From Golubevia sp. BC0850 (taxonomy: Eukaryota > Basidiomycota > Exobasidiomycetes > Golubeviales > Golubeviaceae), in contig JAAVVG010000015.1 of the NCBI GenBank assembly GCA_012976225.1, positions 372,001 to 436,000 of the forward strand: a stretch of DNA of 64,000 nucleotides. The letters are read 5' to 3'. Of this stretch, positions 1-64,000 are shown piece after piece (the stretch's first letter is position 1; every line of letters begins with the position of its first letter). The translations under genes were made by a program, and so were the position numbers. The notes beneath the pieces are model-generated. The model did not search any database. It was not told where the DNA came from and was given only the letters and a program-made list of their open reading frames with translations.

Positions 1-355
1 ACTCCAGGTGCCACTCCAGCTCAAAGTAGAACTACTAGTAGATTGGCTTCTGCTGCTGGAACTCCTAACTCTTCGATGCCAGGTACTCCAGTGGAATCTG
101 ATGCTGAAGACGATATGAGCAAACTTAAGGGAAAGAAGGGAAAGAAGAAGATGACGAGAAATGAAAAGGTGAGTCTCGATACCTCGAAGGCGAAGCCAAT
201 GAGTACAGATTCGTAATCTTTTGGTGACAACCACTGATTCTTGCTGCCCTCCTCTTTCTTTTACCCTCTTACAGAAAGCTCAAGAAGAACGTCGTCGTCT
301 TCGTCTCACGAATTGGTTGGCTTATGGAGGAGAAAGAGAGCCAGATACCGATTAG
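1..355 (+). CDS. 3' end of an unrecognised gene (basic C-terminal tail)
   Basis: This is the last part of a gene that begins before the window. Exon 1-168 is open in frame 1, followed by a GTGAGT donor, an intron 169-274 ending in TTACAG, and a final exon 275-355 ending in TAG. The visible 82 or so residues start with a Thr/Ser/Pro-rich stretch, then a Glu/Asp patch, then a lysine-rich run (KGKKGKKKMTRNEK) and an Arg-rich end (EERRRLRLTNWLAYGG). I do not recognise the family. Such basic tails occur in many nuclear or ribosome-associated proteins, so no function is proposed. The exon join keeps the frame, so the model itself is solid. Confidence 0.6.
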
Positions 356-1169
356 ATGCTCTCAAATCTATCTCGAACTTTCCTCTTTTCTCTTTTCAGT
401 CTACCTCTTCAAAACCCGGACTCCTTTACTTTCCCATCTCTCTATTTCATTCCAATCCCAAAAGCGTCTTTCAACCCCTCTACGCATCTCCTCATCTCTG
501 TACCCTCTCTTGATTCCCGTCATTCTCTCAATGCGTTGGCACACGATCCCTCAATGGCATGACTCTCTATCTACGACCTCTCTCTGTTCTAATTTTGTCC
601 ATCTCTTTTTGTTTCTCGTTCCCTCAAATCATAGAGCTTCTTTTGGTAATTTGCGTCGTATATCTTCAAATCTCAATCGCTTTGAAAGTGTCGAAAAACC
701 CTCTGAAAGTGAAAGAGATAAGTAAGAATTTGTTACTTCCGTCTCCGTTGGCGATGCCGAATGATAGATGATTTGCACTTTGAGGGAGAGGAGTGTACTC
801 GGTAGAAGAAGGAGGATGTAGATCCCTTGAAAAGCTCACGTTCTTGAGATCCATTGAGCATCTGGAGATAGTATTTTTAGAACGCACTGAGGGTGAGAGA
901 AATCGTCACTCCGCGGAGGAAAATGGCATTTCCCTGTAAGGAGAGATGGTTATCTTCACACGACAAATTTTCTTCTTCCTTCCTTCCCTCCCACCCTTTT
1001 CTCTACCTCTTCTTCTTTCTTCCTTTTCTCCTCTACTTTTTCTCGCTGGTCGAGCTGGTCTTCACTTCAATTTTCTCCTGAATCATACTCTTTTGAAAAG
1101 AAACGAGGACTTGACGTCGACTCTTCACTAACAATCACCCGACTCTTCAATCCACATCTAACACTCGAG
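356..1169. other. Intergenic, no gene seen
   Basis: No frame here joins into a convincing protein; the open frames are short and pyrimidine-driven. The right part (about 967-1046) is a long C/T-rich tract just upstream of the 7TM-A gene and is best read as promoter or 5' untranslated sequence. Confidence 0.5.
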
Positions 1170-3224
1170 ATGGACATTCCGGCCGCTTCGAACATGACGG
1201 AGCAACAATTCTCTGATCTTTTGGTGCAGTTGGAGCAGCTGGAAAAGACATTCACCAAAATTCAGGTGAGTTGGAGTGAGGTGACGGTTTGTTCACCTTG
1301 TGGATCGCAACTACCCTGTGGCTCAAGCTCTTTTCATTCTCCCTACATACAGCTGGCTCAAATGTTCGTTTCAATCTGGCTAGGAGCTTTGATGCTCGAT
1401 CTGATTTACAATATATGCTTCGATTTTGAGCTGATTTTCAGAGGTAAGCAATCGAAGAGAAGAGGCTTCAAGTCTCAAACCGATGTCATCTGACGACGAT
1501 CGACTGATTCTTTTCACCAATTCTCCAGTCGGAGGATGGAAAAGCCCTGCAAGAGCAGTCACTCGAGCCTCTTACATGATTGCAAGGCTTACTGGATCAG
1601 CAGCCTTGGTGCTCTTTCTGGCTTTCTTATCCTTAGAGTGGAGCGAAGAGGAATGTTTCCAGGTTCCCTTAATCTTCGAGTCTTTACTGCTCCTGTCTTA
1701 CACCTCAACGTCAATCATTCTGCTCTTCAGAACGCTGTCGCTTTACTCTGGTAACTCAAGGCTGGATAGATCCGCTCAGTGGGGAATGTCTTTTTGTCTT
1801 CTGAACTTCGTCGTTTGGACCGCTGTCCATATGAAAAGTGTCAAGGGAACTAGGCTTCCTTATACGGAAGGCAGGTGAGGACTTAAAAAGAGCTAGAGCT
1901 AAGACGGCTTTCTAGAGTTGATGTCTTCCAAGTTACATGAACTGACGTTCTCATTCTGTTTGATCTCTCAGATGTGTATATCATGAGGATAATGACGGTC
2001 CTCTTTTGGTCAAAGGTCTTTTGATTTCGACCGGTTTACTAAACGTTCTAATGTTCGCTCTAACGTTGTGGAGGATGTATCTCTCAGGAGCTCAGAACTT
2101 CTTCAACAGTGGAACTATTTTCAATGGCAAAAGGAACCCTAAGACTTCTTCCAATCACTTAGCTTCTTCTCTCATCACGCAAGGTCTGTGTTCTGTCAAA
2201 GAAGGTGGCCTGTAGCTCCGATCGAAGTGACTTACTAATGCGTCTTTTTCCTCTCTCTTCCCTTTTTTCTAGGTCTCTACGCATTCTTTGCCCTCACAAT
2301 CGTCAATGTCGTGGCTCTTGCATGCGCCTTCGCCCTCTCTGATACCGCACAGTTGATGGCTATCGTTGGTCTTGGAGCTGTGAGTTGAAGCAATGTTTCT
2401 ACCACGATGACGATTGGGACAAGGACTCACTCATCCTCATTGGCTCTATTCTCTTTCTTTATGAGAAACAGTTCTCATCAGTTCTCGCATCCGGAATGTT
2501 CAGAGATACATTCAGAGCTGCAGAGTCGATTTCCGCTCTAGCGAAAGTCGAAATGAAGCTTCAAGAAGCGCAAGAGAAGAAGGAGCGCCGTCAACAGCAG
2601 AAGCAACTTCAAGTCCGACTCGAGAAGCCGAGCCATTCTCACTATCGATTCCATCCAGATCTAGACACCGGATTCGAGGTTATTCAAAGTGGCCACGACT
2701 CGACAAGATCCTCACTGGACGTCAAACTTAGACCCGTCACTTTGACCAGCGTCTTCGAAGACGAAAAGTCTCCGACCAAGACTCGTCACGCGGACGAAAG
2801 TCAATCAACTTCAGCTCAGAACAGGAAGTCTATCAATTTTCTCAGTCTTCATGCTTTCGACGGAGGGGTTTATCAAAATGGAAGCAATGCAGAAAGCACG
2901 GAGACTCTGGGTCAAGTTTTGGTGTTAGGATGGGAAGAAGCTGGAAAGAAACTAGGAGAGACTACTATGCCAGAGGTTGGAAATGAGTCTCATCCTGGCT
3001 TCGAGGAGGAGAAACTAGATATGAACGAATCGGCTGTCGATCACTCTCTGCCACCTCCAAGAAGAAAAAGAAAAGAAGGTCATCACTACTCTTCTCGAAT
3101 CGTCAGCAGAAACGCAAGTCAAGAATCCTTCGCCAGTTGTACTAACAATCCCCCCACTTTCAATGCTGTAGCACCCACTCTGACTTTAGAACAAGAGATC
3201 AAGAATGCTCCTCCGTTTATTTGA
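1170..3224 (+). CDS. Seven-helix membrane protein with long cytoplasmic tail (7TM-A)
   Basis: Predicted 534 residues from exons 1170-1265, 1353-1443, 1529-1874, 1972-2183, 2273-2379 and 2472-3224; all phases agree. Seven hydrophobic segments are visible: one in exon 2 (LAQMFVSIWLGALMLDL), three in exon 3, one in exon 4 and two in exon 5 and early exon 6 (GLYAFFALTIVNVVALA, then a segment ending SGMFRDTF). A tail of about 240 residues follows, starting with a charged helix rich in Glu, Lys and Gln and ending in a disordered region. The layout, and the helix-7 ending (S-x-L-A-S-x-x-F-R), match three other genes in this window (35632, 40939, 43728). The family resembles basidiomycete DUF6533/6534-type membrane proteins by topology; that link is an inference. 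Function unknown; a sensory receptor role is possible but unproven. Confidence 0.75.
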
Positions 3225-3436
3225 GAATTATTGATCTCTCCACTTTCTCCCCCTTATGTCATTTGTTCGTCCTAATTTAGTTTACCTCGACCCTTCTAAT
3301 CAAACAAACCTTTCTTGTCATTCTTCACACAGGCCTTTAAAAAGGAGTGTGAGAGGGAGGAGGTTTGCTCAGCCTGCTCGAGCAACTTGGTCTTTTTCGA
3401 CTCGACTAGATCGAATCATCTTGACTTGCTCTCCTC

Positions 3437-4788
3437 ATGTTCGTTCGATTTCAAAACTTCAAACCTACAACTTCGAATCTTTTGAGATCCCTTTCTTCAA
3501 GAGCTATGACTTCTCAACCCAAACCAGCATTTCCTTCTCCGACCTTCAACTTGACTCAATCACCTAACCCAGAATGGAAACCACGACAATCAGAAGTTTC
3601 GAATTCTAGCTATCCAATCTCTTCACCTTTCAAAGTTGGATCCAAAGATTTCAAGAAGATTGATCCTAATTCAATCGAACCTGGGGCTAATTACAAGCTT
3701 TTGATTAATGGAGTCGTTCCCAGACCGATCGCTTTCGTATCCTCTCAAGATGAGAAAGGTGTTAGAAACTTGGCTCCTTTTTCTTATTTCAGGTAGGTTT
3801 GGATGGTAGATCTTTCGAATGAATCCTAGTCCACAGAACGAAAAGGGTCTGTCGAACTGCCTTGACTCTGACACGCTGACACTCACCACCTCCACTCTTC
3901 GTTCTTCCTTTTGCGAATAGCATTGTGACCCATAACCCTCCCATCGTGAGCTATCCTCTGGCCTCTGAAATCTGAGTCTCTCTAAATGCGTTTTCCAACC
4001 CTTCCTGTTTCTTCTTTGTCTCGCTCTGTCCGACCCCATTAGATCTCGATCTCCATCAACGCAGCTGGAAAGGACAAGAAGAAGGATACAGCCTCCAACA
4101 TCTTAGCTACCAAGAAGTCAGTATCCTATCTTTGTTACTCAGCATCTTCACTAGACTGATTCGTTTTGGCCTTATCGACTATCGTCCTCGTCAAACGACA
4201 GCCCGTTTTTACTGCCTCGTCTCTTTTAAGTTTTACCACACTAACCTCCGCCCTTTCTCTCTCCAGATTCTGCGTCTCGATAATCTCAGCTCCATTTGCT
4301 ACATCTGCGAACTATACTTCAATAGATGCGCCGCCCTCAGTCTCAGAATGGGAGCTCTCAGGATTGACTCCAGTTCCGAGCGAAACTTGGGGAGATGAGA
4401 ATGGGCCTCCCAGAGTTGGAGAAAGTCCTTACACTTTGGAATGTGAACTTTACAGAGAGGTGGAAATCACAAATGATGGGGGTGAGAAGACTGCTAGTTT
4501 GTGAGTATCTCGGTTTGAGGTCAAAGTCTTGTTCACAGGATTGTCCCTGCGGTGCTGATTGGCCGACTCCCTCTTTCGATCGTTCACAGAATTCTTGGAA
4601 GAGTCAAGAACTACTTCATAAGATCCGACATTCTCAAATCGGACAATACCATCGACCCCGGCCATCTACTTCCAATTTCGAGAGGAGGTGGAATTACTTA
4701 CATGACTACTAAGGAAGGCTTCCAGATCCCGAGACCTAGATGGGAAGAAGAGAAGGAGAAGGAAGAAGTCAAGAGAGGGTTACAATAG
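3437..4788 (+). CDS. Flavin-reductase-like FMN-binding protein
   Basis: Predicted 295 residues from exons 3437-3792, 3921-3945 (only 25 nt), 4043-4116, 4267-4500 and 4590-4788. The core matches the flavin-reductase-like split-barrel family: GVVPRPIAFVSSQDEKG at residues 93-109, then NLAPFSYF, SIVTHNPP, SNILATKK, and ANYTSIDAP-x-x-VSEWELSGLTPVPS, ending GHLLPISRGGGITY. In this family the barrel binds FMN and often NAD(P)H; the substrate of the fungal members is not known to me. The last intron could end at either of two CACAG sites; 4589 is preferred because it joins TASL directly to ILGRVKNYF, as the family requires, while the nearer site would add 17 residues. The first 23 residues are Arg/Ser/Leu-rich and could be a mitochondrial presequence; a second ATG lies at 3506. 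Confidence 0.85.
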
Positions 4789-5426
4789 GCGATGATGGAG
4801 ACGAGAGAATGGAGCAGAAAAAGAAGTGCCCAGAGGTTCAAACGCCGATCATCTTCTTGTGGGTCAGAGTCTATTAGATCAAGAATCAAGACTCGATCTT
4901 TCTTTAAAATTTCATGGAGTCAGTATTTTCAACCCTGTTGAGTTTTGAGCTTTCTACTTGGCTTGTGGTGGAGTGAGTTGAAGAGAAAGGAAGATCCTTC
5001 CACTCCAGACTGGGAACAAGAGCCAGTGGCCCAGAAGTCCAAATTGCCCTCTTTAATTGAGGGGGAAAAGAGTGGTTCTCAAGAAAAGGGGACGGTAAGC
5101 AGAAAAGAGGGGAAAGTTAATAGGTGAGGGACGACGCACTAGGGGTCAATCAGCTTGACCTTTTCCAGTATCGTCACATCGTCACGACTCGCGCTGTCCC
5201 GTATGGACTCCTGACCATCTATAGAGACCTACTAGCAGCTCAATCTGAGGTAAGAGTTCCCTCCGAAAAGCTTCCGTTCACACGTGCTCTGTGCTCGCAT
5301 GACCAAGGACGGAGGTAGAGCAAACTCCTTGAATTAGGACCGGTGAAGGAATAAAAAGAGGGATTCCAGAAATTGAGAAAGTACAACTCCCTCAAACTCC
5401 TCCAAAAACTATTAGACAAAGGCAAG
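4789..5426. other. Intergenic / promoter region
   Basis: No gene is supported in this 638-base stretch. It carries a cluster of AGGGG pentamers (listed separately) and an A-rich AATAAAAAG about 75 bases upstream of the next start codon, which could be a weak TATA-like element. Confidence 0.45.
5060..5145 (+). promoter_or_regulatory. Cluster of four AGGGG motifs (stress-element-like)
   Basis: AGGGG occurs at 5060-5064, 5087-5091, 5108-5112 and 5141-5145, all in the same orientation, 280-370 bases before the oxidoreductase start codon. AGGGG is the core of the yeast stress-response element read by Msn2/Msn4-type zinc-finger factors. Whether this fungus uses it in the same way is not known. Confidence 0.3.
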
Positions 5427-6685
5427 ATGACTTCCACCCACTCTGCAGCTCAACTCGTCAAGGTGAACTCCCCCTTACAGGACTTCCAAGTGCCAACGCG
5501 TATAACGGCTCCCACAAAAATCAAAATCGCAGTCTCGTACGTAGCTCTATCTCCTCTTGATGTTTGGAGATCTAGGTATGGTCTTTTGATTAAAGATGAA
5601 GATCTTCCGAAAACTTTGGGAGGAACCTTCTCAGGCAATATTCTTGAAATTGGAAAGCAAGTGCCTCAAGCTGAAGGTGAACTGAGATTGAAGACGGGCG
5701 ATTTAGTTAGTGGCTGGGCAGCTGGTCTTGGTGGCTCTATGGAGGAGATCATCGACGTTGAATGGTGGTGTGTAAGCAAAGTTAGTAGAAGAATTCCAGA
5801 CTGAAACCCTGGTGAGGTACTGAACTTTCGATTCTTTCTTCCAGCTTTCAAACAATTTGGATCTAGCCTCCGCCGCTACTTTAGGAGATAACCTTACTAC
5901 AGCTATTTGGTCTCTGTCTGAAGGTGGTTTATCTCTATCACTCTCGTGTTTGGAAGCTTCTGAACCAGCTTCGAAGGAAGAAAACATCCTCGTGTGGGGA
6001 GGTTCTTCTTCCGTGGGTCAATTCTCGATTCAGATCTTGAAAGATTCTGGTTACAAGAACGTCTATTCTACTGCTTCTTCCAAACACCATCAACTTTTGG
6101 TAGAGTTAGGGGCAAAGAGAGTCTTTGATTATAATAACCAGGAGAATTGCCTCTCGGAGATGCTGGAAGAGATGACTCCCAAAGGTTTAGACGGGTTCAC
6201 AAAAGTTCTGGATTGCATCGGTGATGTAGATGGAAGTTTGCGAAAGATCAAAAAGGTAGTCAGTAAGAATCAGCCCTCCGTAGTTGCGGCTATGCTTCCA
6301 TATATCGAGAAAGGTAAAGAGGTTTACATGTCAATCGAAGAAACGTGAGCTACACAATCGCGTAGACCTCAAAGTGCGATGAGTTTTCTTTGAGCTGACA
6401 TTTATTTTCTCTTTTCTCTTTCCACTTGAAAGTGGTTTGCAATTTCCCTCTACCTCTGCAGTGGTAGGAGTGAGAACTCACTTCTATTGGCACTCGGACT
6501 TTAACAAGAACAACATCCAACCTAGAATCATACCGAATCTGATTGCAAAAGGTGTGGTCAAGCCTAATAAGGTCAAGCTGGTGGGAAATCTCAGGACTCA
6601 GAGTCTCGCTGAAAGATTTCAAGAGGGATTGAGAAGTTTGGAAGAAGGAGTCAGTGGAGAACGTGTCGTCGTTCAAGTTCAATGA
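5427..6685 (+). CDS. Zinc-type/quinone oxidoreductase (MDR family)
   Basis: Predicted 365 residues from exons 5427-5771, 5845-6344 and 6433-6685. It is a medium-chain dehydrogenase/reductase: an N-terminal GroES-like half (KIAVSYVALSPLDVWRSRYG, LGGTFSGNILEIGKQV, LKTGDLVSGW) and a Rossmann half with the nucleotide loop VWGGSSSVGQFSIQILK near residue 165, then VLDCIGDVDG. The full set of catalytic zinc ligands of alcohol dehydrogenases is not apparent, so it belongs with the zinc-independent enoyl-reductase/quinone-reductase-like (ToxD-like) members that use NADPH. The natural substrate cannot be read from sequence. The length is typical of the family. The start is the first ATG of the frame that precedes the GroES fold; an upstream in-frame codon exists but is not ATG. 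Confidence 0.85.
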
Positions 6686-7576
6686 GAGATCAGATCGTTC
6701 TTTTTTGTAGGCTTCTCTAGAATTTTTTGATGTTCCCCCATTCGACTTTGTAGTTCAGTTGAAGAGATGAGTGAGAGAAAGCACAGATTCAACAACAGAA
6801 AGAAACATGTCGACGCAGCGACACGCAAAGTATTTGAAGGGAACCACTTGTTGTTCGATCAGATACAAAAATGGCCAGAAAAAACTGTCTCAGCAACGAC
6901 TTCGATTCAGTTTTGAGAAAGGTCTACAGCTCTCTTCGACCTCGCCGAGCTGGCGTCAACTTGATAGAGACAAGGTCATGCATCCTGAAAGTAAGGAGTA
7001 CCCAGGGGCTGGAAGATGAAATTTTTTAACTCAATTTTTTTTGCAATTTTGATAGCTCTTTCATCAAATCGGACATTAGAGCTTGACGTCATTCTGGATG
7101 CTGAGAGTGAAGAGATCAGGTAGGTGTCACTGTCTGGGGATCCGGAGATTGCTGAAGGGAGGAGACTTACGAGGGTATGAGACAGAAAGGATTACAAGAT
7201 GTCAAGATGTTAGAGAAGGAAGAAGAGTCACTGTCGGTAGATGTACTGTATGTGGTATAGGCAGATGCTCCATCTGCTACTGCGTCATACAACTGCAGCT
7301 GAGCCTGATGAGCCCAAGACCTTTTCTATCCTCTCCCAAGAACATCCTATGCTTCCTTTGAGTGTTTAGCCAATACACCCAGAGTTTCAACATCAACCTT
7401 TACATTCTCAACAACTAATCTTCAAATCAGAGTCAAAGCCGATTTCAGTTGTGTTCCATTGGATTCTCTCTTCTCTCCTTCCTCTCAAGTGTTCAATCTC
7501 CAATCCTCCAATTCATTCTTCATCTACCCTTCCCATTCGATTCAAACCTGATCAACTCGAGTGAAACGACTTCATC
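6686..7576. other. Intergenic, no gene seen
   Basis: These 891 bases hold only short, unrelated open frames. The last 200 bases are C/T-rich and probably carry the promoter and leader of the NOT4 gene. Confidence 0.5.
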
Positions 7577-10500
7577 ATGGTCGCAAAGTGGGCCACAACT
7601 TCAACATCTCAAGCAACTCAATCTTCTGTAGGAGGTGGTGGTTCACCTTTTCCTCCTCTTGGTTTCGCTGCCTCGGGCTTGACAACTCCAACTTCTCACT
7701 TTCATGAACCTTCAACTCCAACTTCTTCTTCTTCCAGTTTAGGAACTACCTTTGGTCTCGGGGGTGGGGCTAATGGAACAGGTGGGGGTTTACCCCCTGC
7801 TCCAACCAAGTTCGACGCAAGTCAGGCTCAGCAGAGAAGGTTGCAAGACGCTTATTGGAGTGATGACGAGGTGAGTGAGGAACAGCAGAGGATTTGAACA
7901 TCTAATTCATTTGAACTCAATTGCGCTGCGACGACTGGATCTAATCTCTTGGAAGATTCGAAGAAAAAGCTCTTGTTCCATCTCATCCACCTCACTTTGC
8001 TTCCCTCACGACCAACGCTAACCTTTCCCTTTTGATTCGAATCATGACATCGGGCTTTGCAGGAGGATATGGATTGTCCCCTGTGTTTGGAAGAGATCGA
8101 TCTTTCGGATGCTAATTTCAAGCCTTGTCCTTGTGGTTATCAGGTGAGTAAAAGAAAGACACAAAGGGATCCAGAAGGAAGAGATCTTGAGAGAACACGG
8201 GTCTTCTTGTCTTTGGATTAGACTTGGGAACATCTCGAAAAGTCTACTGGTTCGATTCTGCGGTTCATGAAGGAAGGAGAGAGAAATGGATCTAACTCTC
8301 CTTATCTGTCTCTTTCCTCTCCCTTCCTCCTTCCTCTATCCGCCCTTTACTTTGGTCCTTCTCTCTTTCTCTCGGCTTCATTCTCCCTCTTATCTCTTCA
8401 AATGGGATGATACGGTGTCTAGATCTGTCGATTCTGTTGGCATCACATCAAGCAGAATCTGAATGGCAGATGTCCTGCTTGTAGAAGGAAATATTCAGAT
8501 CAGACAGTCGAGTTTCAGCCGATGACTCCAGAAGAGTGAGTATCTCGATGAGAGTTCTTTGCTTGCTGTTTGGGGATTTTGACATATGAGTAGGAAATCA
8601 AGGACGGTGGGTTCTTGAATCTGGGCTCTATCGAGGTAGAATCTTCGAAGGTCAAAGAAGAGACCCAACCCATTTCTAGTTGGGCTCTCTTCTTTAGGAA
8701 ACGAAGAAGAGAAGCTTATCGCTTATCTTAAGTCTGTTCATTCACACTTGGAAAACGGGGAGGATTTAGGAAACATCGAATGTATGCGGCGAAAAGCTTA
8801 CCCTTTCCTCTCCCTCTTCTCTCCCAGGATCAAACGACTCACGCTGGCGAAGAAGCAGAAGGAGCGCGAGAGAAAAGAGCTGGAAGCGATGAATCGAAAA
8901 CATCTGGCGAATATGAGGGTAGTTCAGAAGAATCTTGTCTATGTGGTGGGATTGAATTCGAGGTTGGCGAAAGAGGAGGTGAGTAACCAGTGAAGAGAAT
9001 GAGAGACACAAGGAGCATTCAGATTTCGTATACCTGGTGTTCCAGACAAGGAAGAAGGCTCCGAAGAGGAATTCACTCAAGTTTGCATTGGCTTCAAGAT
9101 GATGCTCACAGAATCTCTCTCGTCTTCCCCTTCTACTCTAGCTAATCCCAACTCTTCGGTCTAATGAGTACTTCGGTCAATATGGACGAATCTCAAAAGT
9201 TCTGATCTCAAAAAGAACAACAGCCTCGAAGCTAGTGATGGGAACTTCTGAATCAGCTATCGGCGTCTACGTGACTTATCACAGGAAAGAAGACGCAGCA
9301 AGAGCGATCGTAGCAGTAGATGGGACTACTCAAAAGGGTCTTGATGGCCAGATTACTGTCGTCAGGGCTAGCTATGGTACGACCAAGTACTGTACGACCT
9401 ATCTTCGAAATCTTCCTTGCTCAAATCCTCAGTGTACATACTTGCATGAACCTGGGGAAGAGGCGGACAGCTTCACGAAGGAGGATCTTAGCACACTGTG
9501 AGTGACCATGTCTGGTTTTTCATTTCAAAGGCTTCTCACCTCTCGCGACGAAAGGTACTCGGTTCTGACTTCCACTCTGATATCTCGCCTTCTCTCCCTC
9601 GTCAGTCGACATGCCGCCAAGGATACAGAACATAAGATGAAACCTCTACCAACCACCACTACAACTGCCACAAGCACAACCTCACGTCCAGCCATCACTT
9701 CAGTCTCTTCTTTCAACGCATCTTCTTCTGGAGAGGCCGCGACAGAAGCCTCAGCTCTTCCGAAGACAGCTTCCTGGGCTTCCGGACCTGGAGCTCAGCC
9801 GGTCAAGACAGTGGTGAATGGAATCAGCTTCTTACGAGATTCGGATCTACCGCCTTTGTCTGCAACTGCGTCTGCCAGCGCGACGAGGAAAGCAAGTGCT
9901 CAAGCTCAGAGAGAACGTGCAGCAGCCAACAAAGCTGCAGCTGCAGCGGCCTTGGCTGCTTCTCTGGCAGCGAATCCTCCCTCAATCACAGAAACGATCA
10001 CGACTTCTTCTCCGAAACCTTCTCCAGCAACTCCAACTGGCCCTGCAGCTCCTTCCACTCCTACTGGCCCCAAAGCTCGATCGTTGTCCGGCGCAGCTCC
10101 AACTGCTCCCGCTTCAGCTTCGAAACCAGAGTCAGGACCTCCTCCAGGAATCACGAAACTCCAAGTCCAGCAAACAGCTTCTCCATCTTCTCCAAGGTTG
10201 GCGAAACCGCCTATTGCTCCTGCCAACGCTCCGACAGCGCCAGCATCGGCAGCCAAGAGAGCAGCAGCGGAATTGGAAAGGAAAAGCTCGATGGGAGTGA
10301 ATGGGAAGTCGGAAGAGAAGGACGTGGAAAGCGAGAAGGAAAACGTGGACGTCAAGTCAGCAGAGAAGAAGGCAGAGGAAGTTCGTGCGTTGGAAGCAAA
10401 GCCAAGTTCGACATCAACTCTTCCATCTGCTCCTCCCGGCCTCGCTCTTCCCAGTGCGCCGCCAGGTCTTCCAGCTCCAGGGACGAGTTCGGCAGCTGCC

Positions 10501-12372
10501 TCACCAGCTCCAACTCATTCGAACCTAGCCAACCCTCGCTCTGGATCAGCAACTTCGTCGTCTTCGTCAGCAGCAGGATCAGCTTCGACCTACCAACCTT
10601 CTTCGAGAGCCCAGGCCTTGCTGGACGACATGAGGAATAGGAGAGCAGCAGAATACGACGCCAATGGAGAACACGTCAGAGCTAGACCCTTCCCTGAGCT
10701 GGATTGGGACAGTGCTCTCTCAAGCTTTGGGGACGGATCCGATTTCAGCTTCAATCTACCAGGAGCCAATAGAGCGGAGATTTCTTCTGCATCCGGATCA
10801 GGTGCTCAGAATTCGACTTCAGGAGTCTTCAGTCCCTTTGGTCCTCCCAATGGACTCGTCTCTTCAAGCTCCTCTCACCCTTACAGCGGAACTCCTCCTC
10901 CAGGTCTCAGTGGACCTTCCTCGACCAGCACAGCGCCATCCTCGTATTCTGGATCCTTCTCGCCCTTTGGCTCGGGTCTAGACGACGCTCTTTCAGGATT
11001 TGGAGAGAGAACTTCGTCTCCTTTCAAAGCGATTGATGAGATGAGAAGGACACTATCCGAGGAGAGAGCTTCCAACTCGGCAGATGAAGATGGATCAAAT
11101 GGAGGGAGTGCCGCTGGGACGTTTGGAAACTCTTCGATTGGAGATGACTCTTCCAAGAGAGGTTCAAGATTCGGATTCGCCAAGAGGAAGGAATCAGAAA
11201 GCACCAGCGCCAACGCTAGTCCGTTCGTCAAGCACAGATCTGAACTTCTCAACTCGATGGGTCTTGGAAAGACCAGTGACTCGGAGAGGGGAGGGATGGG
11301 ACTTGGGATGGATCAAGACGCACTCGCTTCTTCGGTCTCTGGGATTCTTGGAAACGTCTTCGATGACGAGCCTAGCCTCGGCGGCTCTTCAAATTCTCAC
11401 TTTAACGGACAATTCCTTTCCGGGGATGACAGAGATGGAAGCTTAAAGGGTCAACATGGTCGTGATTCAAGTCAACAGAGCTCAACCCAGAGTCAGAATC
11501 AGTACAGAGCCTCCAACGCTCAAGCTCAGCACATGCAGAACATGCAGTATCCACCTGGAATCGGACCCCAAGGTGGTCAAGGAGCTCCTTCCTCTCCTGT
11601 TCAGCACATGCAGCACGGATCCAACAACTCTCACTCCATCGGTCAGCAATCGAACTCTTACCCTCATCAGCTCTCCCAGCATCAACCTCATTCCCCTTAT
11701 CCATCGGCTGCCACTCCTCCTCCAGGAATCGGCATTCGCAACTCGATGGGAGCGCCTCCTGGGATCGGGATGGGAAGTGGAGGGGACGGATCGTCCGGCA
11801 TGGGATTGAATGGCTTGTCACCTGGAATGAACCTCAGAGGAAACGGAAGCATGGCAGCTCAAGTTCAGGCTCAACAAGCAGCCGCTGCCTACCGCGGTTC
11901 TAACGGAGGAGGATCGAATGGAGCTCAAGATCCTTTGCTCGCTCAGATCATGGCTGCCGCTGGTGCTAGAAGAGCTGCTGGAAACTACGGTCAGCAACAA
12001 GGTGGAAACGCAAGTGGAAATGGAAGCGGAAACGGAAGCGGAAACGGAAGCGACATGCCTTTCTTCGACCCAGCCATCATTCACTCCATGTCCAGACCTC
12101 AACAAGCCCAAGCTCATGCTAGATACGGTGGAGGATACGAATCTTCTGGTTACATGAACTCTCCTTTGATGAGCAATTCTGCTGTCGCTGGCGGTTCGAG
12201 TGGGAATGGGAATGGAAGCGCCTTCTCTCCTTTCGATTCTCCTGCTTCTCAACCTCAAGGAAGTCATCACCAGAACGAATATCATCATCATCAACAGCAG
12301 CAGCAATCTCAACAACAAGCTTATGATAGATATGCTCAAGCTCAAGCTCAACAGCGTGGATATTATGCTTGA
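7577..12372 (+). CDS. NOT4: CCR4-NOT complex E3 ubiquitin ligase Not4
   Basis: Predicted 1253 residues from exons 7577-7870, 8063-8143, 8423-8535, 8828-8978, 9142-9497 and 9606-12372. After a Ser/Gly-rich leader comes the C4C4 RING typical of Not4 (CPLCLEEIDLSDANFKPCPC at residue 103, then ICRFCWHH, GRCPACRRKY). A charged linker (KKQKERERKELEAMNRKHL) follows, then the RRM (NLVYVVGLNSRL, LRSNEYFGQYGRISKVLISK) and the C3H finger (YCTTYLRNLPCSNPQCTYLH). Not4 recruits a ubiquitin E2 and acts in mRNA decay and cotranslational quality control. The last exon alone is 922 codons, low in complexity: Ala/Pro/Ser blocks, repeated PPG tripeptides and Gln/Asn/Gly/Ser runs, far longer than the equivalent yeast tail (yeast Not4 is under 600 residues in all). 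The 292-nt intron before exon 4 is long for this window. Confidence 0.95.
12012..12051 (+). repeat. In-frame 12-nt repeats coding Gly-Asn-Gly-Ser
   Basis: A near-perfect repeat of GGAAACGGAAGC (with early variants) gives consecutive Gly-Asn-Gly-Ser units in the Not4 tail. Such in-frame repeats change in copy number easily, so this segment is likely to differ in length between strains. Confidence 0.7.
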
Positions 12373-13485
12373 AGGTCTTCTCCAGGCTGGCTCTCTTTCT
12401 CACTCCGCTCACGATCAACATTCTGTTCTCTGTCTATCCCTGATCTCGTTTTGTTCCTTTCCTCTCCATTTGATTCTTCTGAACTTTGTCCTCTCCCCCT
12501 TACTCGGTTTCGGTTTCTATTCTACTCTTCTTCGTCTTTGAATCTCGACTCTTTCTCGTTCTGTTCCCAACTTCTCCCTCGTGTCGACTGTTCAAAGGTT
12601 AAAAGGACCATGGCATCATGAAGAGCGACTATTTGTTCTTGATGTGACGATTGGGTGAAGTCTCATCTCCATCATCGCGCCCCCGCCTTTGAAAGTCATG
12701 ATTGCCCGATCCAAGTCATCTCAAACAAGTCTTCGATACTTAAATTCAATTCTAGTCTTTTGCTGGAAAAAACAAAGCGACCAATTCCGATCGCCTTTCA
12801 GAATTGATAGAACTCATGCATAGAGAAAGATCTTCAGAGCAGCACCGGCCCTGACGAAAACGAAAACTTTGAATAATGTTCTACTCTTGTCTTGTAAATA
12901 TCTCTCTTTCCCAACTGAAAGTGTTTGCTCTTCCTTGCCCTTGATTCGAAAGAGCGCTGCGCCTCTGGAGGTGCTCGATGGATTTTGATTGACCTCTTCA
13001 CCATCCACATACTTGAGAGTGGTCCAAGAAGAGTATAGAGACCTTTGCTTCTTCTTTCCTCCCTGGAAATTGGGAGAGAGATGTAAAAGGTCCGCAGGGC
13101 TCGACACAAACCTACTTAACCGAGAACTCTCTTGACCCGTTACAAAGGAGGGTTGTCTTGCTCGTCTCCGCAGAAAGTCTGAACTCTGAACGTGAACGTC
13201 AGAACGTAATGTTTCCTCCACATTTTGCGTCGATTCTCGACCTCTTATCACCATAAAAATGAAGAGATCCGAGTTTCGATGGAAGCCGGTGGAATAGGGT
13301 CGTCGTCACCTGTTTCCGCAGGGTCGCAAGGTAAGAAGTTGGATTTTAGATTAAACTCGTTCCGGTTAGTTCTCCCTTTGATTTTTTTGCTTTCTGCCCC
13401 AAACGAAGAAGGAAAAGTATAAAAGGAGGGGTGGTCCATGATGGACGATGGTTCTTTCCCTCCTTCCACCTCGAATTCCAACAAG
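12373..13485. other. Intergenic, no gene seen
   Basis: The first 150 bases are C/T-rich and probably form the NOT4 3' untranslated region. Frames on the minus strand between 12814 and 13254 are open but show no recognisable protein and no consistent splicing. The right end holds a TATA box at 13418-13424 for the next gene. Confidence 0.45.
13418..13424 (+). promoter_or_regulatory. TATA box of the secreted-protein gene
   Basis: TATAAAA lies only 14 bases before an in-frame ATG at 13438 but 62 bases before the ATG at 13486. A transcript starting about 30 bases downstream of the box would exclude the first ATG, so the position of this box decides the start codon. Confidence 0.5.
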
Positions 13486-14226
13486 ATGAGACTCTTCAAC
13501 TTCCTAGTCCTACTCATCCTGTCATTCTTCACTGTTTCAATCAACTCATCTCCGACTTCAATCGAGCGTTCCACCAGTCCACTCAACCAGAAGCTAGTTG
13601 CAATCGATTCCGCCATTGACTCCAAGATCTCGACCTTCAAATTATTCACTCCTCATTCTACCAAATCTGAAGCTCTGGCTGAACTAGTCAAAGAGATCGG
13701 ATCTTCCAAAAGCTCAACCTCGTCCCAAAGAGTCTCTTCTCAGGAAGTTGATGTTGAGGGTGGCAAAAAGTCACTGGTTGGCATTGTTTCAAACCTGCAC
13801 AAGATAGTCCATTCTTTTGGAAGGTCGGCTCAAAAGCAGGACAAGGAGAACCTGAAGACTTTGATGAAGGAAATCAAGACTTCTTTGAAGATCGAAGCGG
13901 CTACCGAGAACGACAAGAGAGAAAGTACTTCTGCTTTGGGTCCTGTTGAGCTGTTGATCGATTTCTTGTTGAGCATGTGAGTTGATCGAATACTAAAGAA
14001 TAAAGTCAGGGTCCTAGAAAATCTGAGGAGGAGAGGTAATAGTCTGGTCTTCTTGCCCATGCGAGATGAAATCGACGAGACGAGGTTGTGACGACACAAA
14101 ACACAAGTTGACATCCACCTTCTGTCCCCTCCCTCCCTTTTTCCCAGTGTTGGAGGTTTGGCAAGTCTCTTGAATTCCTTCGGTCTACTGGATTTACTCG
14201 GATTTCTTCTACCTAACCCGCTTTGA
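13486..14226 (+). CDS. Small secreted protein, cysteine-free, unknown function
   Basis: Predicted 189 residues from exons 13486-13976 and 14148-14226. The ATG at 13486 opens a clear signal peptide (MRLFNFLVLLILSFFTVSIN) with a cleavage-type Ser-Ser-Pro after it; the earlier ATG at 13438 would bury that signal behind 16 polar residues and lies too near the TATA box. The mature part is Ser/Lys/Glu-rich, predicted mostly helical, and contains no cysteine. The C-terminus is strikingly hydrophobic (GGLASLLNSFGLLDLLGFLL), encoded largely by exon 2, and could be a membrane anchor, a GPI signal or an oligomerising helix. I do not recognise the family. Secretion is supported by the signal peptide only. 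Confidence 0.65.
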
Positions 14227-14626
14227 ATGGACATCGAACGCTACTTCCTTTGCTCCGAGGCTGATTCCTTTCTCTGACTTTCTATTCTGACTCTTCGACT
14301 TCTGTCAATGTACCTCATACTTATCTGATGGTTCCTTTATTCCTTTCGTTCTGACGATATCGTTCACCATTGAGTTTTGTAGCTTGATCCTTTACCTTCG
14401 GATGCTAGTTCGTCGGCTTTGTCCCAGCTTGGACCTTTGAGTGGCTGTTTTCTCCCCCATATGTCAAGCAGTATCACACGGCATGGTCAATTTAAGAGCT
14501 GGAGACAGAGGAAGTGCTGCATCGAGACTCGAGCTGATAGGCGCGCTCAAGCTTGCTCCACCTCCTCTCTCCTCTCTCTCTCCACAACCATCCAAAACTC
14601 ATCCGCTCTGAAACCAGCTGAAAGCC
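14227..14626. other. Intergenic, no gene seen
   Basis: Mostly C/T-rich sequence between two genes on the same strand. No frame links to a recognisable protein. Confidence 0.45.
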
Positions 14627-16654
14627 ATGAGTTTCACTCATCTAATTCAAGAAGAGATTCGTCGTGGAGCTCAACCTAATGAGATCGCTGAATTAACGGC
14701 CTATCTTCAATCCGGAAAGTTCAATACAACTCACTTCTCCAACTTTCTTAACACTCGTCCTTCTGCCTCAACCCCGCTATCCAAGGGAGCTGCTAACTAC
14801 TCTATACCTGAGTTCACTAGTGCTTCATCTTCCAAGGCAGAGCCAAAGAAGAGAAAGCGCCGCTCAACAGAGGAGGTTGCTGCAGATAAGAAGAAGAAAG
14901 CAGAGAAAGATCCAGAGAAGAGGACTGCAGTCTTTCGCAAGAAGCCTAGTAAAGCTGTGAGTATTCATAAAATATGGTGGTGACTTGCTAACAAGTGGAA
15001 GAGATAGAGCACAGAGAGAAGATGTCGGATGGGGAGGGACAAGTAAGAGGTCTGTGAAGCGGCCAGTCGCCTCAGTCACACGACAGAGGAGAGGGCTGCC
15101 AATCTTGGTATCTATCATTCGGATGATGCCAGCAGATCAAGCTTGTGATGAAAGAGAACTGTTTGGTGGTGATTCCACTGTTGAGAGGACTCGCAGCATG
15201 CTCTACGCATCCCACTCTACCACTGTCTTTTCCGTCATCTTTCGCGACAAATGATGCCCAACTTTACCTTATCCATTTCTCTGAACTGTTCTTAAGATCC
15301 TCGAGCGGGCCGATAGAGTCGAATCTCAAGTGAGTCTCGAAGTGGCGTTCCCTTCGCGTGGCATACATTCACAATTTCGCCGTCTTACCTGCTCCTCCCT
15401 TTCTATCTCAATCGATCTCCTTTACAGCGCATGTTTCTCATCTCTAGAAGTGGTCGTGATACTGCTACTGCCTCATCCGAGAAGGAAGAGAGGCCAGTCC
15501 CTTCCTCTTCCTCCGTTCCAGGTCAAGCAGATTCTGCTTCCGCTTCCACTCAAGCAGGAGAAACTTCAGCTCCTCCAGAAGCACTCAGTGAATCATTCCA
15601 AGTACTGGGGTCAACTGGAAACGTCTACACTGTAACTATCTCAAGATCTCCAACTTGGTGAGTCCTCTCTTCCTGCCCCTAAAGATTCAGACTTTCTTCG
15701 AACTGACTCGGATCGTTTCTTCGCTCTTTCTCAAAGCTCTTGTCCAGATTTCCAAAAGGGAAATCTATGCAAGCACTTAGTCTTTGTCTACCTGCGTGTC
15801 TTACGTCTTCCAAGAGAAACCGAGTTCTGGTATCAAAAAGCGCTTTTGACTAGCGAGGTCAACTTCATTTTCGATAATGCGATTGAAGATCCTAGTGAGT
15901 CATCTTCTTCTGATAGGTTCTATCTCTCTTTTCCCTTTGCCTCCTTTTCTGGCACTCTCACTTCTCATCGTGTCCGCTTCGTTCTGCTTCTCGTTTCGTT
16001 TTATCCTAACACTTTGCCTCCCCTCTATCTTCTCTACCAGCCACTCGTGTTGAAGATCATGTAAAGAAGGCTTGGGAAAAGGCCAACGGCAAAGGATCTG
16101 ACGATGACGATGGAGCTACCGAGAGCGAGGAAGGAAAAAAACGTCTTCCTCAAGATGGAGATCGTTGTGCGATTTGCTTTGAGGTGAGCAGCCTTTTCCT
16201 TACAAAGAAGGCCCCTTTTCTGAGCACATCTCTTACCTTCCAATTCTTCAAAACCCCTTTCCTCTCTCTCTCTCTCTCTCCCCCCCCCACACAGAACTTC
16301 GATGTCATTCAAGCCAACACGCTCGTCTACTGCCTTCGCTCCTGTGGAAATGCTCTTCATCCAGAATGTGAAAGAGCTTACGCCGCCTCTGCTCGTGCAG
16401 CACCTTGCGTCTACTGTCGTGCTCCTTCTTCCTCAGAAGACGATTCTGGAGTTGGAGTCAACAGCGAAGGATACCTGAACTTAGCTGCTGCTACTGGAAT
16501 GAGTCAAACCAGAGACACTAATAGCTACTATCACGGTCCAATGGCAGGTCAAGCATATTATGGTGATCAAGAGGCAAGATACGGAAACGTTAGCAGCTCT
16601 CGTGGACGTAGAGGAGGTGATGGAGGATATGGAACTGGATGGGGTGGCTACTAG
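14627..16654 (+). CDS. SWIM and RING zinc-finger protein, probable E3 ubiquitin ligase
   Basis: Predicted 417 residues from exons 14627-14956, 15297-15329 (33 nt), 15428-15657, 15737-15894, 16041-16183 and 16295-16654. The N-terminus is a short helical stretch followed by a lysine-rich nuclear-signal-like run (PKKRKRRS). A SWIM finger is formed across the exon 3/4 junction: C-x-C at the join, then DFQKGNLCKHLVFVYLRVLR, giving the CxCxnCxH pattern. A RING follows in the last two exons (DRCAICFE, then NTLVYCLRSCGNALHPECER and APCVYCRAP). The order SWIM then C-terminal RING is that of ZSWIM2/MEX-like ligases known in many fungi. It ends in a Gly/Arg/Tyr-rich tail. The first intron (340 nt) is long. 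Substrates are unknown. Confidence 0.85.
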
Positions 16655-17045
16655 AAAGAAGAAGAGATGGTAGGAGTAGGACGCGGTGGCTCTCGAAACG
16701 AAGTAGGCCATAGAAGATGTACTGAAAATAGTAGACGAAAGGTTTACCAAGATAAGAATCAAGAACCAGAATCTTCTCTCCAATTCTGAAAGGAAGACAA
16801 ATGACAAGAAAACCAAGAATAATCAAACACATTCAAAGAACATATTCCAAATTCTCATTCTCTGTTTCGATTTCTCCCTGCACCTTTGAAAACAGAACAA
16901 ACTCAAAGCTTTCTCTCTCTTTTGCTCTCTCCATTCACAACCCAATTTTGTACTCTAGTCATTCTCTCTCAAACAAATAATGCCTTTTTGAAACGTTTGG
17001 GTGACTTCCTTCGAATAGATGTGTATCTACTGAACAGCTACGTTC
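16655..17045. other. Intergenic between convergent genes
   Basis: These 391 bases separate the 3' ends of the SWIM/RING gene and the DUF1989 gene, and should hold both poly(A) regions. No gene seen. Confidence 0.5.
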
Positions 17046-18572
17046 TCACTTCTTCCATTCTTTTGGCTGAGACCTCATTCCATGCAGTCCTTTATACAAC
17101 TCCCCTAAAGGTTTCGGAGATTCCCAATTCCCATCTTTCAAAGTCTTCTCTGGAATTTCCCAAACTTCAACTCGTAGAGGTCTACAGCATTCGAGAGTAG
17201 GATCTTCGTCTGGAGAACTTCCTTCTGGAACAGCACCTTCTCCCCACATTGGCTTCGAAAGATCTCCACCAGGACAGGTACTTAGAGCTGAAGGAGAGAT
17301 CAAGGGGATTTGGAGAGTGATTAGAGAAGGGTAATCGCGGTGTAGTGGGTTGCTTAGCTCTAGCGTCACCAAGGCGATTCCTTGAAATCAAACCAGATGA
17401 ATGAACAAAGAAACTTACCAGCTAAAAGATCGATCTCAGCAAAGAACTGGAGGAACGAAAAGGGTATTAATCTAGCAGGTCAGTCTGGCTCTCGAACCAA
17501 GTCACGGAGCCACCTCATCTCAGAATCTTCCAACACTCGCCTCCAGGTAGTCATCTTTCTTTGCAGGACAGGTCTTCATGAAGTACTTGTCTTCATCATT
17601 CAAACCAGTACACTGAAACACGTTCAAAACATCATGAACGTCACTCTGAAAGAGAGAAGGGGAAGAATGCAGAAGAGTGTCAGTGTCGTTCGACATCATC
17701 TGCTCTCCTCTGACTTACCTCCCTCATGAAGAAATCATTATCTCTGGAGGCCACATGGAAGCTCAAATTGTTCAATCCGGTTCTAACTTACTTCGACCAA
17801 TCCGAATTCAGCCACCGCCCTGGTCAAATTCGAATGACAACAGAAATCGAAATCAATTCCACTAAGGGCTCTATTAATATAAGGATCACATCTAGTTCCC
17901 AACAAATCATTACATCTTCCACCTTCCTTATCCTTTCCATAGTCTTTCAGACTATCTCCAATGATCGTACAGAGAGGTCTTAGATAAGGTAGAGTTGACC
18001 ATAATCGATCATAAATTGAAACATGAGCTCTTTGAAGTTGACGAGTTCTAGAAGCCCAAAGCCTTTCCCTAGGATTGGTCAAAGAGAAAAGGTTTAGATC
18101 ACCAACCTGTGAAAGAGTCAGATGGGATGAGTGATGAGCAAATAGGAAGAAAGTCTTCCGGCTGGGGGAATTTAGAAAATTCCTTTGATTCATTACCATC
18201 CTTCACTAGGAGTCCCGTGATTTGTCTAACTTCAGTCACTAACTTGGGGTCCCTCGTGAGCGATAATTCCTAAAGAGAGAGCGGGGAGAATGAAGGGGAG
18301 GATCAGAATTCTTCTGTCCGTTTGTGGGGACTGTGGTCTGTGAGCAGGCTTAGGTTCTTATCATTTGAAGGTGAAAACTTACTACATACGGTTCCTTTAG
18401 GTACTTTCCAAGCTCTACCACTCCGAATTGGAAGAATGAATGACTCCAGAAGTTTCCGCTCTCCAGATTCTGCGGTTTTGGCCACTTGATCGTAGAATGA
18501 CTTGTCGAGATCCAAAACCCCACCAGGAAGAGCTTGGTAAGCAGCTTGAGTGAGTCTTGGGTTCCCACTCAT
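17046..18572 (-). CDS. DUF1989 (urea-carboxylase-associated type) domain protein
   Basis: Predicted 301 residues on the minus strand from exons 18572-18383, 18269-18244 (26 nt), 18106-17792, 17645-17541, 17446-17419 (28 nt) and 17287-17046. The protein is essentially one DUF1989 domain: EGPQVGDLNLFSLTNPRERL, a long central block ending GGRCNDLLGTRCDPYINRAL, then CHSNLTRAV, SDVHDVLNVFQCTGLND, YFMKTCPAKKDDYLEFFAEI and LSTCPGGDLS. The conserved cysteines and histidines suggest a metal site. Bacterial members lie beside urea carboxylase and act in degradation of nitrogen compounds; the fungal reaction is not established. The intron between exons 4 and 5 starts with GC, not GT (GAG|GCGAGT), and only this join gives the family motif DDYLEFFAEIDLL. 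It is divergent from the amino-acid permease at 19081. Confidence 0.85.
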
Positions 18573-19080
18573 TCCAACGAAATCGAGATGGTTGGGGGGA
18601 GAAGGAGGAACATCTTGCGATGTTAGGAAGAATACAACTTTTGGTCCTTGGATAAAATTGAGGCTTCTCCCAACGGCGCCCGCACCGCGTTAATCAGAGC
18701 CGCTTTTTAGCCAAGCGTTGATCGAAAGATAAGCGAATTCTGCGATTGAAGAACAGGTTCGACATCTTTGGAACATCATCTGACCCACAATCTCTCCTTT
18801 AAACTCCATCCTCTTGCTTAAAAACCTTGAATTTCATTCTAGAAGAGGATCCAACCTTGATCATTTCACCTAGGCTTATCAGCATTACTCAAAGAGTGGT
18901 TTCTGCTTACGCTTCACTTATAAAAGTAAAAGCCTTCCTTCAAACTTCTCTTTTTCTCCATCTTTCCCTCTTTCTCTCCTCTTCTCAACAAGACTTCAAG
19001 TACATAGACTCAGACTCCTTCTGGAAGACCCAGTTTCCCAACCAAGAGTCAACGAGTCAGAAGAACCAAACATCAAAACA
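18573..19080. promoter_or_regulatory. Shared divergent promoter with GATA-type motifs
   Basis: These 508 bases separate two divergent start codons. GATAAG is present at 18728-18733 on the plus strand and as CTTATC at 18875-18880; these are the sites read by fungal nitrogen-regulatory GATA factors of the AreA/Gln3 type. TATAAAAG at 18919-18926 suits the permease. Joint nitrogen control of both genes is an inference from motif and orientation. Confidence 0.45.
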
Positions 19081-22000
19081 ATGTCTTTGACAGACGAAAA
19101 AAATAGCAAGACACCTTCTGCTTATGAACAAGATGTTGAAGTTAATCCTTTAGAACCAGGCTCTGGACAATTGAATGGAACAGGAACTGAATTCGATCAT
19201 GTTTCTGATCTTCATAGGAATCTTAAACCAAGGTGAGTTATTCGACTCAGACAGATGTAGAACGTAGTTGAAATATTCACTCACTCGAACCTTTCCCTCT
19301 GCGTCTTTCGCTGAACTTCTCTCCTCTCACAAAAAGACATCTGATCTTCATCAGTATTGGTGCTTGTATTGGAACTGGTATCTTTTTGGGGTTCGTATCA
19401 TTAGACTGTCTTCAGCTTCTATTTCTTTACGACTTGCGACTGACTTGCATCGCGTTTCTCCTGCGACCGTCCTGACTTTCTTTTCTCAAATCCTTACCAG
19501 AGTGGGTAACTCTCTCAAGAATGGAGGTAAGTGTACTTAGATATGCCATCTGAAGATCTGAATGCGAACTCACATTCAAACTAGGATAAGATGAAGCTTC
19601 ACACAGAGACTGACCACTCACTCTCTCCTTTCCTTCGACTTTCAAACAGGTCCTCTTGGTCTATTCCTCGGATACACTACTGTCGCTACAGTGATGTTAT
19701 CAGTCATGCTTTGTGTAGGAGAGTGAGTGACTTTCTAGGAGCAGGATGCCCTTGTCCTCTCTATGGGCCTTGGCTGATCTTCCTCCCTCTCTCTCTCTCT
19801 CTCTCTGTTCTTCACTTCTTCAGAATGTGTTGTTTACTTCCAGTCAGTGGAGGTCACATTCGTTTATCAGGTCGTTTCGTAGATCCAGCTCTTAGGTGAG
19901 TCTGTAGAAGGATAATCCTTGAGAACAGACGGAAGATCCTTACGACATCATCTCACCCCCTTTTTCGTCTGACTCGCCTGGCGATCTATCAAGTGTCGTC
20001 ATGTCTTACAACTACTGGTGAGTCATCGGAAACTAGTCCTTCTGTGTTATCATTTAGCCAGCCAACAGCAAGTCGTGGCTAAGCTCTGACATCTTCTTCC
20101 CTCACTCTCCTTCGCCTTCTCTCTCAAAGGTTATGTTGGAGTCTGATCCTTGCAGCTGAAGTCAGTATAATTTTCGCACCAGCCAGTACGAACCGAATCA
20201 GAATTAGATGATTAAATCTCAGCTACCCCAAAACTAACTCTGTCTCGCGACCATTCTGTTTTCTCACCTTCCTCTTTTCTTGAACAGATCTCAGCTTCCT
20301 CTGTCCTCATCTCTTATTGGGATCCTGATACTAATGCTGCCGTATACATGGTTCCGTGTGCCCTTGGTGAGTCGAAGGGAGAAGAAGGAAGATTTGTAGA
20401 CACTATCTCTTTGACTCAGTGTTTCTAGAAGTAGATATATCTAATCCAAAAGAGGACTACCCTTGGACCGTTTTTAGGAGGGTTCAAACAAACACGTCCG
20501 ATTCGATCAGGTCAGATTATTCGATCTCTACTAATTCTTTCTCATTCTGTCTTCTCTTCCAAACAGGAATCCTCGCTCTGAACGCCTTCCCAAGTGGTGT
20601 CTATGGAGAAGGAGAGTTCTGGTTCGCATCTATTAAAGTGGTTCTATTGACTGGTTTGTGAGTAAATCTACTTGTTGAAAGAGTCGAGCCAGTCAGATCT
20701 TTGACCACTGATCCGCCCCTTCTTTCTCCCTCCGTCGTCGCTTCTTCTCTCCAGGATCATCATTTCCATCATTATTAGTGCTGGAGGAGGTCCTGCTCAG
20801 ACTAGTGCAATCGGGTTTTCTTATTGGGACTCTCCAACTGGGCCATTCCAACAATATTTAGGTAAGGATCCCGTTCCTTTGAGGGAAGAGATGGAAGGAG
20901 GACGCACTTGACCACTGACCCCCCTTCTCTTCTCTCCCCACCGCCGCTTCTTCTCACTTAGATATCGGAGGTGCCAAAGGACAATTTCTAGGTTTCTTCG
21001 CGGTTCTCACTCAAGCTTCCTTCTCTCTGATCGGAGCTGAAATGTTAGCTCTAGCTGCTGCTGAAACTAAAAACCCAAGGAAGGTCCTACCAGTCGCCCT
21101 CAAGACTGTCTGGATTCGTGTCGGATTCTTCTACATTGCCTCTACGTTTTGTATTGGTATTTCAGTTCCTTCCAATGATGAAAGACTTGGAGCGTCTTCT
21201 ACAGCTGCTGCTTCTCCCTTCGTTATCGCCATCACTGATGCTGTGAGTACGAGTGTTTGATGGCCACCAAAGTTGAATTCGACGCTGAGCAACTACTCAC
21301 GATTTTTGTTATCACTTTGTTTCTTTTACTTTCACAGGGAAGTGAGTTCCATCTGCCTCTTCCGTTTGTGGTCACCCCTTTCGGGCTGCTGACATCTCTA
21401 CTGTCTTGAATCTCTCCCCCTCTTTCAAGTCAAAACGCTTCCTTCGATCATCAACGCCGGTATCTTAACTTCAGCTCTATCAGCAGGATGCTCTGACCTT
21501 TACACTACATCGCGTACCATGTATTCCATGGCTCAAAAGGGTTACTGTCCCAGAATCTTCGCTCGGACGAACAGGCACGGAGTTCCTTATTACGCCGTAT
21601 TCGTATCTTGGCTTGTTGGTCTATTGGCTTTCCTCGGTGCTGGTTCAGGTTCCGGAAACGTTTGTGAGTTGAAGAAGTTCTTAAGAGGGATTCGTCGACA
21701 TTCGATGAATCTGATCGCTGACACTTTCTACTGCTCTCTTTCTACTTATTTCAATCCTCTCTTTTCACTTATCCCAAATCCCCATAGTCAACTTCCTAGT
21801 CAACCTTACCGCTCTCTCTGGAATCTTGACCTGGTTGGCCATCGCCATCACTCACATGCGCTTCAGAGCTGGAATGAAAGCTCAAGGCTTGTCTCGAGAC
21901 ATGTTACCTTGGAGATCCTCTTTAGCTCAAGCTGGAAGTTACTGGATTTTCTTCATGGTCTCAATCATTACCATCTTCTCAGGATGGACTGCTTTCCATG

Positions 22001-22319
22001 ATGGATTCGATCCAAACGCCTTCTTTTCTAATTACCTTCCAATCTTCTGGTGAGAGTTACATTGAAAGAGCACCCTTCTGATTTTCATTCGTATAGCATT
22101 GTTCTGATTAAAGGCGCTCTTCTTCCTTCATCATACAGGTTCGTCTGTGGATACTTCATCGCCAAGTTTGTCTTCAAGACCAAGATCGTTCCTTTACAAG
22201 AGATGGACTTCGTTTCTGGTCTCAAAGAAATTGAAGCTGAAGCAGCTATTTGGGATCAGGAAGATCGGGACAACGCCCCAACTACTTGGTATGGAAAGTT
22301 GTTCGTTAACTTCTATTAG
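19081..22319 (+). CDS. Amino-acid permease, yeast amino-acid transporter family
   Basis: Predicted 556 residues from 15 exons: 19081-19232, 19337-19390, 19501-19526, 19650-19722, 19824-19895, 19994-20017, 20130-20160, 20288-20366, 20567-20657, 20755-20861, 20962-21242, 21338-21341, 21430-21663, 21788-22049 and 22139-22319. It is a plasma-membrane proton symporter of the APC/YAT family: ISIGACIGTGIFLG after a 50-residue polar N-terminus, PVSGGHIRLSGRFVDPAL, YNYWLCWSLILAAE, then FLGFFAVLTQASFSLIGAEM and LPSIINAGILTSALSAG. Twelve helices are expected. The motif PVSGGHIRLSGRFVDP is typical of broad or acidic amino-acid permeases rather than of basic ones; the exact substrate is not readable. Exon 12 is only four bases (GGAA) and is needed to keep frame and to give Ala-Gly-Ile before KTLPS. 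It is heavily intron-split compared with neighbours. Confidence 0.93.
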
Positions 22320-22727
22320 TTGAGCCAAAGCTGCGAGCTCATGCCTTCAGAAGCATCAGACTTCTCTCTCAGATGTCGCTGCTGGGCAGTCTGTATAGAT
22401 TTAGTCAATCCTTTTTTTTCCTTGATATAGAAACGGCACACGTTCTTTAGTTTATAGTTTTCATTTTTCTTTGTTTAATTCTCATTGTAACAACTTTAGG
22501 CGGTCGCCCTTCTTAACACTGCGACATTTGTCTTTGATTCAGATGAAGGATTGGTTTGATAGTCGAATATCCGAAGATGTGAATCACTGCTGATGCGTTG
22601 ATGGGAGATTTCAGATTGGGGGGTCTCGATGGTTCGTGTCACGTGTCAGGCAACCAGCAGCCAACGATTCCACATCATCTCCTTGCTCCGAAATCATCAT
22701 CGCATCATCACTCTGTCTTTATTCTCG
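22320..22727. other. Intergenic, no gene seen
   Basis: The permease 3' region and the promoter of the next gene. An ATG at 22629 is in frame with the next gene and would add 33 residues, but the sequence around it looks like leader rather than coding sequence. Confidence 0.45.
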
Positions 22728-25324
22728 ATGAATACTAATTCTAACTCGACAACTTCAACTTCACATCCACTTCGACCTTATTATCAACCTAGAGATGATT
22801 CAACTTTCATAGCATCACCAACATCATCCAAGCCAATTCCGACTTCTTCAACTTCCTCCTCGTCCTCATCTCGTCCACCATCTGCTCCAATCAGATCATC
22901 AAGCTCTTTCTCAACTCCTCCAACCAGTAACAAATACGTTTCAGATGATTTATACGATCAAGATTATTCTTCAGCTAGTGGTAGTACGTCTTCAATCTCT
23001 GATTTGACGACTGCAGCTTTAACCTCTTTAGCTTTACAATACACTTCAACTTGTTTAGCAATGCCTTTCGAAGTTGGCAAATTACTTTTGCAGATCCAAT
23101 GGGTTCCAACTGATCAAGTTTGGAATCAACATGCTCAGGTCATTAGATCAAGAGCTGTGGCTGCTAGGAGAGCTAAACTAATGAAACAGAAAGAAGAGAG
23201 AAGGGAAAGGAGATTGAGAAGAGCTAATCAGGTTAAAGAAGGTAAATTAGGAATTCAAGAATTGGACATAGAGGAAGAAGATGAGGATGAAGAAGACTCC
23301 GAGCAGGAACAAGATGAATTCGATCAGCAGCAGAGACATGAATTGGCTCCCGAAGCTGAGGAATGGCAAGACGAACAGGGAAGGAATGACAGAGGTAGAG
23401 GTTTCGGGGCTGAACAAGATGAGGTTAGTGATTAGAGGTCTTCTCTCGTTGTGTTTCATGTCGAAGGAATGAGCATCGGAGGGAGGGAAGGACGAGCATG
23501 TCAGGCGCAGTCGGGCTGGAGTTGTCTGGGAGGTGTTCTCTCTTCAAGACCATAGTGCGATCGTCCGGATACAAGAATGTATGCGCGAGAACTGATGCAT
23601 CAACAGTCGAGGAGAAAGATAGCTCGCAGTGGGTGGAGGAGAGCAGTGAGGGCTCGGCGAATGATAGTGGCATTAGAACAGAGTCATTCAAGAGCATCGG
23701 CTACCTAGAAATCCAGCTCATAGGCAACAGGAGAGCTAGAAAGAGCGAGCAAGTGGCGCGAAGCGAGATGACTTGTTCCACCGTCGTCTGATCTGATCTC
23801 CTTTCCCGAGCGCTAACTTCAATCTCTTCCCCCCTTTTATCTCTCTCTGCTTCCTGTTCTAGCTGTCTGACTCAGACGAAGCGGAAGCTTATTTCCGAGA
23901 TCTCTCAACTCAATCCACAAGGCCGTCGGCCACAAGCAGCAGATCCAGATCTAAGAGACCAACTGACGAATCAGGATACATGATTAGAAGCAATTTGAAC
24001 GATGCAAGCTTAGGTACTAGACCTGAATTTTTCATGCCTGTCGTTGTTAGAGGTGGAGTTTGGGAAATGATCAAGGCGGTGGGGAGAGGGAAGGAGGGTT
24101 GGTTAGGACTGTTCAAAGGTGAGTTTGAGATCAAACAGAAACCGCTGATTCTCCCCTACTGATTTGATTCTCTAACCACATAGTTCTCTTATTGAGCTGT
24201 AATGGAGTCTCCAAGTTCTTTGCTGACGCCTGGATACTCATCCGCTCCTCTTCCACGACGCAGGCACATTAACGACCTTCATTCTAGACTCGTCTTTCCA
24301 AGTGATTCAACCAATCTTCTCAGGTTTCTTCTCTCTATTTTCACCTTCAAGCTCCTCCAACCTACCTTTGGCTTACACGCCTCATCCAATCTCAACCTTA
24401 TCAATTCTTCTAACTTCTCATCTATTAACCGGACTTCTACTCTCACCTCTAGATCTCTGTCGAACTCGTCTCATAGCTCAATCGACTTTGTCATCTCATA
24501 AGAAATACACTGGTCCTATCAACTCTCTGCAGCAAATCTTGAGATCAGAAGGTGGTTGGAGAACAATTTACTTCCATCCAAATCTACTTATCCCAACTAT
24601 CTTGGATTACAGTTTCAGACCTCTCTTCAACTTAGCAAGTCCATTGATTATTGAGAGATTATTTGGTTTAGAGGTCAATGGCAATCCAATCAGCTATGCT
24701 GTTTTAGAATTGGGAATCAATTCATTAGGTCTACTGATTACTCTTCCGATTGAGACTGTCAGGAGAAGATTGCAACTTCAGAGAAGAGCTCCTTGGGGAA
24801 TGGTTCCTGATTCTACCAAAAAGATTGAAACTCCCTCAAACTCAACGTCTACTTCCTCCAACGTCAACAATCCAACCAACGTAGCCCAACTAGGAGTCAA
24901 CGCCTCAAAGAGTTCCAACCTAATCAAGACTGTTGATTACGACTCGAGATCTCTTAGAACTTGCGTCGAAATCAGACCTGAACCTTACGCTGGGGTAGTG
25001 GAAGCAATTTATAAAATCCTAACTGAAGAGACTTCAGTTTCTCACAAAGCTCCAGTAGAGAAAGAATCAACTGAAAGCGAAGAGAAAGAGTCGGCTAAAG
25101 CCAGGAGAAAGAGGAATGAATCTACAGACTCTACTTCTTCTGCGTTTGGGTTTATGAACAAATCTGGAATCTTGGCCGCTAAGACTGGCACTTCTTCTTT
25201 GGGTGGTTTGAATTCTCTTTATAGAGGCTTGGGAATGGCTTTATCTGCTAATCTGGTTGTTTTCGTTCTTACTATCGTTGGAGGGGAGAGAGCTGGAACT
25301 CAAGGAGGTTGGGCTGAAATTTAA
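22728..25324 (+). CDS. Ugo1-like mitochondrial carrier-related outer membrane protein
   Basis: Predicted 670 residues from exons 22728-23423, 23863-24118 and 24264-25324. Divergent mitochondrial carrier modules can be seen: TTAALTSLALQYTSTCLAMP-FEVGKLLLQIQW near residue 85, LLTGLLLSPLDLCRTRL in the middle, and LLITLPIETVRRRLQLQ followed by a Px[DE]xx[RK]-like signature. Together with the N-terminal Ser/Thr/Pro-rich region this is the arrangement of fungal Ugo1 proteins, which sit in the outer mitochondrial membrane and help couple inner- and outer-membrane fusion. A very acidic segment (about residues 185-232) interrupts the first module, and another 110-residue polar insert lies before the last helix. 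The 439-nt first intron is among the longest in the window. The name is by family resemblance; a different SLC25-like outer-membrane protein is possible. Confidence 0.75.
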
Positions 25325-25700
25325 GAGATTGTTTCGTCCTTCAAGATTCCACTGTTTAGTCGCTTCTGTCACAAATCTTACACCTTAATCCCAGCTTCGT
25401 CTTCTCTTTTGCCAATGTGACTGATACCCTCGTCTTCTATCTTTGCTCTTTCTTCTCCCTCTCTCTTCTTTTCTCAAAGATTCACGCCTTCTTTCAACAT
25501 GCCTTTTCTTCCCCCGACCAGCATTTTTGTGCTTCATATCATCGATGGTTTTTGCTATTCACACCCGACTTGAAATCAAATATCACCTCTCACAGAAGAC
25601 TCAAGACAGAATGCTGAACTGTTGTTCTTTGAGAAGCGAACTAGTGTACAAAGAGAAGCGGCAGTTTGATTGAGAATTGAGGTTCGAGGTTTGAGAATGA
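25325..25700. other. Intergenic between convergent genes
   Basis: The 3' ends of the Ugo1-like gene and of SPT8 face each other here. No gene seen. Confidence 0.5.
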
Positions 25701-28700
25701 TCACCTATTAGCATAGATTTCATGGATGAGAAGAGCTTCGGAACTGTTTGATAGCCAGCCTCGATCTCCGGAGGATGAGAAGAGGAAGCGTGAAGTTGGG
25801 TCGATCACTTGTTATTTGGAAAAAGGGGGGGGGGGTCGAAGAAACGAGGGGAAAGCACAGTCATGTCAGCCTCGAAGAAAGTGCGAGAAGAAGTGCGAAA
25901 GAGACGCGGGAGAAAAAACACTCACGCATTTGAGAAATTGTCGCACCGTGATGACCTGCCACAATTCGGAAAGGAACAGAAGACGAGCTCTGCAGATCCC
26001 AAAGTCGGACGTTATCGTAAGATCCGCTGTAGGAGATGGTGAAAGCAAAAAGAAGAGTCAGGTGGAGAGCTAATCAAACAAACGGGACAGCCTAACTCTT
26101 CTGACAGAAGATGCTTCAACTCACCAAAGAACGTGTCTCCCATTTGGCATCGTAGCGACACTAGAGACGGGACCACTCCCATTAGGCAACTTCAAACTCC
26201 TAAGCAGCTTTGGTTCTTTCCCTCCATCTTGGTTCGAAGCACCGGTGTTGTCAGGAAGCATTCTCACGTCCCATTCATCAACACTTTCATTTCTTCTTCC
26301 AACGTAAATCTTGTCTCCTTTCGGTGACCATGAAGCTGATTGACACCACGGCGGAGTCTTAGACGGTAGAGGCAAAGATCTAACTCCTTTTGCTTGAGCC
26401 GGATTTGAAGAATTGCTGCTCCCACTTCCACTTCCAGTCAAAGAAGGTCTAACTCTCCTGTCCCACAAAAGCACTTGTCCAGCTAGAGTACTTGTCAATA
26501 AAACATCGTTTGAAAAGGTAGACAAATCTGAGTCGAAAGACGAGCTAGGCAGAGGTTTAGAGCTTAAAACCGATTTTGAGTTTGGTTTCTGTTTTCCATT
26601 TGTTTGAGATTCATTCGACGATTTTCCGTTTGCCTCGGGTTGACTAGCACTGAGTCCTGGAAGAGCTAAACCGTCCCCTTTGCTTTCTTGCTTAAGTTGA
26701 GATAACGGGACATCATCATCGTCTCCTTCCGCATCTACATCTTCCTCTCCTTCTGCGTCTGGTTCTTCGTCATCACCTCCACCGAACAAAGAGTCGTTGT
26801 CGTCGTCATCTGAATCCTCTCCTTTCGACCCTTTTCCAGAGATACCAGAAGATGAAGGTCTCCGACTTGCAGTAGCTGGAGGAGCTAGAGACTTTCCACT
26901 CTCTGACTTGTCACTTGTTGGTTCTTTCTTGATGTTTCCGTCTCCACTTTCTTCATCGGGGACCACTCCCAGAGAAGCAGCGAGCTCGGCCTCTATGTCT
27001 AGGACATCGTTAGTTTCCCCACTAGTAGTAGCTCCTCCATTGTCATTTCCAACAGCTTCGACGTCTCGTTCTTTCGAATTCAATTCTGGCTTCGGTTCAC
27101 CTCCTTCTGTCTTCTTCGGAGCTGATTGGTCTAGCTTCTCCTGCTTGATTTTGAGATTTTGACTCGAAAGTGATGACTCAGCGGCATTTGCAGCTTCTTT
27201 CCCCTGGGTCGTTCGAGTAGATTTCGGATCGGCATTCTTGGTTGGACTTTGACTTCGACTCTTACTTTTCCTTTGTACTCGAGGCGAGAATCTAGCAGCC
27301 GATCGATTGAGAGTCGGACTTTCTTCCTCTTCTGAAAGTCGATTGATTGGTCGCAGAGATAGAGAGGTGATTTGACCAAGATGACCTGGATAATTCGTCA
27401 CTATCTGTCCTGTGTTTAGATCCCATTGCTGTAAGGAAGGCAGAAGAGAGAGAAGGATAGGCAATCAAATCGTGTCGTAGAGAATCCCGAGCACTTTGAG
27501 TTGGATCTAGCAAGCTTACATTGACTTCTCTGTCCCAACCTCCGCTTATCAGCTCGGTGTCGCCAGAAGCTAGACACAAAGCGGAAACAGCGCCTGCATG
27601 TTTTCGTAAGACATGCCGTGTTGATCCAGGTTCGTGTCGAACTGTGAAAAGATTGATGTTTCCAGACTTTGCAGGTAGAATAGAGCAGTGGGAGAATAAA
27701 AAAAGTCAGCTAGGCTCGATCGAGAGGGAGGAGGTCGTCAAAAGCACAACTCACCTCAGTTCCGCTTAGACCCCAGAGGGCCTCAGAATGACAAACAAGG
27801 CTGTGAACTGGCGAGACCAGCCTCCGAGATAGTAAAGGAGTCTCTGGCTTGACGGCTCTGAGAAGGAGAAGGAAAATGAAGTTGATCAGCTCACAATCGA
27901 ATGAATGCCACTCGTTTCCGTCAGCATCGAGACTCACGGAATCTCCTCATTAGCCCACCAAGCACTCAAAACCCCACCTCGAATGATACCTTCAGCAAAA
28001 CCATGCCTTATACTTAGAGTCAACAAGTTCTTTCCATTCATAGTCTTGTAAACGTCGTACTTTCTGATGTGACCATCTGATCCACCTGATAGAAGAACTG
28101 ATCCATCACCAGAGAGGGCCATAGCGTGAATGTGCGAAGAATGTAGAATACCAGCTGAAGGTTCCACTAGATAAGAGGTTGCTGAAGAGGAGGCCGGATT
28201 TAATGAGAGTAAAGATCGTCTTTGGGAGACTTTTGAGAGATAGGCTGAAGGCGAATGTGTGGAGGAAGGCGTGGGCGTGGGAGTAGGCTGAAGAGAGGAA
28301 GATCTATAGTGATCTACGTCTGAGGAGGATGAGATTTTGATTGAAGGTTGGAGGAGTGGCAAATGGGAGACAAGGGAGATGAATCAAGGTGAGAAGAGGT
28401 GGGATAGAGCTCATTTGCTCCGACACCGCTTTTCTCTAAAAGGAGACTTACCCATTGCTTCATCATCATCTTCTTCTTCCTCTCTGAAAAGACCGGATAA
28501 GTGGAGGATGCGGTGCGTCAATTCGAGCTTTTAAGAGCAGAGGTGAGCAGCAAGTGAAGCAGCGAGGGAGCCCCAGCAGCTACGTCTCGGCCAGAATGAT
28601 AAACGAGGTGACTTCGATTGAGATCTGAAGCCATTCTGATTCCTTGTCCAAGCTTCGGAGAGCTCGGAGGAAGAATTGATAGACGGATGTTGCTGCTTTC

Positions 28701-28986
28701 TTCCAGCTATAGCTCGAGCAACCTCTCCCTCAGCCACTACCTCTGTCTTCTCCGTCATGGGTCTTCCGTTCCTGTCCATTCCTTTCTTTGTAGGCTACAA
28801 AGCTATTTCCGACTGCCCCTGCTCCCTTCTCCCTTCAAGGCTAAGAGCCAGCTTGACTCACTCATCTTCCTGCTCCTCGTTTTCCCTATCATTCTCCATG
28901 TCGTGCTCAAGATCCCTCTCATTCTGGTCATCATCGGATTGATTCATGACGGATACTTCGTCAATATCCATTTCATCGTCGTCCAT
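25701..28986 (-). CDS. SPT8: SAGA complex subunit Spt8 (WD40 repeat)
   Basis: Minus strand. Firm exons: 28986-28862, 28527-28452, 28319-27938, 27857-27755, 27666-27520, 27428-26125, 26026-25926 and 25807-25701. The first exon gives an acidic start (MDDDEMDIDEV). WD40 motifs follow: LLSGGSDGHIRKYDVY, RHGFAEGIIRGGVLSAWW, PETPLLSRRLVSPVHSLVCH, ELISGGWDREVNQWDLNTGQ, CGSYDNVRLWDL, VAGHHGATISQM, and the end FLFSSSGDRGWLSNSSE. These are diagnostic of Spt8, which links SAGA to TBP. The coding link between 28862 and 28527 is unresolved: a candidate exon 28706-28584 (ending YHSGRD, with an ATG at 28634) joins exon 28527 in frame through a 56-nt intron, but its upstream phase does not fit. A 300-residue acidic, disordered insert splits the WD repeats within exon 27428-26125. 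Promoter shared with VMA8. Confidence 0.9.
25825..25835 (+). repeat. G(11) homopolymer in an SPT8 intron
   Basis: An unbroken run of eleven G (C on the SPT8 strand) lies in the last intron of SPT8 close to the acceptor side. It is a likely length-polymorphic site. Confidence 0.8.
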
Positions 28987-29090
28987 CTTTTGAAATGACT
29001 GTTTTTGAATGTTTTTGGTCGTCTGTGGAGAGGAAGGCTGCTGCTATCTCTCTCCTCCCAACCCTCTCATCCGACCAACAAGCCTTCAAA
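28987..29090. promoter_or_regulatory. Compact bidirectional promoter SPT8 / VMA8
   Basis: Only 104 bases separate the two divergent start codons. The stretch is C/T-rich on the plus strand and shows no clear TATA box, as expected for two constitutive genes. Confidence 0.5.
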
Positions 29091-30629
29091 ATGTCAGGAA
29101 AAGGAGCTCGTGAAGCGGTTTTCCCAACTCGTATGACATTGAATACGACCAAGACTCGATTAAAAGGAGCTCAAACAGGACATTCTCTACTTAAACGTAA
29201 AGCAGATGCTTTAACCAAACGTTTCAGAGACATCACTGGAAAGATCGATGAAGCAAAACGTAAGATGGGGAAAGTGATGCAAGTAGCAAGTTTCAGTATA
29301 GCTGAAGTCAATTACGCAACTGGTGATATCGCTTACACCGTTCAAGAAAGTGTAAAGAATGCTAGTTTCACTGTTCAAGCCAAACAGGAGAACGTCAGTG
29401 GAGTTCTACTACCAGCTTTCGAGAGTGTCCCTCCTGAGAAGGGTGGAGCCGGAGGTGAGTTTGGGTTTGTGAGAAGTGGAAAAAGATGGAAGAAGGATCC
29501 GCAACGGAAGAGCGAGAGAGGTGAACTTGGAATTTTAGCTACAGGGGTAGATCAGCTGGAGAGTAGGCCAGGAAGATCAGTTCGCTTTCTGTCATCAGGT
29601 GAAGCTTCCAGATAGCATATTGATCAGTTAAGGACAGAAAAGGTTTGAAAATCAGCCACTGCGGGGCAGCGAAAGTGGGAGGAGATGGTCAAATTAGATG
29701 CACTTCAGCCCGGACCTCTGTGATCCAAGCTGCTTCGTTTGATCAGCTCTGTTTTAGTAACTTTATTGAAATCAATTAGTAACAGATACCTCCGCCAAGC
29801 AAGGTGGCGGAACTATGGTCTTCAACTTCCTCTTTCACTTGTGCTTATCTCTCCTTCCTCCTCTCTTCAATGTTCAGAGTTCGCCTTAACGGGTCTGTCT
29901 CGTGGAGGTCAACAAGTTCAGAAGGCTAGAGAAGTGTACTCCAAAGCCATGCAAACGCTAGTAGAGCTAGCCAGTCTGCAGGTGAGTTTCATTCCGCTCA
30001 CAACTGGAATTCGAGAACTCGAATCTGACTTCTAGTCTTTGTTTTACTATCTCCGTTTCCAATAGACTGCCTTCGTCATTCTAGATGAAGTTATCCGTAT
30101 GACCAATAGACGTGTGAATGCTATTGAACACGTCATCATTCCTAAGCTAGAAAATACCATCAGCGTGAGTCTAAAGCGGATTCTCGACGTTTCGAGGTAG
30201 CGTCAGGCGAAAGTCGATCTGTTGGCTGAATCTCTTCTCTTCCTCTCCCTCTCTCTCTCGCTCTCCCGATTCAACTTCTCATTAGTACATCGTCTCTGAG
30301 CTCGATGAAATGGATCGGTAAGTGCCTTCATTTTCCTTGTCCTCGCCTCAAAATCTGTTCATGCCCATCTCAATTCTCCTCTCAAATCCTTGCATTCCTA
30401 CTCATCTTCCTAATTCTCTCCTTTTATTTTTTGCCCCTGCAATCGATTCAGTGAGGAATTCTTTCGTCTCAAGAAAGTCCAAGGAAAGAAGAAGCGTAAT
30501 GCGGAAATTTTGGAAAACGAGAAGCGTATGGCTAAACAGAGAGGAGAACCGATCCCAGAGGAATCCAATCCAGGTGGAGATGGTGGAGGAGATTTGTTGG
30601 GTGGAAAGGATGAAGATGTCATCTTCTAA
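29091..30629 (+). CDS. VMA8: V-type proton ATPase subunit D
   Basis: Predicted 258 residues from exons 29091-29454, 29878-29981, 30066-30164, 30286-30317 and 30452-30629. The start MSGKGAREAVFPTRMTLNTT and the following coiled-coil (RLKGAQTGHSLLKRKADALT) are characteristic of subunit D, as are LTGLSRGGQQVQKAREVYSK, LDEVIRMTNRRVNAIEHVII and REEFFRLKKVQGKKKR. Subunit D forms part of the central rotor stalk that couples ATP hydrolysis in V1 to proton pumping in vacuolar and other endomembranes. The length equals that of other fungal members. The acidic Gly-rich C-terminus (GGDGGGDLLGGKDED) is usual. The first intron (423 nt) is much longer than the other three. Confidence 0.97.
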
Positions 30630-31119
30630 GACGAAAGCTGAAGATTGAAGGGAAGAGGTTAGACTCGTCTCAACTTCCCTTCTTTCCTCCAGCTTCCTTA
30701 TGTTCAGATGACCCTCTTCAATTTTCTTATTTCTCAAGTCCATATCGCTCAATTGTCGGCATTGTCTTTCTTTCTTAGTAAATTTTTAACTCTTTCTCTT
30801 TAACATTCTCCCTTGAGATCTCGAAGCTCATGACAGTACCACACAACGCCCCTAATTGATGGGCTTCGAGAGATCCAACGCAAAGTCAAACAACAGTGAC
30901 TTCTCCAATCTCAGGAATGGTCAAACAAGTATTGTGAGGAACTAAAAAAAAGGCAAGCCATCGAGGGTACACCGGAAATGGGAAAAACACCTCGATCGCA
31001 CCGATTGTTAGCGCCTTCTCCACAGTCTTCTATTTGTGGTTTTCTCTTCCTTCTTCTCTTCTCCTTCTCTCCTCTCCTTCACCTTCACCTACACTCTTCT
31101 CACTGAATTCTCCATCAAG
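30630..31119. other. Intergenic, no gene seen
   Basis: VMA8 3' region and the leader of the next gene. The last 100 bases are C/T-rich. Confidence 0.45.
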
Positions 31120-32039
31120 ATGCGTTGCACTTTCTCAATCCTTGCGACCTTATCAGCCATGTCATTCGTCGCAGCCCAAAACCCTCAACCTGATAAAACC
31201 CAACAACTTTCATCAACCGCCGGTATTCCTGATAACACTGATGGTGAGTAGATCTTTCGAGAGACTTACTGAATAGGAATCTAGGAGAGATAGACTGGGA
31301 ATGAAATGAGGAAGGGAGAATCGTGGCAAAGATTGACTTGTCGAAGCAACCCGAGAATTGGCATACTTGACTCTTTATGGCAGAGATCTTAAGCCAGGAA
31401 GCAGCTGAACAAGACTCATGTGAAACTAGACATACCTAATCTGGGTCAAGTTTCACTCAGGGGCAAGAGTGACACCAGAACCGGTGCTGACCCCTCTGTC
31501 CATTTCTACCTTCAGCCATCACCTTCACAAACCCGCCCAACCACTTCTCCACTGGTACTGCAACTCTGATTGCCGGATCTACCTCAGCCGTACCCACTCT
31601 CTCAGTTGATGGAACAAAGTCTCTGTCTCCAGATGAGCTCGCATCGATCGAGAGTCATGCCCTACAAGGAGCTACCGCCACTCGTACTGGGGGAGACATT
31701 GCTGGTATCAGCTCTGGACTTGCAGGGGGTTTTAATGTGAGTTTTTAATAGCTTGAGCTCTGTATCTGAGAGGAGGCGGTCAGAGTGACTTCTGACATTA
31801 GAGGCTTGCTTTCTCCGTTTTTTGGCTTCTGACCCTGTTGACTCTCACTTTCTACTCCCACTCGACGCTCTTCAAACCCATAACAGGAGGATGCCAGCTC
31901 AAGTGTGGCTGCTCAGATCTCAGCCTTTTCTGCAGGAGCAGAGGCAGGTGATTCCGATTCTTCTTTCCAACTTCTTCCAGCTGGAGCTGCTACTGCTGCT
32001 CTTTTGACAGCTTTTGGAGGAGCTATTTTCCTTTTCTGA
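31120..32039 (+). CDS. Secreted Ser/Ala-rich protein, probably GPI-anchored
   Basis: Predicted 165 residues from exons 31120-31243, 31516-31736 and 31887-32039. A signal peptide is visible (MRCTFSILATLSAMSFVAAQ) with cleavage likely after Ala-Gln. The mature protein is rich in Ser, Thr, Ala and Gly. It ends in a small-residue region with acidic spacer (AGAEAGDSDSS) and a hydrophobic tail reaching the last residue (AATAALLTAFGGAIFLF), the usual layout of a GPI attachment signal. Apart from one cysteine in the signal peptide there are no cysteines. No enzymatic domain is recognised; a structural cell-wall or surface role is the simplest inference. Confidence 0.7.
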
Positions 32040-32546
32040 GACCTCTTCTGACGTGAAATTCTTTTAATAACTGTATTGGAGTCTTTCGAACCACCAATCT
32101 TACCACTTTCTTTTCTTTCCTTTTCAGACATACCCCCTTTCTATTCTCTAAGTTATACCTGTTGTACCCTCTATCTCGACCTCTAATATCCAACTGATTT
32201 GGCTTTTGTGTTCAACTGAATCTTTGAGGAAGCGAGGCTAGAAGTAGTGACAAGGGATGTTGAAAAGGAGGCGAGACTTTGAGAGGCAAACAAGGAGTGA
32301 AATGAGTTGAAGTTGAGCATGATTGAAAGCTGCAAATTGAAGGAAGGGACTGTTCAGAGGAAAAGAAGAATTAATTAAATCAAGGGGAGGTTGGAGACTT
32401 AAGACTTGGAGAGGAGAAGATATGGAAACAGACCTCTCTCGTAGTCTCCTGCTTCCCCCAACCCAATCATCTCGACTTCCGGTGCGATTCTGGACAAGTT
32501 GGATTGATTAAACTCATTCATCAGGTTCTTCAGCTTGAAATTCTCG
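32040..32546. other. Intergenic, no gene seen
   Basis: AT-richer sequence between two co-oriented genes. No frame joins to a recognisable protein. Confidence 0.45.
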
Positions 32547-35401
32547 ATGTCCTCCTTGGATGAAGTCAAGTCAGCCATTCAAATCCAAGGTGTAGGTGTA
32601 CCCGATGATTCTAATTCTAATTCTAATCAAGTGCCAGCTCACCAACCTCAGCTAGATCAATCTGAATCAACCAGAAATAATACAACTACTTCACCTTCAT
32701 CTTCCCAGCCTCAACCTTCATCCTCCAGTCATTCAGCTTCTTCCCCTTCCTTATCACCATCAACTTCCAGAACCATACTTCTTCTATCCAAACTCAGCAG
32801 TTCAACCTCAAGAGCAAGCTTAGAATCTTTATCTTTTGGTTATCGAGATCATCTACTACCACTAAGTCTCAGTGGAGGAGCTGACGATGACGAGAGCTTT
32901 GAAGCTGGTTATGGTGAAATGGAAGGTAGTTTGAGGGAACCTGCTGGTGCTAGCAGTAGGAGCAGGAGGAGGAATAGATCTAGAAGCAGAGATAATGAGA
33001 AGAGAGTTGGTCTGGTTGATGGTGAGTACACGAACGTGCTTTGGCGAGAGACTAGAGAGAGGTAGCTCGAGGAAGAAAGGGAGAGAGAGAGGGGGTCACA
33101 GCAACCGTCTTGCTCTTGTGATGATGGGTATATGCTCATTGACCTCTGCTTACTCTTGGTTTCGCTCTCAGGAATCGCCTTGACTGTTGGTCTTCAGATA
33201 GTGAGTGTCTTGCAGCGATCGAGCTTGGGATATGAATCTGTTGTTCTCCAGCCAGCTCCAAGTGCTGATATCTTCTGCTTCCTATCTTCCTCTTCAAATC
33301 TACCTTACATTTACCAAGGGAAGTGGAATCTTTTCTTCTCCAGGAGTAGTCACTTTAAACACTGGATCGGTGGGAGCCAGCCTACTGGTTTGGATCGTGT
33401 CTGGAATCTTAGCTTGGACTGGCGCTAGCTCTTTTGCTGAGCTGGGAGCTGCTATTCCTTTGAACGGAGGAGCTCAGGCTTACTTGAACGTCAGTATATA
33501 TCGTCTTTGAAAGCAAGATGGGTGGAGGTTGAGGTCTTTCTGTCTAGCATCGAGCTTACTCGATAAGATTCTACCTTCTTCTTCACCAACAGTACTCCTT
33601 CGGCCCTCTAAGTGCTTACCTCTTCGCTTGGACTGCCATTGTCGCTTTGAAGGTAAGGCGAGGCGAACTCCATCCTTAGTCTCCTGCGATTCTCACTTGT
33701 GCCATCTCACCCTTTCCGTTCTTCCCTCTTCCACCTTCTCCAGCCAGGATCAGGCGCCATCATAGCCACCATTTTCGGAGAATACGTAGCTCGAGTAGTC
33801 TTCCACGCAACTTCATCTTCAACAGATTCAAAACCTCATGAACAAGGATTAGAAGGAATCCCCTCTTGGTCAATCAAATTAATAGCCTGTTCAATAACTG
33901 TCCTGGTTTGTCTACTAAATGCAATCTCCTCAAAGTTAGGTACTAGAACTCAAGTCTTAACCACAATTATAAAACTTCTAGCTTTAATAGCAGTTCCAAT
34001 CCTAGCCATCATCCAAGCTGCAAGAGGTAAAATTCCAACTTCTTCAAAATTAGCTTTTTCATCTTTTAGCAATCTTTTTGAAGGATCTTCCACTTCACCT
34101 TCTTCTTATGCTTTAGCTCTTTATTCAGGTCTTTGGGCTTTTGATGGTTGGGATCAATCTTCCTTCGTAGCTGGGGAAATGAAAAACGTCAATAGAGATC
34201 TTCCTCGAGTCATTCATTCTTCTCTTTCTATAGTCTTGGTGGTTTTCTTAGCTACTGTTACCAGCTATTTTGTGGTTTTACCTGCGGAGTTGGTTCAGAG
34301 AACTAACACCGTGGCGTTGGATTTTGGAAGTGCTACGATGGGCACTGTTGGTGGGGTGGTCTTTGCTGGATTGGTGGCTTTCAGTTGGTGAGTTGGAGAG
34401 AGGCCAGGTAGAGACTCAAAAGCGCAAAAGCTCATCCCTTTTGCCTTGAATCTTTGGAATAGCTTTGGTGCTTTGAATGGTCAGGTGAGTTGATTCGACT
34501 TTGGCTTCTCATCCTCACCTCTTGAAATTCTGAATTTCTTGAAACTTCTTATCCCTGGCGCTCTTTTCAGTTCTATACGACAGCTCGACTGGTGCTGGCA
34601 GCCGGAAAGGAAGGCTATCTACCCTCGATGTTTGGGAGAACAAACTCAAGAACCGATACTCCTTTAGCTGCTATCATTCTTCAAGGTCTATTAGTGATTC
34701 TGTTCATTCTATTCGCTGAAGGCTTTCAGAGTCTTGTGAACTTCTACGCTGTCTGTGCTGTGAGTGACGTCGAAACTTCATCTCGCTTCGTTCCCTGACT
34801 GACCCACCCTTCCTCTTCGATTCTCCAGTGGCTATTTTACTTCTCAACTGTGCTAGGCCTACTAGTCCTGAGGATCAAGGAGCCAAATCTTGAGAGACCT
34901 TACAAGGTGAGACCACAGATGAAAGCAGAAAGGTGTCGTCAATTTCTGACTCCTCTTCTTTATTTCCCCCAACAGACCTGGCTAGTCACTCCAATTCTCT
35001 TTTCGGCAGTGGCTCTCTTCCTTCTATTCATGCCTATCTTTGCATCTCCAACTGAAGCTCTAGCAGCTCTTGGTTTCGTGACGCTCGGTGTACCAGCTTA
35101 CTATCTGACGCAAGGAGTCGGTCGATTACCTTCACTCCTACAGAAATGGAGGGGTGGAAGTAGAGCTGAAAGGGATGACGGTCTAAGAAGTGGAATGGAA
35201 GATGAAGAAGGCGAAGAAGAAGTCGAAATGTTGATGAGAAAAAGTGAAGATGCCGCTGGTAGAGAAAGTGAAGAGGATGATAGGGGCAGGGGAAACAACG
35301 GAAAGAATAAGATAGATCAGGAGGAATATGATGAAGATCAGGAGTTCAAGATCGGAGAAGAAGATGATGACGAAGATGAAAGCTCAAAAGGGAAGATTTA
35401 G
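32547..35401 (+). CDS. Methionine-permease/LAT-like amino-acid transporter
   Basis: Predicted 697 residues from exons 32547-33021, 33172-33200 (29 nt), 33319-33489, 33593-33652, 33744-34387, 34463-34484 (22 nt), 34571-34759, 34829-34906 and 34976-35401. A disordered 155-residue Ser/Arg-rich N-terminus precedes the APC core: GIALTVGLQIGSGIFSSPG (helix 1 with the unwound G-S-G-I-F), ASSFAELGAAIPLNGGAQAY, ALALYSGLWAFDGWDQSSFV, CFGALNGQ, FYTTARLVLAAGKEGYLPSM and RIKEPNLERPYKTWLVTP. This is the Mup1/LAT branch of amino-acid transporters, found at the plasma membrane. The motif YSGLWAFDGWDQ is close to that of L-type transporters; methionine as substrate is only an inference. The C-terminal 90 residues are strongly acidic. 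No relation beyond the superfamily to the permease at 19081. Confidence 0.9.
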
Positions 35402-35631
35402 AAAATCTCCCTTGCTCTTTTGTTGTGCGTCCATCTCCGTTAGCTTTTCTCAGAAGGAAATTGTAGCGCCTTGCTCTCGGCTCTTCTAGTTTCTTTTTCA
35501 AGAAGGTTTACCCTCTTTCACCCATTTCTTTCGATTCATTTTTAAGTCGATTCATTTTGTATTTATACGTTGCAATAGACCCTTTCATCATCTCTTCATC
35601 TTCTCTTTGTTCGCAACCTCTCTCCACTCAT

Positions 35632-38279
35632 ATGGACGGGTCCTCTCCAGATGGTCAGTATACTTCTCTGGATTGACTCTATAGATTTCTCTGCTTCGTT
35701 CTTCACTCGATCTAACTCAACTACTCTCAATCTGATCTCACGCAGCTCAAGTGTTGCTTGAGTTGGAGACTCAACTCAGCAATACGATCATCACCTTCAG
35801 CTTCCTCTGCGGATTTGTGATAGCAGAGTTTCTGGAACATCTTCAATTCGATTTCTTAATACTCAAAGGAATGATTAGAAAGAGACATGTTGGTCCCATG
35901 GTGAGTTCAGAGGATGTGCCGCTTAACTCCTTACAGACATGCTCAATTTTTCGTCTCCTCGACTTTTCCAGGCCATCGCCTACTTTCTATCCAGGCTCAG
36001 CTCCCTAATTGCAGTCATCGTTGGATTCAATCAGAGCTTGCAACTCCAAACATCAGCCAGGACCGGCAACTTCGATGCTGCACTCTCTTCTTTTCTGGTG
36101 ACCAAAACTGCACTGGCGGGTCTCTTTGCTCTTGCCAGTAGCTCTTCTTCAACAATTCTTCTTCTCAGGCGAGTTTCAAAGACGGTAGTAGGGAAGAGGC
36201 GGTGGCAGCGAAGATCAACATTGTCTAATCCTCCATGCTTCTCTCTGGCTCTCTTAGAATCCCTGTGCTTCAGCATCGTTCGCCTCTGAGCTTGGCATTG
36301 GTCGCAGTCGTTTCCACGACTCTCTTCGCAGTAGGATTGGTTCTTTGGGGCTTCGTCTCCGAATTCAAAGCCGACTCAGCATTTGCTCCTCGCCCAGTCT
36401 CTCCTTCTTTCACAGTGGAGTACTGGTTGGTCGCTGCCTGCGATTCGATGGCAGGGGTCGCAGTCGTGTTCTCGATCCTAGCACAACAGAGAGGTCTACC
36501 AAGAAGTGGTATCGCCCGTTCGATGCTTGAAGATGGAATCCTTTTCATGTTTGGTGAGTTGAAGGTCCTGCGACCTCGAAACTTTGAGATCTATTCTGAC
36601 CCATCTGCTTTCCCCACACAGTCTCCGTTGTTGCCAATCTATCGGCTGCTATCGTCACTCTTAAGAGCCCAGCCAATGCTTTCGCAACTCTCGGAAGCGT
36701 GGCAGTCAGCGTCTTAGTCTGGTGAGTCTTGGGCAAAAGTGAAGATCAAGGGGCGAGAGTTTCTTTTAACACCTAGTTTTTCATTTCTTCCTCTCTTCAA
36801 GTTCAAGCGTATCTCAGCATATTTTCCGAACTCAGACTAGACGTCTTCACAGAAACAAGACCTTCGTAGACGATCAGAAAATCCATTCAAATGGATCGAT
36901 ACGATCGTACTCTGGAGTTTCACAGTCTATCGACCCAGCTCAAATCCCAAGCTTTCAACGTTTCAGGTCTCGACCAATCCATAGACCAACATCAGAAGAC
37001 AGTCTCAGGTTCGTCAGAAGTGAAACCGCTGGACTAAAAAGTGGATTCATAGATGAAGACGATATAGAGAAGGCGCAAGTCACTCACAGAACTACACCTC
37101 AGATCGGATCGGGTTCAACTGGGAGGTTTCCAAGTCAGTCTTCGGGAGCTACGACTTCAAGAACCTACTCTCTTTTCGCTTCTCCCTTGAGTACAAGGGT
37201 TCATTATCAGAACCAACTCTCTTTTCCTAGCACTCCAGCGACTCCTGAGAGAGACTACAAGAAGTCTTTCGAGTCTTCCTCTCCACGTCTTTCACCGACT
37301 TTGAAGCCTTCTCTCTCCTTCGGACTGCTTCGGAAAGGAAGTGGTAGAGCTCACAGGAGCCTCTCTAAAACTTCAAGACCAAGTACTGCAGATTCAGGAA
37401 TCAGCGACGGCACGCTTTCACCAATCTCTCCGCCTTCTTTGGTCGAAAGAAGGAACGTTCGTGGGATGGCTATCAAGTGAGTAGGCTGAACCATCCACTC
37501 TGTCTTTAATTGGCTCTCTGACCTCGACTTTTCATCCAAACAGTGACGTCACCCCGTATTTGGCTGCAAGATCTCGTTCTCAACTTCCACGTAACAGCAG
37601 ATCTCCAATCAGCAGTCTCGTCCCCTCTACCTTGGAGAGAACTGGTCTGGAAAGGGATGGAGTTTTGGCTGCAGCTCTTCTCAGGATGCCATCAACATCT
37701 CCAACCCAACGCTTCGAACGGGTTGACCCAGATCATCCAGAACCACCAGTCAACAGAGAGGGTGCATCTCCTCAGAGGGATCTCGAAGTCGTAGAGACTC
37801 TCCGGGAGCTCGGGAAACCTGGAAGCTCTACTCTTTGGCCATCTCGGGAGTTTCGAGCTCCTACACCTCCTGCCAAATCGAAGTTGAGGCCGGTCTCTCT
37901 AGGAGGAAGATCGGTCAACGGTAGCTCAAAAGGATCTGGAAAATCAAAAGTTGTTCTGAGTTTCGAAGCTCCGCGTCAATCTATCTCACCGGACGTCTTC
38001 GATTCCCAAGGGGAACCGGAAGGAAGTTCTTCTTCTCCGACGACGAGTAGCACGGCTCCAAACGAAATCAGTCGTTCTCAAAGCTTCGCCTCGCTCGGCG
38101 ACGTCACGAGAGTCAGGGGAGAGACAATAGAAATGTCGAGATTCGACGAGAGAGCTGCAAACAGTGGCTCCAATTCCTACTGTGGAGACTCAAGCGAAGA
38201 TGATCAAGAAGATGGAACTGACACTGAGGGAAGGGATAGTGCTAGTCAGAGTCTCAGAGGAATGGGAATGGCTTTGTAA
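35632..38279 (+). CDS. Seven-helix membrane protein with very long tail (7TM-B)
   Basis: Predicted 726 residues from exons 35632-35653 (22 nt), 35746-35900, 35972-36168, 36258-36553, 36622-36721, 36802-37476 and 37544-38279. Hydrophobic segments: NTIITFSFLCGFVIAEFL, AIAYFLSRLSSLIAVIVGF, then TALAGLFALASSSSSTILLL, LALVAVVSTTLFAVGLVLW, WLVAACDSMAGVAVVFSI, ILFMFVSVVANLSAAIVTL and AFATLGSVAVSVLVCSSSV. The tail of about 470 residues is basic and Ser/Pro-rich with no recognised domain; it is likely cytoplasmic. The intron after exon 3 is of the GC-AG class (CTCAG|GCGAGT), required to join LLLRR to IPVLQHR. Family and function as for 7TM-A: topology suggests a DUF6533/6534-like protein, role unknown. 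It ends 50 bases from the end of SPO11. Confidence 0.75.
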
Positions 38280-38329
38280 ACGCAGATGCTGGCCTTCAAT
38301 TCTATTGTTATCATACACGTTCATAGACC

Positions 38330-40591
38330 TTAGAAAGCGTCAATAGCACGTCTGATTTTCGATCTCACATAAGGAAGCAAAGCACCGCTTGAAATCGAAT
38401 GGCTCTCTCCAGCTGAATCAGAGAAACCCGGAACAACTTCTGGGGAAAGAGAGCATAGAATCTCGATCTCTGATTTCTTGTTGGAGTGAAGGCTTCTAGC
38501 TAGTTCTCGTCTGTAGTTGAGGGAGAAGAAAAGAGACGAGAAAAGGAGGCCAAAGCAAAAGATTAGCGAGAGTGATCACAGCGAGCCTCGCCCTGACCAG
38601 TCCCATTTCACTTGTTAGATCTTCCCATATTACTCACCTCCATTCCTCTGGGAGGGAAGGATCCAATTTGAGCATTCCAAGTACCTTGACTCGATCCGTT
38701 GCGCTCAAAGTCAACAGCAAGTCTTCATCGACACCGAATCTGACGAGAAATGAAGAGAAATTGGTGGTCGAGTCAGCAAAAGTCACAAAGAAATCTTCGC
38801 TCTCAATGAGATAGATGAAAGCAAAGGTATCTTACTCGGAACATTCACTTCCTTTCACTCCTGCCCATTCAATTCTGTCGAGCAGCGCTAGCTCAACTGC
38901 AGTTATTCCTCCGTATTTGTAGATCCTGAGAATGTCCAAGCCATGTGGATCTCCATCTACTATAGCCAGTATTGGAATGCTGATGGAAGTATCAGTGAAG
39001 GGTCGGAAGGAGTCGGTCAGCTGAAAAGCGAGAAGGATCAAGGACAAAAGCGAAGCTCACTTTGGAAGATGGGCAGAAAGTATACTCAACATCTGACGGG
39101 TAGCGAGATCCGGGTACCCTTTTCCCTGAAAAGATTGACAAGAGGCAAAGGGATGGTGATTAGTCATTAGTCTCGACTAAAACTACGCTCTCGATCTTGC
39201 CGTCTGATCCTCCTTTGTTAGCCGCTCACTGTGACCATGATTCCACTTCCAGTGTCATCATTCCCTTGAACCAAAGCTTCTTCTAGTAACGTCTTGAAGA
39301 CAGCTTCCTTCTCTACAACCAAGATCCAACTTGCGTTACTTTCGACTCCTTGGACGTCTTCCAACTCCAAAGCTGAGATCAAAGATTCAGCACCTTCCTC
39401 TGAAGTAAACCTCTTCCCATCGACCTTTTCTATAGATAATGAACCAGAAATTAGTCCCTTGGAGGCTGCTACGATTCCTAAAGCTGATCTCTTGACATTG
39501 AGGGCTAGCGACAGGGAGTCGGCGAGCTTGTCCACAACGCTCTGATTTCCGAAAAGAGCTTTGTCTCTATAAAAGATGTCTCTCTTAGTGATGTTAATTC
39601 CAGCTACGAGAGCAGCTTGCATTTCCAAGACCACTTTGAGGAGTCTGGCGAGGCGTAGAGAAGAAGCTAGTGATAAGGCTGGAAAAGGATAGATGGAAGG
39701 TCTGTAGAAAGGCTGAGGTCAGATTTTAGGAAATTATAATTCAAAGAAAACGGACAAGCTCACTTGGCTTGAGCTCCTTCGACTCCAACTTTCAATAAGA
39801 TCTGGCGCGTCTTCACTGGCTGCTTGGTTCTTTTGACCTTGAGGGCCTCTTTTTCTCCCATCTGAGGTTCATCTTCCGCTTGAGAAGTTTCAGTGGCTTG
39901 AACAATAGGATAAGTTTTTGCGTCTCCTCCGAAGCCGAGCATTTCATCTCCTTCCGACTCGGGCTCCCAATCCAAACCCTCTTCTGGAAGCTCATGACTT
40001 TTACTCAGAGCATTCACTTCCAAAGTTTGCACCTCCTCTTCTTTCCTCCGATACATCTCATCCAGCTGCTTCACGAAAGAGGAAGCCAGTCCTTCCAAGA
40101 GTTGAAGAGGGGTAAGCCTGTGATAGGGCAAAGCTCGGAGTGTCAGTCGAAGCTCAAAGAAATGGGATGTATGCCATCTGAATTGCCATTTGTGATCTCA
40201 AATCAAGATGCCCTTTAATCTAGAACGTACTTCGGAGGTCGAGAGCCTTCCGGAGTGGCTTTCAGCCTGGAAGAGATGGGAAAGAAATGGGTATGAGTTG
40301 GGGAGCGGGAGAAGGAACACGCTGTAGCTTCATTACTTCCGAAACTCACAAGTTACGATTCCTCTCTGCTTGAACATTGCTAGTATTTCTGTCATCATCC
40401 GCTCTTATGGAGGAGGAAGGTTGGACAGAACTACGCTTGGCACGAAAGTGAGGTGAAGGGAAAGTTGTTGAATCGAGGCCAGAGGCTGAAACGGCTCTTT
40501 TTTGCGGAATGAGTTTCAAGGTTGTCTTCCTGTTGATTACTTGACTTGTAGTAGACCATTTTGCCCCAGTTACAGTGGAACGCCTCTTCAT
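38330..40591 (-). CDS. SPO11: Meiotic double-strand-break nuclease Spo11
   Basis: Predicted 531 residues on the minus strand from exons 40591-40350, 40266-40231, 40117-39764, 39701-39230, 39125-39061, 38979-38836, 38739-38638 and 38510-38330. The catalytic tyrosine motif KRDIFYRDKALFGNQSVVD is present (Tyr about 255), followed by RSALGIVAASKGL, the Toprim glutamate in WILVVEKEAVF, GKGYPDLATRQML and the metal-binding DGDPHG. These identify the topoisomerase-VI-A-like Spo11, which cuts DNA to start meiotic recombination. All key residues seen are intact, so the gene should be active. The N-terminus is more than 100 residues longer than in yeast and contains an acidic, Gln/Glu-rich segment. The open frame begins 16 codons further upstream but with GTG, so the first ATG at 40591 is used. 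One acceptor was chosen (38980) because it gives LPNIPILAIVDGDPHG. Confidence 0.93.
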
Positions 40592-40938
40592 GTTTGTTGG
40601 AATCAGATAGGAGCGATGGGTGGTGCGAGAACCAGCCACTTAAAGTGGCTCCAACCTCCTCCTTATAAAGCGCATGCTATCAAACAATCTCTTTTCATCA
40701 AAGCAAACAAATTTAAATAGAACTATTGAAATTGCGGATTGCGGAGCCTCAAATTATTGATTGAGGTGTCTTGGAATTTGGGATCAGACCCCCCTCTTAA
40801 TAAGAGACCACCCTCATCAACCTCGATCACTCAATTTCGAAACCCTTTCCAAATTTCCCCAATCGCCCCATCTCTTCTTTCTCTTCTCTCTTCTTTCAAC
40901 TTCGACCTTCAAGAAAAGTATGCTCCAAGAACCAAGGG
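40592..40938. other. Divergent intergenic region SPO11 / 7TM-C
   Basis: 347 bases between two divergent starts. On the minus strand a TATAAGG-type box lies at about 40661-40667, some 73 bases upstream of the SPO11 ATG. An 8-bp inverted repeat with a one-base spacer (AGCCACTT/AAGTGGCT) sits at 40634-40650, between that box and the ATG. Confidence 0.45.
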
Positions 40939-43086
40939 ATGGCGACCATAAATCAAGATCTTCGAGCCTTAACTATTGGATTCCTTCTCAAAGTTTCCTT
41001 CGCATCTCTAAACATTGCTTTGAGCATATTCTACTTGTCTGGGTGAGATAAAGGTCTCGGAGGTTAGAAGAGACCCGGGGAGAGAAAGTTCTTTCCGTAT
41101 CAATACTCACTCAGTTCTTCACCCTCACAGATATGGTAAGGATTCGATGAGAAAGAAAGTCGGAGTCAGTCTAGCAACCATTTTGACTTTTACAGAGATG
41201 ATAATGGCTTCAAGTTTCATAGTAGGAGCTGCAACGAGCCTGCCGGTGAGTGGTCTATCTGAAGATCAACTCTTCCCTTTCTTTGATCCAGCGTCGCTGA
41301 AAGTTTCTTTATCTCTCACAACCGTGGATTTTTGAACATATTTGCAGGACAAAATCCAAGTCTTGCCGTGAGTGGAAGAAAGATATAAATGTTGTCTCAA
41401 CCGGCCAAGTCATGGGGGGTCAAGACGTGATTCCAGTTTCAAGGGGGTTGAACCCCGTCCAGATTATCTATCTGATCAACTTCCTCGACTGACCGGATGT
41501 TCTACTCCTTTCCTTAAAACTTTGGTTCCTTCATCACAGTTGGCAACTCGGAGCCTGCCAGCTAGTCACGCAAGTTTTCTCACCTTCCCTCAAACCGCTT
41601 GACGCATCATCGACTCATCTCTTCTCCCCCATCCCACCTTTCCTCTTCACAGAGCCACCATTGCTTTTATAGTGCAATCTTACTTCGGATACATAGCATG
41701 GAGGACCACAGGATCTAGAATCTACGTTTTCTTAGCCTTATCCTTTCTGGTTCTAACGGTTTTCTGCACTTATTTTTCGGTTGGTGTCATCGTACTTTGG
41801 TTTCCAAGCATTGCAGCTTCAAGACGCGGTAGAATCCATCTTATGATATCGATAGCTGGCTGTCTCAGAGGATTTGTGGACTTCGCTATCAGCACCACGT
41901 TGGTAGTCTCTCTGTTGTGAGTTCAGAATTAGTGTTGGTTAGGTTGAGATTCCTCCGAGGTGAGAGCACCTCTGACTCTGACTCTGCCTGCTCTCGAAAA
42001 CCTCAAAGGAGGAAGAGAGTGGCGACATCTTTGAAAAGACAGCCTTTTATTCGATTGGCTGCTCAGAGCATGCAATTGGGGATCATTTCTTCTCTGTGGT
42101 CGATTATAGGAGTGATTCTTTACTTAAGCTACCCTGATAATTTTACGCATGCTATGTTGGTGCTCGCTGCCTCTCAAGTTTACTTTCTAGCTATGGTGAG
42201 TGAATTTGAGGTTAGCAGATCTTCCCCTTTTAAGCGCTGACACCTTCGTCTCGTCCTCCCATTCTCCTAGTTGACCAGTCTTCTAAGCAGAAATTGGATC
42301 TTCTCGTCGTCTCAGCGAAAAATCTCAGAAGAGAGTACGGAGGAAAGGGGAACCATCAATGACCTGACTCCAAGAAGATCAAGCCCTTCTTCAGACAGAT
42401 CGTTCAAGATCGGTCAAAGTTGGAGTAGAGCTAGATTCTTCAATTCAAGTAGACCAACTACATCAAACACCATCTCCTCAAACAAGTTCGCTCTGGTGAC
42501 TGCACCAGATGATCTAAGGGATGTAGTATCTTCTTATATCTCATCCGAAGAATTTCGAGATCCAGATCAAAAACTTTATCCACCTCCCCTTCAAGCTTCC
42601 AATCCATTCTTACCTCAGTTTTTCAGCTTCGGCCAGCATCGGAAACGGAACAAACCTCAGACTCCACCCGTGGACACAAGAGCAAGTTACGAGTTCATCA
42701 ATCAGCAACTGCCTCCAAAAGTTCATCGTCGAAAAGCTTCTCATGAAGGTACTTTGACTAGAACAACTTCATTGCCGGAGCTGAAGTCTAGCGAGAACCC
42801 AACGTTCCTTTTGGAAAGTGATGGAAGAGAAAGATTTCATTATGGGAATTACAAGTTTGAAAGAGAGAGAGACGAAGAGATGGCTTCTTCTGTTAAGAAT
42901 TCGAGACCGGCTTCAATTGCTGGTAGCACTGTGAAGAGGAGTTGGAAGAACATGGAATGGAAGGAATTCCACGGCGGTGATTTTGAGAGCGGCGGGACTG
43001 CTGAGATGAGAAATGGAAATGAGAATGGTAGTAGCGCGAAGTGGCTCGTTGGTGAGTTGAGTAGCAGACTGACGATTTCGTGTTAG
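40939..43086 (+). CDS. Seven-helix membrane protein (7TM-C)
   Basis: Predicted 515 residues from exons 40939-41042, 41131-41245, 41348-41367 (20 nt), 41653-41916, 41967-42195 and 42271-43086. Helices: ALTIGFLLKVSFASLNIAL, VGVSLATILTFTEMIMASSF, AFIVQSYFGYIAWRTTGS, VFLALSFLVLTVFCTYFSVG, LMISIAGCLRGFVDFAISTT, AAQSMQLGIISSLWSIIGVI and AMLVLAASQVYFLAMLTSLL. Helix 7 ends SQVYFLAMLTSLLSRNW, almost the counterpart of SQIDLNAVLSSLLLTRW in 7TM-D, and the short third exon has the same place and size as the 23-nt exon of 7TM-D. The pattern (charged loop, two-helix block, S-L-L-x-R) is like basidiomycete DUF6534. A 270-residue polar tail follows. The intron at 41917-41966 is a choice: a nearer acceptor would leave only 32 nt. 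The extreme C-terminus could contain one more splice (GTGAGT near 43052). Confidence 0.75.
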
Positions 43087-43727
43087 AACTGAAGGTTCAC
43101 CTTTCATCCTCTTCTTTTTCCTTCCACTCTCTCAAAGCACCTTTTCTTCTTCAAGAGCCCACTCTTCCGACTCAAGATCACGAACACAGGAAGACGTCTC
43201 GAAGGTTGCAAATCCCTCACACACAATCTAGTAAATGATACCTAGTACACGTTTGGCTTCTTTTTCTCTTTTTTTTAGCGTCTCGACTACTATCTAATCT
43301 CAAAGCAATGGTTCTTTCAATTTCACGTCTCCGAATGATATTTCACTTCCCATCCCTGTTCCTGCTCACCTGACCACCGCACTGTAGATTAATTTTTAGT
43401 CCTTCCATAACCCGCATCTCTTCTTGTATTTAGTTCTTTACTGTTATCTGATGTAATCCATGAGTGGTATTGAGTATGTTCTATTTCGAAAAGGTCCGGA
43501 GAGAAAAAGGATCGAGCCTGTCTTCTTCCCTCGAGGGAAGTGAGGTCACACCTCTTGAGTTGAGGCTAAAAGGAATGGTACGTAACCCCACGGATATCGA
43601 GGGCTGAACGATAGTTTGAAAGATGTTTCAAATGAACTGATCTTTCACTGTTTCACTTTAAACTTAAACTATCTTCCTTCCAGTTCCTCGTCCTCATCAA
43701 TCTTCTTCTTTACTACCGACACGAATC
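43087..43727. other. Intergenic, no gene seen
   Basis: 641 bases between 7TM-C and 7TM-D on the same strand. No gene seen. Confidence 0.45.
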
Positions 43728-45205
43728 ATGCCCCTTCGATATGTGACTATAGGGGCTCTTCTGTACTATGCAACTGCAGGAGCAAACATGGCATTGATTG
43801 GGATCTACTTTCTAGCTAGCAGGTGAGTACTTGAATCTGTCTCAAGAGGTTGAGACCACCTATTTAGCTCAACCCTGACTGAGTCAAGAAAAAGTTCTAA
43901 AATTTCCGATGACAGAGAGGATCAAAGACAACGGAAAAGCTCTCAGGTGACTTTCATACGACAAGGTATTAAGTTCTGTTTGATTGTTACTTGGATCGAG
44001 CTTTGCTTGCTGGGCTTATGGTTGATTCAAACGGTGACGTCGGAGCCAGTAAGTCGTAGCAAGGGGCTCATTCTCACAGAAAGCGACTAATTTATTCCAA
44101 ATCTTCTCTCTCTCTCTGTGTCATTTGAAGTTAGAGCCACCAGCTCTTTTCAGGCAAGTAAGATGGGTGTCTTCGATGTTTAGGAATTAGAGACTGACCT
44201 GCGGACACTTGACCCCTTGTTTACGTGCGTTGACGCGCGACGCCTCTCCAGGTATCACATCCCAACTGCCAACCTATTCGAGTTGAGTCGAAGATCCAAC
44301 CTAAGCACCTGGCTTCTTTTGTCCTTTCTGACTCTCCATCTTCCCTTCCCCACAGTTGTCACGTTTCCTTGTTCTGTCAAATCTACTTCGTCGGTTTGAT
44401 CTGTGGAGCAAATTCTGGATCATCAAATCTTCGCCTGCCTCTTTGGACATTCGTAGGCTTGATCTTGGCAATTCCTTACGTGTCTTCTCTCGCAGCTTCT
44501 ATTTTCTTCCTACTGGACATGTCTGAAGGTATTCACAGGGGAAGACTTCTTTTCATGTTCTCCAGCAGAGTTGCAACAGATGCATTGGGAGTGACTTTTT
44601 TGATCTTCAAGTTCACGTAAGTCTCTTTTTGACTTTGCTCTCTTTTCTGGGAATATCAGATGGTGACTTTGTCTATCCCTCGTCAAATAGGGATCAGAAC
44701 TGGCAATCGCCTCGCAGGCAAGGAAGACTACCATTTTGGGCCTCCATCTGTTTTCAAGCTGGACTTCTGCCGCTCTCCTTCTCGATTGCGAGCTTGGTTT
44801 CGTTTTCCAAATGTGGTCCGACTCTAAACTCAATCTTCGTAATCCCAAAATCACAGATCGATCTCAATGCTGTGGTGAGTTAAGCAGGGAAAAGGGGGGA
44901 GAGACGTGGAAGGGCGCAGAGAGCTTTCACTAGAGTTTCTGGAGTTGAACTGATCTGAAGCTGAGCTAAATCCTTCGTTTTTCTCTCTCAAGCTATCGAG
45001 CTTGCTTTTGACACGCTGGTTTCCGGAAGGACGAGAAGCAATTCGGATGCAAACCAACCCAACTTCCACGCCTCTGTCCTGTCAGAGTGGGATTCGGCTG
45101 CTACATGCCTGCCTTGAATCTTCCTTAGCAGGATCGGATCAGGATCAGCTGCACTCGAAGGCTCCAAAGGAACGAGTAAAATTGGAAAGGATAGCGGAGA
45201 ACTGA
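43728..45205 (+). CDS. Seven-helix membrane protein with short tail (7TM-D)
   Basis: Predicted 302 residues from exons 43728-43822, 43916-44048, 44131-44153 (23 nt), 44356-44616, 44691-44874 and 44993-45205. Helices: YVTIGALLYYATAGANMALI at the very N-terminus, GIKFCLIVTWIELCLLGLWL, SLFCQIYFVGLICGANSGSS, WTFVGLILAIPYVSSLAASI, MFSSRVATDALGVTFLIF, WASICFQAGLLPLSFSIASL and QIDLNAVLSSLLLTRW. Exon 3 ends CAG|GCAAGT, a textbook GC donor, and this is the only join that gives continuous frame. Unlike the other three family members the tail is only about 55 residues. 7TM-C and 7TM-D lie next to each other in the same direction and share exon layout, so a tandem duplication followed by strong divergence is likely. 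Confidence 0.72.
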
Positions 45206-45383
45206 TTTGAAGGAGAAGGTTGTCGTCTATTTGAAAGTATTTAAATATATCTGAGTCTATTTTCCTCGTCGAGAAGTTGAAGTAACGTAATGTTGTGAAG
45301 GTCTATGATTGAAAGATCAAAGGAAATGAGGAAAGTAAAGGGAGTGATTAAATAAAAAGGGGGAAAGGGGGGCTCATAAATCA

Positions 45384-48300
45384 TTAATGGAATCTAGGCA
45401 GCTGATTATCGTTTCTATCTCTTGTACTCCAAATCATTCTTGCTCTCAGCATACTATCTCTTTTTCCATTCCCAGATGAAATCGCTCCACCAGCGTTTGA
45501 GACTGGCCAAACTCCGAATCCTCTTCCATTGCTTTCAAGTCCAACGACGACTCTTTCTTGTTGAGAAGGTTCATCGAAGAGATCTAGCAGGCTTGTGGCA
45601 GCAGTACGAATGACTGCTTGACGATTGAAGACTGGAGGAGCTGAGGATTGATGAGATAGCTTTGCCTCTGGGTTTGCAAGATGGAGGCTCGAAGCGCTTG
45701 GACCGGCGTGAGCTAACATAGCGGAGAGTGAAGCTGTTGTTGCGTGATGAGCATGTTGTTGAGCTTTGGATAGATGAGTTGCGATTAGATGGGAAGGATC
45801 CATTAGAACTCTTTGAGCCAGCACTGCAGCTGGAACTTGAACCCGATGAGTACCGGAAGGATGGTCCCAAGTAATACAATCGGAAGAGGTACACCATGCC
45901 CAGCTAGAGTACGAAGAAAGGAAAAGTTAGAGGAGAAGGCGTCAGTGTTGTGAAGCCTAGAAGTTAAATTATCGATTACTCACAAGAAGAGAAACACGGC
46001 CACAGCTGCGTAGATATAGAGAAGACCGAGATAGATGTAGAGTGGTAGTTTATCATATTGAGAGGCCAGAATGTCCTCCCAGCTTCTCACTTCGACATTA
46101 GTAGATTGAAGTAGACCGCTCGCCATGGCCAGCACGTTTTGACTAAGGTCGTTTGAGAGAGTGGTCTCGAATTCTTCCTTCCCAACTCTACCGATCAGCT
46201 TTCCAAGAGGATCCAAAGCTAAACTAGTCACTAACCCAGCTAAGACTGGACCAGAAAGAGCATGAGCGATTGAAGAGGATGAGTTCTTGATTCCGTCATC
46301 TTGTGCTATTGAATAAGTTGAGTTGAAGTAATCAAGATTGAGGTCTTTGAAGGTTAGAGAACACTCTGCAAGTGAGTAAGCGTAAGTTGACGGTCCGACT
46401 TGATATGAGACGAAGCCGTCCTTCTTCAAGTCTTTCATAGATCCACCACCTGGAAGCGAGAATGACATTAAGACTGAAAGTTTAAAGGGATTGGAAGAAG
46501 CTGCTACTGTAGAACTCGATCCGACATAGTTGTTACTCGAATCAATTAGATATAAAGCTGAGGCCAGATTATTGAAAGGAACGTTTTGACTGGATCCAGT
46601 GACTTGCGATTGAAGTTCCGGTCGATTCACATTAGAGCAATTGAAAGACTGTTCGTCAGCTTTGCAGGACGAGGTGATAACCTTGCATTCCGTCTTTAAT
46701 CCAATCGTAGAAGCCATGTAGATATCTTGACGATGAGACTTGGGATTGATAACGTAGCTTAATCCGTCGAGTTCAGATCCAGGCCCAGAGTCGACATCAT
46801 TCATTGTCAAGACACCATGTTCTTTACTTGCGTTTCTTGAGGTTAACCATCCTTCTTCGGCTACGTAAGTCTTCTCATAATCCGAAGTCTGAGCGAAAAG
46901 TGGTAGACCAGCGTTGAGTGAAGGTGAGATCAAACAAGCAGGCGAAGTCAGATTCTTGGAGTTGCTGCAGGTAGTTTCGTTCAAAGCCATTCCAAACGCT
47001 TCTGTTCGAGTTCCACCATGAACGCTGATGACCTCGACTGGCGAAGGCCAGGTATCAAGAGGTATCAAGAGGTATCAAGAGGTCAGCGATCCGTGCTTAT
47101 CAGCTCTGACATGCCCTTCGAAAGTAAACTCACCAGTCTTTGTCGTTTCATGAAGCCAAAAGTCAGTCCACCCCACTCCGCTGTTCAGAGTCAACAGTAT
47201 CGCCAACCAAACCATGGCCTTGATGAGAATCTTAGGCACGTGAGCTTTTGATCCTTTTCCTCTAACCACATGGTTCAAACTATCCCAAAGAGCCGACCAT
47301 TGAGTGGAACAGAGTTGGATAAGTAGCGTGTACTGTAAGGGAGTTGGAAGCTCTTCGACAACTGTCATCGAAGCAGACGCGGCGACTTTCGATTGAAGCA
47401 TCAGCCAGTCTGCACCTAGAGAATAGGCGACCAGTGACATGAGAGGGTAGACTGAATTAGAGACGAGAGTTGAGATGACTGTGCGAGGACACGAGTAGAG
47501 ACAGGAGGTCAGCAACGAGGCAAGAGGTAAGAAAGTTAGACAACTTCTGTCATTCTCTCGACTCACTAGAACTAAAACTCAAAGTTGTAGTATGACTAAT
47601 CTCGGTATTGAAGGTCAAAGTTCCATTAGAGCTTCTACTACTATCCTTGTACTCTCTTCCAATCTCATCTTCAAATCCTTCTCGAACGTAAATAACTCCA
47701 GGTGACTCTAAAGGAAGTTTATGACTCCAAACCCAATAGAGCATACAAGAAGCTAAACCTGCAGTTAAAGTCAGAACCACTACGACTGGAACTAGAAGCA
47801 TTAGGGGTGGAATGTATTTCTTTCCTTTTGAAGATGGATATAACGTGTGAGGATTAGAGTTGGCGAATTGGTTGGAGTTGACGAATTGATTGAATCGAAC
47901 ATGATGATCTTCAGGATTCAGTTTTCTTTCTTCGAAATTGTCATCGGATTCAGAATCAGATGAGAAACTACTACCTCGACGAAGTCCTAAGGCATTGCTA
48001 GATCGAGTAGATTTCTCAGGCTCTAAAAAACCAGCACTTGATGAGAGGTGGTATCGATCAAGAAGTAGAGGAGATGAATTGGCTAAAGAGGAACTGGAAG
48101 AATTGTTAGATCTATAGATGAATTTTGAATTTCTGAAGTTTTGGACGTCGGTTTCTGTATGCTCGGAACGTGCTAGGGTGCGACTGACAGGTGGAAGATG
48201 GAAGATTATGACGTCAGATGGAGCTCCATTCCAAGTTGTATCTCTAAAATTCAGTAAAAAGGGAGAAGAGGAAACCTAAGAGAGGAGGGTAACTCACATT

Positions 48301-48419
48301 GTTTGATGTTGGTCGGTGGAATGAAGGTCGGCCAGAGAACCAAACTCTGAAGTGGAAGGTCTAACGACTGGTTGAGATGGTAGTCTCGGCAGCTCGATAT
48401 CTGAATGATCATTTTCCAT
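45384..48419 (-). CDS. Large multi-pass membrane protein, unknown function
   Basis: Predicted 905 residues on the minus strand from exons 48419-48298, 48243-47567, 47478-47134, 47037-45984 and 45903-45384. A 190-residue disordered Ser/Asn-rich N-terminus leads to a first membrane segment (PLMLLVPVVVVLTLTAGLAS). A second hydrophobic block (SVYPLMSLVAYSLGADWLML) and a third (VWLAILLTLNSGVGWTDFWL) follow. Then comes a 300-residue region with many Asn-X-Ser/Thr sites and cysteines, likely outside the cell or in a lumen, and a last helix (IYLGLLYIYAAVAVFLFLF). The cytoplasmic end is Ala/His/Gln-rich. The layout resembles large membrane proteins of unknown function common in basidiomycetes; I cannot name it. 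Start: the ATG at 48419 has a purine at -3 and G at +4; an in-frame ATG at 48596 would add 59 residues. Confidence 0.7.
47051..47080 (+). repeat. Three perfect 10-bp tandem repeats within an intron
   Basis: GGTATCAAGA is repeated three times without change in the intron 47038-47133 of the large membrane protein gene, next to the splice acceptor. The reading frame happens to stay open through it, which makes the intron easy to miss. Confidence 0.85.
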
Positions 48420-48886
48420 GATCCAAGATTGGGAAAGGAGGAGAGAAGTAGCTGGGGTTTGTCCGGTTGGCTTAAAGGGTAGCACGAACGCAACTCTCTT
48501 GTTTAAGGTAGAAGCTATGTACGAATGTTGAGTGATAAGAAGTTTGAAGACAGGAGAGATTTGAAGGAGAGGTTCATTTAAGAGGGATTCAGCCATTGAC
48601 TCCCTTCCAAGCCAGCATTCCTTCAACTTTTGCAAGGAGGTCCAAAAAAGTGTTTGACAGCGGCATCTTTGGCAAGTCGGCAGCCAGTCTCTGAACGAAC
48701 GCAGCCTGCTAACTCGTCAGCTTTGATAGTTGATAAGCATACTTTCAAAGAAGTTTTCCAATTTTAGAAGATGTGATGATAGGAGGTGAAGATGGAAAGA
48801 AGTGGCTTCCCTTCGTTTCATCTCACGGGTAGCGCATCCCTCATCCTCATCCATCCCATCATCACATCTCCTATCTTGCAACCTTG
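48420..48886. other. Divergent intergenic region
   Basis: Promoter region between the large membrane protein and the beta-adaptin gene. It includes the possible upstream ATG at 48596 (minus strand). No separate gene seen. Confidence 0.45.
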
Positions 48887-51581
48887 ATGGCTGATTCTTC
48901 TTCCACAAACAAGGATGCCAAACTCTTCCAGCGAGGAAAGGTACAAGAGTTGAGGGCAGAACTTCAAGATGACAGGAAAGATAAAGGTTGGGTCAGGAAG
49001 AAGACAGTACTCAAGAAGATCATCGCAAACGCTACAATGGGAAATGATATGTCTGCTCTTTTCTCGGATGTAGTTCATTGTATGGGAATTCAGGTATTGG
49101 AGATTAAGAAGATGGTTTGTGAGTACTAGAGAAACGACAGGTTCAAAGGGTAGTAAGGTGGAGAGATTAGACCAGACCCAACCCCTCAATGAGGATCAGA
49201 CCGGGGTCACATCTTTACATCTATCAGAGTCGACTTTAGAATCATATTTGGGAATCGTGTGACTCAGAAGGAGGCAGTGGGGGGAGAGAGGGAGAGAGAG
49301 GGAGATAGAGCGATGTCTACTCTGACAGTTCCTACTTTGAGCTCACAGCAATTATGTGGAAGCTGATCTTCCGTCGTTCTCATCTACTCTTCCTTCTTAG
49401 ATCTTTATCTCATCAACTACGGAAAAGCTAAGCCAGAAGAGGTCCCGAACGCCATCCCTGGCTTCCTCTCAGTAAGTTGGCTAGGAGGGTTCTCTTGCCC
49501 CCCTTCGGACTCCTCTCTGACTTCCCGCCTCTACCAACTTATTCTCTTAGGATTGTAACGATCGAAATCCTTTAATCCGAGCCTTAGCAATTAGAACCAT
49601 GTCCTACATCCAAGTCTCATCTATCCTATCAGCTCTAGTCGATCCTCTACGAAACTCACTCAAGGATTCCGATCCTTACGTTCGAAAGACGGCAGCCATC
49701 TGCGTTGCAAAACTCTACATGAATGAAAGGAGACTGGTGGATAAAAATGGCTTCATCAATATGTTAAGAGATCTTCTAGCAGATAACAATCCAACAGTAG
49801 TAGCAAATGCAGTCGCAAGTTTGGTGGAAATCTCAGAGAGATCGGACAACATTCAACTGAAATTAAACCTGACAGTAGCTAGTAAATTGGTATCTGCTTT
49901 GGGAGAATGTTCGGAGTGGGGTCAAACCTACATCTTAGAATCTCTCCTGTTCTTTGTTCCTCAAGATTTCGCTGACGCTGAGATTTTGGCGGAAAGGATC
50001 GCTGTTAGACTTCAACATGCTAATTCAGCTGTGGTTTTAACGAGTACGAAGGTTATTCTATATCTCATGAACTACATCTCTAGTGCCGAATTTAAAGAAA
50101 CTCTTTGTAGGAAATTGAGTCCTCCTCTGGTCACTCTACTTTCTTCAGGTCCGGAAGTTCAATACGTAGCTCTCAGGAACATTCTTCTAATCATTCAGAG
50201 AAGGCCTATCGTACTACAGAACGAGGTGAAGGTGTTCTTCTGCAAGTACAACGATCCTATCTATGTCAAGATGGCGAAGCTGGAGATCATGTATCGACTT
50301 GGAAGTGAGAAGAACGTGGAGCAAGTTCTAGCCGAATTGAAAGAGTGAGTAGATCTTCGGGCTCAGATCTCGACCAGTAGTAAAGACTTGTTGACTTAGA
50401 ATCTTCCTCGATCTCTCGAACCTGTTCAGGTATGCCTCCGAAGTCGATGTGGACTTTGTCCGAAAAGCTGTTAGATCGATCGGTAGGCTGGCGATCAAAA
50501 TCTCTTCTTCAGCAGATCGATGCATTCAAGTTTTGCTCTCTTTGATTCAAACCAAAGTCAACTACGTTGTTCAAGAAGCGATCGTGGTCATCAAGGACAT
50601 CTTCAGGAAATATCCAAATCGATATGAGAGCATCATCGCTACTCTTTGCGAGAACCTAGATAGCTTGGATGAACCGGAGGCAAAAGCTGCTATGATCTGG
50701 ATCATTGGACAGTATGCCGATAGAATTGAGAACTCGGATGAACTGTTGGAAGACTTTTTGTATAGCTTCTTGGAGGAAAGCGCTGAGGTGAGTAGGCCAG
50801 AGAATTATGAGCAAGCTGTTCTATTTCTTGCTCTAAACCATCCTTCGATCTCTCTTTGCTTCCATTCCTTCGACAGGTCCAGCTGGCTCTGTTGACAGCG
50901 ACAGTCAAACTCTTCCTCAAGAGACCTTCAGTGGGAGGAGATCTAGTCCCAAAGGTCCTCAAATGGGCAACGGAGGAAGTGGAGAATCCCGATTGTAGAG
51001 ATCGAGGCTTCATGTATTGGCGATTGCTTTCTACGGATCCAACCACAGCTAGAGAGATTGTCCTTTCCGAAAAGCCCCCCATCTCAACGGAAACCGATAG
51101 GATGGATCGACAACTGTTAGACCAACTCCTACTTCACGGAAGCTCTTTAGCGAGCATCTTCCATCGAGTTCCTAATACCTTCATTCGAGGAAGTAAGGCA
51201 AGGTACATGCCGGATTCTCCAGCTCTGGACGAAGCTGCAAGGAGGTACGCATCAAATCACATCTATTCGAAACCTGTTCAAAAGGCTCCCTTCTCTGCCA
51301 AACAACCTTTTCAACCTCAAGCTCTATCGACGAATGGGGATGGAGTCGCTCCTGCTTCAGAGGCATCTGCCACCACGACGTCTCTCACCTCTCCATCTGC
51401 CGTCACCTCAACGACGGAAACCTCAACTGCTCAAGCAACTGGAACCACTTCTAATGGAGGACCGGAAAGTGGGGAAGATCCTTACGCTTCTCTTCCAGAT
51501 GACTTCGGAGCCACCTCGGGAGGTTACAGTGCTGACGCTCCGAGACCGATCGCTGCTGGAAGTAGCGACCTGCTGGCGTGA
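48887..51581 (+). CDS. AP-1-type clathrin adaptor beta subunit (beta-adaptin)
   Basis: Predicted 719 residues from exons 48887-49118, 49401-49471, 49551-50344, 50430-50787 and 50877-51581. The N-terminal HEAT-repeat trunk is unmistakable: [80 protein letters not shown] and [17 protein letters not shown]. The trunk ends near residue 620 and a Ser/Thr/Pro-rich hinge of about 100 residues closes the protein; the appendage ear of animal beta-adaptins is absent, as in fungi. Beta subunits pair with gamma or alpha chains and bind clathrin and dileucine cargo at the trans-Golgi/endosome (AP-1) or plasma membrane (AP-2). AP-1 is favoured by length and by the conserved opening, but AP-2 cannot be excluded from one sequence. 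Confidence 0.93.
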
Positions 51582-52062
51582 GGAATGAGAGGGGCAGCGA
51601 TCCGGTTTTCCAATGTAAATGTACATTTTGCTTTTTCACTCTGGTGCGAATAATTGTTGAGCTCTTGAGCCACGTTGGAATCGAGACAAGGAAGAACACG
51701 AGCGAAGGGAGTCATCATTTGACAAGGGTGTGTCTTTTCTGGAGCCGCATCGAGTACACTTTGAATCGTTCAAGAGAACCTCGACTGATACGCAAAGCAC
51801 CGGTGTGATCAAAACTCGAGATTCTCTCCACTACGTCAACTCTTCTCATCAAAGAGGTATCCACACGATTCTTTCATCGAAGTTCCGGAGAAACCAGCCT
51901 TTACGTCAGAAAAGGAGAGTAGTCACAGAAACTAGTGAGACGGCTTTCTCTTTTAGGCTCGTCTCCAGCTGACGAAAAAGAAGAGTCGTCAGATCTCTCT
52001 GTATCTTTTGACCAAATCTTTGTAGCTCACTCACGAATCTCTCCTGGTTGTAGTAAACGTAA
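51582..52062. other. Intergenic, no gene seen
   Basis: 481 bases between the convergent beta-adaptin and F-box-like locus. No gene seen. Confidence 0.4.
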
Positions 52063-53110
52063 TTACACCTTTCCGCTTTTGAACATTTCTAAATTCTTGA
52101 GCTTCTCCCTATGTTTCTTCCAGGTCTTGATGAAGTTGGTACTGGTGATTGGCTCATCGAACTTATTGAACGGTTTTTCTGGCACTCCTATAAACTCCAA
52201 ATTTGGAAGCTTTCTGGTTCTAAGAATGGTAGTCAAGTGATGCTCCTCGTCAAAGTGTTGAGAAGGAACTGATGGTTCGTTGAGGAAGTAACCAACGTAG
52301 ATTGCTCGAAGAGTTGATGGCAACTGAAGATTGAGGCAGGGGTGTTGAATAAAGCTGGACAATGAAAACATATCAAAACGCAGAAACTGAAAGTTTTGGA
52401 AAATGGCGTAATCTAAACTATTCTGGGGCTCGTCTTCATGGTGAGTTCCATCCTTTCCATTAAATTTTTGGACGTAAGAAAATTGACTAGCCTCGGAGAA
52501 GTAGATGACTAACGTCTCCACATTCTTCATTTGATCTAGAAAGAAGTTAATCATGACCTGTCTATAACCTGTTATCAAGATTGCTCTTTCAGCCTCGGGC
52601 CGGGAATAATCAGAAGTCGAAGAAACGAAGGCATTCAGCCAATCTACCGTCGTATCTGCTACTTTGACCTCTCTGGTAGACGGATCTAGGATGGTTAAAG
52701 TCTTAACGAGTGTCTCTGCTTCTGGTTGACGTTCAAAGAATGAGAGCAGAGCCTCTATGTGATAGGGTTACAAAGCGATGTTGGTGAGAAGGAAGCGGCA
52801 GTAGATCTTGTAGCTCGAAGTGGAGGCCAAAATCAAAGCATAGAGTGTCGAGTCTCTCAATCTACTAATTGAATGTACGAGAAAGGACTGGTTGATTAGA
52901 GTGAGGTCATTCTTGGTGGAAAGAGGATTGACTCACACTTTTGCCTCCTCTCTCTCTTCATCTTCGTCCTTTGCTTCCTTCCGTCCAGCTCCTTGCTTCC
53001 TTGACTATTTGTCCAGCGAGTTCTTCTGGAAGAGAGATACTCTTCCATGTGGCGATTCGTTCTGTTTGTTCGATGAGTTCATGTTCGCTGTTTGGTGCGA
53101 GTTTGACGGG
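52063..53110 (-). pseudogene. F-box/LRR-like gene remnant
   Basis: A minus-strand reading frame of at least 230 residues runs from about 52767 down to 52063 (YHIEALLSFFERQPEAETLV, then FFLDQMKNVETLVIYFSEAS, ending KTWKKHREKLKNLEMFKSGK). It has the look of fungal F-box proteins: weak Leu-rich repeats, aromatic-rich, no introns. The same frame continues upstream past a single TAA at 52768-52770 into another 55 plausible residues (LINQSFLVHSISRLRDSTLY), and a further piece (SISLPEELAGQIVKEARSW) with an F-box-like LPEEL lies near 53000 in a different frame. Either this is a decaying gene or I am missing an intron around 52770; no suitable GT/AG pair was found there. No function is proposed. Confidence 0.4.
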
Positions 53111-53349
53111 TAGGAAAGATGAGAGAAAGAATTCTGGAAGAGGTCAACTTAGGTCAACTTTCACACCGACTTGAGCGCGATGAGCTCAGAACACTGACAC
53201 GCTGATCCTTCTCAATAGAGAACCATTTGTCGTGGATAATAGTACAAAATGAACTCATTTCAAGAGCTCACTTTCAAGGAGCGTTATGCCCTTTTGGTGG
53301 CGAAACCCAGTTCAGTTTCATCTGCTTGACCAAAAAGGTCAGAGTTTCA

Positions 53350-53640
53350 TTAGATGTTCTCCGAGCAAGCATTTGAATACACAACAGAAGATTTCACTGA
53401 ACTGTAGGCGTCAGGCGACGTGAACACGGACAGCAGCCCCTTGCCACGAGATCTACTGGAGCAATCATCAGTCAAAAGTTTTTCGAGTATTTGGAACGTG
53501 GGATGTCCAACCAGAAGAAAAGGTTTCGATCTCTTTTCCGGAGAACTTGAATGCAGATTTGGTAGCTTGACGAACCTGGGTTTAAATACGTTTATCAGCT
53601 GCTGTTCTTGACGACTTTCATTTCTCCAAAATTTACTCAT
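53350..53640 (-). CDS. Uncertain 96-residue open frame, possible exon of a decayed locus
   Basis: Minus-strand ATG at 53640 opens 96 residues (MSKFWRNESRQEQQLINVF, later LLVGHPTFQILEKLLTDDC). No family is recognised and no convincing splice to a neighbour was found. It may be the 5' end of the F-box-like remnant to its left, or chance. Low confidence. Confidence 0.2.
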   Translation of the reverse strand: MSKFWRNESRQEQQLINVFKPRFVKLPNLHSSSPEKRSKPFLLVGHPTFQILEKLLTDDCSSRSRGKGLLSVFTSPDAYSSVKSSVVYSNACSENI

Positions 53641-53767
53641 TCTTTCCAAGATCTACCTCTAGACCTTCTCTCTCCCTTTAAGACTTCTTCTACAGAGATC
53701 CTTTAAGTCCATACGAATTGAATTGGAGCGAAGTATGATGTAAGAATTTCGTCTATTGCTTTCTTGT

Positions 53768-54556
53768 CTAATTGTTACAAGTTCCAATCTCTTTTGCCAC
53801 TTCTTCTGATTTCTTCCCCTCCAACAATTCCTTCACAACGTTACTAACCATCCCACCATCAACTCTATCTTTATCCAAAAGTTTTCCAACGTTTTTCATT
53901 ACCATTCCCAACAGCTTCCCACCGGTAGCCTTTTCCCCCTCCTTCGCATCTCCTTCCATCTGTCTGATAACTCCCTCCACCACCTTTTTGACTTCTTCCA
54001 AACTCATCTGTTTCGGTAAAAACCCATTTAACAATTGGATTTCCTTCTGTTCCTTTTCAGCTAAATCCTCTCTCTTTGCAGATTGATAAGAAGTGACAGC
54101 TTCCTGTCTCTTTGAGATGGCCTTTCTAATTAGAGAGATTAAAGTTGGAGGAGTTGTTGAAGATGAGATTTTTGAGTATTGATGATCTGATAGGAGTGAC
54201 TGAGAAAGGAAAGATTGGTGAGGTGAGGTGAGAAGGATGAGGAAGGCTATACTGGCTCTGGCTATGGCTCACCTTGAGAACTGATACTGAATTCGAATCT
54301 TTGGCTTTCATAGCATCTTTAAGTTGCGATTTGATCGTTGTCAATATCGTTTCATCAGAAGCTTGATTTAGTTGAATTAGACTGGCTGAGAATAAGACAT
54401 TAGAATAAATCGTCAGCTATTTGTTGCTTGACAAGAATCCACTTCTGTTTGAAATCGCTCACTTGAAATCTGTCGAATGGCCAGTTGATTCCTATTGCTA
54501 GATTTTCGTAGAGCATTCCTCGTGGCTGTCAGGGATAGAATTGAACGAATTGACAT
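53768..54556 (-). CDS. AIM41: Aim41 / GatB-YqeY domain mitochondrial protein
   Basis: Predicted 186 residues on the minus strand from exons 54556-54463, 54385-54273 and 54121-53768. The first 30 residues are rich in Arg, Ser and Leu with no acidic residue (MSIRSILSLTATRNALRKSS), a good mitochondrial presequence. The rest is a YqeY domain: LTTIKSQLKDAMKAKDSNSV, VLKAISKRQEAVTSYQSAKR, EKEQKEIQLLNGFLPKQMS, GKLLGMVMKNVGKLLDKDRV and GGMVSNVVKELL. The domain is related to the tRNA-binding tail of the amidotransferase subunit GatB; yeast Aim41 is mitochondrial with no settled function. In exon 3 the acceptor is the AG of AGAAAG, not the earlier ATTAG, because only this keeps phase. Confidence 0.9.
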
Positions 54557-54671
54557 CTTTGCTTGAATGGAGCACTCGACAAGCTGAGAAAATTGAAATG
54601 TCAGCGACTCTTCGCGTATTTTCCCGTCACACCCGTCGCATACCTCGCGGTTGGCTTGCTTGAAAAGCCCC

Positions 54672-54677
54672 TATAAA
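54672..54677 (+). promoter_or_regulatory. TATA box of the lactonase gene
   Basis: TATAAA lies 83-88 bases upstream of the lactonase start codon and is followed by a C/T-rich leader, a normal fungal core promoter. Confidence 0.45.
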
Positions 54678-54725
54678 TTGGATCTCTTCAACTTCTTTCT
54701 TCCCTACTTTTCACCCAACAATCAC

Positions 54726-54750
54726 CCTTTCCTTTCCTTTCCTTTCCTTT
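54726..54750 (+). repeat. (CCTTT)5 microsatellite in the leader
   Basis: Five perfect CCTTT units directly before the lactonase start codon, probably in the 5' untranslated region. Copy number may vary between strains. Confidence 0.8.
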
Positions 54751-54759
54751 CATTTGATT

Positions 54760-56248
54760 ATGAAAGTGTTCTCAATAATTTCAGCTCTCGTAGCAGCAGC
54801 CACCTCAACCCATGCATCTCCTCTCGACCAACATTCGTTCTCCCTCTCGGTCTCCCCTTCTCTCTCAGCCAATCATTCACTAATAGTCGGATCCTACGGT
54901 GGTTCGCCTCTAACAGTTTTCTCCTTCAATCCTTCAACTTTAGCTCTTTCAAATCTATCAACAGTCCCATCAGCCGGTAGTGGAGCCTCATGGGCAACCT
55001 TAGATTCCTCAAAAAACTTCGTCTACACAGTCAACGATCACGCTGATTCCTCAGCTGGGAAACATTCAATTCATGCTTACTCTTTTCAGAATGAGACGGG
55101 GCTCAAAACTTTGAACGTTCAAAAATCAGGTGGAGATGGAACTGTTATGGTTCATAGATCTAGAGGAAGCGCACAATGTTTGTATGCAGCAAATTATGGT
55201 GGTGCTTCTATGAGTGTTTTGAAACTTTCTCAAGATGGAAGTATTGATTTAAGTAAGAAAGTTTTTAATTTTGCCTTTCAAGGTGAGCAAGGTCTTTCGA
55301 GAGGTCTAGAAAATGATCTTGCGGTCATGGCATCTCTACTGATGACACTTTCCCTCTCCTTTCCTTAGGAAATGGACCTGTTAAAGACAGACAATCTCAT
55401 TCCTATCCTCATGAAGCCATCGATTCACCAGATGGGAAATTCATCTATGTACCAGATCTAGGAGGTAAGTTTTTCTTCAATCAAGATGCATCCCTTCACT
55501 CTTTGACCCAATCTTTCGACAACCCCCCCCCCTTCTTTCTCAGCCGACAGAATCCATTCCTTCTCTTTAACCAAACCATCGAATTGTACCTTAACTCAGC
55601 TTCCATCAATCAAAACTGACGCAGGCGATGGGCCTAGACATATGGAGTTTTACAAAGACGTTATAACTCGTCAAACGTATGCCTACGTCGTTACCGAATT
55701 ATCAGGAGTTGTAAGAACCTACCTAGTTCAAGATTCTGGAATTCTAAAACTTCTCAAAGTTCAAAGTACCAGACCTGCATTTACTGGAAGTGATTTAACT
55801 GGGATTCAACCTAGTGAAGTAAGTCCCTTCCCCTGTTCCCTCCCCTCCCCTTCTTTCCCTTCCCTCTTAACTTATTCTTTCTCCCTTTTAGGTAATCATC
55901 TCCCCCGACGGACGTTTCGCCTACGTAGCCCTACGACATCTCCCTCACACAGGCCCTAATAAATCTCCAGGAGATTCCGTTGCTATCTTCTCGAGATCGA
56001 TTATGGACGGAACATTAACTGGCCCCACTTCTTTCTATCATACTGGTGGTAGAAACCCTAGACATTTCAGTATTAGCAAAGATGTTCTGGGAAGTTTTAT
56101 TGCTGTCGCTAATCAAGGAGATGATGATCAAGGGGGAAAAGGTTCTAGACTTACCATGTTGAAAAGAGATCCGATTGGGGGAGGATTGGAATTATTGGAG
56201 GGGGCTGAAGTTGAAATCAAGGGGACAAGTTTTGCTGGGTTCGTTTGA
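54760..56248 (+). CDS. Secreted lactonase-fold (6-phosphogluconolactonase-like) beta-propeller
   Basis: Predicted 416 residues from exons 54760-55282, 55369-55464, 55544-55818 and 55892-56248. A signal peptide is visible (MKVFSIISALVAAATSTHAS). The rest matches the lactonase family (Pfam Lactonase, seven-bladed propeller): LIVGSYGGSPLTVFSFNP, SWATLDSSKNFVYTVND, QCLYAANYGGASMSVL, QSHSYPHEAIDSPDGKFIYV, DLGADRIHSF, ISPDGRFAYVALR and RNPRHFSIS. The HPHxA-type motif (here YPHEA) is typical of the active face. Bacterial cousins (Pgl) hydrolyse 6-phosphogluconolactone; cousins in fungi include muconate-cycloisomerase-like proteins. A secreted form cannot serve the pentose phosphate pathway, so an extracellular lactone or sugar-acid substrate is inferred. 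Confidence 0.85.
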
Positions 56249-57089
56249 GGATGAGATTTGAGTTTTGAGATTTGAAGGAGAGACGGAGAGGAAACGAATT
56301 TGAAAAGTCGGACTGATTATCTTGGGTTGGAAATTTATTGGACTGCTTTGTGTATTGTACCTCTCTATACCTTATTTTCAAAACTTCCGGATTGTTGCTT
56401 TCTCTCGGAAGTATCACAATTTCAATCTTCAACGAGCTTTTGGACAAACAAGAAACTTGAGATTCATCAGAAGGGAAAATGTGGGAAAAGACAAGGAAAG
56501 AGGGTGTGTGTGCGAGTTGGATTGGAAAACAAGAAATTAAACAAACATAAAACAATGATTCATCGTTAATACAGAGCGAGAAGAGGAAAGGAATTGATTC
56601 ATCCTTCATAGAACAACATCCCTCTCTTCCCCTTTCAACTTCCTCTCCCCCCCCCCCTTCGCCGCGACCGGGTTCGACTTCTTCTTCTTCTTCTTTTTTT
56701 TGGGATATCAAGGATGAGCAGATTTTAAAGAGAACAGGCTGAGGTAGATTTGAAGGGATCATGGAAAGGGTGAAGGAGATGGGGCTTGATTCTTTTGTTG
56801 AGATTGGTCTTGAAGGGATGGGAATGGATTTCGCTCTCTCTCTCTTTGACGCTTCTCGAATTAAGCCAAGCCCTTCTTCATCTCCACCATTCTCTAAACC
56901 ATCTCATTCTCTCAATCGTCTCCACTCTCAATTTCATTTCTCGATACTTGGAGGTTTTCACGGATTTTCTTAAAAAAGAAACTTAATTACAAATAAACGA
57001 CATTCTTTTCTTCTTCGATCTTGAGGCCATTGTTTCCCTTCTTTCTTTCTTTCTTTCTTTCTTTCATATTGATTTGCTTTTTAAGATTG
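56249..57089. other. Intergenic between convergent genes
   Basis: 841 bases with homopolymer C and T tracts near 56647-56700 and a CTTT microsatellite; short open frames only. It should contain the 3' ends of the lactonase and GSK-3 transcripts. Confidence 0.45.
57041..57065 (+). repeat. (CTTT)6 microsatellite
   Basis: Six perfect CTTT units plus one base, about 25 bases beyond the GSK-3 stop codon, thus likely in its 3' untranslated region. Confidence 0.85.
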
Positions 57090-59648
57090 CTAATCGAGAG
57101 TAACTCTCAGAGATTCTAATGAAACTGGTTCAAAGTTATGAACGTCGATTCCACGTTCCATTAGCTCTGCTTCGGCTTGAGGTGGTACGAGTTTGGAGAT
57201 CAAATCAGGTCGGATTGAAAGTTCTGATAGAAAGAACAGGGGAAAAGAGGAAGAAGGGTGAGTAATCTCTCGACAAGGGTTTTGAGTTCTTCGACTGGAA
57301 AAGAGCAACTCACCTTCCTTTGTCCAGTTGAAAAGAGGAGGAACTTCTCTTCCATTTGGCATAGGAGCATCACTAGTCCTTAGTTCGTCAAAGAATGGAT
57401 GACATAAAGCTTCAATAGCAGTTAAACGAGCACTTGGAGTGTATTCGAGTAAACGAGAAATCAAATCTATCGCACCAGGATCGGTACGAGGACGGAAGAC
57501 CTTTGAGAAAGGATGAGGACGGATTTGAGGGAACTTGTGCTCCATGTAGTTTGGATTCATAGTCTTGATCTGTTCACGAGTAGGTGTACCTAAGACCTTG
57601 ATGATTTCCACTAATTGATCGATTCCTGATTCTCCTGGGAATAGAGGTTGACCTTGCATTAATTCTGCCATGACACAACCAGTTGACCAGATATCTGAAA
57701 AAGAGGAACAGAGAAACGGTAAGCCGAAAGAGACCTGAAGAGAACGAGAAAAGAGAGAAGCCGTTCGAGAGAAACCTACCGATGTTGGTGGTATAGTTGG
57801 TAGCACCAAAGATGAGCTCTGGAGCTCGGTAATATCTCGAACAGATATAAGAGACATTTGGTTCTCCAGCTACCAAGATTTTCGCACTACCAAAATCGCA
57901 TAACTTCAAGATTCCAGTGGCTGGGTTGAGTAGAAGATTTTGAGGCTTGATATCTCTGTGACAGATTCCGATACTGTGAATGTATGCCAGAGAACGAAGT
58001 AACTGGTACATGTAGAGCTTGATGAGAGACATTGGCATCGTTTGCTTCAGCTTGGAGTAGTGTCGAGAAGCTCTGTAGACGGTTTCTGGAACGAATTCTA
58101 AGACTAGGTTGAGGAAGACTTCGTCCTTCTGTGAGGAGGAGAAAACAGCAGAAAAATAAGAAGTGAGAAATAAGTAGAAGAAATAAAGGAACAGGCGGTA
58201 GCTCGAGGTTCCCTTGCGCCGTTTGTCAAGTTCAGGAGCGAGCTCATCTCTCGATCGAAAGTTGCAATCTCACCTTGTCGCCATTCGAGTAGAAGAACGC
58301 TCTGAGATCCACAACATTTGGGTGCTTTACGATACGCATAATCTGAAGTTCACGATTCTGTGAGGAGAGAGGGGGGAGGGGGGAGGGTAAATTGGCTGCT
58401 CGAAAAAGGAGGGAGGAGAATTAGGAAGCCCCGCGCCCTCATCTTCGACTCAAGTATCGTGATCCCAGCTGAACTACTCCAAGACTTGTTTGAAAAGTTC
58501 TTCTAACAGAATAGAGCCCCTCGGTCTGTCCAAGCGTCTTCCCAAAGAGGTAGGACAGCTGTTCTCTCTCTTGCTCAAGGCAAATATACACCACTCTAGC
58601 TGTAGATGGCAACAAGCTATTCCACCTCCTAGCCCAGATTCTACATTCTCGCTCCCTGCTCTATCACCGACTCCTCAAGCTCGCTGAGCTCGATCTGGCT
58701 TTGGCTTGCTCCTCCACCTCTTGCCTCCCTCTACCTTGCAGATCCAGCACCCAACAGTCTCATTCCAACCTGATTCCCTTTCTAGAAATGCAAAGATTCA
58801 ACCAATACACAAGCGGGAGCGAGCTCTTTGAAAGTGTTGGTTTTGATCCAATCAGAGAGGCACGCGAGAGGATCCTCTTCCTTTTGCTGTGCCTTGCCTC
58901 CCTATCATGGAAAAGAGGACATCCCCCTCTCTCTTCGCCAGAATGCAGTTGAGGTAATCGATCCTGACTTCACAGAACTATCTCTAGAGCCTTTATGCTA
59001 GAGAAAGGGTCACATTTACTCTGAACTCTTTTCCTATCCCTCAATCCCTCTTAGCCTTCTATCACCAAAAGCTGCACCCCTCTCTCTGCCGCTCTAAACC
59101 GTAGGCCTGCCCATAGAAAGAGATCGGATGATGTGGACTAACCTTAAACCTCTTGTCCTGCAAGACCTTTTTGATAGCAACGTCCTCCATTTCCTCCTTT
59201 GCTGCATCCTGAGCAGCTCCAGCTCCAGCGCTCGCACCAGCACCTTCAACCAGAGTGCCATTCCCACCAGAGACGAGCCTGGCTTGAAAGACGACACCGA
59301 AAGAACCATTTCCAATGACTTTGCAATTAGTGTAAGCTAGTTCTTTGGTCGCTCCTGTCTTTCCATCAGAGGCTGTCACTTTGATCACCTTGAGAGGGTC
59401 GTCGATGGCTGGTATGGGGAAAGGGAGTGAGGAGGAAGGGAAAGAGAAAGAAGGTCAGGAGATGGAGATGAGAGGATTGACTAGAGACAGATAGACAATT
59501 TAAAAAGCCTGTCAATTAGAAAGAAGAAGAGAGATAGGCCAACATGATAGGATTGTGTTTGCTCCTTGACTTCCCTTCCCTACCAACGCAGCCATCAAAC
59601 AGTAGACTTACGACTTAGCTTTACGCCATTGATTGGCGCGTTTGACAT
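57090..59648 (-). CDS. Glycogen synthase kinase 3 (shaggy-type Ser/Thr kinase)
   Basis: Predicted 416 residues on the minus strand from exons 59648-59612, 59408-59143, 58357-58274, 58128-57780, 57694-57314 and 57223-57090. Kinase landmarks: glycine loop [12 protein letters not shown] (44-55), lysine VAIKK (Lys92), catalytic [12 protein letters not shown] (Asp188), CDFGSAK (Asp207), and the GSK-3 activation segment [13 protein letters not shown] with the autophosphorylated Tyr (about 223). [20 protein letters not shown] closes the domain. GSK-3 kinases act in stress, morphology and sporulation pathways in fungi. An insert of about 28 Gly/Ala/Glu-rich residues sits between the glycine loop and the catalytic lysine, where animal and yeast forms have a tight turn. 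The intron 58358-59142 is 785 nt, the longest in the window. Confidence 0.95.
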
Positions 59649-60187
59649 GATTGAATGTGAAGCTTCAAGTAATAAGGAGTGTTAGAATTGAGGATTGAAC
59701 GTAGAAGGTTGAAGAATTTAGATAGTAAATGGAGTGCAGTTGGGTTCGAGGAGAGCGGAGAGACTGATTTACGCTCCTGGCTGCGAGGTCTAGACTATGC
59801 AGCCTTGTGACCCTCCATTTGATAATTCATTTGAGAATCATCCCGTTTCGTTGTACTTCAGTTTCTCCACCAAACAATGTGACTTTGATGATTGGTCCTC
59901 CAGATCAATGGCAGAAGGGGGTTGCACAGCAGGGATCAAGAGGGGAGAGGAGGGAGGACTGTACCGCTGTACCTCTTCCCCCAACACTTCTCTCTCCTCG
60001 GATTCTCTTCCTGGACATAAGATTTTTTGACTTTTCTTCCCTGATCCATCTCACCTTTTGGAGAGTTCGACGGAAAGGCAGGTCAACGAACGACAACGAT
60101 CGAACGCGGCTTCAGGCTTCAGCTCACCAAGGTGAGCTGCTGAGAAGCCCTTAGATTTTGACCATCCCACTCTAGACGACATCAAAC
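59649..60187. other. Divergent intergenic region GSK-3 / RPB10
   Basis: 539 bases between the divergent starts of GSK-3 and RPB10. No gene seen. Confidence 0.45.
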
Positions 60188-60552
60188 ATGGTTCGTATCT
60201 CAGTACATCTAGAAACAAAAGGAAAGAAAAGAAATTACCGATCCATCAACAAGGAGTGCAGATGAGTCCGATAGAACCTCAGCTCAAGAATTCCATTTCT
60301 TCCTCCTGTTCTACGTTCTCCCGATTCTCTCGCCTACAGATCATTCCAGTTCGTTGTTTCTCTTGTGGTAAAGTCATTGGAGACAAATGGAACGCCTACC
60401 TAGCTCTTTTGCTTGCTGGAAGGACAGAGGGAGAGGCTCTAACCGAGCTAGGTCTACGGAGGTATTGCTGTAGAAGAATGGTTCTCACTCACGTTGATCT
60501 GATTGAGAAGCTCCTGCATTACAATAGTGAGTTAAAAGAAAGAAATCTGTAG
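60188..60552 (+). CDS. RPB10: RNA polymerase subunit Rpb10 (ABC10-beta)
   Basis: Predicted 71 residues: exon 60188-60190 (the ATG alone) and exon 60340-60552. The protein starts [20 protein letters not shown], the invariant Rpb10 N-terminus, then [20 protein letters not shown]. The zinc site is made of C-x-x-C near the start and the Cys-Cys pair. Rpb10 is shared by RNA polymerases I, II and III. The frame of exon 2 is also open upstream to an ATG at 60262, which would add 26 residues before IIPVRC; the family does not tolerate such an extension and a good acceptor (CGCCTACAG) lies exactly before ATC, so the split-after-ATG model is preferred. The C-terminus ([10 protein letters not shown]) is a little different from the usual end. 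Confidence 0.88.
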
Positions 60553-61678
60553 CAACCCCTGGTAAAGAGTAGCATCTTAAAATGCGCGTCGGAGAGACGG
60601 AGAGGTAGAGAGCTGGAGGATGGGTTTCAATCAGATGGAATGGTGCATTGAAACTCGCAGAGCTCTCACACTGAATGTTCGTTGCTGATTGAATTAGAGA
60701 CACAACATGGCGCAACCATTCATCTCAGCAGAAAAGGGGCCTTGAGGGCAAACATGCAACTTTTGGTTCAAGACCCAGAAATTTCGCTGCTCTTCATCTC
60801 AACTCAGCCGAGACCGACTAGGGCGTGTCTTTGAGATCTCGTTCTGTCTGTTTTCCTGATCCCACAGTGATTCTACAAGGTGTGCACTGTCTCAGCAGCC
60901 ACCAAACCTTTCGACTGAACACCTTCCTCTGTCCCTCCTCCCGCTCTCCTTCCTCTAGTTCACGCAAGAAAGAACATTGTCGTGGATTAGACCATCAATC
61001 TAAGTCCATTAAACTCTTCAAATTTTTAATCAGACTCCTCGTCAGAGTTCTTCTACACCTGACGAGTCTCAACTTCAACCTTCACTTTTTTTTCTCGGTT
61101 CTTTTTCTCTTATTCTTTCTCCTCTGTACTTTAATAAAGCATATGGTTCCTCTAAAATTCAACAGCGTATCACACAAATCAAATTAAGGATGTGTCTTCA
61201 AACTGAAAGTTCGACGCCGGATGGTATCGTTGGATCAGGCCTCTGATCTCGATCATCATATGAGAACGAGGGAACTCGGCTCGGAAGTTTGGATCATGTC
61301 TGCTCAGATTCAAACCTCCTGATGAAAAACTTCACCTGATCTTACGATGTTCGAGAGGAACGATAGGTCGAGGATCAGAGACTCGCTGGGGAAGCTAGAG
61401 CTAGACTCGATTCCTCACCGGTGTAGATCTCTCGTCGGGCGTTTCTCCTGTGAGTCTTTGGCAGGACTGTGCATCGTGCTTTGACGGTTCTTAGTATGCC
61501 AAGGTATCGGGCTCCTCGGATGTGAGAGATCAGGAAATCATGGAGAGAAACAGAACGGAAGGCGATTCGTGTTGCTGGCTCAAGCAATCTTTTACGAGCA
61601 CGCTAAACTTGGAAAATTCCCCAGAGAAGACACAAATCGATGGATTAATTTATCAAATTTGAATCTAGAGAAACGAAG

Positions 61679-61845
61679 ATGGGCGATAAAGGTTTTGGCG
61701 AATTGTTGAATGAACGCCTACGTCGTTTCACGTTGACAGGTAGCACTCATCCTCCTCTTCCTTCACCCTCGATGATTCCAGTTTCTTCTTCTCTCTGACA
61801 GGCATTCAAAATCAACCGATTACAAGGAAAGTGGGTGAGTTCTGA
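61679..61845 (+). CDS. Tentative two-exon micropeptide gene, 34 residues
   Basis: ATG at 61679 opens MGDKGFGELLNERLRRFTLT, then a GTAGCA donor; the intron 61740-61801 ends CTGACAG and rejoins in phase for 14 more residues before TGA at 61843-61845. Frame, donor and acceptor are compatible, but the length is so small that chance is likely. It may also be the 5' end of an unrecognised gene or an upstream frame of the next one. Confidence 0.2.
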
Positions 61846-61976
61846 GGAAGAGAGCGAACGGTCAGAACGGCAACGGCAAAGTCGCGTCTCCAAACTGGGT
61901 TGGTCGACCAACCCCAGCTCAGTCGCGACCCTTCAAACTTCTTCTTAACCGGTCCAGTCTTCAAAATCTCGACAAG

Positions 61977-61984
61977 TATATAAG
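61977..61984 (+). promoter_or_regulatory. TATA box of the acidic serine-rich gene
   Basis: TATATAAG, a strong TATA element, lies 197 bases upstream of the ATG at 62181, with a C/T-rich leader between. This suggests a regulated, highly expressed gene. Confidence 0.5.
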
Positions 61985-62180
61985 GGAATCACAAACTTAC
62001 TTTCTTCATTTCCCTCTCTTCATTCTTCTCCATCCATTCTACATCCTACCCCTCTTTGCACCGACGCTTTAGCCTTTCGATCCATCCACCCTTACTTTTC
62101 AGCAACATCCTCAAACCCTCAGCCGGCCTGCCACTGCCCTCTCAAGAATACAAACCCAAACCTTTGCTATTCTTTTAACC

Positions 62181-63923
62181 ATGATTTCAACTGCTCAACC
62201 TCAATATTCTCCAAGAGGACGTTCAACCTCAAAGTTTTCTAGAAGCTCAAAGCCTCTTCAACCTCAACCATCCAGAACTTCTTCAGGTCCGATTTTCACA
62301 ATCACTTCTGACGATTCTACCACTTCAAGTGAACTATCTCTAGAAGGATTGAATGGTCTCTCTTCATTTCCACCAAGAAATAGAATGTCAAGAAGTTCAA
62401 ATCAATCAACCTTCTCAAATTCATCTTTATTCGTTCCTTCCACAGATGGTAGGGGTAGAATCATTCCTAAAGGAAGCTTCACTGCTACTTCTGATTTCAA
62501 CTCTTCTTCTTCTTCCAATCCAACTCCAAAAAGAGCTGAAACAAGATCTTTGCCTTTAAACGCTAGGAAATCAACTTCTGCCTCAACTTTCAGATCAATG
62601 ACTTTAAAGATGGCTCAAAACCACTTCGTCAACCTTTCCAAAGAGCATCAAGTTCAAGTTCAAGGTCAAGGATCAACCGCTTTGATTCAAGAAGAAGGAC
62701 AATCTGCAGTCATCGATTCAAGTGACGAAGAAGATTCCAGTGATGAACAAGAAATCGAAGCTCCAACCTCTACAGCAATGAAGAACTTCTATTCAAGCTC
62801 TCATCCTCTTAGAAGAATGCCATCCACTCTCTACAATCTATCAAGAGACTTTTCATTGAACCAGAAATTCCCTGACGCTCCTAAACGTCGTCATTCAAGA
62901 GGAGGTTATTCGAGCTTAAACATCAGCACTTTGAACCATGCTCAACCAACTACAAGAAGAGCTTTCGCTAGAACTTGGTCAGGAGAAACGATTCCTTTCG
63001 CAGATGATGAAGATGAAGAAATCAAATCTCAACAGGAAAAGGGAACTAAATTTGGAATGAAGCCAACTTCTCGTTTCTCTTCCGAATCTTCTTCATCATC
63101 TTCAGAGGAGGAAACTTCTTTCTCTTCAACTGAAGATTTAGATTTAGATGAAAGCTCAGAAGAAGGATCGGTCGAAGATTTAGAGAACATCGATTTAAGT
63201 GATGAAGATGAAGAAGAAGAATTTAACCAAGTCTTACAATCCGAAATCTATCAGAATTTAACTCCAGAGAAGGTTACCTTTCACTCTCTAGAAAAGCTAT
63301 CTACCTCTTCCTCAGAAAGTTTAACTTCCACTTCAACTCTCGACTCTATCTCAACCAATCAAACTTCAATCCAGGATTCGGAAGAAGAGCTCAAGCCAGA
63401 AGAAGACGATCACAAGAGATACGATTCCGACTCAGACAACTCTCTCTACAGAGGTTTCACAAACTCGATTTTCTCATCTTCAGAAGAAGAGTTTGAATCA
63501 GACGAAGAAGATTCCACTTTCCAAAGTCAACCTTCCAAACCTTTCTACGGAGCTTGTCCTTCTTACGATTACAGATCTACTCACCATTTAAACCGTCAAC
63601 AACTCAAAGCCTACAACTCAAGATCTAGTCCTTCAAACCGTTTCTCTTCAGCACCGTTCGAGAGCGATTCAGAGGATTCAGATGATTGGGAATTCGGTCA
63701 TTCTATCAGAGAAGAAGAAGATGACGATGAAGAATTCGAAACCATCATCTTAGGAATCGGAAATATCAACGATGAAGTCTCTCAACCTTTACAGGAAACT
63801 GCAGTCAAACCAAATCCAAGACCTACCTCAATTGCTGAAATGCAAAGAAAAGTTAACCTTCCAGTTATAGTTGCTCCAAAGAACGTCGTCGATAAGCTAT
63901 TGGCTCGTAGAACTTCAGCTTAA
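62181..63923 (+). CDS. Intronless acidic serine-rich disordered protein
   Basis: A single uninterrupted frame of 580 residues, the only long intronless gene of the window. The N-terminal 180 residues are Ser/Thr/Pro/Arg-rich and basic. From there to the end several blocks of Ser next to Asp/Glu appear (IDSSDEEDSSDEQEIE, SSSSSSEEETSFSST, LSDEDEEEEFNQVL), which fit casein kinase 2 sites. Short conserved-looking islands (YNLSRDFSLNQKFPDAPKRR, RRAFARTWSGETIPFADDED) alternate with these, and the C-terminus is hydrophobic-basic (NLPVIVAPKNVVDKLLARRT). The islands resemble fungal proteins with an N-terminal DUF1752-like or glucose-repression-regulator (Mth1/Std1/Reg1-type) layout, but I do not recognise a family with certainty. 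It has a strong TATA box. Confidence 0.75.
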   Translation: MISTAQPQYSPRGRSTSKFSRSSKPLQPQPSRTSSGPIFTITSDDSTTSSELSLEGLNGLSSFPPRNRMSRSSNQSTFSNSSLFVPSTDGRGRIIPKGSFTATSDFNSSSSSNPTPKRAETRSLPLNARKSTSASTFRSMTLKMAQNHFVNLSKEHQVQVQGQGSTALIQEEGQSAVIDSSDEEDSSDEQEIEAPTSTAMKNFYSSSHPLRRMPSTLYNLSRDFSLNQKFPDAPKRRHSRGGYSSLNISTLNHAQPTTRRAFARTWSGETIPFADDEDEEIKSQQEKGTKFGMKPTSRFSSESSSSSSEEETSFSSTEDLDLDESSEEGSVEDLENIDLSDEDEEEEFNQVLQSEIYQNLTPEKVTFHSLEKLSTSSSESLTSTSTLDSISTNQTSIQDSEEELKPEEDDHKRYDSDSDNSLYRGFTNSIFSSSEEEFESDEEDSTFQSQPSKPFYGACPSYDYRSTHHLNRQQLKAYNSRSSPSNRFSSAPFESDSEDSDDWEFGHSIREEEDDDEEFETIILGIGNINDEVSQPLQETAVKPNPRPTSIAEMQRKVNLPVIVAPKNVVDKLLARRTSA

Positions 63924-64000
63924 ACTCAACACATAAAAAACTGAGCTCCCTCTTCCAGAATTTCTTCTCTCGTTTCTAGTTCCCAAGCTTTCATCAATTT

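Follow-up and report, generated by a model that had tools for sequence, protein, structure and literature searches.

Exon 2 of the human MPC1 gene is described as a constitutive 4-bp microexon (PMC9929638). The text available on Fusarium CYP621A describes a single-nucleotide exon that is common to 20 orthologues and has RNA reads behind it (PMC12940212), and in the Arabidopsis APC11 gene a single-nucleotide exon is reported as proven by GFP constructs (PMC4674806). P450 microexons, the shortest being 6 bp, are reported from Phanerochaete chrysosporium (PMC1184071), and a plant survey gives more than 2,000 exons of 1 to 15 nt (PMC8831610). No exon as short as 4 nt is named in the accessible portions of PMC3990503 and PMC11121469. 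Judged by titles and the openings of abstracts, no paper having a microexon in an amino acid permease gene as its subject came up in the literature searches.

The window analyzed here (the whole 64,000-nt stretch of DNA) belongs to a genome of 25.8 Mb in 64 contigs, which from its size, its density of introns, and the kind of gene would be that of a fungus, probably a basidiomycete, and contains a permease gene in which the bases GGAA appear to form an internal exon (Table 1). We put the probability at about 0.92 that GGAA is a real, normally included 4-nt exon, the flanking introns of which would be removed by intron definition; this judgment draws on the anatomy of the sequence, the reading frame, the strength of the splice sites, and identity with paralogs, all of which the analysis shows. 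A sequence-only reading of the same DNA had proposed this exon, and the proposal was supported, the exon lying on the best-scoring path and its residues matching those of intronless paralogs. The permease exon is a further case of a known class of tiny exons, rare and readily overlooked by gene finders, in which shorter exons, fungal ones included, are already known. Since 1-nt exons have been published for plants and fungi (PMC4674806, PMC12940212), 4 nt is not the lower limit, and the accompanying suggestion that exons of this size are near that limit needs correction to this extent.

The permease exon resembles MPC1 exon 2 as described in its length of 4 bp, in not being a multiple of three, and in the dependence of the frame on its inclusion. 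In contrast, the MPC1 exon has long flanking introns and exon-definition elements (67 bp upstream, 6 bp downstream), whereas the permease introns are short (95 and 88 nt); furthermore, MPC1 inclusion was seen in sequenced RT-PCR products, and the permease exon is predicted here from DNA. CYP621A, as reported, is likewise fungal, was likewise argued from the frame and an intronless relative, and has a tiny exon that likewise contributes to a Gly codon within a conserved motif; it differs in an exon of 1 nt, against 4 nt here, and in its 20 orthologues and RNA reads, against DNA from one genome. The reported APC11 exon is constitutive, as the permease exon would be, and shares with it the need for inclusion to maintain the frame and the existence of intronless relatives (rice in the case of APC11), but measures 1 nt rather than 4 nt and was proven by GFP constructs. 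The P450 genes of P. chrysosporium are described as fungal genes with microexons amid many small exons and short introns, but their minimum is 6 bp and they belong to another gene family.

Table 1. Predicted features of the permease gene around the candidate microexon and the competing single intron (positions in the window)
Feature	Position	Strand	Length	Description
Amino acid permease gene	19081-22319	+		15 coding exons, 14 introns, 556 aa; hand-curated chain
Exon 11	20962-21242	+	281 nt	ends ...ITDA, phase 0, last codon GCT
Intron 11	21243-21337	+	95 nt	GTGAGT...TTTCACAG
Microexon 12 (candidate)	21338-21341	+	4 nt	GGAA, Gly codon and first base of Ile
Intron 12	21342-21429	+	88 nt	GTGAGT...TTTCAAG
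Exon 13	21430-21663	+	234 nt	first bases TC of Ile codon, phase 1
Single intron (rival)	21247-21429	+	183 nt	donor GTACGA, frame kept

Translation of the curated 15-exon chain gave 556 aa with zero stops. Residues 52 to 513 of the protein matched positions 1 to 465 of the 470-position profile PF00324 with 404.5 bits, above the curated cut-off of 24.6 bits, and residues 46 to 520 matched a lysine-specific permease (PDB 9eyd; E, 5.3e-79). The product is a predicted APC-type amino acid permease. Further small exons of the gene measured 24, 26, and 31 nt. Intron 2 had an unusual donor, GTTCGT (positions 19391 to 19396), although GTGAGT donors abound in the rest of the gene.

The coordinates, the four bases, their CACAG and GTGAGT flanks, and the two intron lengths given in the sequence-only reading were all exact. 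Ranked against 353 predicted introns, the donor of intron 11 scored 8.9 bits (42nd percentile) and its acceptor 12.4 bits (88th percentile); in intron 12, the corresponding values were 11.6 bits (82nd) and 10.6 bits (66th). The 4-nt internal segment between these GT-AG introns was thus bordered by an acceptor at the 88th and a donor at the 82nd percentile. CTGAC was the strongest motif 15 to 60 nt before intron ends (observed in 50 of the 168 confident introns; expected, 5.2), and in intron 12 it started 41 nt before the intron end. The branch-point-like motifs of intron 11, CTCAC from 42 nt and CTGAG from 53 nt before its end, were weaker variants, which counts against the microexon.

When GGAA was included, the junction read ITDAGIKTLPSIINA and encoded ITDA-GIK-TLPSIINA within an uninterrupted 556-aa permease. 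Joining of position 21242 to position 21430 without GGAA gave ITDASKRFLRSSTPVS, a frameshift, and a TAA stop at 21466, whereas retention of intron 11 or intron 12 led to a TGA stop at 21258 or 21407, respectively; both the frameshift on direct joining and the stop on retention had been anticipated from the sequence alone. The stronger assertion that only GGAA could continue the frame went too far: GGAA does restore it, but a scan of the region for single introns of the GT/GC-AG type, 40 nt or longer, with a donor at 21200 to 21399 and an acceptor before 21500, returned eight weaker alternatives that also keep the frame, so that "only" was wrong. Two of the eight left exon 13 whole, both using the acceptor that precedes position 21430: the donor at 21247 (GTACGA), which yields A-V-I-K and an unchanged protein length, and the donor at 21253 (GTGTTT), which adds two residues. 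Because the product of donor 21247 is equal in length, protein length cannot decide between it and the microexon.

Paralogous permease loci of the same genome served as the comparison set, the query used to retrieve them already including AGIK. Nine loci aligned and read through the site with no intron there, their residues being A-G-I-K, A-G-I-N, A-G-I-K, A-G-I-H, A-G-V-K, A-G-I-K, G-E-I-K, A-G-S-R, and A-G-T-K. Gly thus occupied the site in eight of these nine alignable loci and Val in none, and skipping of GGAA, the bases supplying this conserved residue, leads to the stop at 21466. The letters GGAA themselves were present in six of the nine, namely, in four of the seven alignable beyond the site and in both copies that look degenerate past it (A-G-S-R and A-G-T-K). 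The expectation of Ala-Gly-Ile-Lys as in related permeases was therefore matched by the intronless paralogs at both the protein and the DNA level. LysP (9eyd) has A-G-F at the site, with no gap, and the Gly form outscored the Val form by 2.7 bits against PF00324 and by 2.3 bits against PF13520. Four places from the family search that were unmatched by the permease protein query lie outside the count of nine: L002 (C11, 58 kb), positions 33873 to 34307 of the window, C15 at 242 kb, and C7 at 597 kb; blastp aligned neither L002 nor the window segment at the site. In the permease-like copies L007/L019 (G000:C55:611 kb) and L020 (G000:C11:1714 kb), the alignment was lost after Ala-Gly, both being possible degenerate relatives of the C55:547 kb copy.

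Splice sites were scored with a self-trained gene model comprising a three-periodic coding model, donor and acceptor matrices, and intron lengths. The training sample consisted of the 64-kb window and twenty 10-kb stretches (264 kb in total); introns 11 and 12 were held out of splice-site and length training, and the coding part was trained with the permease gene included. After five rounds, the model contained 70 genes and 353 introns with a median length of 109 nt, and the donor GTGAGT was used in 180 of these 353, GTACGA and GTGTTT in none. The best path through the permease gene contained the 4-nt exon even though the flanking introns had been held out, and 27 of 28 internal boundaries agreed with the curated ones, a single one being misplaced (19355 for 19337). 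The microexon path scored 17.3 bits, and the paths through donors 21247 and 21253 scored -7.9 and -8.0 bits, respectively; the advantage of 25 bits over the best alternative is to be read with the caution due to a home-made, self-trained model. When the matrix was built from just the 12 other curated introns of the permease gene, with lengths kept flat and the coding term left out, the microexon scored 3.2 bits and donor 21247 scored -5.1 bits, a margin of 8 bits. The sign of the preference is stable and its size depends on the model (25 versus 8 bits).

Chance agreement was examined in several controls. Of 20,000 dinucleotide shuffles that left the initial 8 and final 20 bases of the stretch in place, with microexon lengths of 1, 4, and so on up to 58 nt allowed, none held a frame-restoring microexon scoring as high as the observed one. 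Some frame-restoring AG...GT pair (1 to 58 nt) was present in 17,867 of the 20,000, so the mere existence of one is uninformative. Another 88 predicted introns, each 150 nt or longer, were searched for pseudo-microexons of 1 to 30 nt with equally high site scores, and none held one; this control is partly circular, those stretches having been classed as introns by the same model. The pattern YAG-NNNN-GTGAGT was found five times in the window against 0.87 expected; since the occurrence at 19716 marks where an ordinary exon ends, this excess need not mean microexons. Genome-wide, a strict acceptor followed by 4 nt and GTGAGT, a pattern that misses the GGAA site itself, showed no excess (8 versus 7 in the backward control), nor did the pattern with 8-nt spacing (9 versus 10). 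Without an excess of the 4-nt pattern over its backward control, the motif by itself proves nothing.

Of the 289 internal exons of the model, 14 were at most 10 nt and 49 at most 30 nt, and many of the shortest are probably false. The 20 internal exons of at most 12 nt included GGAA, and only GGAA and one in L037 had both sites above 9 bits; the remainder were not accepted as real. The L037 candidate is an 8-nt exon on the plus strand (3298 to 3305; AAGAACTT) with strong sites, an acceptor of 11.6 bits and a donor of 9.8 bits; the predicted gene that contains it encodes 1,464 aa and scores high. In the window, the model placed an 8-nt exon, TGGTAGGA, at 6462 to 6469 (plus strand), between introns of 117 and 82 nt, with an acceptor of 9.9 bits and a donor of 6.8 bits; it lies near the end of a predicted quinone-oxidoreductase-like frame, which is broken by skipping, and among the matches listed, structure-database alignments stop short of the site and give no homology support for the exon. 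A second 4-nt exon proposed by the model, at 43536 to 43539 of the window (plus strand), also reads GGAA, with an acceptor of 9.9 bits, a donor of 8.7 bits, and introns of 225 and 144 nt; it belongs to a low-scoring predicted gene and may be false.

Other structures of the region were also considered. RNA folding across the microexon stretch was not unusual (z, -0.21; 77 of 200 shuffles folded as well), and a stabilizing structure there was rejected. A stwintron (spliceosomal twin intron) is described as one intron interrupting the splice signal of another; this arrangement was rejected, introns 11 and 12 each having a complete donor and acceptor with four coding bases between them. Membership of the two introns in a mobile family was likewise rejected: they did not match each other at an E value of 10, searches of the 264-kb sample at an E value of 0.01 returned self-matches only, and the 321-nt region matched nothing in the genome other than itself.

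The most direct competitor of the microexon is a single 183-nt intron, by which exon 11 would gain the four bases GTGA, the protein would read A-V-I-K, and GGAA would be intronic. Such an intron preserves the frame and the protein length and changes one residue at a Pfam cost of merely 2 to 3 bits; its length is also admissible, 67 of the 353 predicted introns being at least 180 nt. Its donor, however, scored -0.2 bits (3.4th percentile), with a hexamer that none of the 353 introns uses, its path was the worse one under both the 353-intron and the 12-intron model, Val stood at the site in 0 of 9 alignable paralogs, and the strong acceptor and donor placed exactly around the GGAA of the paralogs would be left unexplained. 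We therefore regard this single intron as very unlikely to be the main structure. The donors at 21243 and 21247 form a tandem, GTGAGTAC (21243 to 21250), in which the second GT follows after four bases and tandem use shifts the junction by exactly the length of the microexon; donor 21247 could thus also provide a minor in-frame isoform. Given two in-frame routes of equal length, the 4-nt exon with AGIK and the tandem donor GTGAGTAC with AVIK, one might even imagine the microexon as a switch or fail-safe in which skipping is compensated by the 4-nt donor shift, an idea that we consider extremely doubtful.

A pseudogene or a misassembly, with a 187-nt intron at 21243 to 21429 joining out of frame or with four bases lost, would account for the out-of-frame direct join and for the good quality of both outer splice sites. 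The other 14 exons are nevertheless open and encode a full-length permease domain, and the exact four missing bases are present in the stretch between strong splice sites, so that this possibility is close to negligible. Regulation of the microexon is compatible with its normal inclusion: skipping by a 21242-21430 join would give an early-stop transcript and might lower permease levels in some conditions. The length of 4 nt, not a multiple of three, and the position of the stop at 21466 with two introns downstream fit such a role, and nonsense-mediated decay after mis-splicing of such microexons in human genes is discussed in the MPC1 report (PMC9929638). The strong splice sites rather fit constitutive inclusion, however, and the 4-bp exon of MPC1 is itself described as constitutive (PMC9929638); regulated skipping seems unlikely on balance.

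From this anatomy we infer inclusion of the 4-nt exon in the mRNA, intron definition, an order of splicing, and the fate of skipped transcripts. Introns 11 and 12 have the appearance of two ordinary short GT-AG introns, each with a donor, a branch-point-like motif, and a pyrimidine-rich acceptor, and they would be recognized through intron definition and excised in succession. In general, binding of U1 and of the factors for the 3' splice site on the two sides of 4 nt is mutually exclusive. The two sites bordering GGAA lie too near each other for joint occupancy, so one intron would probably be removed first, upon which GGAA would be joined to a normal exon before the second step. As skipping causes a frameshift and the stop at 21466, inclusion would have to be the productive form unless the shifted donor is used. 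The paralogs, in which GCN-GGA-ATH is unbroken, indicate that two insertions, or a double loss in the paralogs, would explain the structure; insertion of two introns, separated by 4 nt, into an unbroken GCT-GGA-ATC coding sequence is the preferred account, and loss of both in the intronless paralogs may equally fit the data.

The permease gene is dense in introns, and its introns are short, conditions under which intron definition should ease the splicing of tiny exons. Gene finders that impose a minimum exon length would cut the permease short or misplace a splice site at this position. Confirmation of the 4-nt exon by transcripts would add to the view that the apparent minimum size of fungal exons is set by annotation rather than by splicing.
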